Source of the DNA: Astropecten irregularis
Taxonomy: Eukaryota; Echinodermata; Asteroidea; Paxillosida; Astropectinidae
Length of the DNA: 64,000 nt
Assembly (NCBI GenBank): GCA_963971285.1
Contig: OZ020247.1
Coordinates: 8,452,614 to 8,516,613, forward strand
Direction: 5' to 3'
Both the position numbers and the translations under genes were made by a program. The first letter of the stretch is position 1; each line of letters opens with the position of its first letter. This document shows positions 1 through 64,000 of this stretch, piece after piece. The notes beneath the pieces were generated by a model. It was given only the letters and a program-made list of their open reading frames with translations. It did no database searches and had not been told where the DNA came from.

Positions 1-119
1 TGTTCGTTTGCAGTGCACAGTCTGTTTGTTGGCATGACCTACAACTAAGTCAATGTAAATTTAATCATCAAATACATGTAACCACAAGGCAAACTAAGTG
101 GATTTATCTTAAGTCATTG

Positions 120-270
120 AACAAAGAAAACTTGACTGGAGTGGGATTTGAACCTGCAACCTACTGAATACTGATAGCTCAGTTTAATAGTAGCTAGAGC
201 ACTGGTACGGTATTCCAGAGGTAGCAGGTTCAAATCACGCTCCAATCAATTTTTGTCATTCACTTTTCAA
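120..270. repeat. SINE-like tRNA-derived repeat, inverted pair
   Basis: A reverse B-box-like stretch (GGATTTGAACCTGCAACCT) and a forward copy with B box GGTTCAAATC and the tail 'TCACTTTTCAATAAATG' lie head to head within 150 bases. The forward part keeps the family core 'ACGGTATTCCAGAGGT'. Confidence 0.6.
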
Positions 271-319
271 TAAATGAATGAATGACTGACAAAATATCAC
301 ACAAGAAGAGACAACCAAC

Positions 320-3300
320 CTTTGGATCATCATTAAAGACCGGGCCGGCCTGCGGGCTGGAGGGCTTCACTTCCTGGACCAGCAAGAGCTCCTTGTCTCT
401 ACCCGAGGTGACATCACTGCCAGGCAAGACGTGAGCAATCACGTTGGTGTACATGCCCTCAGCTAGAAGGGAGAGAGTTGGATTCAATCATCCCGAAAAG
501 GAAGAAGAGAAAGAATTCGCATAAGGAAACCCATTCAATATGAAAGGAAAATTGAACGAAGGGTACACCATGGTAAAAGATGCCTCTGAAAGAATCGGAG
601 ATCTTTATATCTTGATGTTCTGATCAGGATGCTCTGGTCATCTTCAGTGGACCCTGACAGCAGCATGCCAGCCAGAACCTAGAGGGGAGACTCTCTGGTT
701 CTTTCAGCAACCACCTCTCTTTGTGTGTACCGTAAAATACTTATTTTGTACGTCTGTCACACAAAAGTCTTAAATATCCTTCAAGAGAGGAACACACTGA
801 CCTAATAATATACTTTTTACAGGTTTTAGGCTTCTGAAAGTGCCCCCATACCCTGTCATCATTTACTTTGCTTTTATTTGTTTTTTCTTGAACTTCCACA
901 TACTTGTTTATTCTCAAATTGTGATGTTTCTTTACAGAGTTGGAAATAAATGTGCAAATGAATTGAATTGATTTGATGTAAAAACTGTCCATCTTGGCCA
1001 GGTTAGGTAGGAGATAATTGTCTTGTTTTGCTGGTTTGTTCCAAGCTTAAAAACAATCTTGGCGGCATGCAAAATGAATACAGAGGGAACTTATTTTCCT
1101 AACAAAAAATGTGATAACATGTAATATAAAAAATTGGATAAAAAGGAAAAGAAGAAATCTCTGATTGCTTCATACATGTCATATGAGAAAATTTGACCAC
1201 AAGCAACAAGACTCAACTTTCAGGCATTGCAATATTAAAAAAAGCTACACATGATTGTATGTTTTTTAAGTGACGCCGATATTTTCCCCCTTGTCGAATA
1301 CGTACCTTGGACGGCTTTGGCTGACTGCACTTCCAGGAACAGGCCCATCTCTTGGTCGTAGTCCACGCATCGCACAATGTCCAGGCGCTGAGGCGGGGCC
1401 TGGTTCTCTGGGTCGGACTGCTTCTTGAAGTCCAGTCTGTCCAGCTGCCACAATCTCAACTCATCCTCCGTCATCTCTGACCACCAGAAAAAAAGAAAAA
1501 TGATTGCAAATTAAAAAAAAAGGTCTGACTCTTTTACTTTGGATGCTCTAGCTATATCTGAGTCTAGTACAATCTGAATCAATGGGAGATTTTTGGAGAG
1601 TCGGTCTTGAGTCAACAGCGCACGTGCAAACCGGGGGTGCGTTCCGCTTGCGCGAACATGTCTCAACGTTTGCGGCAACGTTTGCGTACAACCGGAACCG
1701 ATTGTGAGCGCGCGTGGAACACAACCGTAAAATGGCGGTGTCCAGTCGTAACCAAGATGGCGTCGAATGCCTGCAGCGTCCAAAATAATTGATGAAATTT
1801 CTGATAGTACTTGTACTGCAGCATATCATTAAGTACCAATTATCTATGGTGCAATTTGTGAAGTACTTGATAAATTTTCAATCTTAAAAACTGCAGTTTT
1901 TACTTTCGTCACAAAAAAAATTACATCGTCTGCTTACCGTTCTGCCATCTTGGAAATATCGACCATTTTTAAATGACACGCGAACATTCGCGAACATCTC
2001 AGAAATATGTTCACCGACTGTTGCTAACACCCGCCAACGTTAGCGGCGCACAAGTCGTTCCAACCGAAATTGTTTGCAAACGTTGGCAAACGGTGGCAAC
2101 GTTCGCGCAAGCGGAACGCACCCCATGCTTGTGCAATTGTGAGCATGCGCGCGCGTGCGTGCGCGTGCGCGTGCGCGTGCGCTGTTGACTCAAGACCGAC
2201 TCTCCAAAAAGTCTCCCATTGCCTAGAAGGGAATAAGATGGCAAAAAGAACAAGTCCAGTCTTTTATAGTTTTCCGCAACCCCAGATTCTGAGGTTTGTA
2301 TTCATGACAACCATGTTATGCAGTGTTTCCACTGAGACAATCCTCCTGAAGCAGATTACACCTACATTTTCACTCCCAGCTGGTGTAATCAGGGAGTTCA
2401 TGGTGTAATTACATCAGCACTGAAGCATGCTAGGAGTATGATAGCTTGTTAATTAGGTACACTAGTAAGAGGCTAATAACTAAGAACCTCATAATAGACT
2501 GGGCTCGGTAATTTCTCGTGAGAACAAGTGGAAAATTGTTAGCGAATCTTATCAAAGTGCTATCCCTAGTCATTGGGGCCAATACTGGCACTTCTTATTT
2601 ATAGCTGAAAGCTGTTTCTTTAAAGACATGGGCTAGTGGTGCTTGGGCAAGATGCTTTGTCACATTATTGCTCTTCTTCACCCAGAAGTAAATGGGTACC
2701 TGTGAGGGTAGAGATGGCTTTGTGTGCTTGATTAGCCTCTGTGCGCTTTACAGCATCCAGGGCTGTACACTCCCCAGGGAGTTGAGATGGTTTCAGGACT
2801 GTAAATGAGCTAGGAGTGCAGGACCTACTAGGAGATGACACTGGATGGGTTCTCCCAACACCCAAACTCTGTCGGCAGCTGCTCGCCAGCCATCGCAACT
2901 CCCCTGAATGTCTTCCTAGCTCACCTTGGGTTTCCTGCTGATCTTGTCTCAGCTTGTGCAGACGGCTACGTACAGTGTCCCCCCAAGATGCATTCTTCCT
3001 GTAATGCACCATCAACCGCCGCTCTGACTCCGACGGCACACTTGTATGGGAATCATAATAGGCAGTGTCATAGTCTGGTGCCGGAATAAACTCCTGCAGA
3101 TCGGATTTCGAGAGAAAAAAAAATTAAAAATGCAAAGACAAAATTAACATTATATATTAGTTTGTTTAGGAGTTAAGCAAATTGCCACTGGTAGGTTTTT
3201 TGTGGGGTTATATTATCTAACTTTATTTTTTGGGGGGGTGTAAATTTGCAAGACATCTTCAATGTCAATGAATGAAGCACCTGAAAGTAAGAATGCTGGC

Positions 3301-6300
3301 TTCACATGAAGGAGAGCTTGCTAACATCTTTAACAGTCAATATTTGTATAATTATTATACCTCAATTCAAACTTTGGGAGGCAGTAGTTTTTCCATAGCA
3401 TTCTTCACTATGATCCGCATCTTAGGAGGCAGTACATAGTTGGTCAATATAGTATATTTTACCTCCATCCAAATATTAAGAGGCAGTCCATTACACTCTT
3501 CACTGCTCATTATTTGAATATTATACCTCAATGGGTATCTTAGGAGGGTATAGTTTAACATTCTTCCGTGGTCAATAACAGTATATTATACCTTGATCCG
3601 AGCACTAGGAGGCAGTATAATTTCACTATAACATTCTGTGGTCAATATTCGAATATTGTACAGTTCAATCTGTATCTTTAGGAGGCAGTATAGTTTTACT
3701 ATAACATTAATCTGCAGTCAATATCTGAATATTACACCTCGATCTGAACCTTGGCTTGCAGTATAGTTTTACCATAGCATTCTGACCATTCTTCAGTGGT
3801 CATTATATAACACCTTAGTAGATCCTTGTCATTTGATTGGAGGATTGTATGTCACGTGATATGTAATAAATAGACCAATTCATGGCTTACGTCACAACCG
3901 TTGAAATTTGTACCATCCACCGTGCATTTTTGGTGCCATCCGATTTGTACCATTGCACGCCAGGGACTCTTATACGTGATTGGTCAAGCGGCGTTCCATT
4001 TATTTGTCACTGCGTGCACGCGTACGCGTTGGTACGGTGTGCAACGCGCGTTAATGTAATAAGAGCAATATAGTTTGCCAAGATTTTAAGCTTTTTTTGT
4101 CTCGCTAACTCTTAAAATGTTATCCTCCAATCAAAATCAAATGACAAAGATCTACTTAGATGTTATATAAAACAAATAATGAATGTTTCACATTCGTAGA
4201 ATGGAAAAAATAATTTCATTCGGTGACAGATGGACTGTTCCATTCCACTCGGCTTCGCCTCGTGAAATAGAACAGTCCATCTGTCACCTCATGAAATTAT
4301 TTTTACCATTCCACTCATAAACATTCATTACCGGTATTTGTATAATAGTTTGCATTCTATAACTCGCTTTGAAATGAAAGGGTTGTACTGGGTATATTTC
4401 TCACCTCTGATTTGGGTAGAAGGCGTACGAGCAATGAACAGGCAGGGATGATGGGGAGTTGACTCATTGCCTCTACGGACATTGCACTGGATGCGGGCAT
4501 GCCATGATGCATCCTCAGCTGGAATCCACCAATATTCAGCTGAGTGGACATAAACAAGTAAAAAATGTCGAAACTTACATCCAACCATATTTCATAACCA
4601 AATCAGGCATGTTAAAATGCCCTTATGACGTTCAACAGCACAACATGCAAAATCCTTTTGAGTGTTTTTTTTTTAAGCCTGATTTTAAAGGTAGTATCAT
4701 AGTTTGGTTTTTGTCAAAGAAATACAGATTCGTGGCCAATAATGTCAAGGAAGATACAGTAAAAGTAATCTATGAAAATTTCAGTCCAATTCGATGCCCA
4801 CTTTTTGAGAAAACAGCGAAAAATGGCCACAGTATTTCTTAAGTATTTTCTATTTTATTTTTGATCTTTTAAAAGATCAAAAAGATTTCCGGTCGTTGTT
4901 TTTACAAATTTCTGGATAAATACACCATTTCAGGCGGAAAAATTTTAACAGTATGTTTCTACCACCACCATCTTCATACCATGTAGTTATAGGTAAATCT
5001 GTGAACATTTCTGTTTTGGTCTCTTACCAAAGTATGATACTACCTTTAATGAATAATTCTATCACCCAAATGAAAATCATAAGAGTAATAATTTTATCAT
5101 TTTGTCACCTTTACTGCTTTTGGAATTGACAAAAACATGCAGGATTAATTTTTCAACAAATTGAAAAGTGAACAAAGAAAAATTGAGAGGAGCGAGATTC
5201 GAACCAGCAACCCCCAGAATACCGTACAGGAGCTTTACCAAATGAGCTATCCAGCTCTATGTTGGTGTTGCATGCCCCTAATAGTCAATTATCTTTGTTC
5301 ATATGGCAGTCAGAAGTCATGAAACCTCTCACATACTGCTATATCCCAAGGGCCATTTAAGATGCTTGCAGCATTAGCAATGCTGCAACCTGATAAACAG
5401 TACAGACGAAAACAGAATAGAAGCCAAATTTTCAGATTTAACAGTTCTTTCTTTGTGAAATTCCCCCTTATAACTTTGGAATTTTTTCATTGTTGAGGGA
5501 TACACGACATACACATTGTAGTGTCATAAACAAGTGTTTTCTTTTCAAGTTATGTCTTTTATTTCATTCCATTGGCTCTGAAGTGAAATGAAAAATTCAT
5601 TTTTTGCATCTTCCAATTTTTTTTTTTTTGGACATCAGTTTGCTCTCACCTTCTTTGATCCTTCATCTCCGACAAACAGCTGCAATGCCGTGGCACCAGC
5701 CACCACCACATCATTAGTGACCTTGTCCACTGTGTATATCCTCAGCACAGCCACATTGGCTTCCTCGGCAAAGGGCAAGGTGTACCGGTAGGTGCACGTT
5801 GGACAGCGAGCCGACGAGTCAAATTCTGCAGCTGCTAGAATATCAGGACGGTCATCATTAACAGGTAGGACGACACGGCCAGTTACCTTGACAACGACAA
5901 CAAAAAAGATAAACAGTCAAATGTTTCTAAATGGAAGAAGCAGCAGAACAGCACTATCTTTCTCAATGGCTAAATGACAAGAGGACAAGAACATGCAAGT
6001 AAAGATACATGTAAACATAAATGGATGAAAGGATCAGAACAAAGGGCAACAGAGTGACCAGGGAAACATTCTTTGAGAAAGATCCTGCTATGATCAAAAT
6101 GTCAGGCCCTCCTAACTTCTAGCATTTTATATAATTCAGTTCATTATTTTGGTTAAAAGAAGCTCTCCTGTGGACGAACAGAGCACACTGTTTGGAACGT
6201 CGAGATATTACCAACGGTTTTTCTCAGAACCACACACTCTCACAGAAGAGATAACATGGTGTCACCGCAAACCTACCTTCTTTACATGTACTTCTACCAT

Positions 6301-9300
6301 GCATAGCTTTTTCAAGAAAGACTAGAAACTCTGTCTGGTGATCAAAGAATGTGATCCAACAAAGACCCTGAAGTGATGGAGATCGATGGACGTAAAGATG
6401 TTTTCACTCGTAATGAGAATGGTGACGCTACAATGAATGATGCACAATCAAATTCTCACCTTGCATATGGTAGAGGTGTCCGGTAAGAACCTGACCCCGT
6501 CGATGTAGAGGTCACAGCCTTCCTCCGGAGCAGTAGCCTTGTGGTCATCCTCCTTCCGGCTGGGGTCCTGCTCAAGCCACAGTGTGTCCGGCTCAAAGAC
6601 CGTCAGACTCACCTCCGACCCCACCTGCAAAAGATCTAGAGAGGCCGGACAACAGGAACGAGATATTCAATGTAAGACTTTTCAATTTTCTTGGCCCAGC
6701 GGTGTATGATTTTCAGAAACAGAGAGCTGACATCTACAGCCAGTAATGTGTAGAATGTCCTCAATCTGCTTGAGCACTAGACCTCACGATTGCTTGTTGG
6801 CTCCCCCATTTCTACAAAGTACTTGCCTAGATGACACCATGATTATTATTCTGACCCGGGGTCGATTTCTTGAAGCCCTAAGATCGACTGTAACTTGAGT
6901 TACGAAGGATAACCCATATCGTATCCTACATAGGGCTGCAATGCATCATAAGTCCTACAAATGATAGTAAGTTATGATGAGTTTGGGGAAATCAACCCTT
7001 GGTTCTACAAAATGAGTATAAAGGCCAACTTATATGACATTTTCCATTTATTTCATATTATTAAAAAAAACCTGACAACTTCTGCTGTTTGGGCAATGAT
7101 GAGGCAATTTTCGGACAATCTCCAAGAAGAAATAAATTCACGTTTAAATTTTCAAATATTTTCAAGTTTTTTGGCAGACAAACTGCCCGAAGAATGACCC
7201 TTTGTGATTTAGAAATGTCCCATTTGCCTGTTGTATAGTCTGTAAGGTGCTTTCAAGTTGCCTCTAAAAATTAAGACAGGGCCACTTTGCTTTGAAATAT
7301 CAGGTATTTCCGCACAGTACAACAATGTCTTTAGGGTAAAAATAAATAAAGAAATTCTGAAAGATTTTCACTTTGTAACAACTTTTGCATCGGCATAGAA
7401 CTCAAAATCAGCTTTGGCCATTTGCATCTCAATTTACCAGGTTGTGTCAATGGGTCTTAATAGGCAACAGGCCTCATCACAAATTGAAAAAATGGTCTCT
7501 TACCTTTTCCTGAAAACTGCTTCATTGCTCCATCTGCTTGAATGTCCTCAGGCACCTCCCCAAAGTACAATGGTACGGTCTGCTCGGCTTCCCTAGCAGC
7601 CCAGGTTGTCATGGGGACGGCCGTTCCATTCTGCCTCTGCGGGGAGGCAGTTCCCTCCTTTTGGTAAACTGGAATCAGGGCCCATCCCAGAGATTCTTTG
7701 GACAACTGATCCTGGTCATGATCTGAGGAGACAAGCAGAACATCCCTGATGTACCATTCCTGGACAAGTTTGCAGCATTGCTAATGATGCATCCTTCAAG
7801 TGGGATATAGAGGTATGTGCGTGGTTTCATGGCTTCTGACTGGCATACGAACAAAGGTAATTAACAATTTGGGACACCGCCAACATAGGGCTGGATTGCC
7901 CCGTCGGTAGAGCATGGGAAGGGTATTCTGGAGGCCACAGGTTCGAATCCCAACTCAGTCAATTTTCTTTGTTCACCTTAATTTGGATCCCTAAAATGAA
8001 TCCAGTCAGTTTGCCTTGTGGTCAATTTGATAAGAAAAAGCAAGACACAAAGAAACGAATGAATGTATTAATAATAATAATAATAATTTGGGAGGCTAAT
8101 CCTCCTGGTGTGCTGAATTGCGAAGGATGTGGCTACAACGTGATTAAGTTGCCGACAATCATGGGTGCCCTTGGCCACATCAACCAATATAACATCACGG
8201 AGCACAGCCTGAGATCATGTTTGATTTTTGTGGAGGGAGGAAAACCGGAGAACCCGGGAAAAAAAACCCTTGTAGCATAGGCGAGAACCAACGCACAACT
8301 CTAATAACATATGACCTAAGCTTGAATCGAACCCGGGCCACATTGGCAAGATAAGTTATCAGAAATCTGCAAGAAGTCTTTAAACTGTCATGTTTAAGAT
8401 GAAAAAAAGAACACGAAAGACCATCTGAAATGGATGCCATACCTGATTCGTCATCTGAAGTTTTGTAGCGGAACCTCAGCGCAACTAATGGTTCAAGTTC
8501 CCGATCATATTTCATCAAGTCCAATTCCTTCAAGGAAAAGTTGATCGGTTCCTGAAGAGGAATTAATCCACAAGAATTTTGATTTTGTTTTTCAAAAATT
8601 TCCATCTCGGATGGGTTGAATTATTATCAAAGCTCCTGTACGGGAATGTTTGGTATATTGCCTGTCGGCAGAACTTGCATTTTCCCTATAAGCTGATACT
8701 TGGGTTAACAGCTTGCAGATGCTAACTCTTATTTGTTAATAGGGGGAGAGACTTTACTACTGGTCCAGCCTAGCTTTTGAAAAGACTGGCCAGGCCTGGT
8801 CCTTCAGACCTGAAATCCTCCTTTTGCTAATCCTGAACTTCAGTACAACAAAGATACTTAGAATCAATAAAGCCAGGCCTCTGGATGGCCTAGCCAGGCC
8901 CCTGGATGGCCTAGCCAGGCCCCTGGATGGCCTAGCCAGGCCCCTGGATGGCCTAGCCAGGCCCCTGGATGGCCTAGCCAGGCCCCTGGATGGCCTAGCC
9001 AGGCCCCTGGATGGCTTAGCCAGGGCTCTGGATGGCCTAGCCAGACTGAAGTCCTGCCAGCATCCCGCCACAAGTCTGACATGGGGTTATAATGCAGCTT
9101 AAATGGCTACACAATGCCCTGGCCAAGACCATAGTATCATTCTTTCAACCATCTATCAGTATCTTTCTATAACGTATCCAATTTTGAATGTGATGACAGT
9201 TTTGTTCACATACCTCGTTCACAGTTTGGATGATTTTTCCCGGCGAGTCCTTATCATACCGGCCGTCGGACTTCTTGACAAATATGGAGAGGGTCACATG

Positions 9301-12300
9301 ATCTTTGATCTGATTCACTTGGACTGTCTTCTTGCCCACCGTCAGGAACAAAGTGACGACGACTCGATCCATCTGGAGACCTGGCAGCTAAATGAGAAGA
9401 AAAGCATGGGATAAATTAATCATAAATAATTGAAAAGTAAACAAAGAAAAATTGTCTGCAACTGGAATCGTACCAGTGACCTCTAGAACACCGTACTGGT
9501 ACTCTTACCAACTGAGCCATCCATCCCTATGTTGGTGGTGGGTATAGGACAGTGGCGCACCCAGGGGGGGGGGGGGGCTCCGGGGGCTTGAGCCCCCCCC
9601 CCCCCAAGAGGGTCCCTGAAAAAAACCCCCCAAAAAACGAAAAAAGAACGAAAAAAAAACAAACAAAAAAAGGGGGGGAGAGGGAAAGGGAGAGGAGGAA
9701 TGGGGGAGTCACAAAATGTTTTGTGGGAGAAAAATTTTCTTTGAGCCTCCCCAAAGACAAAATCCTGGGTGCGCCAGTGGGATAGGACTGGGTAGCTCAG
9801 TTGGTAAGAGTGCCGGTACAGTGTTCTGGAGGTCGCTGGTTCAAATCCAGCTCCAGTCAATTTTTCTTCGTTCACTTTTCAATGACTTAAAATTCAGTCA
9901 GTTTCCCTTGTGGTTATCTGTTGAATAATGATAACAAATTGTTTTTGTACAACGCAAATTCTGCCAAATGTTGATGCTCAATGTACATGGTTTTTAGCAC
10001 AATAAAAATATACAAACTTTAACATAAAATCGATGTTTAGTAATCAAAAGCTGAATTTAAGATAAGACTGGAGGAGTGTTGTTGGAGTGTTCTTGGCTTG
10101 TTTGCTTTGTTTGTTTGTTTGTCTGTTTTTTGTCAAATCTCAGTGAGGTTCCAGATGAGCTTGGTTTGTTGGTCAGTTTTTTTTTATATGTTGGAGAATT
10201 CTTTATTGGTTTGCTTTGTTTGTTTGTTTGTTTGTCTGTTTTTGTCGCATCTTACCTGAGATTCGGTGAGGTTCCATATGAGCTTCGTTTGTTGGTCAGT
10301 TTTTTTATATGTTGGAGACTTCTTTATTGCTTTGCTTTGTTTGTTTATTCGTCTGTTTTTGTCGCATCTTACCTGAGACTCGGTGAGGTTCCATATGAGC
10401 TTCGTTTGTTGGTCAGTTTTTTTTATATGTTGGAGACTTCTTTATTGCTTTGTTTGTTTGTTTGTTTGTCTGTTTTTGTCGCATCTTACCTGAGATTCGG
10501 TGAGGTTCCATATGAGCTTCGTTTGTTGGTCAGTTTTTTTATATGTTGGAGACTTCTTTATTGCTTTGCTTTGTTTGTTTATTCGTCTGTTTTTGTCGCA
10601 TCTTACCTGAGACTCGGTGAGGTTCCATATGAGCTTCGTTTGTTGGTCAGTTTTTTTATATGTTGGAGACTTCTTTATTGCTTTGCTTTGTTTGTTTATT
10701 CGTCTGTTTTTGTCGCATCTTACCTGAGTCTCGCTGAGGTTCCATATGAGCTTCGTTTGTTGGTCAGTTTTTTTATATGTTGGAGACTTCTTTATTGCTT
10801 TGCTTTGTTTGTTTATTCGTCTGTTTTTGTCGCATCTTACCTGAGACTCGGTGAGGTTCCATATGAGCTTCGTTTGTTGGTCAGTTTTTTTATATGTTGG
10901 AGACTTCTTTATTGCTTTGCTTTGTTTGTTTATTCGTCTGTTTTTGTCGCATCCTACCTGAGACTCGGTGAGGTTCCATATGAGCTTGAGTTTGATGTTC
11001 CTCAGGCCGGCTCTCCTGAGTTTCACCATCTCTGGCTGGGAATCGATGGGGCCAGCAGGGGGCATCCCTGGGGCAGATCCTGGAGCAGTTGCAGGGGTAC
11101 TTCCTGGAGCAGTCGCAGGGGCAGTTCCTGGAGGAGTTGCTGGGATAGGAATGGGGGTAGGTGCCGCCGCCTTGGCCACAGGACTTTTTGCACCAGGACT
11201 GGTAGAAGTTGCGAGAAAAGAGGAAGAAACCTTTTACTCCAGTAGCCCAAGCACTGGACAGCAGGCCGGGAAGGCTTAACATATACAGCTATATAAACAT
11301 GTCCATGGTGATGCTGTACATTTCCAGTAACATTTTGAGTTCATTTGGACTTTTCTAGCCTCATCAACCCAAAATATCACTTCTACTTCAACTATTACAC
11401 CAATGAAACAAAATTCTGACAGCCTTCCGTCATACTTCTTGATTAACTTTAAAAGTGAAAAAAAAAACAAAAAACGGGAGCAAGGAAGGTTTGAAAGTTT
11501 CTGAAGTGAATCTTGAATGGTATTCTGTATGCCAGTTGTCCTACAACCAAACACCAATATCACTACTCAGCTGTCCATAACCTTTATCACATACATATAC
11601 TTACTCCATGCTTCTTTCTTGTCCAAGTCGAGCCTGCCGATAAGCCTTCACTAGGTCAAGGGTCAGCGTTTTCGAAGGCTCACTCAGGAACACCTTTAGT
11701 ACAATGAAAAAGAAACTTTTCAATTTGATAGCCAAATGTGAATAAGGTAATTTGTAACAATGGGAGACTTTTGGAGAATCGGTCTCGAGTCAACAGCGCA
11801 CGCGCAAACCATGCTTGCAAATTGATCGCCAAAGAAAAAAACTTCTGTCCAGTAAAGTTGGCAGTAGAAGAATTGGGAATAGAATGAAAAATTAGGAAAT
11901 ATGTGCACAAGTTTGTGAAAAAATACAAAAATAACAAATATGTCTCCCTTAGTTCTTATTTTTATTTCAATAATCAAATAATCATAAGAGAAACTGATTG
12001 AATACAAAGTCATTGGAAAGTAAATTGACTCGAATGTGATTCAAACCAGTGACCACCAGAACACCGTATTGGTGCTCTTACCAACTGAGCTACCCAGCCC
12101 TATGTCGGTGGTGTCCCTAATAGTCGATTATCTTTGTTTGTTTGGCAGTCAGAAGTCATGAATTAAAAAATGCACAATATACCCCTATAGCCCAAGGATC
12201 ATTTTATCTTCATTTTAGTTACCTGTCTCATCTGGTGGTAGTTTGTGGCCCGCATGAAGGGCGCCCTCAGTTGGAGGAGAAGGGCCAGGCAGGTGTGTTC

Positions 12301-15300
12301 CATGACCTGTCGGTCCCAGCGCTCCAAGAAAAACTGGTCCCATATGTACAGCATGGCCTGTCTGCTCAAGACACCCACAAAACCCTGTAGAACACGAACA
12401 TGATTTACGTGAGGGAGAAACTTTCAAGCTGGTCGGGCCCAGCCACTGAAAAGCCTGCATGGCCATGCCTGGGCCTTTGCCTGGGGTCTTGGGCTTCTAT
12501 AATCCCAAGCCTTGAACTACATATCAACTTCAAGCAACTGCATTGTCCTGGGCCATTTTCATAGAGCTGTTTAAGCACAAAAATTGCTTAAGCATGAAAA
12601 ATCTAAGCTTCCTTGATCAAACAGGATTACCAACCAAATTTACATGAGATGTTTTAATACTGCTTTTGACTTCTATTCGGCTATTGTTTCCTGAGCATAA
12701 TTTCACAAGGGTTTTGGCTGGCATACTGATTTTATTTACCAAGGTTTTTGGTGCTTAAGCAGCTCTATGAAATTGGCCCATGGTTTATATAAACAAAACT
12801 GACAGATTAGGTCCATATTGATCATACAGACAGTATCTAGAAGCTAAACTTTATTGATTTTAAGCTGCTCTATTGTGAAGAAGTTTAAGGTTGCATGACA
12901 AGAGGAAGAATTACCATTACAGGCCCGAAGGCCCGAGGGCCTGGCCAGGCTTATCAACACATCCTCACTTTGAATATAAAATTACAACAGACTCATTGAA
13001 TTCTACGCAATGGAAAATTATGCATACGTACCTCGCCGACCCACTTGCGCAGGAATATGAGTGGATTGGCCAGTAACTCCTTAGGGATCTTCTCTGAGGC
13101 TTTGTGAGTTGCATCGGTGCCGCCCGTGCTCCAGCTCAAGGCAGCGGCTTTCTTCTTCTCTGCGTCTATCAGGTGAACCAGAAACTCCTGGAGATGGGAA
13201 ATCAAACCAGGAAAGCATTCAAATTGAACGATGGCATTATATAATTGTCTCATTTCTGACAAAGTCCGTTGATTGATCCTTTTGTCCTGAGCACACCAAA
13301 CAGACAGACAACAAAATGTGCCAATGACTTGGTCAGATGGGGCAAGCAAAAACGGTATTGTGTCCTTGGAAGTACAACAATTACAACTGCAACTTGCAGG
13401 GATTTATTAAATGTTTTAAATGTGAGATCATCCGGCTAACTTGTGATTATAAACTGTGATTATCTATCGTAAATCTGCAATGATGGTTTCCAATGGTTTC
13501 TGCAACCTTGGTTGGCAAACCTTCGGGTTGAGATGTTCCAAATGAAATGACAGTAAGAGAGATTCACAGTTCATAAGCCTTTGGTATAACACCCTTTGGG
13601 TCCGCTTTTCTCCTATTGCTTATCAGCTGAGTCTGTGTAAAATACCTTGTCTGTAGCATATACTGTGTATGTAGTTTTTTCATCAAACAACCACAATGGC
13701 TGGATAGCTCAGTTGGCAGAGCACTAGTACAGTGTTCCAAGAGGTTTGAAAGCAAGTTTTGTTTGCAGGTTTGAAATCTGCATTTCTTTGGCAAGCATGA
13801 AGTTGCCTTTAGGTCTAGACTACTATGTATTCTTACCTGTGGATCTACCTTGACGTTGGTGACTGAGCACTCTTGTAGGTGGGAGTAAAGAGCCCCATCC
13901 ACCCTCTGTAGGCGTGCCATGACCTGCTCTGCTACGGCAAATATCTCTGGCCATTTAGGGAATGCATAGGTCTGTAGAAAGTCCAGGTACAAGGCAAGCT
14001 CGTACGGATGCTCTTCTGCAAATCAAACAGGAAATCACATTAAAGGTGACTTCATACTTTGGTTTTTGCCAAAGAAATACAGATTCATGGGCAAACATAT
14101 CAAGGAAGATACAGCAGCAGTCATCTGTGAAATTTCAAGTCACCATACTGTGCCCACTTTTCAAAAAAGTAGTAAAAAAATACTATACAGGAGTTATGAT
14201 CTCCCTGAGATCAAAATTATTTTTCGTCTTTGGCTTTACTCTTTTCTGAATAAATACAGCGTTTCAGGCAGAAATATCTAAATGGTATGTTTCTACCACC
14301 ACCATCTTTTTACACATACCCTGTAAGTAATAGGGAAATCTGTGGAGATTTCTGTTTTGGTATGCTACCAAAGTATATGATAGTACATGGTACAGTATTT
14401 TAAGCATTAAGATCCTACTGCCAGTGTAGTTGTATTGTAAAATACATTGTATACAACCACAAATGGATGCAGGGCAATAAAACTTCCCAAGCAGTTTGGC
14501 ACATGTCACTTTCACAGTATTGTGTTTCCCCCCTGTTGTAGTCTTCACATTCCATTGTCTTTTAAACCTGATGTTTGTAAAAATTTGCAGTGGAACGGGA
14601 AAATTCTTAATACAATCGCTGAGTTGAGTGACAGACCTTTATGAGCTTCTCCTTGAAATGCCACTTGTAGTGGAAAGATCCAGTGAATCAGGAAGGGTTC
14701 GTAGCTCTTGTTGTAGGTGTACAGGACATTCAGCGCTTCCCTGGTGTGCAAGCGGAGTTTGTCCTGCTTGTGGGCCTTCATGCAGGGAGTGGCCTCGTAC
14801 TTCTGCCAGCCGGATGAGACAGATAGAAAACACTCAGGTTTAATGGTAAGGGATTGACTGCCTCAAAGCTATAAAGAAAATACAAATTGCTGCAGACTGC
14901 TCTTCAACCATAAAGTAATGACTTAACTGCTGAAAACTGCTCATCAGCCAAAATACATGAATGACTTGAAATTTATAAAATGCTTGGAGTTAGGAAGGCT
15001 TGACGAGTTTTGATCCTCGCAGGTTCTTAGTTGAAGGCTAAATGACAAGAGGATAAGAACATTGAAGTAAAGATACATAAAATATATCATGCTTAGAGTT
15101 ACGAGGGCCTGGCATTTCGATCCTAGCAGGATCTTTCTCAATAGATTGCTAGAATTCTTTGGTCTTTGAGAAAGATCCTTAGACTGTCTACGTCATAATT
15201 ACCTCTTTCACTGCCGTTTCGATGAGCCCACCAATCGGACACTCCGTCGCCTTGGTGATCTTCATGTCAACTTTGCCCTTTGAAACGGCTTTTGCAAACC

Positions 15301-18300
15301 TCTTCCTTATTTGCTTTTCAGAGATCCTGGCAAAACGAAACAATCAGAATCATTGTCCTCCTAACCGTATCTCAGGATTTTTTCCTTCCTAGTATATTTC
15401 AAAGCAATACACTATATTCAAGTCAAGCATGGCAATAATTATATGCATTAATAATTTCAATATATAAATCTTTAAATATCTTTGCTTTTTTTCCAAATTA
15501 CAGCAATATTATGACCAAATGATCAACATTGATTAAAGTTATTAAGTTATCATTTGCTCATCTTCCAAAAGTTAGGCAAAAATATGGATATTTTACTTCA
15601 TCCTGTCCATTCCAAAGTCAACACCATAATAATAATACCATCGGTTCTTCTCAGAACCACACACTCTCACAGAAGAGATTACATGATGTCACCGCAAACC
15701 TATATATACCTTCTTTCAACATTTTCCAATTATGCATACAGACATTTCCCCACTGGATCTAATAGGTCTTAGCAATAAACAGGAGAGCCAATTTAGATGT
15801 ATTAAATGAATTCAGTTTTCAAATCAATGTTCTGCGATTGATTTGTGCTAAGTGCAAATTAGCCTTTTCATTAGAAAACAAGTTTGTTCCTAATGACAAT
15901 AAATTTCAAGAGCTTATATACTTCTCTCGACTGGTTACTCCATCATCCACCATGCTGAACAGAATCTCTCTCCACACGTAGCCTCGCAGCGAGGCAGGCA
16001 GTTGCTGGCCTGCAAGCCTCTGGCATATGCTATCCAGGCGACCAGGGTCCCGCCTGAGGATCGCAAGGAGAGACTGTCCCAGGGCGTCGCTGGCGTTACT
16101 GGTGAGCTGGAGTTTGGATTTCTCTGGTGAGACAAACAGGAGAGGACACAATGGGGAGAACTTTTAAAGAACGTGATTCAGCTCTGAAAAGATGAAGCTT
16201 CTCAGCATCCTATTGTCGACAAATATCGGCTGGAAGGCGGACATCTCAAAGAGAGAACTGTTGGAGGTCTTCCGAGAGTGAGTGATGGAATTTGGACCAG
16301 TGAATTTCAATTTGCTGGACAATGCAAGGAGGCCTTAAAAAGCTAGTGTATAATCTTAGTTGATGGAGACCACAGCAAGATAGGAGATTATCATAGATTG
16401 TATACCAACTTAGACCTACTTGGATGTACTGTATGAAGATTCTAGTCAAGATTATATGACATTAAGAACCAACCTGCTTGAGCAGGACAGCCATCACGAA
16501 TGTCCTACAGTTGATGACTTTACATCAATTGAGAGAGTGAGTGTTAATGAACTATTTACAGACATGCTGCAGTCCTTTCAAATTCTAAAATGTCCAAAAT
16601 ACTGTAAAAGTTGATAATTTATTTGATAGCGGCATGAACAGTGATGAATCAAAATCCCAAACTATGTGCATATAAATGTTGAGACGACAAGATTTGAGAG
16701 AAAACATTCAAATTGTGAAAAAAAATGAATCACCTTTGAATTCATTGTGTTCTTCCTTAGAGCTCATCTCCTGGATGACCAAATTTCTCTCCAGCCCAGT
16801 CTTGAATATTCCCCTGCCGTGATCCACCACGGCCCGCATGTCCGACGATTCCTTATTCTTCAGACGAGCTCTTCCCGAACTGGCAGTTGAGCCACGGCTC
16901 GATGGACGGGCGTAGCCTAGATCTTTCAGGACGGAGTCCAGCTTGTCTTTGAGATAGACTTGGGCGGAGAGCTGTAACTGTTTCCTCTTCTCTTCGCTGA
17001 GTACTGAAGGATCCTTGAAACAAGACAAGTTTGAATGCCATTCCTGGCTTAAGAGGAGGTTTTTAGAAGTATCATGGACAAGCTGAATTCAACTGAAATT
17101 GTTACTTTTGCAACATTGCCACACCTTTTCTACCAGCCAACTATAACTATCTAGCCCACCTTTCAGCTGTTGATTTACAATTTGGGATATGACCAACAAA
17201 GGGCTGGATATAGTTCAGTTGGTAGATCACCATATGAAGGTTGTTGCATTGAGCTACTCCCATAGACACGTGTACCATTCTTACCAATGAAACCATTCTT
17301 GGCCACGAACGGACCTTTGTTGTACACGTGTGCTTAGCCCATACACGGATCCGACGGCACGACATACTGTACCGTCCGCCATTACTGCGGTGTCACCGCC
17401 CGCCTTTTCTACGAGAACAAAAATAATTTACGCTCTGCCACACTCTATACTGTGGGTGTATGTCCCCTCTTCGTTTAATAGGCCACAGAGCCAATTACAT
17501 GAATCACATGTCGGATTCGTGTATACATAAGAGTGTATTAAAAGTACCGGAACAATAAAAAAAAAATGCATTGCCCTCGGAGCGTATGTGAAACACAAAG
17601 GTGTGTGTTCATTCAAGTCTTAATAGCCATCTTCAACGAGAATAACCTACAAGTACATCAGGGCGGTAGAGTACGTTGCTCATGTACTTCTGTACAAACT
17701 GCTGCCCAAGAAGATTCAGGATCATCTGGCGTTCCTCCTTGCTGACTGAGACGCCCAAGTCCAGGCTTTGCGCTAAGTTTTCGCTGATGCGACCTTGTAC
17801 CTGTAATATGGCACATGCAAACGGCAAAGTACATGTATACGGTAGAAAAGTTACTATATAAGCTTGAGTCCTAGTATGCTTGGCTATAGCCAAACAGATA
17901 GTGCTGCACCAGGTTTAGCAGTTTGATGTTCATCTTGCAGTGTTAAAATGAAACCATCCAAAATTTATCAAAATCCACACTTGAAATTGCCTGTACATGT
18001 AAGTGCAAAAATATTATTGCTTTATACAAGAAACTGAGATCGTAGGCCCTATGTGATGACCAATGCTTTGGACAAGTTTTGCTTTTAATAGTGTGGAAAC
18101 ATTGCCTTGTAAACTCAAGGATTTGCCTTGGCGCCCCTGGTCATTGCCTTTGTATCCCAATTCATTGCCTTGGTGCCCTCAGACATTGTCCTCCTGTCAT
18201 GGACTCACCCCCTTAGTGTCCCTGGTTATTGGCATGCCTCTGTGTGTTTTAAACATCCCTCAATGTCAAATTGTATATATATATTTCTGTAGTGTCTTTC

Positions 18301-20672
18301 ACGATGCCTCACTTTATAAAGATGAAGTCCCTTGCAAACTCCCCCCTTCACCAACTGACCAAGGACTGAAGTTCAAGCCTGAATTAACACATGACTTTTA
18401 TGGACTGGAGGAAAGAGGTATGACCAACAAGTCAGAAAAAGTGACTTTATATCATGATCATTGATTTCACTGCCATCTTGAGTTCAAGTTTGTGAAATGC
18501 TTCCAGGTTTATATTACAAATACAAACAATTTCGAAAATTTCACATTCCTGTGATTATTAACTCAAACAGAACAAGAAAACAGAGTAAGAATGAGAGCAA
18601 CAACATTTATACAAGAAAAATAGTTTATTCTTGGCAACCTCTGAACTTTGTCAAAGTTGTGACATTTACATGTAGTTTACTCAGAACAAATAAGATATGA
18701 TATGAACTTTAACATAACACTGACATGGATAGTATATGAACCAGGTAAGTACATACATACATGTTGGTTAGATTTGTGAGTGGAAAATGACAAACAAAGA
18801 AATTATGAACAAACAAGGTTTAGAGTTTTCTAGTACTAACAAGTTTAGAGTTGATAGAATGAAACAAAACGAGATGACAACACACTGGAGTATTAAGCAT
18901 TCTGCAAGTTAAACTTTGATTGATGTCTGGTAAACTGACATATCTCATCTCATTTGCACAGCAAGCATAGTTATTCCCCAGACTAATACACATGTGTGGA
19001 TTGGGTCAAACATTTACAAACTGACAGTAGGAATTAATATGACAGAATGCCAGTAGTAATATACTGTTTGCACCTTGAGTGTATTTCATAATAGTTCTTC
19101 TCCTGGACTTAGAAAAGATAAGTGTCTAGAAGTCCAAGATGGTCTTTGACTTTATATGAATGTTCCTTTTCTTCACTAATTATTAAGGAACATAATTACA
19201 TCATTATGCATTTATTGAGAAGAATCTCATAAATTACTTTTCCAATATAAAGATGAATCAGAAGCTTGACCAGTGTGTCATAGGGCCTTTACAAAACCAC
19301 GCTTCAGGCCAGGCTTGGAACTTATTTTGCTTCCGCCATTTGATGCCTACAAAATGAAACAAAGGGATTTGACCACATGATGAAACCGAAGAAAGGCTCC
19401 AGCTTCTCCATGTATATCATTTAGGACACAAAATGACGGAAGCCAACAAAATCCCAATCCTATGTGTAGCTTCAAGCCTCATTCCGTAAAGACCCATAAA
19501 TAACAACAATGTATTTCAGTCTGGGGAAATGCTGCAGTAGTTTGAAATGTGCATGTGCAAAGAAGACGAGTCAGTGTACTAGACAATAATTCAATTTTTA
19601 ATTTGCAGTAAGATGTACTTAGAGTAATGTTGTGCAGCATGTGGCTAATGTGGCAACTGTATAGTAAGCTGATGCATACACACAATGAGAAGATAGACTG
19701 GCACAAAAGATGATATGAACAAAAAGGCTAATAACTGAATAAGTACATGTATAATGCCTTGTCACATGAGGCAATCTAAACAGACAACCAACGTGCCCTT
19801 TAGCCAGAAGTAGCACTTATGTAGTTTATAGCTCAATTGGTAAGAGCGCCAGTATGGTACTCCAGAGGTCGCTGGTTCAAATCCCACTGACCCACTCTAG
19901 CCAATTATTCTTTATTCAACTTTCAAAGACATATGTTTCAGATAGTGTATTAATACAACTACACATGTACATGTAACAAGAAAATCATATGAAATTAAAA
20001 GGTGAATGCTACTTCTGTTGCAGACTGCCTGGAATGGATTGCTTGTAAATTGCCTCATATGACATGGACTTCGCAAAATGTACATGACTACAGAAAGAGG
20101 AGAGGAGCATGTACATGTACATCAAATTGGTCAAAACAGTGCAGTTTAAAAGCAACTTCAACAATGAGAAATAAATGGCCATCTGTGCAGTATGATGATG
20201 CATGTTCTACCACGTAACCTTGTGTAACTGAATAAGTAGACTTCACAATTTCCTTTCATTTGTCTGTCAACAACTCAAGCTGCATTGATGATCAGAATGT
20301 GTGAAAGCACAACAGAAGCATTCCACAAAGATGGCACCCATTGCAAACTATGCACTGTAACAGAAAATCAAGTGTACCCCTTGGTGTGTGTGTTTTTCCA
20401 GTATTAAAGCAGACTGTCACATTTTAAGCAAGAAAAGGTTTCTCCCTTTTGTACAGTCACAATCTATTTTCAGAGCAAAGAACAAAACTTGACATTTTAA
20501 GCTGTTGCACACAAAGAGGAATGGTCACATGACTGACCTGTTCCCATGGCGACCCCGGCAGTAGGGTCTCCTGCAAGGCGGAATCCATCCAGTGCAAACC
20601 GAACGGACGATATCTGCTTCTCTCTGATAGAGTGCCCTCTACTGGCTGAGTTGGTCCATGTTTTCCCTCCAT
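320..20672 (-). CDS. Large multi-exon gene: degenerate TBC-like plus C2-like protein (3' end outside window)
   Basis: I do not recognise a named orthologue. Twenty exons join with consistent phases (1,160 codons): 20538-20672, 17651-17800, 16734-17013, 15922-16123, 15203-15326, 14637-14802, 13837-14015, 13032-13187, 12223-12384, 11605-11693, 10958-11198, 9214-9387, 8443-8551, 7504-7722, 6460-6635, 5650-5886, 4405-4539, 2862-3093, 1306-1476, 320-462. The last ends on a donor, so more exons lie to the left. Residues about 190-545 read like a TBC domain: a LPASLRGYVWREILF start and an IWDQFFLERWDRQVMEHT helix near 477-495. The catalytic IxxDxxR and YxQ fingers are not visible, so Rab-GAP activity is unlikely. 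Residues 550-590 are Pro/Ala-rich. Residues about 600-1000 contain beta-rich, C2-like stretches such as VAVLRIYTVDKVTNDVVVAG. The start is the least certain part: an ATG with G at -3 and +4, an in-frame stop upstream, then a 2.7-kb intron. A role in membrane traffic or cilia would be a guess. Confidence 0.8.
1580..2221. mobile_element. Long-armed foldback element
   Basis: The element begins CAATGGGAGA and ends TCTCCCATTG, with arms that pair over more than 150 bases (the 'GAGAGTCGGTCTTGAGTCAA' block at 1596 recurs inverted at 2186-2205). Both arms carry a 'GCGTTCCGCTTGCGCGAAC' segment. A GC/GT purine-pyrimidine tract lies at 2149-2182. It sits in an intron of the TBC/C2-like gene. A short full copy is at 22024-22154 and a single-arm fragment at about 11758-11815. 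Confidence 0.75.
3330..3800. repeat. Degenerate tandem repeat, ~75-85 bp unit, about six copies
   Basis: An imperfect unit recurs with the cores 'AGGAGGCAGTATAGTTTT', 'TGGTCAATAT' and 'GAATATTATACCTC'. Copies start near 3340, 3430, 3500, 3570, 3640 and 3710. It lies in the intron between the exons at 2862-3093 and 4405-4539. No coding potential is apparent. Confidence 0.65.
3803..4171. mobile_element. MITE with ~45-bp terminal inverted repeats
   Basis: The left end 'TTATATAACACCTTAGTAGA' continuing to 'TTTGATTGGAGGAT' is matched inverted at the right end ('ATCCTCCAATC...TACTTAGATGTTATATAA'). The interior has no open frame of note. The element abuts the palindromic element at 4178-4331. Confidence 0.7.
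4178..4331. mobile_element. Near-perfect palindromic foldback element
   Basis: The two arms ('AAATAATTTCATTCGGTGAC' plus 'AGATGGACTGTTC' on the left, and their inverted copy at 4270-4316) pair through a small central loop, 'CTCGGCTTCGCCTCG'. Flanking 'AATGAATGTTT' and 'AAACATTCATT' extend the pairing. It would form a strong hairpin in the intron RNA. Confidence 0.7.
4685..5049. mobile_element. TTAA-flanked MITE (family 1), complete copy
   Basis: The ends are TTAAAGGTAGTATCATA and the inverted TATGATACTACCTTTAA, giving a TTAA target typical of piggyBac-type insertion. The internal landmarks 'TCAAAGAAATACAGATTC' and 'TTTCTACCACCACCATCTT' define the family. Other copies are at 14040, 25428, 27199, 27826, 32818 and 48878. 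Confidence 0.8.
5160..5345 (-). repeat. SINE-like tRNA-derived repeat, reverse orientation
   Basis: On the minus strand it reads as an A-box-like 'TAGCTCATTTGGTAAAGCTC', the core 'TACGGTATTCTGGGGGT', a B box GGTTCGAATC, then the family tail. The upstream 'CATGACTTCTGACTGCCATA' (minus strand) is shared with the copies at 7805 and 12010, so the mobile unit is longer than the tRNA-like part. Confidence 0.65.
7800..7985 (+). repeat. SINE-like tRNA-derived repeat, longest copy
   Basis: It starts with the non-tRNA leader ('GGCTTCTGACTGGCATACGA', then 'GACACCGCCAACATAGGGCT'). This runs into a tRNA-like body with B box GGTTCGAATCC and ends in 'TCAATTTTCTTTGTTCAC'. It shows the composite structure of the family best. 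Confidence 0.65.
8866..9047. repeat. 21-bp minisatellite, eight copies
   Basis: The unit CTAGCCAGGCCCCTGGATGGC is repeated about eight times with few changes. Because 21 is a multiple of three, both strands stay open and give seven-residue peptide repeats. These are by-products of the repeat. It lies in an intron of the TBC/C2-like gene. Confidence 0.9.
9425..9550 (-). repeat. SINE-like tRNA-derived repeat, reverse copy
   Basis: The reverse complement shows 'GGATGGCTCAGTTGGTAAGA' and the core 'TACGGTGTTCTAGAGGTCAC'. It is one half of an inverted SINE pair split by the G-rich element at 9551-9778. Confidence 0.65.
9551..9778. mobile_element. G/C-tract foldback element inserted between two SINE halves
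   Basis: The terminal inverted repeats are AGTGGCGCACCCAGG and CCTGGGTGCGCCAGT. Just inside are long G and C runs and an A/G-rich stretch. The flanking 'GGTATAGGAC' and 'GGGATAGGAC' look like a target duplication with one mismatch. Confidence 0.65.
9781..9895 (+). repeat. SINE-like tRNA-derived repeat, forward copy
   Basis: It carries an A-box-like 'GGGTAGCTCAGTTGGTAAGA', B box GGTTCAAATCC and the tail 'TTTTTCTTCGTTCACTTTTC'. It is the partner of the reverse copy at 9425-9550. Confidence 0.7.
10085..10990 (-). repeat. 117-bp tandem repeat carrying an exon end and 5' splice site, eight copies
   Basis: On the plus strand the motif GGTTCCATATGAGCTTCG begins at 10270, 10387, 10504, 10621, 10738, 10855 and 10972, each exactly 117 bases apart; a diverged copy begins at 10147. 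Read on the minus strand, each unit ends an exon with codons for WNLTESQ followed by a donor: GTAAGATGCG in copies 2-7 and GTAGGATGCG in the copy nearest the exon body. The diverged outer copy has lost the donor. The minus-strand frame stays open from the exon through the copy at 10504; a linker change then gives a stop at 10442. Use of a more distal donor would add 39-residue blocks. Confidence 0.9.
11758..11815. mobile_element. Single-arm fragment of the CAATGGGAGA foldback family
   Basis: It reads CAATGGGAGACTTTTGGAGA, then the 'CGGTCTCGAGTCAACAGCGC' arm, and stops without an opposing arm. It is a truncated relative of the elements at 1580-2221 and 22024-22154, located in an intron just downstream of the exon at 11605-11693 on the plus-strand scale. 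Confidence 0.6.
12010..12200 (-). repeat. SINE-like tRNA-derived repeat, reverse orientation
   Basis: The reverse complement carries 'GGGTAGCTCAGTTGGTAAGA', the core 'ATACGGTGTTCTGGTGGTCA' and a B-box-like GGTTTGAATCA. The leader 'CATGACTTCTGACTGCCAAA' is present. It ends just before the exon at 12223-12384. Confidence 0.65.
12549..12780. mobile_element. MITE with TGGGCCA ends (family 2)
   Basis: The terminal inverted repeats are TGGGCCATTTTCATAGAGCT and its inverse near 12761-12780, followed inward by 'TTAAGCACAAAAATTGCTTA'. Other copies lie at 34643, 38755, 42869, 54416 and 57891. The CYP-spacer copies at 34643, 38755 and 42869 were copied by the tandem duplication rather than by transposition. 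Confidence 0.75.
14040..14390. mobile_element. TTAA-flanked MITE (family 1), diverged right end
   Basis: It starts TTAAAGGTGACTTCATACTT and keeps the internal 'TTTCTACCACCACCATCTTT' landmark. The right end reads 'ACCAAAGTATATGATAGTAC' and has lost a clear TTAA. It lies just outside the exon at 13837-14015. Confidence 0.65.
14990..15175. repeat. Dispersed repeat sharing blocks with 5960-6290 and 22685-22800
   Basis: The blocks 'GGCTAAATGACAAGAGGA' and 'GATCCTAGCAGGATCTTTCT' recur at about 5965 and 6078 (partly inverted) and at 22716. A second shared block, 'TTCTCAGAACCACACACTCT', is at 6222 and 15648. They look like fragments of one older element in several introns. No coding capacity was seen. 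Confidence 0.45.
19284..19497. mobile_element. MITE with GGGCCTTTAC ends (family 3)
   Basis: The left end is AGGGCCTTTACAAAACCACG and the right end 'TTCCGTAAAGACCC' is its imperfect inverse. It shares 'CCAACAAAATCC', 'TGAAACAAAGGGA' and 'GAAGAAAGGC' in inverted orientation with the element at 46888-47118. Confidence 0.55.
19828..19925 (+). repeat. SINE-like tRNA-derived repeat, forward copy
   Basis: The A-box-like 'TTTATAGCTCAATTGGTAAG' is followed by 'AGCGCCAGTATGGTACTCCA' and B box GGTTCAAATCC, ending in 'TTCTTTATTCAACTTTC'. It is probably not a functional tRNA gene, because the acceptor stems do not pair cleanly and the same sequence is dispersed. Confidence 0.65.
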
Positions 20673-21396
20673 TTCGTAGTTGACAAATACACCAGTCTGC
20701 TTTCGACTGTCCGTTGATCTCGTTAAATACAGACTGGATTGTTCGCTTTCCTTTCGGAAGGAGGGACGAGGATTCACAGTTTTCAATTTTGTTTAAATTC
20801 TTTTGGGAGATACTAATAATCTGTGCCAGCACTTCTTAGTAAACTATTGCACATAGATGACAAGCAAAAAAAACAACAAACAAACCCCAAAACAATGAAG
20901 AGTTGTTCAGCTAATGGGGCTTTGCAATTGTTCACTTTTTCTTTTTCAACTTTCCAAATTTTACAGCATCCTTTCTGAAATTGTGAGAAGCAGCTGCAGT
21001 AGTCAGTAACTTAGGAAACCGAAGATTTGTATAAAGAATGGAGATAAAGGCGATGTCACTTTGAGGTTCTAGTGAGTTGTATCTTTGCTTGTTACCCTGT
21101 TCACAAAGGTGACATTTGCAGCACACAATCTATTCGTCCATTCGGAATGTTCTCGTTGAAATTCAATCACGAGGCATCCAACATGAAGTGGCTCCAGGTA
21201 GTACTGTTTGGTTTTTGCTTGATACAAGATTTCAACGGCACAAAATCAGTTGACTTTTCCTCAACTGGACATCTGGAATGTGAGGTTATAATGGGCATCC
21301 AACTGGGCTACTACAGTTCAGTGACTGGGCGTATATTGGGTGGTAGGCTGGTGTTTCAGGTATGCTTAGCGGGTGGAAGTGGGTACAAAGGTCGCA
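20673..21396 (-). other. Spacer between SPRING1 stop and the putative start of the downstream gene
   Basis: These 724 bases follow the SPRING1 stop codon and must hold its 3' UTR and the promoter of the next gene if the first-exon call is right. I see no canonical AATAAA on the minus strand here and no convincing TATA box. The two genes are in the same orientation. Confidence 0.4.
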
Positions 21397-24300
21397 TTAA
21401 CTGGGTGGCTTCAGGACCGGGGGGCTGTCTCCATAGCAGTGCTTGGCCACTGGATCCCTGTAAGTATTCTCGTGCTGCACGCTCTGCAAGTAGAATCAAA
21501 TCAAGAAGGGCCACAGAGTAAGTAGAGTCAATGACAATTTTGGTTTTCAAAGGGCTGATGTTATTTCAGACCTTGATTTTTGTTTGGGGACCCGACTAAA
21601 GATAATTGCCTTGGCTCTCCTGGTCACTACCTCCATACCCAGGGTTGAACTTCTAGAGGCCAGATAATGTACCAATGCCTTAGTGGCCTGGGTCATTCAG
21701 TGCCTTGGTGTTCCTGAAACTCTTCGGTGGATATTTCAGCTTACTCTCAAAGGAGTGCCCTTCACCATTTCAGTGATTGCTGCCTGGGCTTTTATTAAAG
21801 ATTGAAGTTCAAGCCACGCCCTTTTTGCAAACCTGTCACATCTTTTGTGATCTTGATGAAATTCAAAACTTTGACATCTATGCAGTTTGACAATTTCATC
21901 AAACAAAGGACTTCTTTAACTAAATACGTTCCTTAGCATAGCACACTCTGGAGTGCCAATGGGAAAACAAGAACAATTCACAAGCTCATTTGGGTAAAGC
22001 TTAAAAAGCCCTCAATAATACTACAATGGGAGCCTTTGGAGAACCGGTCTTCAAGTCAACAGCGCACGTGCACACACATAATAACGCGCGCATGCTCACA
22101 ATTGCGTGGGCGTGCGCTGTTGACCCGAAGACCTGTTCTCCAAAGTCTCCCATTAAGTCCCTCTTCGTCAGGGCTTAACTCTTATTAACAGCATCGCAAC
22201 CTACCTCTGATGAAGTGCGACACTTGGTCAGGCAATACTCGTAGTGGGTGTCCACCGATTGAAATATAAGCTTGAAAGTGTTACTGGCTTTGCCGAGGAC
22301 TCCTTGCAGTAAAGCTTCCTACAAGAGAATCATGATAATTGGAATGAAAAACGTGTGATTTCACTGTGTCGGGGTATGCTTTGAGTTGTGTTTGTGTAGC
22401 GTCGGCCAACTCGTACCATTCTATCATAGCTGTTTTTCTAACCAGAATTAAATTAATCATGGCATTTTAAATAGGAAAATACAATTAGCATATAGGTAGG
22501 ATCACAGGTAAGCATTATAGCAATGATACAAGTTTGCTGATGCAGTGCAGTTCATGCATCACAAATCATACTTCCGAAAATGACCTAAATATCATTCTTA
22601 CAAAAAGAATGCATCAAATTCTGCAAATTCTGTTTCAATTACCGGTAATCAAGATATTAGGGCCTATAAGTCTAATCATTTCTTATGCTTAGAGTTAGTC
22701 GGGCCTGCCGTTTCGATCATAGCAGGATCTTTCTCAAAGCCTTTCAAGGGGCCCTCCTCACTCTTGGCGTTTTATGTATTTCAGGTCATTATTTTGGTTG
22801 ATGAGCAGTCTCAAGCAGTTTATTACTTGTATTGGTATCAGTCAGTGGGTTTCCACTGTGTTGGTTTGGCAAGTTCCAAATGAAGAAATATTTCTGGGCT
22901 CTAGCATCCTAAATTCATTTAAATCCTCAATTTAAGGATTTATTACATGTATGTACAATGTAGGACAGATCAGGGTTTTGATATCTGGCTTTGGGTTGTA
23001 TGCATTTTAGAGGTGTGCAGGAGAACAGAATGACAAACAAACATACGTTTTCGGGGTGCATACAGCAAGACACGCAGTTCTCGTAGACAGAGCAGCAGTT
23101 GGTGCTGCTTCTGCAGCCGCTGCAGGTGTAGCGCTGCGACTCAAAGGACTCGGGATCACAGCAAGAATTGGTCAAGACCGCTTTCCTGGGGCAAACAAAA
23201 CCTGACAAGACAAAAAACATATACACGTGATGATTATTTTACTCTCCAACTGGAGGATTGTTCCTAGATACACTGAAGGGGGCTGGGCAAACGACCGCAT
23301 TACTTTTCTGAACGCAATACCCTAAACTCAAGAACCTGATGGAATACAGCTAGTTTATTTACCTTTGTCGTCTACGACCAATGTGTGTCCTTGTTGTGAG
23401 TTTTGACAGTCGGAGGAGTTGACTTTCTCAGCGACCTCTCCACGTGACCTCAGCTGCAACTGCAGGGTCGTGTGAGGGAGGTCTCCGAACCTGTCGCTGA
23501 TCACGCCGATGGGAACCTCCTGCATAAAAAAGTGGCAACAAAATGTATTTTTTAAGTACAGGGTATCCACAAATTTAACCTTGGGAAGTTGGAGGCTTGG
23601 TTATCATTCTATTTCTAATTATGCCAAGGCCTAGCAATGGATTTTTAGGTGAGTTACTTTAGTTTAGGGGGATTGTGATAAGAAGGGATCCCCAAAACAC
23701 ATTATTTTACCTCTTAAATAGCTTCTACTCCTCAAAAATGATACTTTCGACTTTCAGCAAATTATGTTCCTGGGTCCTTAAAAGGCAGTGGATATTTTGC
23801 CGGCGACGGCAAAAGTTCCGAAACGGTATTTTGCCGGTAAGGGTTTTCTGATTGGTCACTACCTGTGACGTATTTGTTGCCGGCAACGCGTGCGGGAACT
23901 CACCGCTGATTTGGTCTCTGGCCCATTCGCCTGGAGCGGTACTTTTTGCCGCCTTTCACGCAAGCATATTTCAACTCAAAATAAACAAGCGCTTCGTTGC
24001 CCTTGACGTTACTTCATTTGGCAGCTGCAGCCAGCGTGCGGGTGTCTCGTTTCCAGTAGCTTATTTTTTGCTGCCTCTCGAAGTTGGAAATAGCACGTTC
24101 AACATCTTCGAAACTAGAAAATTTGTCGCCGACACGTAACACGCCGTATGCTCGTCGTGGACGCCATGATTATCTGAGCTGAGGTGCGCGTGCCGGTAGG
24201 AGATGATGTCATTACCAGCAAATCAGAAAACACTTACCGGCAAAATAGCGTTTCGGAACTTTTGCCGTCGCCGGCAAAATATCCACTGCCTCCTTAAAAA

Positions 24301-24973
24301 CATAGATTGAAGAAATTTGTGCAACATTTCAGTATTAAAATGCAATTTTTCTCAGGCTCAAAAATCAAAGCCCTGCCCTCTTTCCACAAAATTAACTTGC
24401 TAAAAAAAGTTGAGGGGGTTAGTTTTTTTACGCCACCCATATTATTTTCAGTATTAGTTTAGTTTGTTCCAAAATGAGATAGCCTATGTAACTTTAAAAG
24501 CTTAAAGCAAATATTCATGGGTCCTGTAAACCCTAATGTGAAACATGCTGCGCTAAAATGAACTTAGGGGCCTATCGGCAATATTTCAGACTCAGTAAAA
24601 AAAATAAACAGTTTCCTTAGGCCTACCCCAAATAAATACTGAAGTGAAAATAATATGGGTAACGAACATATAGGTAAGTAACTTTCCAAAGAGTAGTTTT
24701 CCTTTCCTTTTTGGGACCCGTCTTATCACAATCCCCGCCTACGGACTACAGCACACAGTAGGTAGGCGCAGGCCCTACTTGCTATGTAAAATTGTATACT
24801 GACTGTACACACGTAAACGTATGGCAAACTTCAAATAAAACAGTCACAACAACATGGCAAAAATGATGATAGAATCTTACCTGGTTAAATGTACTATTTA
24901 TGAAGTAAAACAAGGAAAATAAGAATATCACTGCCAGCACCCAACGTTTACGTAAAATCCTTGCCGGAAACAT
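21397..24973 (-). CDS. SPRING1: SPRING1 (C12orf49) orthologue, SREBP-pathway regulator, five exons
   Basis: Exons 24881-24973, 23363-23519, 23047-23201, 22205-22318 and 21397-21483 join in phase into 201 codons plus stop, close to the roughly 205 residues of the vertebrate protein. A short basic N-terminus (RILRKRW) precedes one hydrophobic segment at about residues 10-26, typical of a type II Golgi membrane protein. A cysteine-rich core follows, with [16 protein letters not shown] and the nearby NSCCDPE, then [18 protein letters not shown] and KHCYGDSP near the C-terminus; all are family hallmarks. The known role of the family is to support S1P (MBTPS1) maturation and SREBP/SCAP signalling in sterol control. 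All four introns are GT-AG. Intron 1 holds nested transposons. The start is the ATG just before the anchor; an upstream open stretch to 25151 looks like 5' sequence. No disruption was seen. Confidence 0.94.
22024..22154. mobile_element. Compact foldback MITE (CAATGGGAG ends)
   Basis: It is a complete short copy of 131 bases, starting CAATGGGAGCCTTTGGAGAA and ending with the inverse 'TTCTCCAAAGTCTCCCATT'. The arms include 'AGTCAACAGCGCACG' and its inverse. It lies in the last intron of SPRING1, and short purine-pyrimidine runs form the loop. Confidence 0.75.
23668..24739. mobile_element. Older inverted-repeat element hosting a second insertion
   Basis: GGGGATTGTGATAAGAAGGG at the left is matched inverted at 24713-24739 ('GTCTTATCACAATCCCC'), with further pairing just inside. 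The interior is split by the MULE-like MITE at 23784-24290. Both sit in SPRING1 intron 1. Confidence 0.6.
23784..24290. mobile_element. MULE-like MITE with perfect 9-bp target duplication
   Basis: The inverted ends of about 60 bases begin GGCAGTGGATATTTTGCCGG. The element is flanked on both sides by TCCTTAAAA (23775-23783 and 24291-24299). A 9-bp duplication with long inverted ends fits Mutator-like elements. The open frame inside is probably not a gene. Confidence 0.85.
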
Positions 24974-25584
24974 GAGCCTTCCCTACTAAACCTACGGTGA
25001 AAAGAGGAAAACGTATCAGACATTTCTCCACTTTCTGACAAGAGTAGGTCTTTTCATTTTCGCTCTTGTCGCTGGTATTTTCTAACGATGATGTCATCCT
25101 AAACTCGTTCTCAGGGATTCTTCTCATTCGACCAGCGAGGAAAATATGCACACAACTGGCTATGCTATAAAAACGAGGTTGAAAACAGCATGACGTACTT
25201 TCATGTAGTCTTGATACAAGACGTTCAGTTGGGTCAGGCTAGTGGAAAGATTTTGTAGACTTGATTTCCAGTCTGACATTGCAAATATTATTTTGTGAGT
25301 ACTGGAACAGTGTTTTGACTTGTTGTTTATTTTTGCTTGGGAATGGGGGAGTCAGTGCGGTTGCTTGCTTGCTAGCTTACCTGCTCCCCTGCTTGGTCCC
25401 CTCAGGTGTCAAACTCGCCGAGATCATAAGGTAGTATACTTTGGTTTTTGTCAAAGAATACAGATTCCTGTGCAAAAATACCAAGACAGATAGCCTATAC
25501 AGTCACAGTCATCTGTGAAAATTTCAGTCCCATACATTGCCCTCTTTTTGAGAAAACAGTGAAAAACTGCCACAGTACTATTTC

Positions 25585-25961
25585 TTAAAGGCATTGCATA
25601 CGTTTGGTAATGACTCTGAAAATTTATGGCAATAAAAACTTACTTGGTGAGAAGTATAGCTGCTTTGGATAGTATAATGCATATTGAGAAACGTTCAATT
25701 CGAAGTACCGCGGTTATGGAAAAATATGTCACTTTTATCTCCAAAAATTATGAATCTGAGAAGCGTTAAGGCCGTAACGCCTTTCAGCTATTGACTAACT
25801 GTTCTCTGGCGTGAAATAAACGCTCTAGTTTGTCGCCAAAATCTCAAAAACGCTACCACCTTTTGAATTGAAACTTTCACAGGTTAGTTTTATGGTATAC
25901 AATTATATTGGTTTGAAACAAACAGTAGGCTCAAATTACCAAACGTATGCAATCCCTTTAA
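25585..25961. mobile_element. Second TTAA MITE family, nested
   Basis: It begins TTAAAGGCATTGCATACGTT and ends with the inverse 'AACGTATGCAATCCCTTTAA', with TTAA duplicated at the insertion point. The outgroup copy at 4685 has the unbroken target (TTTCTTAAGT). Its terminal AAAGG resembles the host element, suggesting related transposases. Confidence 0.8.
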
Positions 25962-26113
25962 GTCTTTTCTCTTTTATTTTTTTCTCTTTTATTGAGATCA
26001 AAAAGATTTTCGGTCGTTGTTTTACTAATTTCTTGATAAATACACCACTTTTTCAGGCGAAAACATTTTAACGGTATGTTTCTACCATCACCATCTTCAT
26101 ACCCTGTTAGTTA

Positions 26114-26703
26114 AGGCCACATAAAAAAAAAATTGTTTAGCGTCCACCTCTTCCAAATTTTCTAGGTAGGGAGGGAGGTTTTTATTTTTATTTTTTATTT
26201 TAAGGATAGAATAGCAACATGCCTGTGGAAGAAAAGATACATGGTATTCATTGTCAGAAAACATGTTAGGAAGATACTGAAGACCATAGAAGCTTTCGAG
26301 CTAGATATCTGACCATTGGAAATTTCAGTAGACTAGAGAAACCTAAGTATGTAGACTTGACTCAAGTCGGGTTACGGTAGTTCTAGTCATGCGCTCGGCT
26401 GATATTCCTTCAGTCCGCCACATCGGTACAAATTTCCGGAACGTTGATTATCAAATGTCCCTTCCGCTTAAATTTGTACATTTTTCGCATGCTGCGGCTT
26501 CTACCCCAGGTGGCCTTCATGATGTTTAGTCCGAAAATTACGGTAGATATTAGCGCACACTGCTTTTACATACAAGAAATAATTGTTTCCCCCAATATTT
26601 ATTTTTTTGGAGACAAATAAAAAATAATAAAAAAATACAGGTCGGGCTCATATCGGAGGTCGGGCGGGGACGCTAAACAAGTAATTTTTTTTATGTGGCC
26701 TAA
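26114..26703. mobile_element. Inverted-repeat element with TTAGGCCACATAAAAAA ends, nested
   Basis: The left end 'TAAGGCCACATAAAAAAA' plus 'TTGTTTAGCGTCC' is mirrored at the right by 'GACGCTAAACAAGTAA' and 'TTTATGTGGCCTAA'. No transposase frame was seen. Confidence 0.7.
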
Positions 26704-27198
26704 ACGTAAATCTGTGAACATTGCTGTTTTTGGTTTCTTACCAAAGTATGATACTACCTTTAAGCGAACACCATTGTAGAGTATTTGGTGTCATGTGAAA
26801 CAGCGCGAGTAAAGTTTGCCAGCAGGGGTCGAATGAGAATCCACACAATATTATTCATTATATAGCCAATATTACACGGTCCGTGATAAAAACAACGAAC
26901 AACCACGTATATAGGCCTATACATTGTGGGTTGGAAATTAAAAACAAACGAAAATGTTTTTTAATAGCTTTTTGCAGAAGTTGAAGCTCCGTTTCCTCGA
27001 CCAACACAATAATTAGCTACTTCGAAACCAGAGCCCAGAGCCTCGGTTATTAATGGATATGACATTGTCTATGTATAAAACATGCAACGGAGTACGTCAA
27101 GTAAAGTCGGGCGTAACTGGAATTAACTTGGCAGAGGGCGTGGCTGTTTATATCTGATGTAGGCGTACATGCTAACCCGTGATTACAGGTATCATTAT

Positions 27199-27420
27199 TT
27201 AAAGGTAGTATCATACTTTTTATCAAAGAAATACAGATTCATGGACAAAAAATATCAAGAAAGATACAGTAACAGTAATCTGTGCAAATTTCAGCATCCC
27301 ATATAGGGCAGCCCACTTTTTGAGAAAACAGTGAAAAACGGCCACAGTATTTCTTAAGTCTTTTCTCTTTTATTTTTGATCTTTTAAAAGATCTTACCAA
27401 AGTATGATAATACCTTTTAA
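27199..27420. mobile_element. TTAA-type MITE (family 1), internally deleted
   Basis: It has both ends (TTTAAAGGTAGTATCATAC and ACCAAAGTATGATAATACC) but lacks the 'CCACCATCTT' interior. It looks like a deletion derivative formed at the short palindrome CTTTTAAAAG. Confidence 0.7.
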
Positions 27421-27825
27421 GACACAATTTTATTCAATGCTCGTTAGCATTTTTGTAATGCGCAGTAAATTGGTAAAAAAAAAACATATCATAGTAGCCT
27501 CGCAATGATCATGTGGTATAATCTATGTCATCATTATTCATTATCAAACATAAAGAAAGAAAATACTTTTAAAAGAAAACAAATCTGAATAAAACATTAC
27601 AATTGCTCCCCTTACTGGGACGAGAACATTCATTCCAATCATTTACATTTCACAATTTATTATACACATGTACTACAACAACCTGTGGAAAATTCATCAA
27701 AATCGGTGTAGAATGTAGTCTAGAAAGGGGACGTTTGTGTTTTCTGTGGGCATCTATTGTGTTTAATTTGGATTCATTCAGTCAAAATCACTAATGGGTT
27801 TTGAGGGATCGTTGAAAGACTTTCA

Positions 27826-28202
27826 CTAAAGGTATATATCATACTTTGGTTTTTGTCAAAGAAATTCAGATGCATGGGCAGAAATACCAAGACAGATACA
27901 ATAACAGTCATAATGTGAAATTCCCAGTCCCATAGTGTGGCTACTTTTTGAGAAAACGGTGAAAAAAACCCACGATATTTTAAAAATCTTTTCACCGTTA
28001 TTTTTGATCTTTAAAAGATCACAATTGCATTTTGGGCATTGGTTTTTTACTCTTTTCTATGGATAAATACGGCATTTCAGGCAGAAAATGTTTAACGATA
28101 TCTACCATCACCATCTTTATACCATGTAAGTTCATAGGTAATTCTGTGAAAATTTCTGTTTCGGTATGCTACCAAAGTATGATATACAGTATAGTGCCTT
28201 TA
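27826..28202. mobile_element. TTAA-type MITE (family 1)
   Basis: It runs from CTAAAGGTATATATCATACT to the inverse end 'ACCAAAGTATGATATACAGT' and 'GCCTTTAAAG'. The interior has the family landmarks 'TACCATCACCATCTTTATAC' and 'GATCTTTAAAAGATC'. Confidence 0.7.
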
Positions 28203-28521
28203 AAGTTACTTTTTCTAAAATGAATTTTTTTTTCCACATTATTGTTTTTACACAGTGTGTCCACACAAACCCACAATACATAACACTTTTTTTAAATCTA
28301 TGGAAAGAAACTTGTATGTTTTCTTTTTGATTATTTTGTACTCTATTGCATTCAATATCTCATTGGGCACCTAAATTCTGACCCAACGGCTTCAATGCAA
28401 TCACGAAGCAATTACTGATTGTATGGACAAGTCCGTTCAAAAACCTTTTTTTTTTTCGTGTGTGGACACAAAATAATCGGGATCTAAATTGTACAATTGC
28501 GACTGTACGATGATAATTTTT

Positions 28522-30477
28522 CTAATCACGTTTTATGCAACAAATGTCATAATTCACTGGAGAATGACTCAGGCCGCCATGTCCCTTCAGGTTCAGCGGT
28601 GGAGAGTTGTCTGGCTTCATGAAGGTAAACTGGTGCATGAAGTAGCTGAAGAAGATAAACAGCTCCATCTTAGCAAGGTGCTCACCGATGCAGCTGCGAC
28701 GACCAGTGCTGAACGGTATCAACTCGTCTGCCTGAACTGCCTCGCCTTTGTCGTTCAGGAACCTCTCAGGCTTGAACTGATCTGGGTCTGACCATACTTT
28801 GGGGTCTCGGGAGATGGCCCACATGTTGGGAAGGAGAAATGTTCCTTTTGGTATCAGGAAATCTCGGAACTTGGTATCTGAGGCGGCAGCGTGCACGACG
28901 CCCAAGGGAAGCACGGCAGACAGGCGCTGAATCTCCCAGATGACAGCTCGGGTGAAGTTCAACTCCGGCTTGTCGGTCATTCTCGGCAGACGGTTGCGAC
29001 CAACCACGCTGTCGATCTCGTCCTGGACTCGCTGCTGGACGTCTGGGTAGAGGATCATGTACAGGAGGCACCATTGAAGTGTGGTGCTCGTCGTTTCAGT
29101 CCCAGCTCCGAAAAGATTGGCTATGGTGCCGATGAGGCCGTCCGCGCACAGACGTTTTTTCTCCGGTCTGGCATCGGCGCTGCTCTCCTCGACTTCCTTC
29201 AGGAACGCGTCCGTGAAATCCCTCAGATTCTCGGCGTCAAAGCTGGCACGGTGATTGTCGATGATCCTCTGGAGGAAGTCCTTAATCTCCAGTAAATTTG
29301 TGATCACCTCCTCAGTTCCAGCTAGAGGCAGTTTACGGAGAGCAGGGAAAAATACCAAGAAGGCACCGGCTCCAGCCAACTTGAAATTGCGGCGAATGAG
29401 AAAGAGAAGCTTCTTGAACTCTTCGTCGCTGTACTCGTAGCGCTTTCCAAAGATGACGGCGCAGATGACGTTGGACACGGCGTTTCCAAGCAGATGTTTA
29501 GGGTTGAAGGGCTTCCCGTCGAAGGCAGACATCTCCTTTATCAGCTCCTCGGCTTCGGTTCCGATGTTCTGCTCAAAACTGGACTTGCCAACTCCGAAAC
29601 TCCTTAGAACGGTGAGGCAGAACCGACGAAGATCTGTCCAAGGTTGTCCCGAGCTAGAAAGAACACCTTCAGAACAGTCGAAAGAAACGGTGCAATTATT
29701 GTACATAGTATTTCTTCAATAATGATCTTGTTTGCTTTAACCTTTCTTTGATGGCTCTAAATGATAACACTATACATTGTATAGGCCTAATAACAATGAA
29801 CAAGGTAGTCATGGGGAAATCGTCAAACAATTCAGCCTGCCAAACGAATGATAGACCAGAGACGGAACTGACACGCAATTACAATATGTACTTCAAACAA
29901 AATTACTTTTAGAGTGGCCTGTAAACAACAGGCCTATTCTTGGCATACTGAGCTGTAAGAGTAAACTTTTACCAAAGCAGCGTTGATTTAAATTGCACCG
30001 AAACAAAGATAGGCTTTTACATTATTAAACGAAATGCCTTGACTTATAAGCAGTATAAAATGGCGACAAAATCGCGTCATTTTGACAAAAGTGAATGATT
30101 CGACATTCTTTTAAATTACCGTCGCTCTCCAGGACATCAGTCACGAGCATATGAGGCCTGTCATTCAGCTGAGGATGTTGGAAGGCTTCCTTCACGGAGG
30201 AGTTGTCGTTCAGCACCACCACTGACTTGTTGAGGATCTTCATTTGAAACACTGGCCCGTACTTGGCAGCGTATTCCCTGAAGAGTACGTGGGGCTGTAT
30301 GCCTCGTCGCAGCTCTCGTGCGATGGCCAGAATGGAACCGATGATCGGTAATCCCCACGGGCCGGGTGGGAGGTTCTTCGACCGGCCCAAGAACCAGCGA
30401 AGAACCAGAAGGACAAACGCACAGAGCAGGATCGTGCGAAGGTCTACCAACGCCAACAGACCCGGTTTAACGCCCAT
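28522..30477 (-). CDS. CYP2-clan cytochrome P450 (gene A), two exons
   Basis: Exons 30120-30477 and 28522-29666 join at a phase-1 intron to give about 500 residues. The N-terminus has a microsomal signal-anchor (LALVDLRTILLCAFVLLVL) followed by the proline hinge NLPPGPWGLPIIGS. Further on are the I-helix GAGTETTSTT, the K-helix EIQR (ExxR), FKPERF, and the heme loop FSTGRRSCIGEHLAK with its cysteine ligand. All essential P450 motifs are intact. The family inserts one oxygen into lipids or xenobiotics using electrons from NADPH-P450 reductase at the ER; the substrate cannot be read from sequence. It is the only copy on the minus strand, head to head with the next gene, and is diverged from the others in the F-G region. 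The short acceptor (TTCTGAAG) is less pyrimidine-rich than in its neighbours. Confidence 0.93.
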
Positions 30478-32340
30478 TTTACTCGTCGAAAATTAATGTC
30501 TGTCCGCTTCACTATAGAGAAATCAAAGGTGCGAGTTCAATACGAAAAAGTTCGCTTCTCCTTCAAACGCATAGACCTGTATACATATGCAACGAAACGT
30601 CTGCGTGTATTCTAGCTGGTTATGATGTTATAAACATTAATGTTCAATGCAAGCTCCTACTATGAAGAACATGTACGGGTTAAAGTTCGACAAGGAAATG
30701 CAAATGTAAGCCTAACGATAGACGAAGGAAACTTGGACAACAGTGGTGTACATGCCACGACGTGTACAGTCAATATGCATGTCAAATCCCCATACGGTGC
30801 AACAATCCATGATAAAAAAAATGATACTAATATTTATATAACAGATTTCAGTGGGGCCTGATCGACTCGCGTGAAAAGCATACATAAAGATTATTCAAGC
30901 GCACTTTTTTTCTATGACTGTTGGCCCGCCCATTGCTACATGTTCCGTTCTATAGTTTCGGAAAGAAATCTAGAAATTTCACGTTGTTCGGCCTACTAAT
31001 TGTGGGCCACCAGCCGAGAGGCCCCAAAGTGTGGTCAGACCCAGATCAAGCCCGATCGAGATTTTTCTGCCGGTGAACGACAAGGGCGAGGCAGTTCAGG
31101 CAGACAGTTGATACCGTTCAGCACCAATCAGTCCTAGCTTTTGTTTGTTCTTGGGAAACTCATGTTCTCCCCCAGCCACCACGACCGGGCACTGCATAGT
31201 AAATTATGTATCGGGCATTTTCATGCGACGGTTCTGTTCAGAACGAATATTCGTACACAAAAGCAATGGCAACAAAATCGACACCACCCCCCCCCCCCCC
31301 CCAGACCAGAGCCGTAAATAAAGACTAGAGTTCCTTTATAAAGGGACTCTACTCCAGGTCGGTGAAGGGCGCCCTCTTGGGATCAACAATGCTAGTAAAA
31401 AGTCTCCAATTAATGAGACTGATATTATGCAAAGTAGTTATGTACAAATAATTATGTATGGATAATCCCTCCCCTTTCATGCAAAATCAATTTGTATTAC
31501 CGGTATCGTTGACTATACAGGTTGTGAATGGATGGTAAATTATCATTAAAATGTAGGCCTACATAATTATAATTGTGTCTACCATGCAGAATTTGACTGT
31601 AAAAATACACAGTTCATGTATACAGTCTGGACCCATAAACAATATTTCAAAATGTTTTATTGTCTTTTCCGATTAAAAAACAACTATAATCAACTCTAAT
31701 TTCAGGTTGTAAAGATGAATTTTATTATGTTCCCTCAAAGATAACAAGTACGTTATATGAAAAAGTAAATTTTTGATCTGAATAAAAACTTTATCATCAG
31801 AATGAGGAAGGACAGACGGAGGAATATCGATATTGCATAGGCACAGCTAGGCTCGTACTGCTTCGAATTCGAAGCTCACCCCAAAAATATAGAACATGAT
31901 TTTGCTTTTGCTTACGAAATTGAGGCTCATACATTGTGTTGTGAAACCTGTGTCTGTCACGTATTCGACCCAGTCAATGAAGGTATATGATTTGCCTATG
32001 AAATGAACAAGCAAAGTCACTGCAGTTTGCTCAAGGTTAGAGGTTATTTTCAGCATCAGTTTTGCAGGTGTTATTTTTCAGCCGTGTACTGGAGCACAGC
32101 CCAATTTAAACGAGGTACTCGTTTTGGCACATTATTCAAGATTGGTTGATCCCAGAGAGTGGTACCCAGCATTCTTAGCGCACCAGGGACTCGGTGTCAT
32201 TGAGTGACTGTAATAAAATCTTATCATCTTGACAGCTTGTTAGCTGCAGCTATTATTCAGACTGCAACATTCATCGTCAGTGTTCCTCCTTTCAAAAAGG
32301 GTTGATTGATTTATAAGTTCTGACTTCCAAACTTGGAGAA
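30478..32340. other. Divergent intergenic region between P450 genes A and B
   Basis: The two genes point away from each other, so both promoters lie here. The right edge keeps the spacer block seen upstream of the plus-strand genes ('GATTGGTTGATCCCAGAGAG' and 'CATTGAGTGACTGTAA'), but the TATA-like element is changed. The P450 relic at 31002 and a C-run at 31287-31302 are also here. Confidence 0.6.
31002..31126 (+). pseudogene. P450 relic fragment (K'-helix to before the heme loop)
   Basis: About 125 bases match the part of the clustered P450 genes encoding WATGRDPKVWSDPDQ through QADELIPFS, with several small insertions and deletions (for example bases lost in 'CCAGATCAAGCCC' and 'GCAGACAGTTG'). 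'GGGCCACCAGCCGAGAG' resembles the genes at 54,988 and 58,462 more than the adjacent ones. The homology stops before the heme cysteine. No other exon parts were found nearby. Confidence 0.85.
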
Positions 32341-34434
32341 TGGCATCTCTTAAAGACTTGCTGGGGTTCCTTGACATCCGCACGGTTCTGCTCTGTGCGT
32401 TTATCCTCCTGGCTCTTCGCTGGTTCTTGGGCCGGCCGAAGAACCTCCCACCAGGCCCGTGGGGATTACCCATCATCGGGTCCGTTCTGGCCGTCGCACG
32501 GGGGTGTGGCGAGGCGTAGAGCCGCACGAACTCTTTATGAAGTACGCTGACAAGTACGGGCCGGTGTTTCATCTGAAGATCCTGAACAAGTCAGCGGTGG
32601 TGCTGACTGACTACTCCCTGGTGAAGGAAGCATTTCAGCACCCTCAACTGGCTGACAGACCTAAATTTGTGTTAGCTGATATCTTGCAGAGTGAAGGTAA
32701 GATGTAGTACAAAATATACATACATATTAAAATTGCTTACTGTGATTTGGTGTATAATTAATCTTTCATGGTCATTTGCAAACTTGCCAGGGTATAATTA
32801 AGTGTATCCTTTCGGTTAAAGGTACTATCATAATAATATTTGGTAGCATATACCAAAACAGAAATTTTCACGGATTTACCTATAACTTACAGGGTATAAA
32901 GATGGTGATGGTAGAAACATACCGTTAAATTTTGTTCTGTCTGAAATGCTGCATTTATCCTTAAAACAGTGAAACCAATGACCAAAACACAATTTTGAAC
33001 TTTTAAAGATACAGAAATAACGGAGAAAAATAAATAGAAATACTGTTGGCATCCACTGGTTTCTGAAAGAGTGGTTACAGTATGGGACTGACAATTTCAC
33101 AGGTGACTGTTGTTGTATCGTCCTTAAATTTTTGGCCCATGAATCTGCATTTCTTTGACAAAAAACCAAAGTGTGATATTTAAGGAAAAACGTTTCGATC
33201 AGTAATGGTCATGCCCCTCCCCATGCATAAAAATACCGCAGTTACAGGCTCGATTAATGATTTCTTCGGTTTTTAAACCAACAGGAGTAATATCTCTCTC
33301 CGGGGAACCTTGGATTGAGGTCCGTCGGTTTTGCCTCACCGTCCTCCGAGGATTCGGCGTCGGTAAATCAGTCTTTGCTGAACAGATCGGAACCGAAGCT
33401 GAGGAGCTGATGAAGATGATGTCTGCTCACAACGGGAAGCCCTTCAATCCAAAAGCACTGTTAGGCAACGCCGTGTCCAACGTCATTTGCGCCGTCGTCC
33501 TAGGAAAGCGCTACGAGTACACCGATGAGGAATTCAACAGCCTTCTCAGAGCTCTAGGGCGTAATGTCAAATTGCTATAGGTGCTGGCGGAGTAATTGGT
33601 TTATTCCCTGTCCTGCGCCATTTACCGTTCATGTCTTTCAAAGAATTGACCGCTAACGTTCATGAGTTGCGAGATTTCGCGGCCAACATTATCAAAGGCC
33701 ACCGTGCTTCATTCGATCCAGACAATCTGAAAGATTTCACCGATACCTACTTGATGGAAATCCGTAAGAATGAGGGGAAAAAGAAAGAGGAGGTAAAATA
33801 CGGCCACCTCACCGAAGACCGTTTCATCGGTACCCTACTTAACCTGTTTGCAGCTGGTTCTGAGACGACGGCCACTACACTGCAATGGTGCCTCCTGTAC
33901 ATGATCGTCTACCCGGACATTCAGAAGAGAGTTCAGGACGAGATTGATGAGGTGGTGGGTCGCAACCGTCTGCCGAGAATGACCGACAAGCCGGAGCTGA
34001 ACTTCACCCGAGCGGTCATCTGGGAGGTGCAACGATTAGCCATGATTACCCCTTTCGCCATACACCTTGCCGCTGCAGATACCAAGCTCTGCGGTTTCGT
34101 GATACCTAAAGGAACCCTGGTTGTTGCCAACTTGTGGGCCGTCGCACGAGACCCCAAAGTATGGTCAGACCCAGATCAGTTCAAGCCTGAGAGATTCCTG
34201 AACGACAAGGGCGAGGCAGTTCAGGCAGACGAGTTGATACCGTTCAGCACTGGTCGTCGCAGCTGCCTCGGTGAGCACCTTGCTAAGATGGAGCTGTTTA
34301 TCTTCTTCAGCTACTTCATGCACCAGTTTACCTTCAAGAAGCCGGACAACACCCCACCACCGACTCTGAAGGGAAAGGGTGGATTAACCTACTCGCCAGC
34401 AGTTTTCGACATTTGTGCCACTAAACGTGACTAG
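32341..34434 (+). pseudogene. CYP2-clan P450 pseudogene (gene B), two frameshifts
   Basis: It aligns with its neighbours over both exons (32341-32696 and 33285-34434). A G-run at about 32500 has five G where intact copies have six, which shifts the frame in exon 1. Near 33578, two extra bases create an in-frame TAG after the codons for NVKLL. The region after the K-helix is also one codon short, with the usual PH pair reduced. Downstream the frame is open, with I-helix AAGSETTATT, EVQR and heme loop FSTGRRSCLGEHLAK intact. The splice donor (GAAG|GTAAG) and acceptor (AACAG) look usable. A family-1 MITE sits in the intron. Either mutation alone would abolish a full protein; two sequencing errors in one copy are possible but less likely. 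Confidence 0.85.
32818..33183. mobile_element. TTAA-type MITE (family 1) in the intron of pseudogene B
   Basis: It is present in reverse orientation: 'TTAAAGGTACTATCATAATA' at one end and 'ACCAAAGTGTGATATTTAA' at the other. It accounts for almost all of the extra ~350 bases that separate genes B and C compared with C-D and D-E. Confidence 0.75.
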
Positions 34435-34642
34435 TTTTCTGCAGTTTATTTCTTGGAGCGACTAACGGCGGGACCGATGTTAAATTCATCCGTTACGTGA
34501 TAAAAGAGATCTTGAAAAAAAAAAGTTCTTTGTATTATGCATTTACATTAATGAACATATTACAATCACACATCAAAATGGCAAGCCTTTGAAGTAATAG
34601 CCACCGCAGTGTAGATGTTTTCAATTTCTTTGTGAAATAGCC

Positions 34643-34888
34643 TGGGCCCAATTCCATAGCCCTGCTTAGCACAAAAATTGGCTAACCATGAATTTTCTGT
34701 CTTAATTAAAACAGGATTAACAACCAAATTTCCATGTGCTGTGTATCACTCTTGTGATTTCTCTTTGGCTGTTGTTCACTGACCATGAATATCAAATGGG
34801 ATTTTTTAATGGTAGTTCGTTTTATTGGGAAAGACATTTTTGTGCTAAGCAAATTTTTGTGCTTGGCAACTCTATGAAATTGGCCCGT
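34643..34888. mobile_element. TGGGCCA MITE (family 2) in the P450 spacer
   Basis: The ends 'TGGGCCCAATTCCATAGC' and 'CTCTATGAAATTGGCCC' are inverted. The copies at 38755 and 42869 occupy the same relative position, so this insertion predates the array. Confidence 0.75.
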
Positions 34889-35929
34889 GGAGGGCACATT
34901 TTGCTCTGTGCATGCTAGCTTGTACAGACTTGCATTCTTTCAAGGTGTTGCATGTGCATAATTATGTAGTTGATGTAGTCTGTGAAGAAATACTGTATAT
35001 ATAATATGAATGAAAAATGTAGTGAACCTTTAGAAATGTTCATTGTCATGTATTGCATATTGATTATGCCATGTATTGTGAGAACGATAACAATTAAGTG
35101 TAAGTGCTGCAAACTGCAAATATAAAAAGCTTATAGACTAGATGTGGCTAAAATACTATGTACTGGAAAAAGAAAAACTGAGAGGTCAAACTAATGTCCA
35201 TTCAAAATTATGTCAAGATTGTAATGAAAACAAACCCATAGAATTACGTTTATAGAATCCGGTGTTGCTGACGTTTTAAATCAAAAGCAATATTCAAATT
35301 ATACTGTATCTTAAAATTTAATGTTTCAAACCTAGCAAGTTTCAGTCCTGCATGCTTTGATATGATGTCTTACAATTCTGTTAGTGAACTATAATGCTAT
35401 TTTCTTTTGATTTTAGTCAGATTTCAACTAGCCTGTGTCAAATGTAAAATGTAAAATGGTTGATCATTATGCCTGCTTTGTGTTTTTTGTATAGTTTAAT
35501 CTGTCGATTTCAAGGTATAACCTATATTGCAGTAAATTATCAGGATATAAGTCGATTTTGTATATAGGTTTAGTACGTCGTCTTAAAAAGGCAAGTCAGA
35601 ATAATTATGTTGACTTGTAACTTTCACTGAGTCGTCTCGTTCAGATTAACCATCAGGACAACTTACATTACCCTTTTTCACTACAAACTAAATCCACTTG
35701 GCGAAATACATTATCGTCGAATGGCACTCCATGAGCTCCGTATAGGATGATTTCAAAAGTGCATTAATCATTATTTCATATCTCTCGCGACTGACTTATA
35801 AACCTGCATTGCCTTCTGTAAGGTTAGAGATCATGTTTCAAAGCTTTTAAAAATGAAAATATTCACAGTTTTGATTTCAACATTCACATAATGTGAGTGG
35901 TTTTAAAGGCTTATGGCTGCCCAAAGAAA

Positions 35930-36065
35930 ATCATTGACAATTAGGGACACCACCAACATAACATGCTGGATAGCTCTAATGGTATAAGAGCGCCGGCACG
36001 GTATTTTGGAGGTCGCTGGTTCGAATCCCGCTCCCAGTCAATTTTTCTTTGTTCACTTTTCAATG
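35930..36065 (+). repeat. SINE-like repeat in the P450 spacer (B-C)
   Basis: The leader 'TTAGGGACACCACCAACATA' runs into 'TAGCTCTAATGGTATAAGAG', 'GCCGGCACGGTATTTTGGAG' and B box GGTTCGAATCC, then 'TTTTTCTTTGTTCACTTTTC'. Identical positions in the next two spacers show duplication in place. Confidence 0.75.
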
Positions 36066-36626
36066 ACTTCAAATTCGGTCAATTTCCCTTAAAGTTATTT
36101 TATGATTATTTGTCATAATTTCCTGAATAAAGAAAAATCAATTTGACAAGTATAAAATCTAATTTGAGCTTGTAGAGATTAATTTGTCAACCCCCCCCCC
36201 CCTCCCACAAAAACAAACAAATAAACAAACAAACAACAAGCAATGAAAGTTTTCTCCAATAAAAAAAAACCCACTTTAACATCTGAATGCGGACGGCCGG
36301 CAGGTCAGCCGGACAGAAATGGGTATTACATTAGATATAGAAAATGATTTTTGCCTATTATATATATACTTCGCGAATTATTTACTGCATTTTTTTACAA
36401 TGAGTTGCACTTCTTTCAATTTTGTTGTGAAACTGTGTCCCGCGGCATGTACTCGACCCGGTTGATAAAGATATGATTTGCCTATGAATAGACAAGCGGA
36501 GTCAAGGTTAGGGGTTATCTTTTCAGCATTAGTTTGTAGGTGTTATTTTCAGCCGTGTATACAGGGGGCACACACATTTTAAACCAGGTACGTATATACT
36601 CGTTGGTGGTATGTGCATTATTCCAG

Positions 36627-36711
36627 ATTGGTTGGTCCCATGAGAGCAGTATCCAGCGTTCTTTACGTGGGGCCTCTGTGACATTGAGTGACTGTAACAA
36701 AACCTTATAAA
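36627..36711 (+). promoter_or_regulatory. Likely core promoter of P450 gene C
   Basis: An inverted CCAAT (GATTGG at 36627) lies about 80 bases before CTTATAAACT, whose TATAAA starts at 36706, 108 bases before the ATG. The same pair is found before genes D (TATAAA at 40826), E (44946) and F (49573) at distances of 108-110 bases. The 'ATTGAGTGACTGTAACAAAA' block between them is conserved. Transcription start is inferred, not shown. Confidence 0.55.
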
Positions 36712-36813
36712 CTTGTTATAGCTTGTTGGCTACAGGTATATGGCCTATTACAGACTATAATATCCATCAAAAAAGTTGATTGATTCATAAGTTTCAACGT
36801 CCAAACTCGGAGA

Positions 36814-38546
36814 ATGGCAGCTCTTCAGGAATTACTGGGGTTGCTTGACATTCGCACGGTTCTGCTCTGTGCGTTTGTCCTCCTGGCTCTTCGCTGGTTC
36901 TTGGGCCGGCCGAAGAACCTCCCACCAGGCCCGTGGGGATTACCGATCATCGGGTCCGTTCTGGCCGTCGCACAGGGGGTGTGGCGAGGCGTAGAACCGC
37001 ACGAACTCTTTATGAAGTATGCTGCTAAGTACGGGCCGGTGTTTCATCTGAAGATTCTGAATAAGTCAGCGGTGGTGCTGAATGACTACTCCGCGGTGAA
37101 GGAAGCGTTTCAACATCCTCAACTGGTGGACAGACCTAGATTGTTGTTTTCCGATGTCCTGCAGAGTGACGGTAAGGCCTAATACAATATGCATATTATT
37201 AGGCCTAGACATTTACGATTCGGCGTATATAATCAACAATTCATTGCAATTTGCAAACTTGCAATGGTAATTAAGTAGATCGCTTTGGTTATAAGCAAAA
37301 ACGTTTTGATAAGTATTGACCATGTCCCTCCCCATGACAGTACCGCACTGAGTTAAAAGCTCGATTAATGATTTCTCCGGTTTTCAATCACACAGGAGTA
37401 GCGACGCTCTCCGGGGAACCTTGGATTGAGCTCCGTCGGTTTTGCCTCACCGTCCTCCGAGGATTCGGCGTCGGTAAATCAGTCTTTGCTGAACAAATCG
37501 GAACCGAAGCTGAGGACCTGATAAAGATGATGTCTGCTCACAATGGGAAGCCATTCAACCCAAAATCACTGTTGGGCAACGCGGTGTCCAATGTCATTTG
37601 CGCCGTCGTCATAGGAAAGCGCTACGAATATACCGATGAGGAATTCAACAGCCTTCTCAGAGCTCTAGGGCGTAATGTAAAATTGCTTGGTGCTGGCGGG
37701 GCTATCAATATATTCCCTTTTCTGCGCTATTTGCCATTCGTGCCAACCAAAGAATTGTTCGCTAACTTTGATGAGTTGCGAGATTTTGCGGCCAACATTA
37801 TCAAAAGGCACCGTGCTTCGTTCGACGCAGACAACCTGAAAGATTTTACTGATACCTACTTGATGGAAATCCTGAAGAATATGGGAAAAAATAAAGAGGA
37901 GGTAAAATACAGTCATCTCACCGAAGACCACTTCCTTGCTACCATAATAAACATGTTTGCAGCTGGTTCAGAGACTACGGCCACGACACTGCAGTGGTGC
38001 CTCCTGTACATGATAGTCTTCCCGGACATTCAGAAGAGAGTTCAAGACGAGATTGATAGGGTGGTAGGTCGCAACCGTCTGCCGAGAATGACCGACAAGC
38101 CGGAGCTGAACTTCACCCGAGCGGTCATCTGGGAGGTGCAACGATTAGCTATGCTTGCCCCTTTGGCTCTCCCACACGTTGCCGCCTCAGAAACCAAGTT
38201 CCGTGGTTTCGTGATACCAAAAGGAACCCTGGTTGTTGCCAACTTGTGGGCCGTTGCACGAGACCCCAAAGTATGGTCAGACCCAGACCAGTTCAAGCCT
38301 GAGAGGTTCCTGAACGACAAGGGCGAGGCAGTTCAGGCAGACGAGTTGATACCGTTCAGCACTGGTCGTCGCAGCTGCATCGGTGAGCACCTTGCTAAGA
38401 TGGAGCTGTTTATCTTCTTCAGCTACTTCTTGCATCAGTTTACCTTCAAGAAGCCGGACAACTCTCCACCACCGACTCTGAAGGGAAAAGGTGGATTTAC
38501 CTACTCGCCAGCAGTTTTCGACATTTGTGCCACTAAACGTGACTAG
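36814..38546 (+). CDS. CYP2-clan cytochrome P450 (gene C), two exons, 502 residues
   Basis: Exons 36814-37171 and 37396-38546 join at a phase-1 intron (GACG|GTAAGG; CACACAG|GAG). There is a signal-anchor at about residues 10-30, hinge NLPPGPWGLPIIGS, I-helix FAAGSETTATT, K-helix EVQR, FKPERF, and heme loop FSTGRRSCIGEHLAK with Cys447 as ligand. The SRS-5 region reads APLALPHVAASETKF. It is predicted to be an ER-bound mono-oxygenase working with P450 reductase. It is the second copy in the tandem array and differs from gene D in only a handful of codons. The promoter carries a TATA-like box 108 bases upstream. The start codon sits in CGGAGAATGG, shared with the neighbours. The exact CYP subfamily is not assigned. 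Confidence 0.95.
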
Positions 38547-40933
38547 TTTTCTGCAGTTTATTACTTGGAGCGACTAACGGCGGGACCGATGTAAAATTCA
38601 TCCGTTACGTGATAAAAGAGATCTTGAAAAAAAAAAGTTCTTTGTATTATGCATTTACATTAATGAACATATTACAATCACACATCAAAATGGCAAGCCT
38701 TTGAAGTAATAGCCACCGCAGTGTAGATGTTTTCAATTTCTTTGTGAAATAGCCTGGGCCCAATTTCATAGCCCTGCTTAGCACAAAAATTGGCTAACCA
38801 TGAATTTTCTGTCTTAATTAAAACAGGATTAACAACCAAATTTCCATGTGCTGTGTATCACTCTTGTGATTTCTCTTTGGCTGTTGTTCACTGACCATGA
38901 ATATCAAATGGGATTTTTTAATGGTAGTTCGTTTTATTGGGAAAGACATTTTTGTGCTAAGCAAATTTTTGTGCTTGGCAACTCTATGAAATTGGCCCGT
39001 GGAGGGCACATTTTGCTCTGTGCATGCTAGCTTGTACAGACTTGCATTCTTTCAAGGTGTTGCATGTGCATAATTATGTAGTTGATGTAGTCTGTGAAGA
39101 AATACTGTATATATAATATGAATGAAAAATGTAGTGAACCTTTAGAAATGTTCATTGTCATGTATTGCATATTGATTATGCCATGTATTGTGAGAACGAT
39201 AAAAATTAAGTGTAAGTGCTGCAAACTGCAAATATAAAAAGCTTATAGACTAGATGTGGCTAAAATACTATGTACTGGAAAAAGAAAAACTGAGAGGTCA
39301 AACTAATGTCCATTCAAAATTATGTCAAGATTGTAATGAAAACAAACCCATAGAATTACGTTTATACCATCCGGTGTTGCTGACGTTTTAAATCAAAAGG
39401 AATATTCAAATTATACTGTATCTTAAAATTTAATGTTTCAAACTTAGCAAGTTTCAGTCCTGCATGCTTTGATATGATGTCTTACAATTCTTTTAATGAA
39501 CTATATGCTATTTTCTTTTGATTTTAGTCAGATTTCATGTAGCCTGTGTCAAATGTAAAATGTAAAATGGTTGATCATTATGCCTGCTTTGTGTTTTTTG
39601 TATAGTTTAATCTGTCGATTTCAAGGTATAACCTATATTGCAGTAAATTATCAGGATATAAGTCGATTTTGTATATAGGTTTAGTACGTCGTCTTAAAAA
39701 GGCAAGTCAGAATAATTATGTTGACTTGTAACTTTCACTGAGTCGTCTCGTTCAGATTAACCATCAGGACAACTTACATTACCCTTTTTCACTACAAACT
39801 AAATCCACTTGGCGAAATACATTATCGTCGAATGGCACTCCATGAGCTCCGTATAGGATGATTTCAAAAGTGCATTAATCATTATTTCATATCTCTCGCG
39901 AATGACTTATAAACCTGCATTGCCTTCTTTAAGGTTAGAGATCATGTTTCAAAGCTTTTAAAAATGAAAATATTCACAGTTTTGATTTCAACATTCACAT
40001 AATGTGAGTGGTTTTAAAGGCTTATGGCTGCCCAAAGAAAATCATTGACAATTAGGGACACCACCAACATAACATGCTGGATAGCTCTAATGGTATAAGA
40101 GCGCCGGCACGGTATTTTGGAGGTCGCTGGTTCGAATCCCGCTCCCAGTCAATTTTTCTTTGTTCACTTTTCAATGACTTCAAATTCGGTCAATTTCCCT
40201 TAAAGTTATTTTATGATTATTTGTCATAATTTCCTGAATAAAGAAAAATCAATTTGACAAGTATAAAATCTAATTTGAGCTTGTAGAGATTAATTTGTCA
40301 ACCCCCCCCCCCTCCCACAAAAACAAACAAATAAACAAACAAACAACAAGCAATGAAAGTTTTCTCCAATAAAAAAAACCCCACTTTAACATCTGAATGC
40401 GGACGGCCGGCAGGTCAGCCGGACAGAAATGGGTATTACATTAGATATACAAAATGAATTTTGCCTATTACATACTTCGCGAATTATTTACTGCATTTTT
40501 TTTACAATGAGTTGCACCTCTTTCAATTTTGTTGTGAAACTGTGTCCCGCGGCATGTACTCGACCCGGTTGATAAAGATATGATTTGCCTATGAATAGAC
40601 AAGCAAAGTCACTGCAGTTTGTTCAAGGTTAGGGGTTATCTTTTCAGCATTAGTTTGTAGGTGTTATTTTCAGCCGTGTATACAGGGGGCACACACATTT
40701 TAAACCAGGTACGTATATACTCGTTGGTGGTATGTGCATTATTCCAGATTGGTTGGTCCCATGAGAGCGGTTCCAGCATTCTTTACGTGGGGCCTCTGTG
40801 ACATTGAGTGACTGTAACAAAACCTTATAAACTTGTTATAGCTTGTTGGCTACAGGTATATGGCCTACTACAGACTATAATATCCATCAAAAAAGTTGAT
40901 TGATTCATAAGTTTCAACGTCCAAACTCGGAGA
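38547..40933. other. Spacer of the 4.12-kb P450 tandem array (C to D)
   Basis: It is a near copy of the previous spacer, with a few substitutions and short length changes in the C-run. It contains the family-2 MITE at 38755-39000, the GTACGGAGCTC-type fragment at about 39690-39860, the SINE at 40045-40180 and the promoter with TATAAA at 40826. No gene was seen. Confidence 0.8.
40826..40831 (+). promoter_or_regulatory. TATA-like box of P450 gene D
   Basis: TATAAA within AACCTTATAAACTTG, 108 bases before the ATG, in the same context as in genes C, E and F. Confidence 0.5.
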
Positions 40934-42660
40934 ATGACAGCTCTTCAGGACTTACTGGGGTTGCTTGACATTCGCACGGTTCTGCTCTGTGCGTTTGTCC
41001 TCCTGGCTCTTCGCTGGTTCTTGGGCCGGCCGAAGAACCTCCCACCAGGCCCGTGGGGATTACCGATCATCGGGTCCGTTCTGGCCGTCGCAAGGGGGGT
41101 GTGGCGAGGCGTAGAACCGCACGAACTCTTTATGAAGTATGCTGCTAAGTACGGGCCGGTGTTTCATCTGAAGATTCTGAATAAGTCAGCGGTGGTGCTG
41201 AATGACTACTCCGCGGTGAAGGAAGCGTTTCAACATCCTCAACTGGTTGACAGACCTAGATTGTTGTTTTCCGATGTCCTGCAGAGTGACGGTAAGGCCT
41301 AATACAATATGCATATTATTAGACGTTTACGATTCGGCGTATATAATCAACAATTCATGGCAATTTGCAAACTTGCAATGGTAATTAAGTAGATCGCTTT
41401 GGTTATAAGCAAAAACGTTTTGATAAGTATTGACCATGTCCCTCCCCATGACAGTACCGCACTGAGTTAAAAGCTCGATTAATGATTTCTCCGGTTTTCA
41501 ATCACACAGGAGTAGCGACGCTCTCCGGGGAACCTTGGATTGAGCTCCGTCGGTTTTGCCTCACCGTCCTCCGAGGATTCGGCGTCGGTAAATCAGTCTT
41601 TGCGGAACAAATCGGAACCGAAGCTGAGGACCTGATAAAGATGATGTCTGCTCACAATGGGAAGCCATTCAACCCAAAATCACTGTTGGGCAACGCCGTG
41701 TCCAATGTCATTTGCGCCGTCGTCATAGGAAAGCGCTACGAATACACCGATGAGGAATTCAACAGCCTTCTCAGAGCTCTAGGGCGTAATGTCAAATTGC
41801 TTGGTGCTGGCGGGGCTATCAATATATTCCCTTTTCTGCGCTATTTGCCATTCGTGCCAACCAAAGAATTGTTCGCTAACTTTGATGAGTTGCGAGATTT
41901 TGCGGCCAACATTATCAAAAGGCACCGTGCTTCGTTCGACGCAGACAACCTGAAAGATTTTACTGATACCTACTTGATGGAAATCCTGAAGAATATGGGA
42001 AAAAATAAAGAGGAGGTAAAATACAGTCATCTCACGGAAGACCACTTCCTTGCTACCATAATAAACATGTTTGCAGCTGGTTCAGAGACTACGGCCACGA
42101 CACTGCAGTGGTGCCTCCTGTACATAGTTGTCTACCCGGACATTCAGAAGAGAGTTCAAGACGAGATTGATAGGGTGGTAGGTCGCAACCGTCTGCCGAG
42201 AATGACCGACAAGCCGGAGCTGAACTTCACCCGAGCGGTCATCTGGGAGGTGCAACGATTAGCTATGCTTGCCCCTTTGGCTCTCCCACACGTTGCCGCT
42301 GCAGACACCAAGTTCCGTGGTTTCGTGATACCAAAAGGAACCCTGGTTGTTGCCAACTTGTGGGCCGTTGCACGAGACCCCAAAGTATGGTCAGACCCAG
42401 ACCAGTTCAAGCCTGAGAGGTTCCTGAACGACAAGGGCGAGGCAGTTCAGGCAGACGAGTTGATACCGTTCAGCACTGGTCGTCGCAGCTGCATCGGTGA
42501 GCACCTTGCTAAGATGGAGCTGTTTATCTTCTTCAGCTACTTCTTGCATCAGTTTACCTTCAAGAAGCCGGACAACTCTCCACCACCGACTCTGAAGGGA
42601 AAAGGTGGATTTACCTACTCGCCAGCAGTTTTCGACATTTGTGCCACTAAACGCGACTAG
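40934..42660 (+). CDS. CYP2-clan cytochrome P450 (gene D), two exons, 502 residues
   Basis: Exons are 40934-41291 and 41510-42660. All hallmark motifs are present: anchor, PPGPWG hinge, FAAGSETTATT, EVQR, FKPERF and FSTGRRSCIGEHLAK. It differs from gene C mainly at three spots: an MTALQD start, LLYIVVYPDIQ in place of MIVFPDIQ, and HVAAADTKF in place of HVAASETKF. The last two resemble gene F instead, which suggests conversion of a short tract. The AADTKF change lies near substrate recognition site 5, so substrate range may differ from gene C. Intron and promoter are almost identical to those of C. Confidence 0.95.
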
Positions 42661-45054
42661 TTAGCTGCAGTTTATTACTTGGAGCGACTAACGGCGGGAC
42701 CGATGTTAAATTCATCCGTTACGTGATAAAATAGATCTTGACAAAAACAAGTTCTTTGTATTATGCATTTACATTAATGAACATATTACAATCACACATC
42801 AAAATGGCAAGCCTTTGAAGTAATAGCCACCGCAGTGTAGATGTTTTCAATTTCTTTGTGAAATAGCCTGGGCCAAATTTCATAGCCCTGCTTAGCACAA
42901 AAATTGGCTAACCATGAATTTTCTGTCTTAATTAAAACAGGATTAACAACCAAATTTCCATGTGCTGTGTATCACTCTTGTGATTGCTCTTTGGCTGTTG
43001 TTCACTGACCATGAATATCAAATGAATGTTTTTAATGGTGGTTCGTTTTTATTGGGAAAGACATTTTTGTGCTAAGCAAATTTTTGTGCTTAGCAACTCT
43101 ATGAAATTGGCCCGTGGAGGGCACATTTTGCTCTGTGCATGCTAGCTTGTACAGACTTTCATTCTTTCAAGGTGTTGCATGTGCATAATTATGTAGTTGA
43201 TGTAGTCTGTGAAGAAATACTGTATTTATAATATGAATGAAAAATGTAGTGAACCTTTAGAAATGTTCATTGTCATGTATTGCATATTGATTATGCCATG
43301 TATTGTGAGAACGATAAAAATTAAGTGTAAGTGCTGCAAACTGCAAATATAAAAAGCTTATAGACTAGATGTGGCTAAAATACTATGTACTGGAAAAAGA
43401 AAAACTGAGAGGTCAAACTAATGTCCATTCAAAATTATGTCAAGATTGTAATGAAAACAAACCCATAGAATTACGTTTATACCATCCGGTGTTGCTGACG
43501 TTTTAAATCAAAAGCAATATTCAAATTATACTGTATCTTAAAATTTAATGTTTCAAACCTAGCAAGTTTCAGTCCTGCATGCTTTGATATGATGTCTTAC
43601 AATTCTGTTAGTGAACTATAATGCTATTTTCTTTTGATTTTAGTCAGATTTCAACTAGCCTGTGTCAAATGTAAAATGTAAAATGGTTGATCATTATGCC
43701 TGCTTTGTGTTTTTTGTATAGTTTAATCTGTCGATTTCAAGGTATAACCTATATTGCAGTAAATTATCAGGATATAAGTCGATTTTGTAAAGGTTTAGTA
43801 CGTCGTCTTAAAAAGGTAAGTCAGAATAATTATGTTGACTTGTAACTTTCACTGAGTCGTCTCGTTCAGATTAACCATCAGGACAACTTACATTACCCTT
43901 TTTCACTACAAACTAAATCCACTTGGCGAAATACATTATCGTCGAATGGCACTCCATGAGCTCCGTAGGATGATTTCAAAAGTGCATTAATCATTATTTC
44001 ATATCTCTCGCGACTGACTTATAAACCTGCATTGCCTTCTGTAAGGTTAGAGATCATGTTTCAAAGCTTTTAAAAATGAAAATATTCACAGTTTTGATTT
44101 CAACATTCACATAATGTGAGTGGTTTTAAAGGCTTATGGCTGCCCAAAGAAAATCATTGACAATTAGGGACACCACCAACATAACATGCTGGATAGCTCT
44201 AATGGTATAAGAGCGCCGGCACGGTATTTTGGAGGTCGCTGGTTCGAATCCCGCTCCCAGTCAATTTTTCTTTGTTCACTTTTCAATGACTTCAAATTCG
44301 GTCAATTTCCCTTAAAGTTATTTTATGATTATTTGTCATGATTTCCTGAATAAAGAAAAATCAATTTGACAAGTATAAAATCCAATTTGAGCTTGTAGAG
44401 ATTAATTTGTCAACCCCCCCCCCCTCCCACAAAAACAAACAAATAAACAAACAAACAACAAGCAATGAAAGTTTTCTCCAATAAAAAAAAACCCACTTTA
44501 ACATCTGAATGCGGACGGCCGGCAGGTCAGCCGGACAGAAATGGGTATTACATTAGATATACAAAATGATTTTTGCCTATTACATACTTCGCGAATTATT
44601 TACTACATTTTTTTTACAATGAGTTGCACTTCTTTCAATTTTGATGTGAAACTGTGTCCCGCGGCATGTACTCGACCCGGTTGATAAAGATGTGATTTGC
44701 CTATGAATAGACAAGCAAAGTCACTGCAGTTTGTTCAAGGTTAGGGGTTATCTTTTCAGCATTAGTTTTGTAGGTGTTATTTTCAGCCGTGTATACAGGG
44801 GGTACACACATTTTAAACCAGGTACGTACTCGTTGGTGGCATGTACAATAATTGTACATTATTCCAGATTGGTTGGTCCCAGAGAGCGGTATCCAGCATT
44901 CTTTACGTGGGGCCTCTGTGACATTGAGTGACTGTAACAAAACCTTATAAACTTGTTATAGCTTGTTGGCTGCAGGTATATGGCCTACTACAGACTATAA
45001 TATCCATCAAAAAAGGTTGATTGATTCATAGGTTTCAACGTCCAAACTCGGAGA
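42661..45054. other. Spacer of the 4.12-kb P450 tandem array (D to E)
   Basis: It is the third copy of the spacer, with the family-2 MITE at 42869-43113, the SINE at 44155-44296 and TATAAA at 44946. Its 3'-flank start (TTAGCTGCAG) is slightly diverged from the other two. No gene was seen. Confidence 0.8.
44946..44951 (+). promoter_or_regulatory. TATA-like box of P450 gene E
   Basis: TATAAA in AACCTTATAAACTTG, 109 bases before the ATG, with the inverted CCAAT (GATTGG) about 80 bases further upstream. Confidence 0.5.
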
Positions 45055-46781
45055 ATGACAGCTCTTCAGGACTTGCTGGGGTTACTTGACATCCGCACGG
45101 TTCTGCTCTGTGTGTTTTTCCTCCTGGCTCTTCGCTGGTTCTTGGGCCGGCCGAAGAACCTCCCACCAGGCCCGTGGGGATTACCCATCATCGGGTCCGT
45201 TCTGGCCGTCGCACGGGGGGTGTGGCGAGGCGTAGAGCCGCACGAACTCTTTATGAAGTACGCTGCTAAGTACGGGCCGGTGTTTCATCTGAAGATCCTG
45301 AATAAGTCAGCGGTGGTGCTGAATGACTACACCGCGGTGAAGGAAGCGTTTCAACATCCTCAACTGGTTGACAGACCTAGATTGTTGTTTTCGGATGTCC
45401 TGCAGAGTGACGGTAAGGCCTAATACAATATGCATATTATTAGACGTTTACGATTCGGCGTATATAATCAACAATTCATGGCAATTTGCAAACTTGCAAT
45501 GGTAATTAAGTAGATCGCTTTGGTTATAAGCAAAAACGTTTTGATAAGTATTGATCATGTCCTTCCCCGTGACAGTACCGCACTGAGTTAAGAGCTCGAT
45601 TAATGATTTCTCCGGTTTTTAATCACACAGGAGTAGTATCGCTCTCTGGAGAACCTTGGATTGAGCTCCGTCGGTTTTGCCTCACCGTCCTCCGAGGATT
45701 CGGCGTCGGTAAATCAGTCTTTGCTGAACAAATCGGAACCGAAGCTGAGGAGCTGATGAAGATGATGTCTGCTCACAATGGGAAGCCCTTCAACCCAAAC
45801 TCACTGTTGGGCAACGCCGTGTCCAACGTCATTTGCGCTGTCGTCATAGGAAAACGCTACGAATACACCGATGAGGAATTCAACAGCCTTCTCAGAGCTC
45901 TAGGGCGTAATGTCAAATTGGTAGGTGCTGGCGGGGCTATCATTATATTCCCTTTTCTGCGCTATTTGCCATTCGTGCCAACCAAAGAAATATTCGCTAA
46001 CTTTGATGAGTTGCGAGATTTTGCGGCCAACATTATCAAAAGGCACCGTGCTTCGTTCGACGCAGACAACCTGAAAGATTTTACCGATACCTACCTGATG
46101 GAAATCCTTAAGAATATGGGAAAAAATAAAGAGGAGGTAAAATACAGTCATCTCACCGAAGACCACTTCCTTGGTACCATAATAAACATGTTTGCAGCTG
46201 GTTCAGATACTACGGCCACGACACTGCAGTGGTGCCTCCTGTACATGATAGTCTTCCCGGACATTCAGAAGAGAGTTCAAGACGAGATTGATAGGGTGGT
46301 AGGTCGCAACCGTCTGCCGAGAATGACTGACAAGCCGGAGCTGAACTTCACCCGAGCGGTCATCTGGGATGTGCAACGATTAGCTATGCTTGCCCCTTTG
46401 GCTCTCCCACACGTTGCCGCCTCAGAAACCAAGTTCCGTGGTTTCGTGATACCTAAAGGAACCCTGGTTGTTGCCAACTTGTGGGCCGTTGCACGAGACC
46501 CTAAAGTATGGTCAGACCCAGATCAGTTCAAGCCTGAGAGGTTCCTGAACGACAAGGGCGAGGCAGTTCAGGCAGACGAGTTGATACCGTTCAGCACTGG
46601 TCGTCGCAGCTGCATCGGTGAGCACCTTGCTAAGATGGAGCTGTTTATCTTCTTCAGCTACTTCTTGCATCAGTTTACCTTCAAGAAGCCGGACAACTCC
46701 CCACCACCGACTCTGAAGGGAAAAGGTGGATTTACCTACTCGCCAGCATTTTTCGACATTTGTGCCATTAAACGCGACTAG
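45055..46781 (+). CDS. CYP2-clan cytochrome P450 (gene E) with Asp in the ExxR motif
   Basis: Exons 45055-45412 and 45631-46781 give 502 residues with intact splice sites, anchor, hinge, FKPERF and heme loop FSTGRRSCIGEHLAK. Codon 366 (46368-46370) is GAT, so the K-helix reads DVQR instead of EVQR. The Glu of ExxR pairs with Arg and the PERF region and is almost invariant in P450s, so folding or heme retention may be affected. The I-helix also reads AAGSDTTATT instead of AAGSETTATT. The rest is close to genes C and D. Its downstream flank no longer matches the array and resembles that of gene F, so it marks the end of the array. It could be an early-stage pseudogene or a working variant. Confidence 0.93.
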
Positions 46782-46887
46782 TTTGCTGCAGTTTCACCTT
46801 GCAGCGACTAGCGGTGGGACATGATTAACAAGCTCTTTAACAAAGTTCTTTATTGATGATTTTATAGAAACATCTCACCAACACACA

Positions 46888-47118
46888 TCAAAATGGCCCC
46901 TTCAAAATGAGGCTTGAGGCTAGGCTTTGGATTTTGTTGGCTATCACCATTTTGCGTCCTAAATGAAATGAAGGGCTTGAGATACATGGCGAAGCTGGGG
47001 CCTTTCTTCAGCTTCGTTATTGTTACCCAATCCCTTCGTTTCATTTGGGCCTCAAATTGCGGTAGCGAAGTAATTCCCAAGCCTATAGCCTCAATCCAGG
47101 TTTCGTAAAGGCCCATAA
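46888..47118. mobile_element. MITE (family 3) in the E-F spacer
   Basis: The left end 'GGCCCCTTCAAAATGAGGCT' and the right end 'TTTCGTAAAGGCCC' are imperfect inverse repeats. Interior blocks match the element at 19284-19497 in the opposite sense. An open frame over it is incidental. Confidence 0.55.
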
Positions 47119-47700
47119 TTTGGAGAACAGTATATAATAACCACCACAGAGTAAAGGTTTTCAATTTCTTTGTGAAATAGAGGGCCATGTGTTACGTTGT
47201 TCGGTGCATAGTAGCATGTACAGGGTATACTAGTTGCTTGCGCATAGGCCTATGTAGTCTGGTGTTTTTCTGCATAAATGCCTAAGATCTTGATGAAAGA
47301 AAGTATTAAAGGACATTTATATAAAAAAACTGTAGTGATATTCTAGAAAGGTTCATTGGGGTGTATGCATATTGATTTTCGCCATGTATTATGAGTGCGA
47401 TAGAAGTCCAAATAGGTGTTAATGTTCCAAATTGCAAAATATAAAAGGCTGACAGATTAAAACAAAGCTCGTGCAATACTAATTAGTAAAAAGGAACAAC
47501 TTTGAGGTCATACCTAAGTACACTGTAGATGCAAAAAAATTATGCCAAGATTACATCGAAAACAAACCCATCAAATAACGGTTATGTATTATACAACCTG
47601 GTGCTGCTCACGTGTTAAATTAAAAGGAATTTTCAAGTTTAATTCTACGATTTATTATTCCAAATCTAGCACGTTTCCGTTCATGCAGTGATGTGATGTA

Positions 47701-47808
47701 CCAGTGGCGTCACCAGACTTTTGAGTCTGGGGGGGGGGGGGGCACGAGGTTTTCCAGGGGGGGGGGGGCACGTGCCCCCCTTGGCCCCCCCTTGGTGACG
47801 CCACTGGT
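47701..47808. mobile_element. Short G-tract foldback element
   Basis: CCAGTGGCGTCACCAGAC at the left and 'TTGGTGACGCCACTGG' at the right pair. Between them are two long G runs and C runs that also pair. The flanking 'TGATGT' on both sides may be the target duplication. It resembles the element at 9551-9778 in design, though the ends differ. Confidence 0.7.
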
Positions 47809-49572
47809 GATGTCTTACAATTTTATTGTTAAACTATGTTATTTTCCTTTGTTTTTACTGTACAGATTTCAGCATTTAATCTCCTGTAAAGTGTTTTGTC
47901 GTTATGTGTGCTTTTGAATTGAGTAATAAATATGTCAATTTCAAGGTATTACCTATATTGCTCTGAATTATGAAGATAAGTCGACTTCTAGACTTCGTCT
48001 TGGTAATGCACTACTCTGATACATCAGTATAAGTCCACTTGTCATTTCCGAGTCTTGTTGTTGAGAGAATCATCGACACAGCTACATACACACGTATTTC
48101 CCTTTCACATCAAACTAAGTCAACTTGGCAAGATAAATTATGCCATGTCTGGCATGATACGTTGAATGGCACTTTTGGAGCTCCGTAGGATGATTTCAAA
48201 AGTGCATTTATATTTCTCGTGACTGGAATTTGAATCTGCATTTTCTTCTATTCTTACGGTTACAGATAATACATTTTGAAGTGTTTTTTTTTTAATTAAA
48301 ATATTCACAATTTTAATTTCAACATCCGTGTTCTAGTTTGTTTTCCTTTTTAGATTGTAATTCGCATAAGAGGACTTAACATGGCTTTAACAGGTGCAGT
48401 AAATTTCCAATTTCCTTTTCAAAGTATTTGTTTAACCTGATCACATCTGTGAATGTTTTTGAGGGATGGAGAGGATTCAGGAATGATGAGGTTTTGATAT
48501 ATTAAGATTAATCGATCTTATAAAATAAATGACACGTGTGCATTTTGCAGTTTGTTTACGAAACGAGGCTGCTTTTAAAACCAAGCATATTGATCTAAAG
48601 GAAGAATTAAACACGATATGATATCAAACAATTTGTCTGTCATCCTGTTTCATTCAAATGTTCATGACTGTGTATCTGTAACTTGAATAGCGAAGCTGTC
48701 ATGGCTCGCTAAGGAATTATTATTAACAGTAAACGATTAATAGAGGCAGATGTGCGAATCAAACTGCTTACTGGAATACATCAATTAAGTTAGGGAACCT
48801 TCACACAAGCAAAATACAAACTAGGGAATGATCATCTACACTATGCATGTATAACCTCTTCTCCTTTAATGGGAATATCATCCTTTAGTTTTGGTCTAAG
48901 AAATAGAGATTCATGGACAAAACTATCAAGAAAGATACAGTAACAGCCATCTGTGAAATTTCCTGTCCCATCAGGTGGCCACTTTTTGAGAAAACAGTGA
49001 AAAACACCCACGGTATTTCTAAAATCTTTTGTTTTTCCTGATTAAAATTATCAATTTTTGGAGTAAAAAACTATTTAAAATTTGAGGTTGTGGAGATAAT
49101 TTTTATTATGGTCCCCCCTCAGAAAATAACAAGCACTGAAAAGAGATTTATGTTTTCATCTGAATGAAAAATCTTTAACATCTAAATGCGGACGGCAGAC
49201 CTGAAGTACAGACGAAAGAAAACAAATAAGGCTTATACACTTAAATGCTTTTTTTATAACAATGAGTTGCACCCCTTTAAATTTTGTTGACAAAAACTGT
49301 GACCGGCACGTATTCCATTCTGTCAATGAAGATATGATTTGACTATGAATAGAACAAGCAAAGTCACTGCAGTTTGTTCAAGGTTAGAGGTTATCTTTTC
49401 AGCATCAGTTTTGCAGGTGTTATTTTTCAGCCTTGTTATACTGGGGCACAGCCAGTATAAAGCAGGTAGTTGTTGGTGACATAGTATCACTCAAGATTGG
49501 TTGGTCCCAGTGAGCGGTTCCAGCATTCTTTACGTGGGGCCTCAGTGACATTGAATGACTGTAACAAAACCT

Positions 49573-49578
49573 TATAAA
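49573..49578 (+). promoter_or_regulatory. TATA-like box of P450 gene F
   Basis: TATAAA in ACCTTATAAACTTG, 110 bases before the ATG, in a diverged but recognisable copy of the promoter found before genes C-E. Its persistence outside the near-identical array suggests selection. Confidence 0.5.
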
Positions 49579-49682
49579 CTTGTTATAGCTTGTTGGCTGC
49601 TGGTAAATTGCCTACTACAGACTATATAATATCCATCAAAAAAGTTGATTGATTCATAAGTTCCAACGTCCAGACTCGGAGA

Positions 49683-51411
49683 ATGGCAGCTCTTCAGGAC
49701 TTGATGGGGTTCCTTGACATCCGCACGGTTCTGCTCTGTGCGTTTGTCCTCCTGGCTCTTCGCTGGTTCTTGGGCCGGCCAAAGAACCTCCCACCAGGCC
49801 CGTGGGGATTACCCATCATCGGTTCCCTTCTGGCCGTCGCACGGGGGGTGTGGCGGGGCATAGAGCCCCACGAGATCTTTTTGAAATACGCCGCGAAGTA
49901 CGGGCCGGTGTTTCATCTCAAGATCCTGAACAAGTCAGCGGTGGTGTTGAACGACTACACTGCGGTGAAGGAAGCATTTCAACACCCTCAACTGGTTGAC
50001 AGACCTAAACTATTATTTTCTGACATCTTACAGAGTGACGGTAAGCGGTAATTACAACTGAATGTAATTGTTAAATGTTTACTGATCAGTTGGCGTATAA
50101 ATAATCATTCACTTGCAAATCTGAGAAGGTTATCAAGTTCAATGTAGATCGTTTTGTTATAAGCAAAAACGTTTTGATCAGTAATGATCATGCCCCTCCC
50201 CAGGAAAATACCACACTTTACGGGCTCGATTAATGATTACTTCGGTTTTCAATCACACAGGAGTAGCGACGCTCTCCGGAGAACCTTGGCTTCAGCTTCG
50301 TCGGTTTTCCCTCACCGTTCTCAGAGGATTCGGCGTCGGTAAATCAGTCTTTGCTGAACAGATCGGAACCGAAGCTGAGGAGCTGATGAAGATGATGTCT
50401 GCTCACAATGGGAAGCCCTTCAATCCAAAACCACTGCTGGGCAACGCCGTGTCCAATGTCATTTGCGCCGTCGCCATAGGAAAGCGCTACGAATACACCG
50501 ACGAGGAATTCAACAGCCTTCTCAGAGCTCTAGGGCGTAATGTCAAATTGCTTGGTGCTGGTGGGGCTATCAATATATTCCCTGTTCTGCGCTACTTGCC
50601 ATTCGTGCCAACCAAAGAAATATTCGCTAACTTTATTGAGTTGCGAGATTTCGCGGCCAACATTATCAAAGGCCACCGCGCTTCATTCGATCCAGACAAT
50701 CTGAAAGATTTCACCGATACCTACCTGATGGAAATCCGTAAGAATGAGGGGAAAAAGAAAGAGGAGGTAAAATACAGTCATCTCAACGAAGATCACTTCC
50801 TTGGTACCATAATTAACCTGTTTGCAGCTGGTTCAGAGACTACGGCCACTACACTGCAATGGTGCCTCCTGTACATGATCGTCTACCCGGACATTCAGAA
50901 GAGAGTTCAGGACGAGATTGATGAGGTGGTGGGTCGCAACCGTCTGCCGAGAATGAGCGACAAGCCGGAGCTGAACTTCACCCGAGCGGTCATCTGGGAG
51001 GTGCAACGATTAGCTATGCTTGCCCCCTTGCCTCCACCGCACGTTGCCGCTGCAGATACCAAGTTCCGAGGATTCGTGATACCTAAAGGAACCCTGGTTA
51101 TTGCCAACTTGTGGGCTGTCGCACGAGACCCCAAAGTATGGTCAGACCCAGATCAGTTCAAGCCTGAGAGGTTCCTGAACGACAAGGGCGAGGCAGTTCA
51201 GGCAGACGAGTTGATACCGTTCAGCACTGGTCGTCGCAGCTGCCTCGGTGAGCACCTTGCTAAGATGGAGCTGTTTATCTTCTTCAGCTACTTCATGCAC
51301 CAGTTCACCTTCAAGAAGCCGGACAACACCCCACCACCGACTCTGAAGGGAAAGGGTGGATTTACCTACTCGCCAGCAGTTTTCGACGTTTGTGCCATTA
51401 AACGCGACTAG
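49683..51411 (+). CDS. CYP2-clan cytochrome P450 (gene F), two exons, 502 residues
   Basis: Exons are 49683-50040 and 50261-51411. The full motif set is present: signal-anchor, NLPPGPWGLPIIGS, FAAGSETTATT, EVQR, FKPERF and FSTGRRSCLGEHLAK (Leu after Cys, as in B, G and H, where C-E have Ile). Distinct residues include GHRASFDPDNLKDF and RKNEGKKKEEV in the F-G loop region, shared with pseudogene B, and a PLPPPHVAAADTKF tract at SRS-5. It stands outside the near-identical array and looks like the closest surviving relative of its ancestor. Substrate is unknown. Confidence 0.95.
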
Positions 51412-53046
51412 TTTGCTGCGGGTTTTTTCCGTGCAGTGACTAGCGGTGAGACACATGTTACATTAATCCGTTGGGCGATAAACGAGCTCTTCAACAAAGT
51501 TCTTTGTATGTACATTTATAATAATGGACATACTACCAACACTCGTCAAAATGGCAAGCCTCATTTTGGAGTATAAAGGCAACGAATTGGAGGAGATTTC
51601 AATTTCTTTGTGAAATAGAGGGCATGTTTTCTTCAGTGCATACTAGCATACTATTAGCTTTTACCATGGAGCTTTTAAACTGCCTAAAATGCTTATACAG
51701 ACATTCATACTTTCACTGTATTGCATTTGCATAATCATGTAGTCTGACGTAGTCTGGGAAGTTAATGTGAATTTTAAGAAAAGTTCATTTTCATATAATT
51801 GCATAAATTGATTTTTGGATTGTATTCTGAGTACATTGGAGTTCAATTAGTGTTAATGTCGCAAACTGTCAAAATAATTATAAAAAGCTTACAGACTAAA
51901 TGTTGCTAGAATACTATGTGTGCTAGGCAAACCCATCACGGCTTTATCATCCGGTGATGCTAACGTTTAAAACTAGAAGAAATATTCAAATTGTGTTTAT
52001 AGAATTTAATTTTTTCAAACCTATCAAGTTTCCCTTCATGCTGTGATGTTATGTCGTAGAATTTTGTTGTAAAATCATGTTATTTTAGTTAGATTTTAGT
52101 CAGATATTTCATGTAGCCTGCGTTATTGAATCTCCTGTAAAGTGTCTGATCGTATTTTGTGCTTTAGTTTTGAATTCTAGTTAAATAATTATGTTAATTT
52201 CAAGGTATAACGTACACATTTTTCCGAATCATCAGCCGGGATAAGTCGACTTAAAAAAAATAATAATTAAGTTTTAGTACGTTGCCTTGGCAAGGCAAGT
52301 CAGAATACGTCGACCTGTAACTTTCACCAAATCATCTCGATGAGGCTAATTATCATCGAGACAATTGCAACTTACATTACCTTTTTCATCGCCGAGTAAA
52401 TACATCCAACTTGGCGAAATTAATTATGCCACATCTGGCATGCTACGTTGAATGGCACTTTTGGAGCTCCGTATAGGATTATTTCAAAAGTGCATAAAAT
52501 TATATGTTTTTCGTGACTGATATCTAATCTGTATTGCCATTCGTAAGGTTTCATCAGATAATACATTGTGAAGAGTTTTAAAATTGAAATAATTTACAAT
52601 TTAAATTTTAACATTGGTGTTCTATTATAGTATGTTTTCCGTTCTGATTGTAACGTCAAAGAAGTAACAACAAAAAAAACATGTAATTTGTGTAGCCGAA
52701 TCACTTCTTACCATTTTAGTTGGAGATGAGTTAAAAGGCATGTACAACACTGGTAACAAATAAACCAAAAGAGATGTGTTCACAGATTTACATATTTACA
52801 ACACCGAAATATTTTTGATCTTGGAAAGATGAAAAATGAAACAGCTATTCCCACACAATTTGGCGTAACAACTGCAACGGGTTTTCGCTGTTCTCTACTG
52901 TTTGCAATGATCAATTGAACTGAAAATTTCACAGGTTTGTCACAATGTTGTACATGTCCTTTAAAGGGATGATATATTGTTTAAATATGACCTTTAGAAT
53001 TGTATTTGAAATAACATGACACTCATGTTAGGTTTTGTTCAATTTT

Positions 53047-53473
53047 GTACGGAGCTCCACGAGTGCCATTCCACGTATCCAGATAACCACATGATTTATC
53101 TTGCCATGTCGACTTTTGGGGTGGTAAAAGTCGTCTTGTCTCAATAAATAAAATTATTCTCAACAAGATGACTTTTAGGGAAAGCAAAAACTCGTTACCT
53201 GGCCAAGTCAACAAAGTGAATCTAAAAAGTTGTCTTATCCTGATATGGTATTAACTTCAGGTAAACCATCAGGACAAGTCGACTTCCTTCTTTTAGTAAG
53301 TCGTCTTGGCGAGATAAATTATAAGGATATGTCTACTTCTTCGTTTTCACTAAGTCATCTTGTACGAATAAATTATCTCGATAAGTCGTCTTTTAGGGCT
53401 TAATAAGTCGACTTGGTGAAATAAATTATGTGGTTATCTGGATAAGTGGAATGGCACTCGTAGAGCTCCGTAC
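53047..53473. mobile_element. 427-bp element with 46-bp terminal inverted repeats and internal subrepeats
   Basis: The left end GTACGGAGCTCCACGAGTGC and the right end, its inverse, pair over 46 bases with two mismatches. The interior contains at least three imperfect ~45-50-bp subunits with 'AAGTCGTCTTGGCGA' and 'ATAAATTAT' cores. Partial relatives are found in every P450 spacer from B to G, ending in the same 'GAATGGCACT...GAGCTCCGTA' block. Confidence 0.8.
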
Positions 53474-53929
53474 GTTTATTTTTGAAGATTGATTTGTATA
53501 CAGGGATATATGGGGGGACGACTTCTATAAACGATATGATATCAAACAATTCATTCTATCCGCCATCTTGTTTGGGCAATGTATCACATTATTCAATGTT
53601 CATGAAAGTTTATGTTGCTGTAAAAATAAAAGTATTAAGTTTGAACAGGTAAAAGAGGAGAAAAACGAATAATTGAATCTTGATTTCCAATAACTAAAGA
53701 CCAACTTTCAATACCCGGAGGAACTTCACACCACACCAGAACGTTCCATGACATCGAACTTAAAAATCCAGATAATGAACTATTCCTTGATTTCCTTGGC
53801 AACAGAAGTACTTGTGAGTAAAGTTAAAAAGAACATGGCGGGAAAGAGCTGCGATAACGCAAACAAAAACCGGATCTTAATATTGTTCCCAGTCTTTACA
53901 GTTTTCTGTCTTCCTTTTAAAGGTGATCG

Positions 53930-54040
53930 GAGAAAATGTACTGCAGCGGGATTCGAACCTGCGGCCTCCGGAATACTATACCGGCCGGGAGCTCAGTTTT
54001 GCTATACCAGAGTCGGGGGTGTCACAGATTGTCACTGAAC
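53930..54040 (-). repeat. SINE-like tRNA-derived repeat, reverse, diverged
   Basis: The reverse complement has B box GGTTCGAATCC and the core 'GGTATAGTATTCCGGAGGCC'; the A-box half is rearranged. Confidence 0.55.
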
Positions 54041-54415
54041 TACTTATCCCCTTGCTATAAGCCGTAGCCAAAAGCCACGATCACATTTTGCTGTATAAGG
54101 ATCAATTAATATTGGTACACGCCACATTAAAACTGCTTCAAACTATCTTCTTCTTCAAGTTATCAACTGCATGGTTGCCAATTCAAAGCTGTTGAAAAGA
54201 AAATCAAAACTCGAGCATTCCAATACCTGCATCTCGACCACTAAGTCAATGAGCTGCATTTATTGATTATAATTCCTGTTATTCCTATACAATATTAATT
54301 AGGCATATATATATTGTCGCAGTTTGTAGACATCCAGTATTGACTTGAGTCTATGACAGGGATTTTAAAGACCAACAGATCAGAACCAATCTCGATACCC
54401 TATTCAACATGAACA

Positions 54416-54660
54416 GTGGCGAATTTCATAGAGCTGCTTAGCACAAACATTAATTGCTTAGCACAAAAATAGCTCAGTGCCTAATAAAACAAACCATTTG
54501 AAAATTCCATTCGATATTCGTGGTCAGCGAACAACAGCCGAAGAACAATTGCAAGTGATACACAACACACGGAAATTTGGTTGTTAATCCTGTTTTTACT
54601 AAGACAGAAATGTCATGCTTAGCGAATTTGTTTGCTAAGAAGCTGTATGAAATTGGCCCC
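54416..54660. mobile_element. Family-2 MITE upstream of P450 gene G
   Basis: The ends 'CGAATTTCATAGAGCTGC' and 'GCTGTATGAAATTGGCCC' pair. The equivalent copy at 57891-58128 upstream of gene H has a short internal deletion, so the two came from the segment duplication. Confidence 0.7.
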
Positions 54661-54987
54661 AGGGCCAGGGGTTTTACGCTGACTCGGCAATTTTTTAAGG
54701 GGGAAACACGATATGTTTACACATACTCGAGTCCAAAGGTCACACCCTGCGCTTTCAATGCACAATATTTGCATATCTATGCAGCAAGTCACGGTATGTG
54801 AAGCGGTGCATGCGCGGAGCTAGTTCCATAGGCTGAAGCCTAAAGTAAATTATTACATAACACGGGCATGCACACACAACGCGTCCATTATTGACAAGTT
54901 ACCCTCCAGTACATTGACTCGTTGACTGCTGAAAATTATTCCCTTCCATTTCAAGTTCTTTGACGTCCCCGAAGTTTAACCAAGGCA

Positions 54988-56773
54988 ATGGCGGTTGTAC
55001 GGGACTTGCTGTGGTTCCTGGACGTTCGTACTATCCTGCTTGGTGTGTTTGTCCTTCTAGCTCTTCGCTGGTTCTTGGGCCGGCCGAAGAACCTTCCACC
55101 CGGCCCATGGGGTGTACCGATCATCGGTTCCATTCTGTCCATCGCACGAGAGATGCGACGTGGCATCGAGCCCCAAGATCTCTTCAGGAAGTACGCTGCC
55201 AAGTATGGGCCGGTGATTCACCTGAAGATCCTCAACAAGTCAGTGGTGGTGCTGAACGACTACGCCTCAGTGAAGGAAGCCTTCCAACATCCCCAGCTGA
55301 ATGACAGGCCTGAGATGGTCATCGTTAAGATCTTAAAGAGCGATGGTAAGTTATTTACCTAAATCCATGTTTATTTCATGTTTACTATTATCAAGTAAAC
55401 CAAAAAGAAAATGACTATCGATTCATGCAAGTCATTTTAGGATGAGCAGAGAAATTGGAAGTCAATTCTATAATACTCGGATGACCCAATGATACCGAGA
55501 AATGTCCATAGTTGTGTGCATAATATACACATGTCGCAAAGAGTTTTAAAAGCAAAGTAAAGTTGAAAAGAAATGACAGAAAGTGAATAATATGAATTAA
55601 ACGTCTGTTTTCAACCACACAGGAGTTGGGTCGCTCTCTGGAGAACCTTGGACTGAGGTTCGTCGGTTTTGCCTCAACGTCCTCAGAGGATTCGGCGTCG
55701 GTAAATCAGTCTTTGCTGAACAGATCGGAACCGAAGCTGAGGAGCTGATGGAGATGATGTCTGCTCACAACGGGAAGCCCTTCAACCCAAAGCCACTGTT
55801 GGGCAACGCCGTGTCCAACGTCATTTGTGCCGTCGTCCTAGGAAAGCGCTACGAGTACACCGATGAGGAATTCAACAGGCTTCTGGATATGCTGGGACGT
55901 AATGTCAAATTGCTAGGTTCTGGCGGGGCGGTCAATATATTCCCTGCTCTGCGTTATTTGCCATTCCTACCAACCAAAGAATTGATCGCTAACATTGTTG
56001 AAATGCGGGAATACACAGCCAACATTATCAACAGCCACCGTGCTGCATTCGACGAAAACGATTTGAAAGATTTCATCGATGCCTATCTGATGGAAATTCA
56101 AAAGAATTCTCAAGAGAAAGGCGAAGTGAAGCATAACTCGCATCTTACTGAAAGCAACTTCCTTGGTTCTATAGTTAACCTGTTTGCTGCTGGTTCTGAG
56201 ACTACGGCCACTACACTGCAATGGTGCCTCCTGTACATGATCGTCTTCCCGGACATTCAGAAGAGAGTTCAGGACGAGATTGATGAGGTGGTGGGTCGCA
56301 ACCGTCTGCCGAGAATGACCGACAAGCCGGAGCTGAACTTCACCCGAGCGGTCATCTGGGAGGTGCAACGCATGTCTATGATTGTACCTTTAGGTGTTCC
56401 GCACACTGCTGCTATAGACACTAAATTCCGCGGTTTCGTGATACCCAAAGGAACATTGCTGGTTCCCAACTTGTGGGCCACCGGCCGAGACCCCAAGGTT
56501 TGGTCAGACCCAGATCAGTTCAAGCCCGAGAGGTTCCTGAACGACAAGGGCGAGGCAGTTCAGGCAGACGAGTTGATACCGTTCAGCACTGGTCGTCGCA
56601 GCTGCCTCGGTGAGCACCTTGCTAAGATGGAGCTGTTTATCTTCTTCAGCTACTTCTTGCACCAGTTTACCTTCAAGAAGCCTGACAACTCTCCACCACC
56701 GACTCTGAAGGGAAAGGGTGGATTTACATTCGCACCAGTTGTTTTTGACGTTTGTGCCACAAAGCGTGACTAG
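54988..56773 (+). CDS. CYP2-clan cytochrome P450 (gene G), two exons, 502 residues
   Basis: Exons 54988-55345 and 55623-56773 join at the shared phase-1 intron (GATG|GTAAG; CACACAG|GAG). The N-terminus reads MAVVRDLLWFLDVRTILLG and continues into the anchor; the hinge is NLPPGPWGVPIIGS. Motifs FAAGSETTATT, EVQR, FKPERF and FSTGRRSCLGEHLAK are intact. The SRS-5 tract is VPLGVPHTAAIDTKF, unlike the B-F genes. It forms a pair with gene H (almost identical protein). A poly(A) signal AATAAA lies 47 bases after the stop (56820-56825), with another near 57358. It is a separate subgroup from C-F; I do not assign a substrate. Confidence 0.95.
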
Positions 56774-58461
56774 GAGAGGGAATATCAGAAATGACGTGGT
56801 AAATGTGAACATCTGTTTTAATAAACATGGTATCCAGGAAGCAGAGATGATAATTCTAGAAGCACCATACAAGCCTGTACCTGTAGATCTTGTTTTGCTG
56901 GCAGAATGTAAAATAATCTCCAACTTAAACAGTTGCAAAGCCACCATATGGCAAAATTAAGATTAGATGACTAGATTCCATTTTGTGTTGCGTGTATAAA
57001 ATTATCTTGACGGGTAGTGACTTGCTCTTTTGTTTAAAGCTTAAAGCCCCCTGTTGATTTGTGTTTAGTGTTTTATGACATTATGACACCTGTTACATTA
57101 TCAATTACGGTTCTGAGATCGATATAAAAAATTTCTAAAACAGCTACCAATTACCATACTGCAATTGTATACAAACTTACAAGTGTCCTTCTCAACCGCA
57201 TCCAACTATAGTTAGGCCAGTGACCACTGATCATCACATCAAGCAACTTCAACTCAAGCTTAAGACATGCAGTTTGTATCGTGAAGTGATATATTTCCTA
57301 TTCCCTCTGTGCACTTAATTGCTTTCTCGTTTGTTTGAATTTGAATGAATCGGATTTAATAAACAAATAAAACGATGAAAAATCATAACATTGATTGACT
57401 TCGGTGCCCACTTATTATAATATGATGCACTTAACTGCTTCATCTCCTTAATTATCTTCGGCCACACACCTTTTGAACCCTTCTGCCTTGTCGTTCGTCC
57501 ATACTACATTGCCCACACCAAGTCCCTTTTTTTGTAGTCACCTGACAATTAAATTACGGTGACCTTAATGTTCGTTTCGTACACTCAACCCCGGATTAAT
57601 TAATTTGTACACGCCACATTAAAACTGCTACAAACTGTCTTCTTCTTCAAATTATCAACTGCATGGTTGCCAATTCAAAGCTTGAGTTGAAAAGAAAATC
57701 AAAACCCGAGCATTCCAATACCTGCATCTCGACCACTAAGTCAATGAGCTGCATTTATTGATTATGTTATTCCTATACAATATTAATTAGGCATATATAT
57801 TGTCGCAGTTTGTACACATCCAGTATTATGACAGGGATTTTAAAGACCAACAGATCAGAACAAATCTCGATACCCTATTCAACATGAACAGTGGCGAATT
57901 TCATAGAGCTGCTTAGCACAAACATTAATTGCTTAGCACAAAAATAGCTCAGTGCCTAATAAAACAAACCATTTGAAAATTCCATTCGATATTCGTGGTC
58001 AGCGAACAACAGCCGAAGAACAATTGCAAGTGATACACAATTACACACGGAAATTTGGTTGTTTTTACTAAGACAGAAATGTCATGCTTAGCGAATTTTT
58101 GTGCTAAGCAGCTGTATGAAATTGGCACCAGGGCCAGGGGTTTCATGCTGACTCGGCAATTTTTTAAGGGGAAAACACGATGTGTTTACACACTCGAGTC
58201 CAAAGGTCACACCCTGCGCTTTCAATGCACAACATTTGCCTACGTATGGAGCAAGTCACGGTATGTGAAGCGGTGCATGCGCGGAGCTAGTTCCATAGGC
58301 TGAAGCCTAAAGTAAAGATTACATAAAACGGGCATGCACACACAACGCGTCCATTATTGACAAGTTACCCTCCATCCAGTACATTGACTCGTTGACTGCT
58401 GAAAATTATTCCCTGCCATTTTAAGTTCTTTAATTGACGTCCCCGAAGTTTAACCAAGGCA
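56774..58461. other. Spacer of the 3.47-kb duplication (G to H)
   Basis: Its first 830 bases match those after gene H (60246 onward), and its last 860 match those before gene G. AATAAA signals are at 56820 and 57358. It contains the family-2 MITE at 57891-58128. No gene was seen. Confidence 0.8.
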
Positions 58462-60245
58462 ATGGCGGTTTTACAGGACTTGCTGTGGTTCCTGGACGTT
58501 CGCACTATCCTGCTCGGTGTGTTTGTCCTCCTGGCTCTTCGCTGGTTCTTGGGCCGGCCGAAGAACCTTCCACCCGGCCCATGGGGTGTACCGATCATCG
58601 GTTCCATTCTGACCATTGCACGGGAGATGCGGCGTGGCATCGAGCCCCAAGATCTCTTCAGGAAGTACGCTGCCAAGTACGGGCCGGTGATTCACCTGAA
58701 GATCCTCAACAAGTCAGTGGTGGTGCTGAATGACTACGCCTCAGTGAAGGAAGCCTTCCAACATCCCCAGCTGAATGACAGGCCTGAGATGGTCCTCGTT
58801 AAGATCTTAAAGAGCGATGGTAAGTTATTTACCTAAATCCATGTTTATTTCATGTTTACTATTATCAAGTAAACCAAAAAGAAAATGACTATCGATTCAT
58901 GCAAGTCATTTAAGGATGAGCAGAGAAATTGGAAGTCAATTCTATAATACTCGGATGACCCAATGATACCGAGAAATGTCCATAGTTGTGTGCATAATAT
59001 ACACATGTCGCAAAGAGTTTTAAAAGCAAAGTGAAGTTGAAAAGAAATGACCGAAAGTGAATAATGAATTAAACGTCTGTTTTCAACCACACAGGAGTTG
59101 GGTCGCTCTCTGGAGAACCTTGGACTGAGGTTCGTCGGTTTTGCCTCAACGTCCTCAGAGGATTCGGCGTCGGTAAATCAGTCTTTGCTGAACAGATCGG
59201 AACCGAAGCTGAGGAACTGATGGAGATGATGTCTGCTCACAACGGGAAGCCCTTCAACCCAAAACCACTGTTGGGCAACGCCGTGTCCAACGTCATTTGC
59301 GCCGTCGTCCTAGGAAAGCGGTACGAGTACACCGATGAGGAATTCAACAGGCTTCTGGATATGCTGGGACGTAATGTCAAATTGCTAGGTTCTGGCGGGG
59401 CGGTCAATATATTCCCGGCTCTGCGTTATTTGCCATTCCTACCAACCAAAGAATTGATTGCTAACATTGTTGAAATGCGGGAATACACAGCCAACATTAT
59501 CAACAGCCACCGTGCTGCATTCGACGAAAACGATTTGAAAGATTTCATTGATGCCTATCTGATGGAAATTCAAAAGAATTCTCAAGAGAAAGGCGAAGTG
59601 AAGCATAACTCGCATCTTACCGAAAGCAACTTCCTTGGTTCTATAGTTAACCTGTTTGCAGCTGGTTCTGAGACTACGGCCACTACACTGCAATGGTGCC
59701 TCCTGTACATGATCGTCTACCCGGACATTCAGAAGAGAGTTCAGGACGAGATTGATGAGGTGGTGGGTCGCAACCGTCTGCCGAGAATGACCGACAAGCC
59801 GGAGCTGAACTTCACCCGAGCGGTCATCTGGGAGGTGCAACGCATGTCTATGATTGTACCTTTAGGTGTTCCGCACACTGCTGCTACAGACACTAAATTC
59901 CGCGATTTCGTGATACCCAAAGGAACATTGCTGGTTCCCAACTTGTGGGCCACCGGCCGAGACCCCAAGGTTTGGTCAGACCCAGATCAGTTCAAGCCTG
60001 AGAGGTTCCTGAACGACAAGGGCGAGGCAGTTCAGGCAGACGAGTTGATACCGTTCAGCACTGGTCGTCGCAGCTGCCTCGGTGAGCACCTTGCTAAGAT
60101 GGAGCTGTTTATCTTCTTCAGCTACTTCTTGCACCAGTTTACCTTCAAGAAGCCGGACAACTCTCCACCACCGACTCTGAAGGGAAAGGGTGGATTTACA
60201 TTCGCACCAGTTGTTTTTGACGTTTGTGCCACAAAGCGTGACTAG
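58462..60245 (+). CDS. CYP2-clan cytochrome P450 (gene H), two exons, 502 residues
   Basis: Exons are 58462-58819 and 59095-60245. The protein is near-identical to gene G, with a few changes: MAVLQD at the start, a Thr in SILTIAREM, VLVKILK, MIVYPDIQ and TAATDTKFRDF (G has TAAIDTKFRGF). All P450 motifs are intact. The proximal AATAAA present after gene G is AAAAAA here; the distal one (60805-60810) remains, so a longer 3' UTR is expected. The intron is 99% like that of G by eye. The recent duplication gives two genes of nearly the same protein; a dosage effect is possible but not shown. Confidence 0.95.
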
Positions 60246-61075
60246 GAGAGGGAATATCAGAAATGACGTGGTAAATGTGAACATCTGTTTTAAAAAACAT
60301 GGTAACCAGGAAGCAGAGATGATAATTCTAGAAGCACCATACAAGCCTGTACCTGTAGATCTTGTTTTGCTGGCAGAATGTAAAATAATCTCCAACCTAA
60401 ACAGTTGCAAAGCCACCATATGGCAAAATTAAGATTAGATGACTAGATTCCATTTTGTGTTGCGAAAAAAAATGTATTATCTTGACGGGTAGTGACTTGC
60501 TCTTTTGTTTAAAGCTTAAAGCCCTCTGTTGATTTGTGTTTAGTGTTTTTTGACAGTTCTGAGATCGATATAAAAAATATTTCTAAAACAGCTACCAATT
60601 ACCATACTGCAAAGTTGTATACAAACTTACAAGTGTCCTTCTCAACCGCATCCAACTATAGTTAGGCCAGTGACCACTGATCACATCAAGCAACTTCAAC
60701 TCAAGCTTAAGACATGCAGTTTGTATCGTGAAGTGATATATTTCCTATTCCCTCTGTGCACTTAATTGCTTTCTCGTTTCTTTGAATTTGAATGAATCGG
60801 ATTTAATAAACAAATAAAACGATGAAAAATCATAACATTGATTGACTTCGGTGCCCACTTATTATAATATGATGCACTTAACTGCTTCATCTCCTTAATT
60901 ATCTTCGGCCACACACCTTTTGAACCCTTCTGCCTTGTCGTTCGTCCATACTACATTGCCCACACCAAGTCCTTTTTTTGTAGTCACCTGACAATTAAAT
61001 TACGGTGACCTTAATGTTCGTGGCGTACACTCAACCCCGGAAAAGGCGCACCATGCTGAAAAACTATTAAGCGTC

Positions 61076-61393
61076 TTGGACATGAATTATGAGCACACCC
61101 GTTCTCCAGTACCTTCTTTGCCGAGCCGTCTGAAATTCCCCAAGGATGAGTTTAAATATAATTGCGTTGGGGAAACACCATGGTCTCATCTAGAGAATTA
61201 TTTCCCCTCACTACAATTACGACTAAACAGTCTCCCCTCCGTGAACACGGACAGGGTGATCTTGCTACGATCACCATTTTTCAAAGATGCAAACAAGATT
61301 AACGGTATAAGGGGGATCACTCAATATAAGGATGATTTTAATCATTATGATATTTTTGTCAAAACGGGAGCAGATTCTTCAGGTTTTAAATAG
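61076..61393 (+). CDS. Unrecognised 105-residue open frame
   Basis: It starts MDMNYEHTRSPVPSLPSRLK and ends DSSGFK before a TAG. It has mixed composition, no signal peptide and no recognised motif. It lies right after the point where the G/H duplication homology stops. No splice sites or upstream promoter are evident. It could be a remnant of a transposon or an exon of an unknown gene; it may equally be chance. Confidence 0.15.
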   Translation: MDMNYEHTRSPVPSLPSRLKFPKDEFKYNCVGETPWSHLENYFPSLQLRLNSLPSVNTDRVILLRSPFFKDANKINGIRGITQYKDDFNHYDIFVKTGADSSGFK

Positions 61394-61475
61394 ATATGCG
61401 AAGGCCTACTTCAGGCGCGGTTCTAGAGCCAACATTTTTGGGGGGCTAGAAGAGCCGTTATTTTTTTTTTTGGGG

Positions 61476-61494
61476 GGTTAGGGTTAGGGTTAGT
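61476..61494 (+). repeat. Short interstitial telomere-like run
   Basis: GGTTAGGGTTAGGGTTAG, about three TTAGGG units next to a T-run and a G-run. It is too short to mark a former chromosome end with confidence. Confidence 0.5.
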
Positions 61495-62508
61495 GATCCT
61501 GTAGCTGGGTCGTACGTTCATATACGTTTGTGCACAAATGATAAATATAATATACAAATATATAATACTATATAAACACCGCACCAACCCACCGTTATAT
61601 ACGCCCCTGGATGAATATAATACATCAGTGAAAAGTACACAAACGTTGTTCACGTTCGCGATTGCGGTTTGTTTGTTGCGGTTTGTTTGTTTTGTTTTGT
61701 TTGTTTGTTTGTTTGTTTTTGTCTGTCTGTCTCCTCGTATATTCCTTACTGGCATCTACACTTTTATGACATTTAAACAACGCAGGGAATAGCCTACCAT
61801 CAGTGATCTTAAGTTGGCTGTAAAAAAACAGAAAAGTAATCATGGTCTGCTGTGACCAAACGTAGTGTCTACAATCTATACTTAACCTAGTTGCAGGTTT
61901 AAACATGGAGGAAGGAAAACTTCGATTTCATGCACGTTTTGACTTATCTGTGAAACCTTTGACCCTGCTTACCGTGCATATAGTGCATGTGGGTATTTAA
62001 TCCGTCTGCCTACCATTCGTTGGTAGTTTGCATACAATAGTTGTTGGAAGTTGAATGGTTTGTTTAGTGACGATGCATTGTTACGTCTTTCACGGTTCAT
62101 TGCGTCTTTCAGTGTCTGCACAGTTTATTAAATTGCGCTATACAGGGCCGGCGAGAAATTGGAATACAAATCGTAATAATTATGAAATGTTGTGACTGCG
62201 CAGCCATGCCTATTCAATGCGTAGGCATATCAGCAATAGCGCATATGTTACGTGCATTATCATCTGTTATATACATGTACAATATAACTTGTAATGCGCA
62301 TGGTCCATGACTAGGATCGAGGCAGTGTAAACAAGCTCTGTGAAAAATTCAATGGTTCACACGAAAGTCAGGCTCTGCATGGAAGAATCAATATAGGCTA
62401 TATACTCATTATTATATCTGTACTCTGCTAGTCGCATTAAACCAGCCGTTTGGCAGGTATTGATGCTACGCTGAAGTAATATAAGAATTAAATAAATACG
62501 AGGAGAAA

Positions 62509-64000
62509 ATGACATTTCTTGAGAACTTGTCTTTCCTGGACGTGCGAACGGTTATTCTGTTCGTGTCACTTCTTCTGGCTCTTCGATGGTTCTTTGGGCG
62601 ATCGAAGCGGGACCTCCCTCCAGGCCCGTGGCAGGTTCCTGTTATCGGATCCATCCCGGCGATCGCCCTGGGGATGATGAAGGGGTCGGAGCCGCATCAG
62701 CTCTTCTCGAGGTACGCTGACATGTACGGGCCGGTTATCCGGTTGAAGGTGCTCAACACCACCGTGGTGGTCTTCAACGACTACACCTCCGTGAGGGAAG
62801 CTTTCCAACATCCCCAGCTTAACGACAGACCCAAGATGATTTTGACTGAACTCATGCGGAGCGAAGGTAGGCCGATTTGTTGTTGCAAATTACATTTCAT
62901 CTCCCAAACGAAAGAGGTGGGTTGGCGAAAATGAAAGTAGGTTTGGCATTTGGCGAAATGATTTTACTCCGAAGGATGCATGCATCACACAGCTTTAGCC
63001 TTAAGTCGTCCAACTGTGGCATCCTTATAGTCAGTAAAAGGTGAAAATCTGATTCTGCAATCCATCTGACTTTTAAAAGCTGTTGGAATTTGTCCCGACT
63101 GACGTATAGGCATTGAAACTTCCCAATCATTAATGCAGATTGCTAGTATCGGGGAATCAGACCCGATGCTAATTTCTCTCGACCAAGTCAAAACCAGAGC
63201 AAGGGAGAGACTTGAGTACAGAACCACCCTAGAACCACCCAAGTGCGTAATTGCTTTTTAGATTATACATCTGACTCCATCGACAGCTTCATAGGAAAAT
63301 AACAAGCATTATTTGATAATTGTTTTTTTTACTTTCTGTTTGTAATTCTAAAGTGGTTATTATTCTTCGTTTCTCAAAGGAGTGGCAATGGCATCCGGTG
63401 AGCTGTGGGTCGAGCTCCGTCGGTTCTGCCTCACTGTCCTCAGGAGCTTCGGGGTCGGCAAGTCCAGCTTCGAGGAGAAGATCGGCGCCGAAGGCGAGGA
63501 GCTGGTCAAGGAGATGGTGGCATTCGACAGGAAGCCCTTCAAACCCAAGAACCTGCTCAGCATTGCCACCTCCAACATCATCTGCTCCGTCATCTTCGGC
63601 AAGCGCTACGACTACAAAGATCAAGAATTCGACAAGCTCCTGACTTTGCTGGGTCGTAATTTCAAACTGCTCGGATCTGGCGGGGCAATCAACTTCCTCC
63701 CGATCCTGCGCCACGTCCCATTCCTTCCACTTGATGAAATAGCATCCAATTTTGATGAGATCCGACTGTTTTTGACCAAGATTATCGACGGCCATCGCGA
63801 TCTTTTTGACGGCGTCAACATGAGTGATTTCACCGACGTGTTCCTGATGGAGATCAGTAAAAACCAGGCCAAGGCTGCTGCGGGGGTGACTCCGAGTTAT
63901 ATTTCTGAGTGCACGTTCGTTGGGACTGTGACTAATCTCTTTGCAGCTGGTTCTGAGACCGTAGCCACCACCTTGCATTGGTGCATTCTGTACATGATCG
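62509..64000 (+). CDS. CYP2-clan cytochrome P450 (gene I), 3' part outside window
   Basis: Exon 1 is 62509-62866 and exon 2 begins at 63380; it is open to the right edge, giving residues 1 to about 327. Donor GAAG|GTAGGC and acceptor TCAAAG|GAG keep the cluster's phase-1 intron position. The N-terminus reads MTFLENLSFLDVRTVILFVS into the anchor, then RDLPPGPWQVPVIGS. The I-helix is FAAGSETVATT. ExxR and the heme loop lie beyond 64000, so completeness cannot be judged. It is the most diverged plus-strand copy: FEEKIGAEGEELVKEM and KPKNLLSIATSNIICSV replace otherwise conserved stretches, and codon use is more GC-rich in exon 2. It is probably an older branch of the cluster. Confidence 0.93.

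Follow-up and report, generated by a model that had tools for sequence, protein, structure and literature searches.

We analysed a stretch of 64,000 nucleotides of the starfish Astropecten irregularis genome (C10:8452614-8516613), referred to here as the window. A gene on the minus strand extends from about 17.8 kb to the low end of the window, and we modelled 19 exons of it, 89-280 nt in length. The model is partial; the frame is broken between exons 8551-8443 and 7759-7504, so the model lacks either a splice site or a short exon there. The feature of interest lies at the 3' end of exon 11198-10958, which is phase-compatible with the preceding exon (11693-11605) and with the following one (9387-9214), the phases being consistent with a single intron, 10957-9388. 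The initial annotation described TBC-like and C2-like parts of the protein. The N-terminal part matched the Pfam family RabGAP-TBC with an E value of 2.1e-5, although the score of 24.7 bits is just below the curated cut-off of 25.2; the C2-like part was not recovered, as the 118-aa spliced stretch after the array matched no Pfam family at E values up to 1. Searches of the PDB with parts of the gene returned nothing useful, and a search of the genome for a paralogue or retrocopy of the spliced region gave only three matches, all of them exons of the gene itself. Exon 11198-10958 also contains a short coding minisatellite (11059-11144, minus strand; 12/24-bp units, TAPATAPGS), and the intron beyond exon 9387-9214 holds a 21-bp x 8.3 minisatellite at 8871-9044, the third array in about 2.3 kb. 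Elsewhere in the window, at 28522-60245, a tandem cluster of long open frames on both strands looks cytochrome P450-like by eye.

On the minus strand, positions 10061-10987 hold eight tandem copies of a unit in which the final 30 nt of the exon are followed by the adjoining 87 nt of the intron; copies 1-6 measure 117 bp and copy 7 measures 123 bp, and copy 8 is diverged (Table 1). Each unit, the diverged one included, opens with the exon end KLIWNLTE(SQ), and seven of the eight carry a donor, once as CAG/GTAGGA and six times as CAG/GTAAGA, which bears out the initial annotation of a tandem amplification of an exon end together with its 5' splice site. TRF scored the array at 1530, compared to 320 for the next highest among the 16 rows in the window, and a search of the whole genome (475.7 Mb; the search skips simple repeats) with the 117-bp unit returned eight matches, all in the array. 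As a repeat, the array exceeds chance. The copies are not all alike in sequence and do not form an exact assembly duplicate. The interior copies are homogenised (2, 4 and 6 are identical, with copy 1 at one base and copy 3 at two bases from them), and a second sequence type is found in copies 5 and 7. The outermost copy, copy 8, shows 14 base differences and 29 gap positions and reads KLIWNLTEI followed by a stop codon; copy 1, on the exon side, is not diverged. The alternation of types in copies 4-7 (pairs 4-5 and 6-7) suggests that units were copied jointly in pairs. An origin of the unit from a longer exon, considered because the exon segment 11011-10988 resembles the unit end, was rejected after 1305 of 2000 shuffles scored equally well.

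Table 1. Features of the array and its flanking exons (window coordinates) and similar arrays elsewhere in the genome (contig coordinates).
Feature	Position	Strand	Description
Exon body to donor 1	10958-11198	-	241 nt; phase 0 end, ...RNIKLKLIWNLTESQ; open frame, acceptor ACTTCTACCAG
Copy 1	10871-10987	-	117 bp; donor GTAGGA after 10958
Copy 2	10754-10870	-	117 bp; donor GTAAGA after 10841
Copy 3	10637-10753	-	117 bp; NLSETQ variant; donor GTAAGA after 10724
Copy 4	10520-10636	-	117 bp; sequence as copy 2; donor GTAAGA after 10607
Copy 5	10403-10519	-	117 bp; second type; donor GTAAGA after 10490; in-frame stop 10444-10442 in intronic part
Copy 6	10286-10402	-	117 bp; sequence as copy 2; donor GTAAGA after 10373, past the stop
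Copy 7	10163-10285	-	123 bp; second type; donor GTAAGA after 10256, past the stop
Copy 8	10061-10162	-	diverged, without donor; similarity to unit declines toward low coordinates
Next exon (LPGLQMDRVVV...)	9214-9387	-	phase 0; supported by acceptor CTCATTTAG and phase
L077	C9:28698700-28700200	+	62-bp unit x 7; end of coiled-coil-looking exon; stop 15 nt past donor 1
L080	C19:19596800-19597600	+	74-bp unit, nearly all exon, with GTAAGA; exon and 16 further genome matches
L081	C10:27388150-27388850	-	44-bp unit; CAG/GTAAG; 4 donors in the part read; stop 6 nt past donor 1
L082	C1:21385900-21386700	+	94-bp unit; CAG/GTAAG, 3 donors; stop 12 nt past donor 1
L083	C17:2355000-2356000	+	45-bp unit; seven GTAAG donors, all open and in frame (GPESEDLIMTDEAGK)
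L079			unit of about 121 bp; probable exon-end array; 108-nt open stretch ahead of first donor
L078 (with L084)	C8:37962200-37963500	-	106-bp unit, about 11 copies; encodes MDSFVLDETVQDKFKEAAKLHRQDPGKSKE-like peptides with GGTAAGAG

In amphioxus, exon-intron boundaries of Adh3 and of the globin genes BflGb6 and BflGb9 are duplicated in tandem in the manner of minisatellites, and such arrays have been named mirages; the study includes RT-PCR and haplotypes and, in the excerpt considered here, reports that regular splicing seems to be left undisturbed (PMC3087553). Like the amphioxus mirages as described in that excerpt, the window array has minisatellite-sized tandem units laid across an exon-intron boundary, AG/GT signals in many units, and a homogenised interior with a diverged edge; it shares with BflGb9 the edge concerned, the 3' end of an exon. 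Unlike them, it belongs to an echinoderm and not to a cephalochordate, has seven near-consensus donors, five of them open in frame, and is described here from genome sequence. By its anatomy, with exon and intron in each unit and a signal in seven of the eight, the array is most likely a mirage-type minisatellite, and by analogy with amphioxus (PMC3087553) it is plausible that its copy number varies among individuals. We found no report of mirages in echinoderms in a search that covered part of the literature. Tandem duplication of AGGT-bearing segments is also the basis of the Rogers model of intron gain, exemplified by ATP2A1 and a potato RdRp gene in the part of PMC4974935 considered here. 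The window array shares with such gains the multiplication of AG/GT by tandem duplication; however, it extends an existing intron at its 5' end, with no new intron or acceptor evident. The presence of serial comparable donors for one acceptor recalls exon 1 of the oestrogen receptor alpha gene, as excerpted from PMC6002489, except that the window array has seven sites in place of two, all from one repeat, and that donor use here is predicted only.

The frame of the exon body is open through donors 1-5, and the first stop lies 513 nt past donor 1, in copy 5. This confirms the earlier claim of five in-frame donors spaced 39 codons apart; the products of donors 6 and 7, which the stop precedes, would carry a premature stop. 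We compared this openness with chance. When the 87 nt of intron were shuffled by dinucleotide, 19% of the shuffled sequences had the needed frame open, the unit lacks a stop in two of six frames, and one period in three is expected to be a multiple of 3. The openness is therefore weak evidence of coding use, and the case for the array as a coding design is weak. Any donor choice yields the ten residues KLIWNLTE(S/T)Q beside the LPGLQ of the next exon, since each unit ends in the exon's own last ten codons. Extra blocks would thus go in upstream and leave the junction unaltered, a feature absent from the initial annotation; a constant junction of this type is a property of any mirage at a 3' exon end with a unit divisible by three. 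The donor of copy 1 had been called the weaker one. The gap in U1 duplex energy proved to be small (-10.7 kcal/mol, compared to -11.0 for the other array donors), and donor 1 ranks second among the 19 donors modelled in the gene. It gives an exon within the length range of the modelled exons, while donors 2-5 would give exons of 358-709 nt and donors 6 and 7 exons of 826 and 943 nt.

We looked for similar arrays elsewhere in the genome as three occurrences of CAGGTAAG at even spacing, and read seven coding-looking candidates picked by eye, including four of the ten separate places of the search at 62-92 bp. Five of the seven (L077, L080, L081, L082 and L083) are likely to lie at exon ends. The L083 array ends a fibronectin type III exon (Pfam E value 8.1e-12). 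L077 has an open frame that looks coiled-coil, with weak hits. No family or PDB match was found for L080, L081 and L082 where searched, and their coding status rests on an open frame and an acceptor; the L080 protein, which we take to resemble a retinol-saturase-like enzyme, had no match in Pfam, NCBIfam or PDB. The assignment is least certain for L080 and L081, given that about 10% of random stretches of 156-159 nt and 4-5% of those of 225-240 nt are open in one frame. An exon body was looked for near L078, and none was found. The early stops past donor 1 in L077, L081 and L082 make the distal donors there unusable, so these genes, if they work, must use the first donor. In L080 each unit step shifts the frame. 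Among the window array and the five likely ones, two of six units are divisible by 3 (45 and 117 bp), which is the share expected without selection on the frame. The outermost donor is broken in the window array (copy 8) and in L079 (GTCACT), and is intact in L077, L082 and L083. The initial annotation had suggested that the array might form a protein ruler; with a frame no better than chance, at least five like arrays in the genome and out-of-frame relatives among them, such a role is left without specific support.

We asked whether exon ends are preferred targets of such amplification by counting evenly spaced triples of donor words against control words across the genome. AGGTRAG triples showed no excess, with 1216 compared to 2679 for the reversed word, 1167 for a permuted word and 1387 for the permuted word reversed. 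Neither did CAGGTAAG triples at 92-122 bp (173, compared to 172 reversed) or CAGGTGAG triples (110, compared to 234 reversed); most of the latter, among the matches listed, look by eye like coding repeats of zinc-finger type. At 62-92 bp, there were 67 CAGGTAAG triples compared to 37 reversed, in about 10 and 7 separate places, respectively. Singly, CAGGTAAG occurred 13189 times and its reverse 12440 times. Save for the 62-92 bp count, donor-bearing arrays as a class showed no excess over control words, and a preference for exon ends is therefore not supported. At C1:1614421-1643604, CAGGTGAG is dense at an 84-bp spacing with a zinc-finger-linker look, and this region swamps searches with that word. 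The mitochondrial contig C168 carries a COX1 of 517 aa under genetic code 9, in which AAA encodes asparagine (STNHKDIG) and not the lysine of code 5 (STKHKDM), a mark of echinoderms; its putative ND2, ND1 and ND6 genes run opposite to COX1, an order that looks starfish-like. Separately, a partial COX1 with seven TGA codons in a large contig (L011, C25:9951047-9952018) probably represents mitochondrial DNA copied into the nucleus, and contig C131 has a COX1 without such TGA codons and is perhaps bacterial.

Taking these results together, we consider it probable that most splicing takes place at donor 1 and that copies 2-8 are a tolerated intronic minisatellite. A tandem amplification in a putative TBC-domain gene would by chance have taken in the end of an exon together with the start of the intron that follows it. 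The main splice would join donor 1 to 9387, copies 2-8 leaving with the intron, and the distal donors would see little or no use. Unequal exchange or slippage would have enlarged the array, as suggested by the paired arrangement of copies 4-7, and little selection would act on it. This reading draws on a donor 1 that is intact, strong and placed at a usual exon length, on the five like arrays, three of which have early stops past their first donor, on the chance share of units divisible by 3, and on the broken outermost donors of copy 8 and L079. It also agrees with the seemingly undisturbed regular splicing of the amphioxus mirages in the excerpt of PMC3087553. Against it, PMC6002489, in the part considered here, describes a preference for the intron-proximal site in competition between two comparable donors, which is the opposite direction. 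Donor 1 alone departs from GTAAGA, and this could shift splicing to the distal donors; the outermost donors of L077, L082 and L083 are intact. The intronic parts of copies 1-4 are open and that of copy 5 is not, a pattern that selection on read-through could also cause.

A possible, if unlikely, alternative is that several of donors 1-5 are used, adding 0-4 extra lysine-rich blocks of 39 residues that would lengthen the stretch before exon 9387 while the junction stays constant. The five open in-frame donors of similar strength argue for such a splice ladder, and L083, with its seven open donors 45 bp apart, would be a second in-frame case. However, openness and divisibility are near chance, exons of up to 709 nt would be required, and copies 2-6 are too similar for selection to show. 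We regard as unlikely the further proposal that the ladder renews itself, with unequal exchange resizing the linker in steps of 39 residues, so that length would vary within an animal by splicing and between animals by copy number.

It is quite improbable that the array acts as a copy-number-dependent attenuator, in which the donors at 10373 and 10256 compete well, their stop-bearing products are degraded and more copies give less protein. The two donors are equal in strength to donors 2-5, the stop in copy 5 is real, and an intron-proximal preference (PMC6002489, in the part considered here) would act in their favour; a strict rule of this kind would place splicing at donor 7, followed by the stop. 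The very long exons that the two donors need, above all the 943-nt exon, and the other arrays counter this, and the cost would also fall on L077, L081 and L082, whose arrays nonetheless persist. Very improbable is intronic polyadenylation, by which read-through would end at the copy-5 stop or at an AATAAA within the array and give a short protein with a basic tail; the array has 12 sense-strand AATAAA compared to 2.5 expected from shuffles, but the excess is chiefly one two-signal unit multiplied, and A-rich DNA forms such hexamers readily. That the assembly falsely multiplied the copies is highly improbable: the identity of copies 2, 4 and 6 would fit it, but private or shared differences in copies 1, 3, 5, 7 and 8 and the presence of like arrays elsewhere in the genome argue against it, though the exact copy number may be wrong.

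The array extends mirages, described in amphioxus (PMC3087553, in the excerpt considered here), to an echinoderm. Were the self-renewing ladder true, exon-end arrays would repeatedly give rise to proteins of varying length in this genome, and perhaps across starfish as a group, and the ladder would be limited to units divisible by 3, namely those of the window gene and of the fibronectin-type gene L083. The near-identical 5' splice sites, set in a row in one natural transcript, offer a test of how the spliceosome chooses by position at equal strength. An intron-proximal preference as described in the part of PMC6002489 considered here predicts a premature stop in the window gene and in three (L077, L081 and L082) of the five further arrays. 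Unless this animal favours the exon-proximal site, the window gene and these three genes pay a price.
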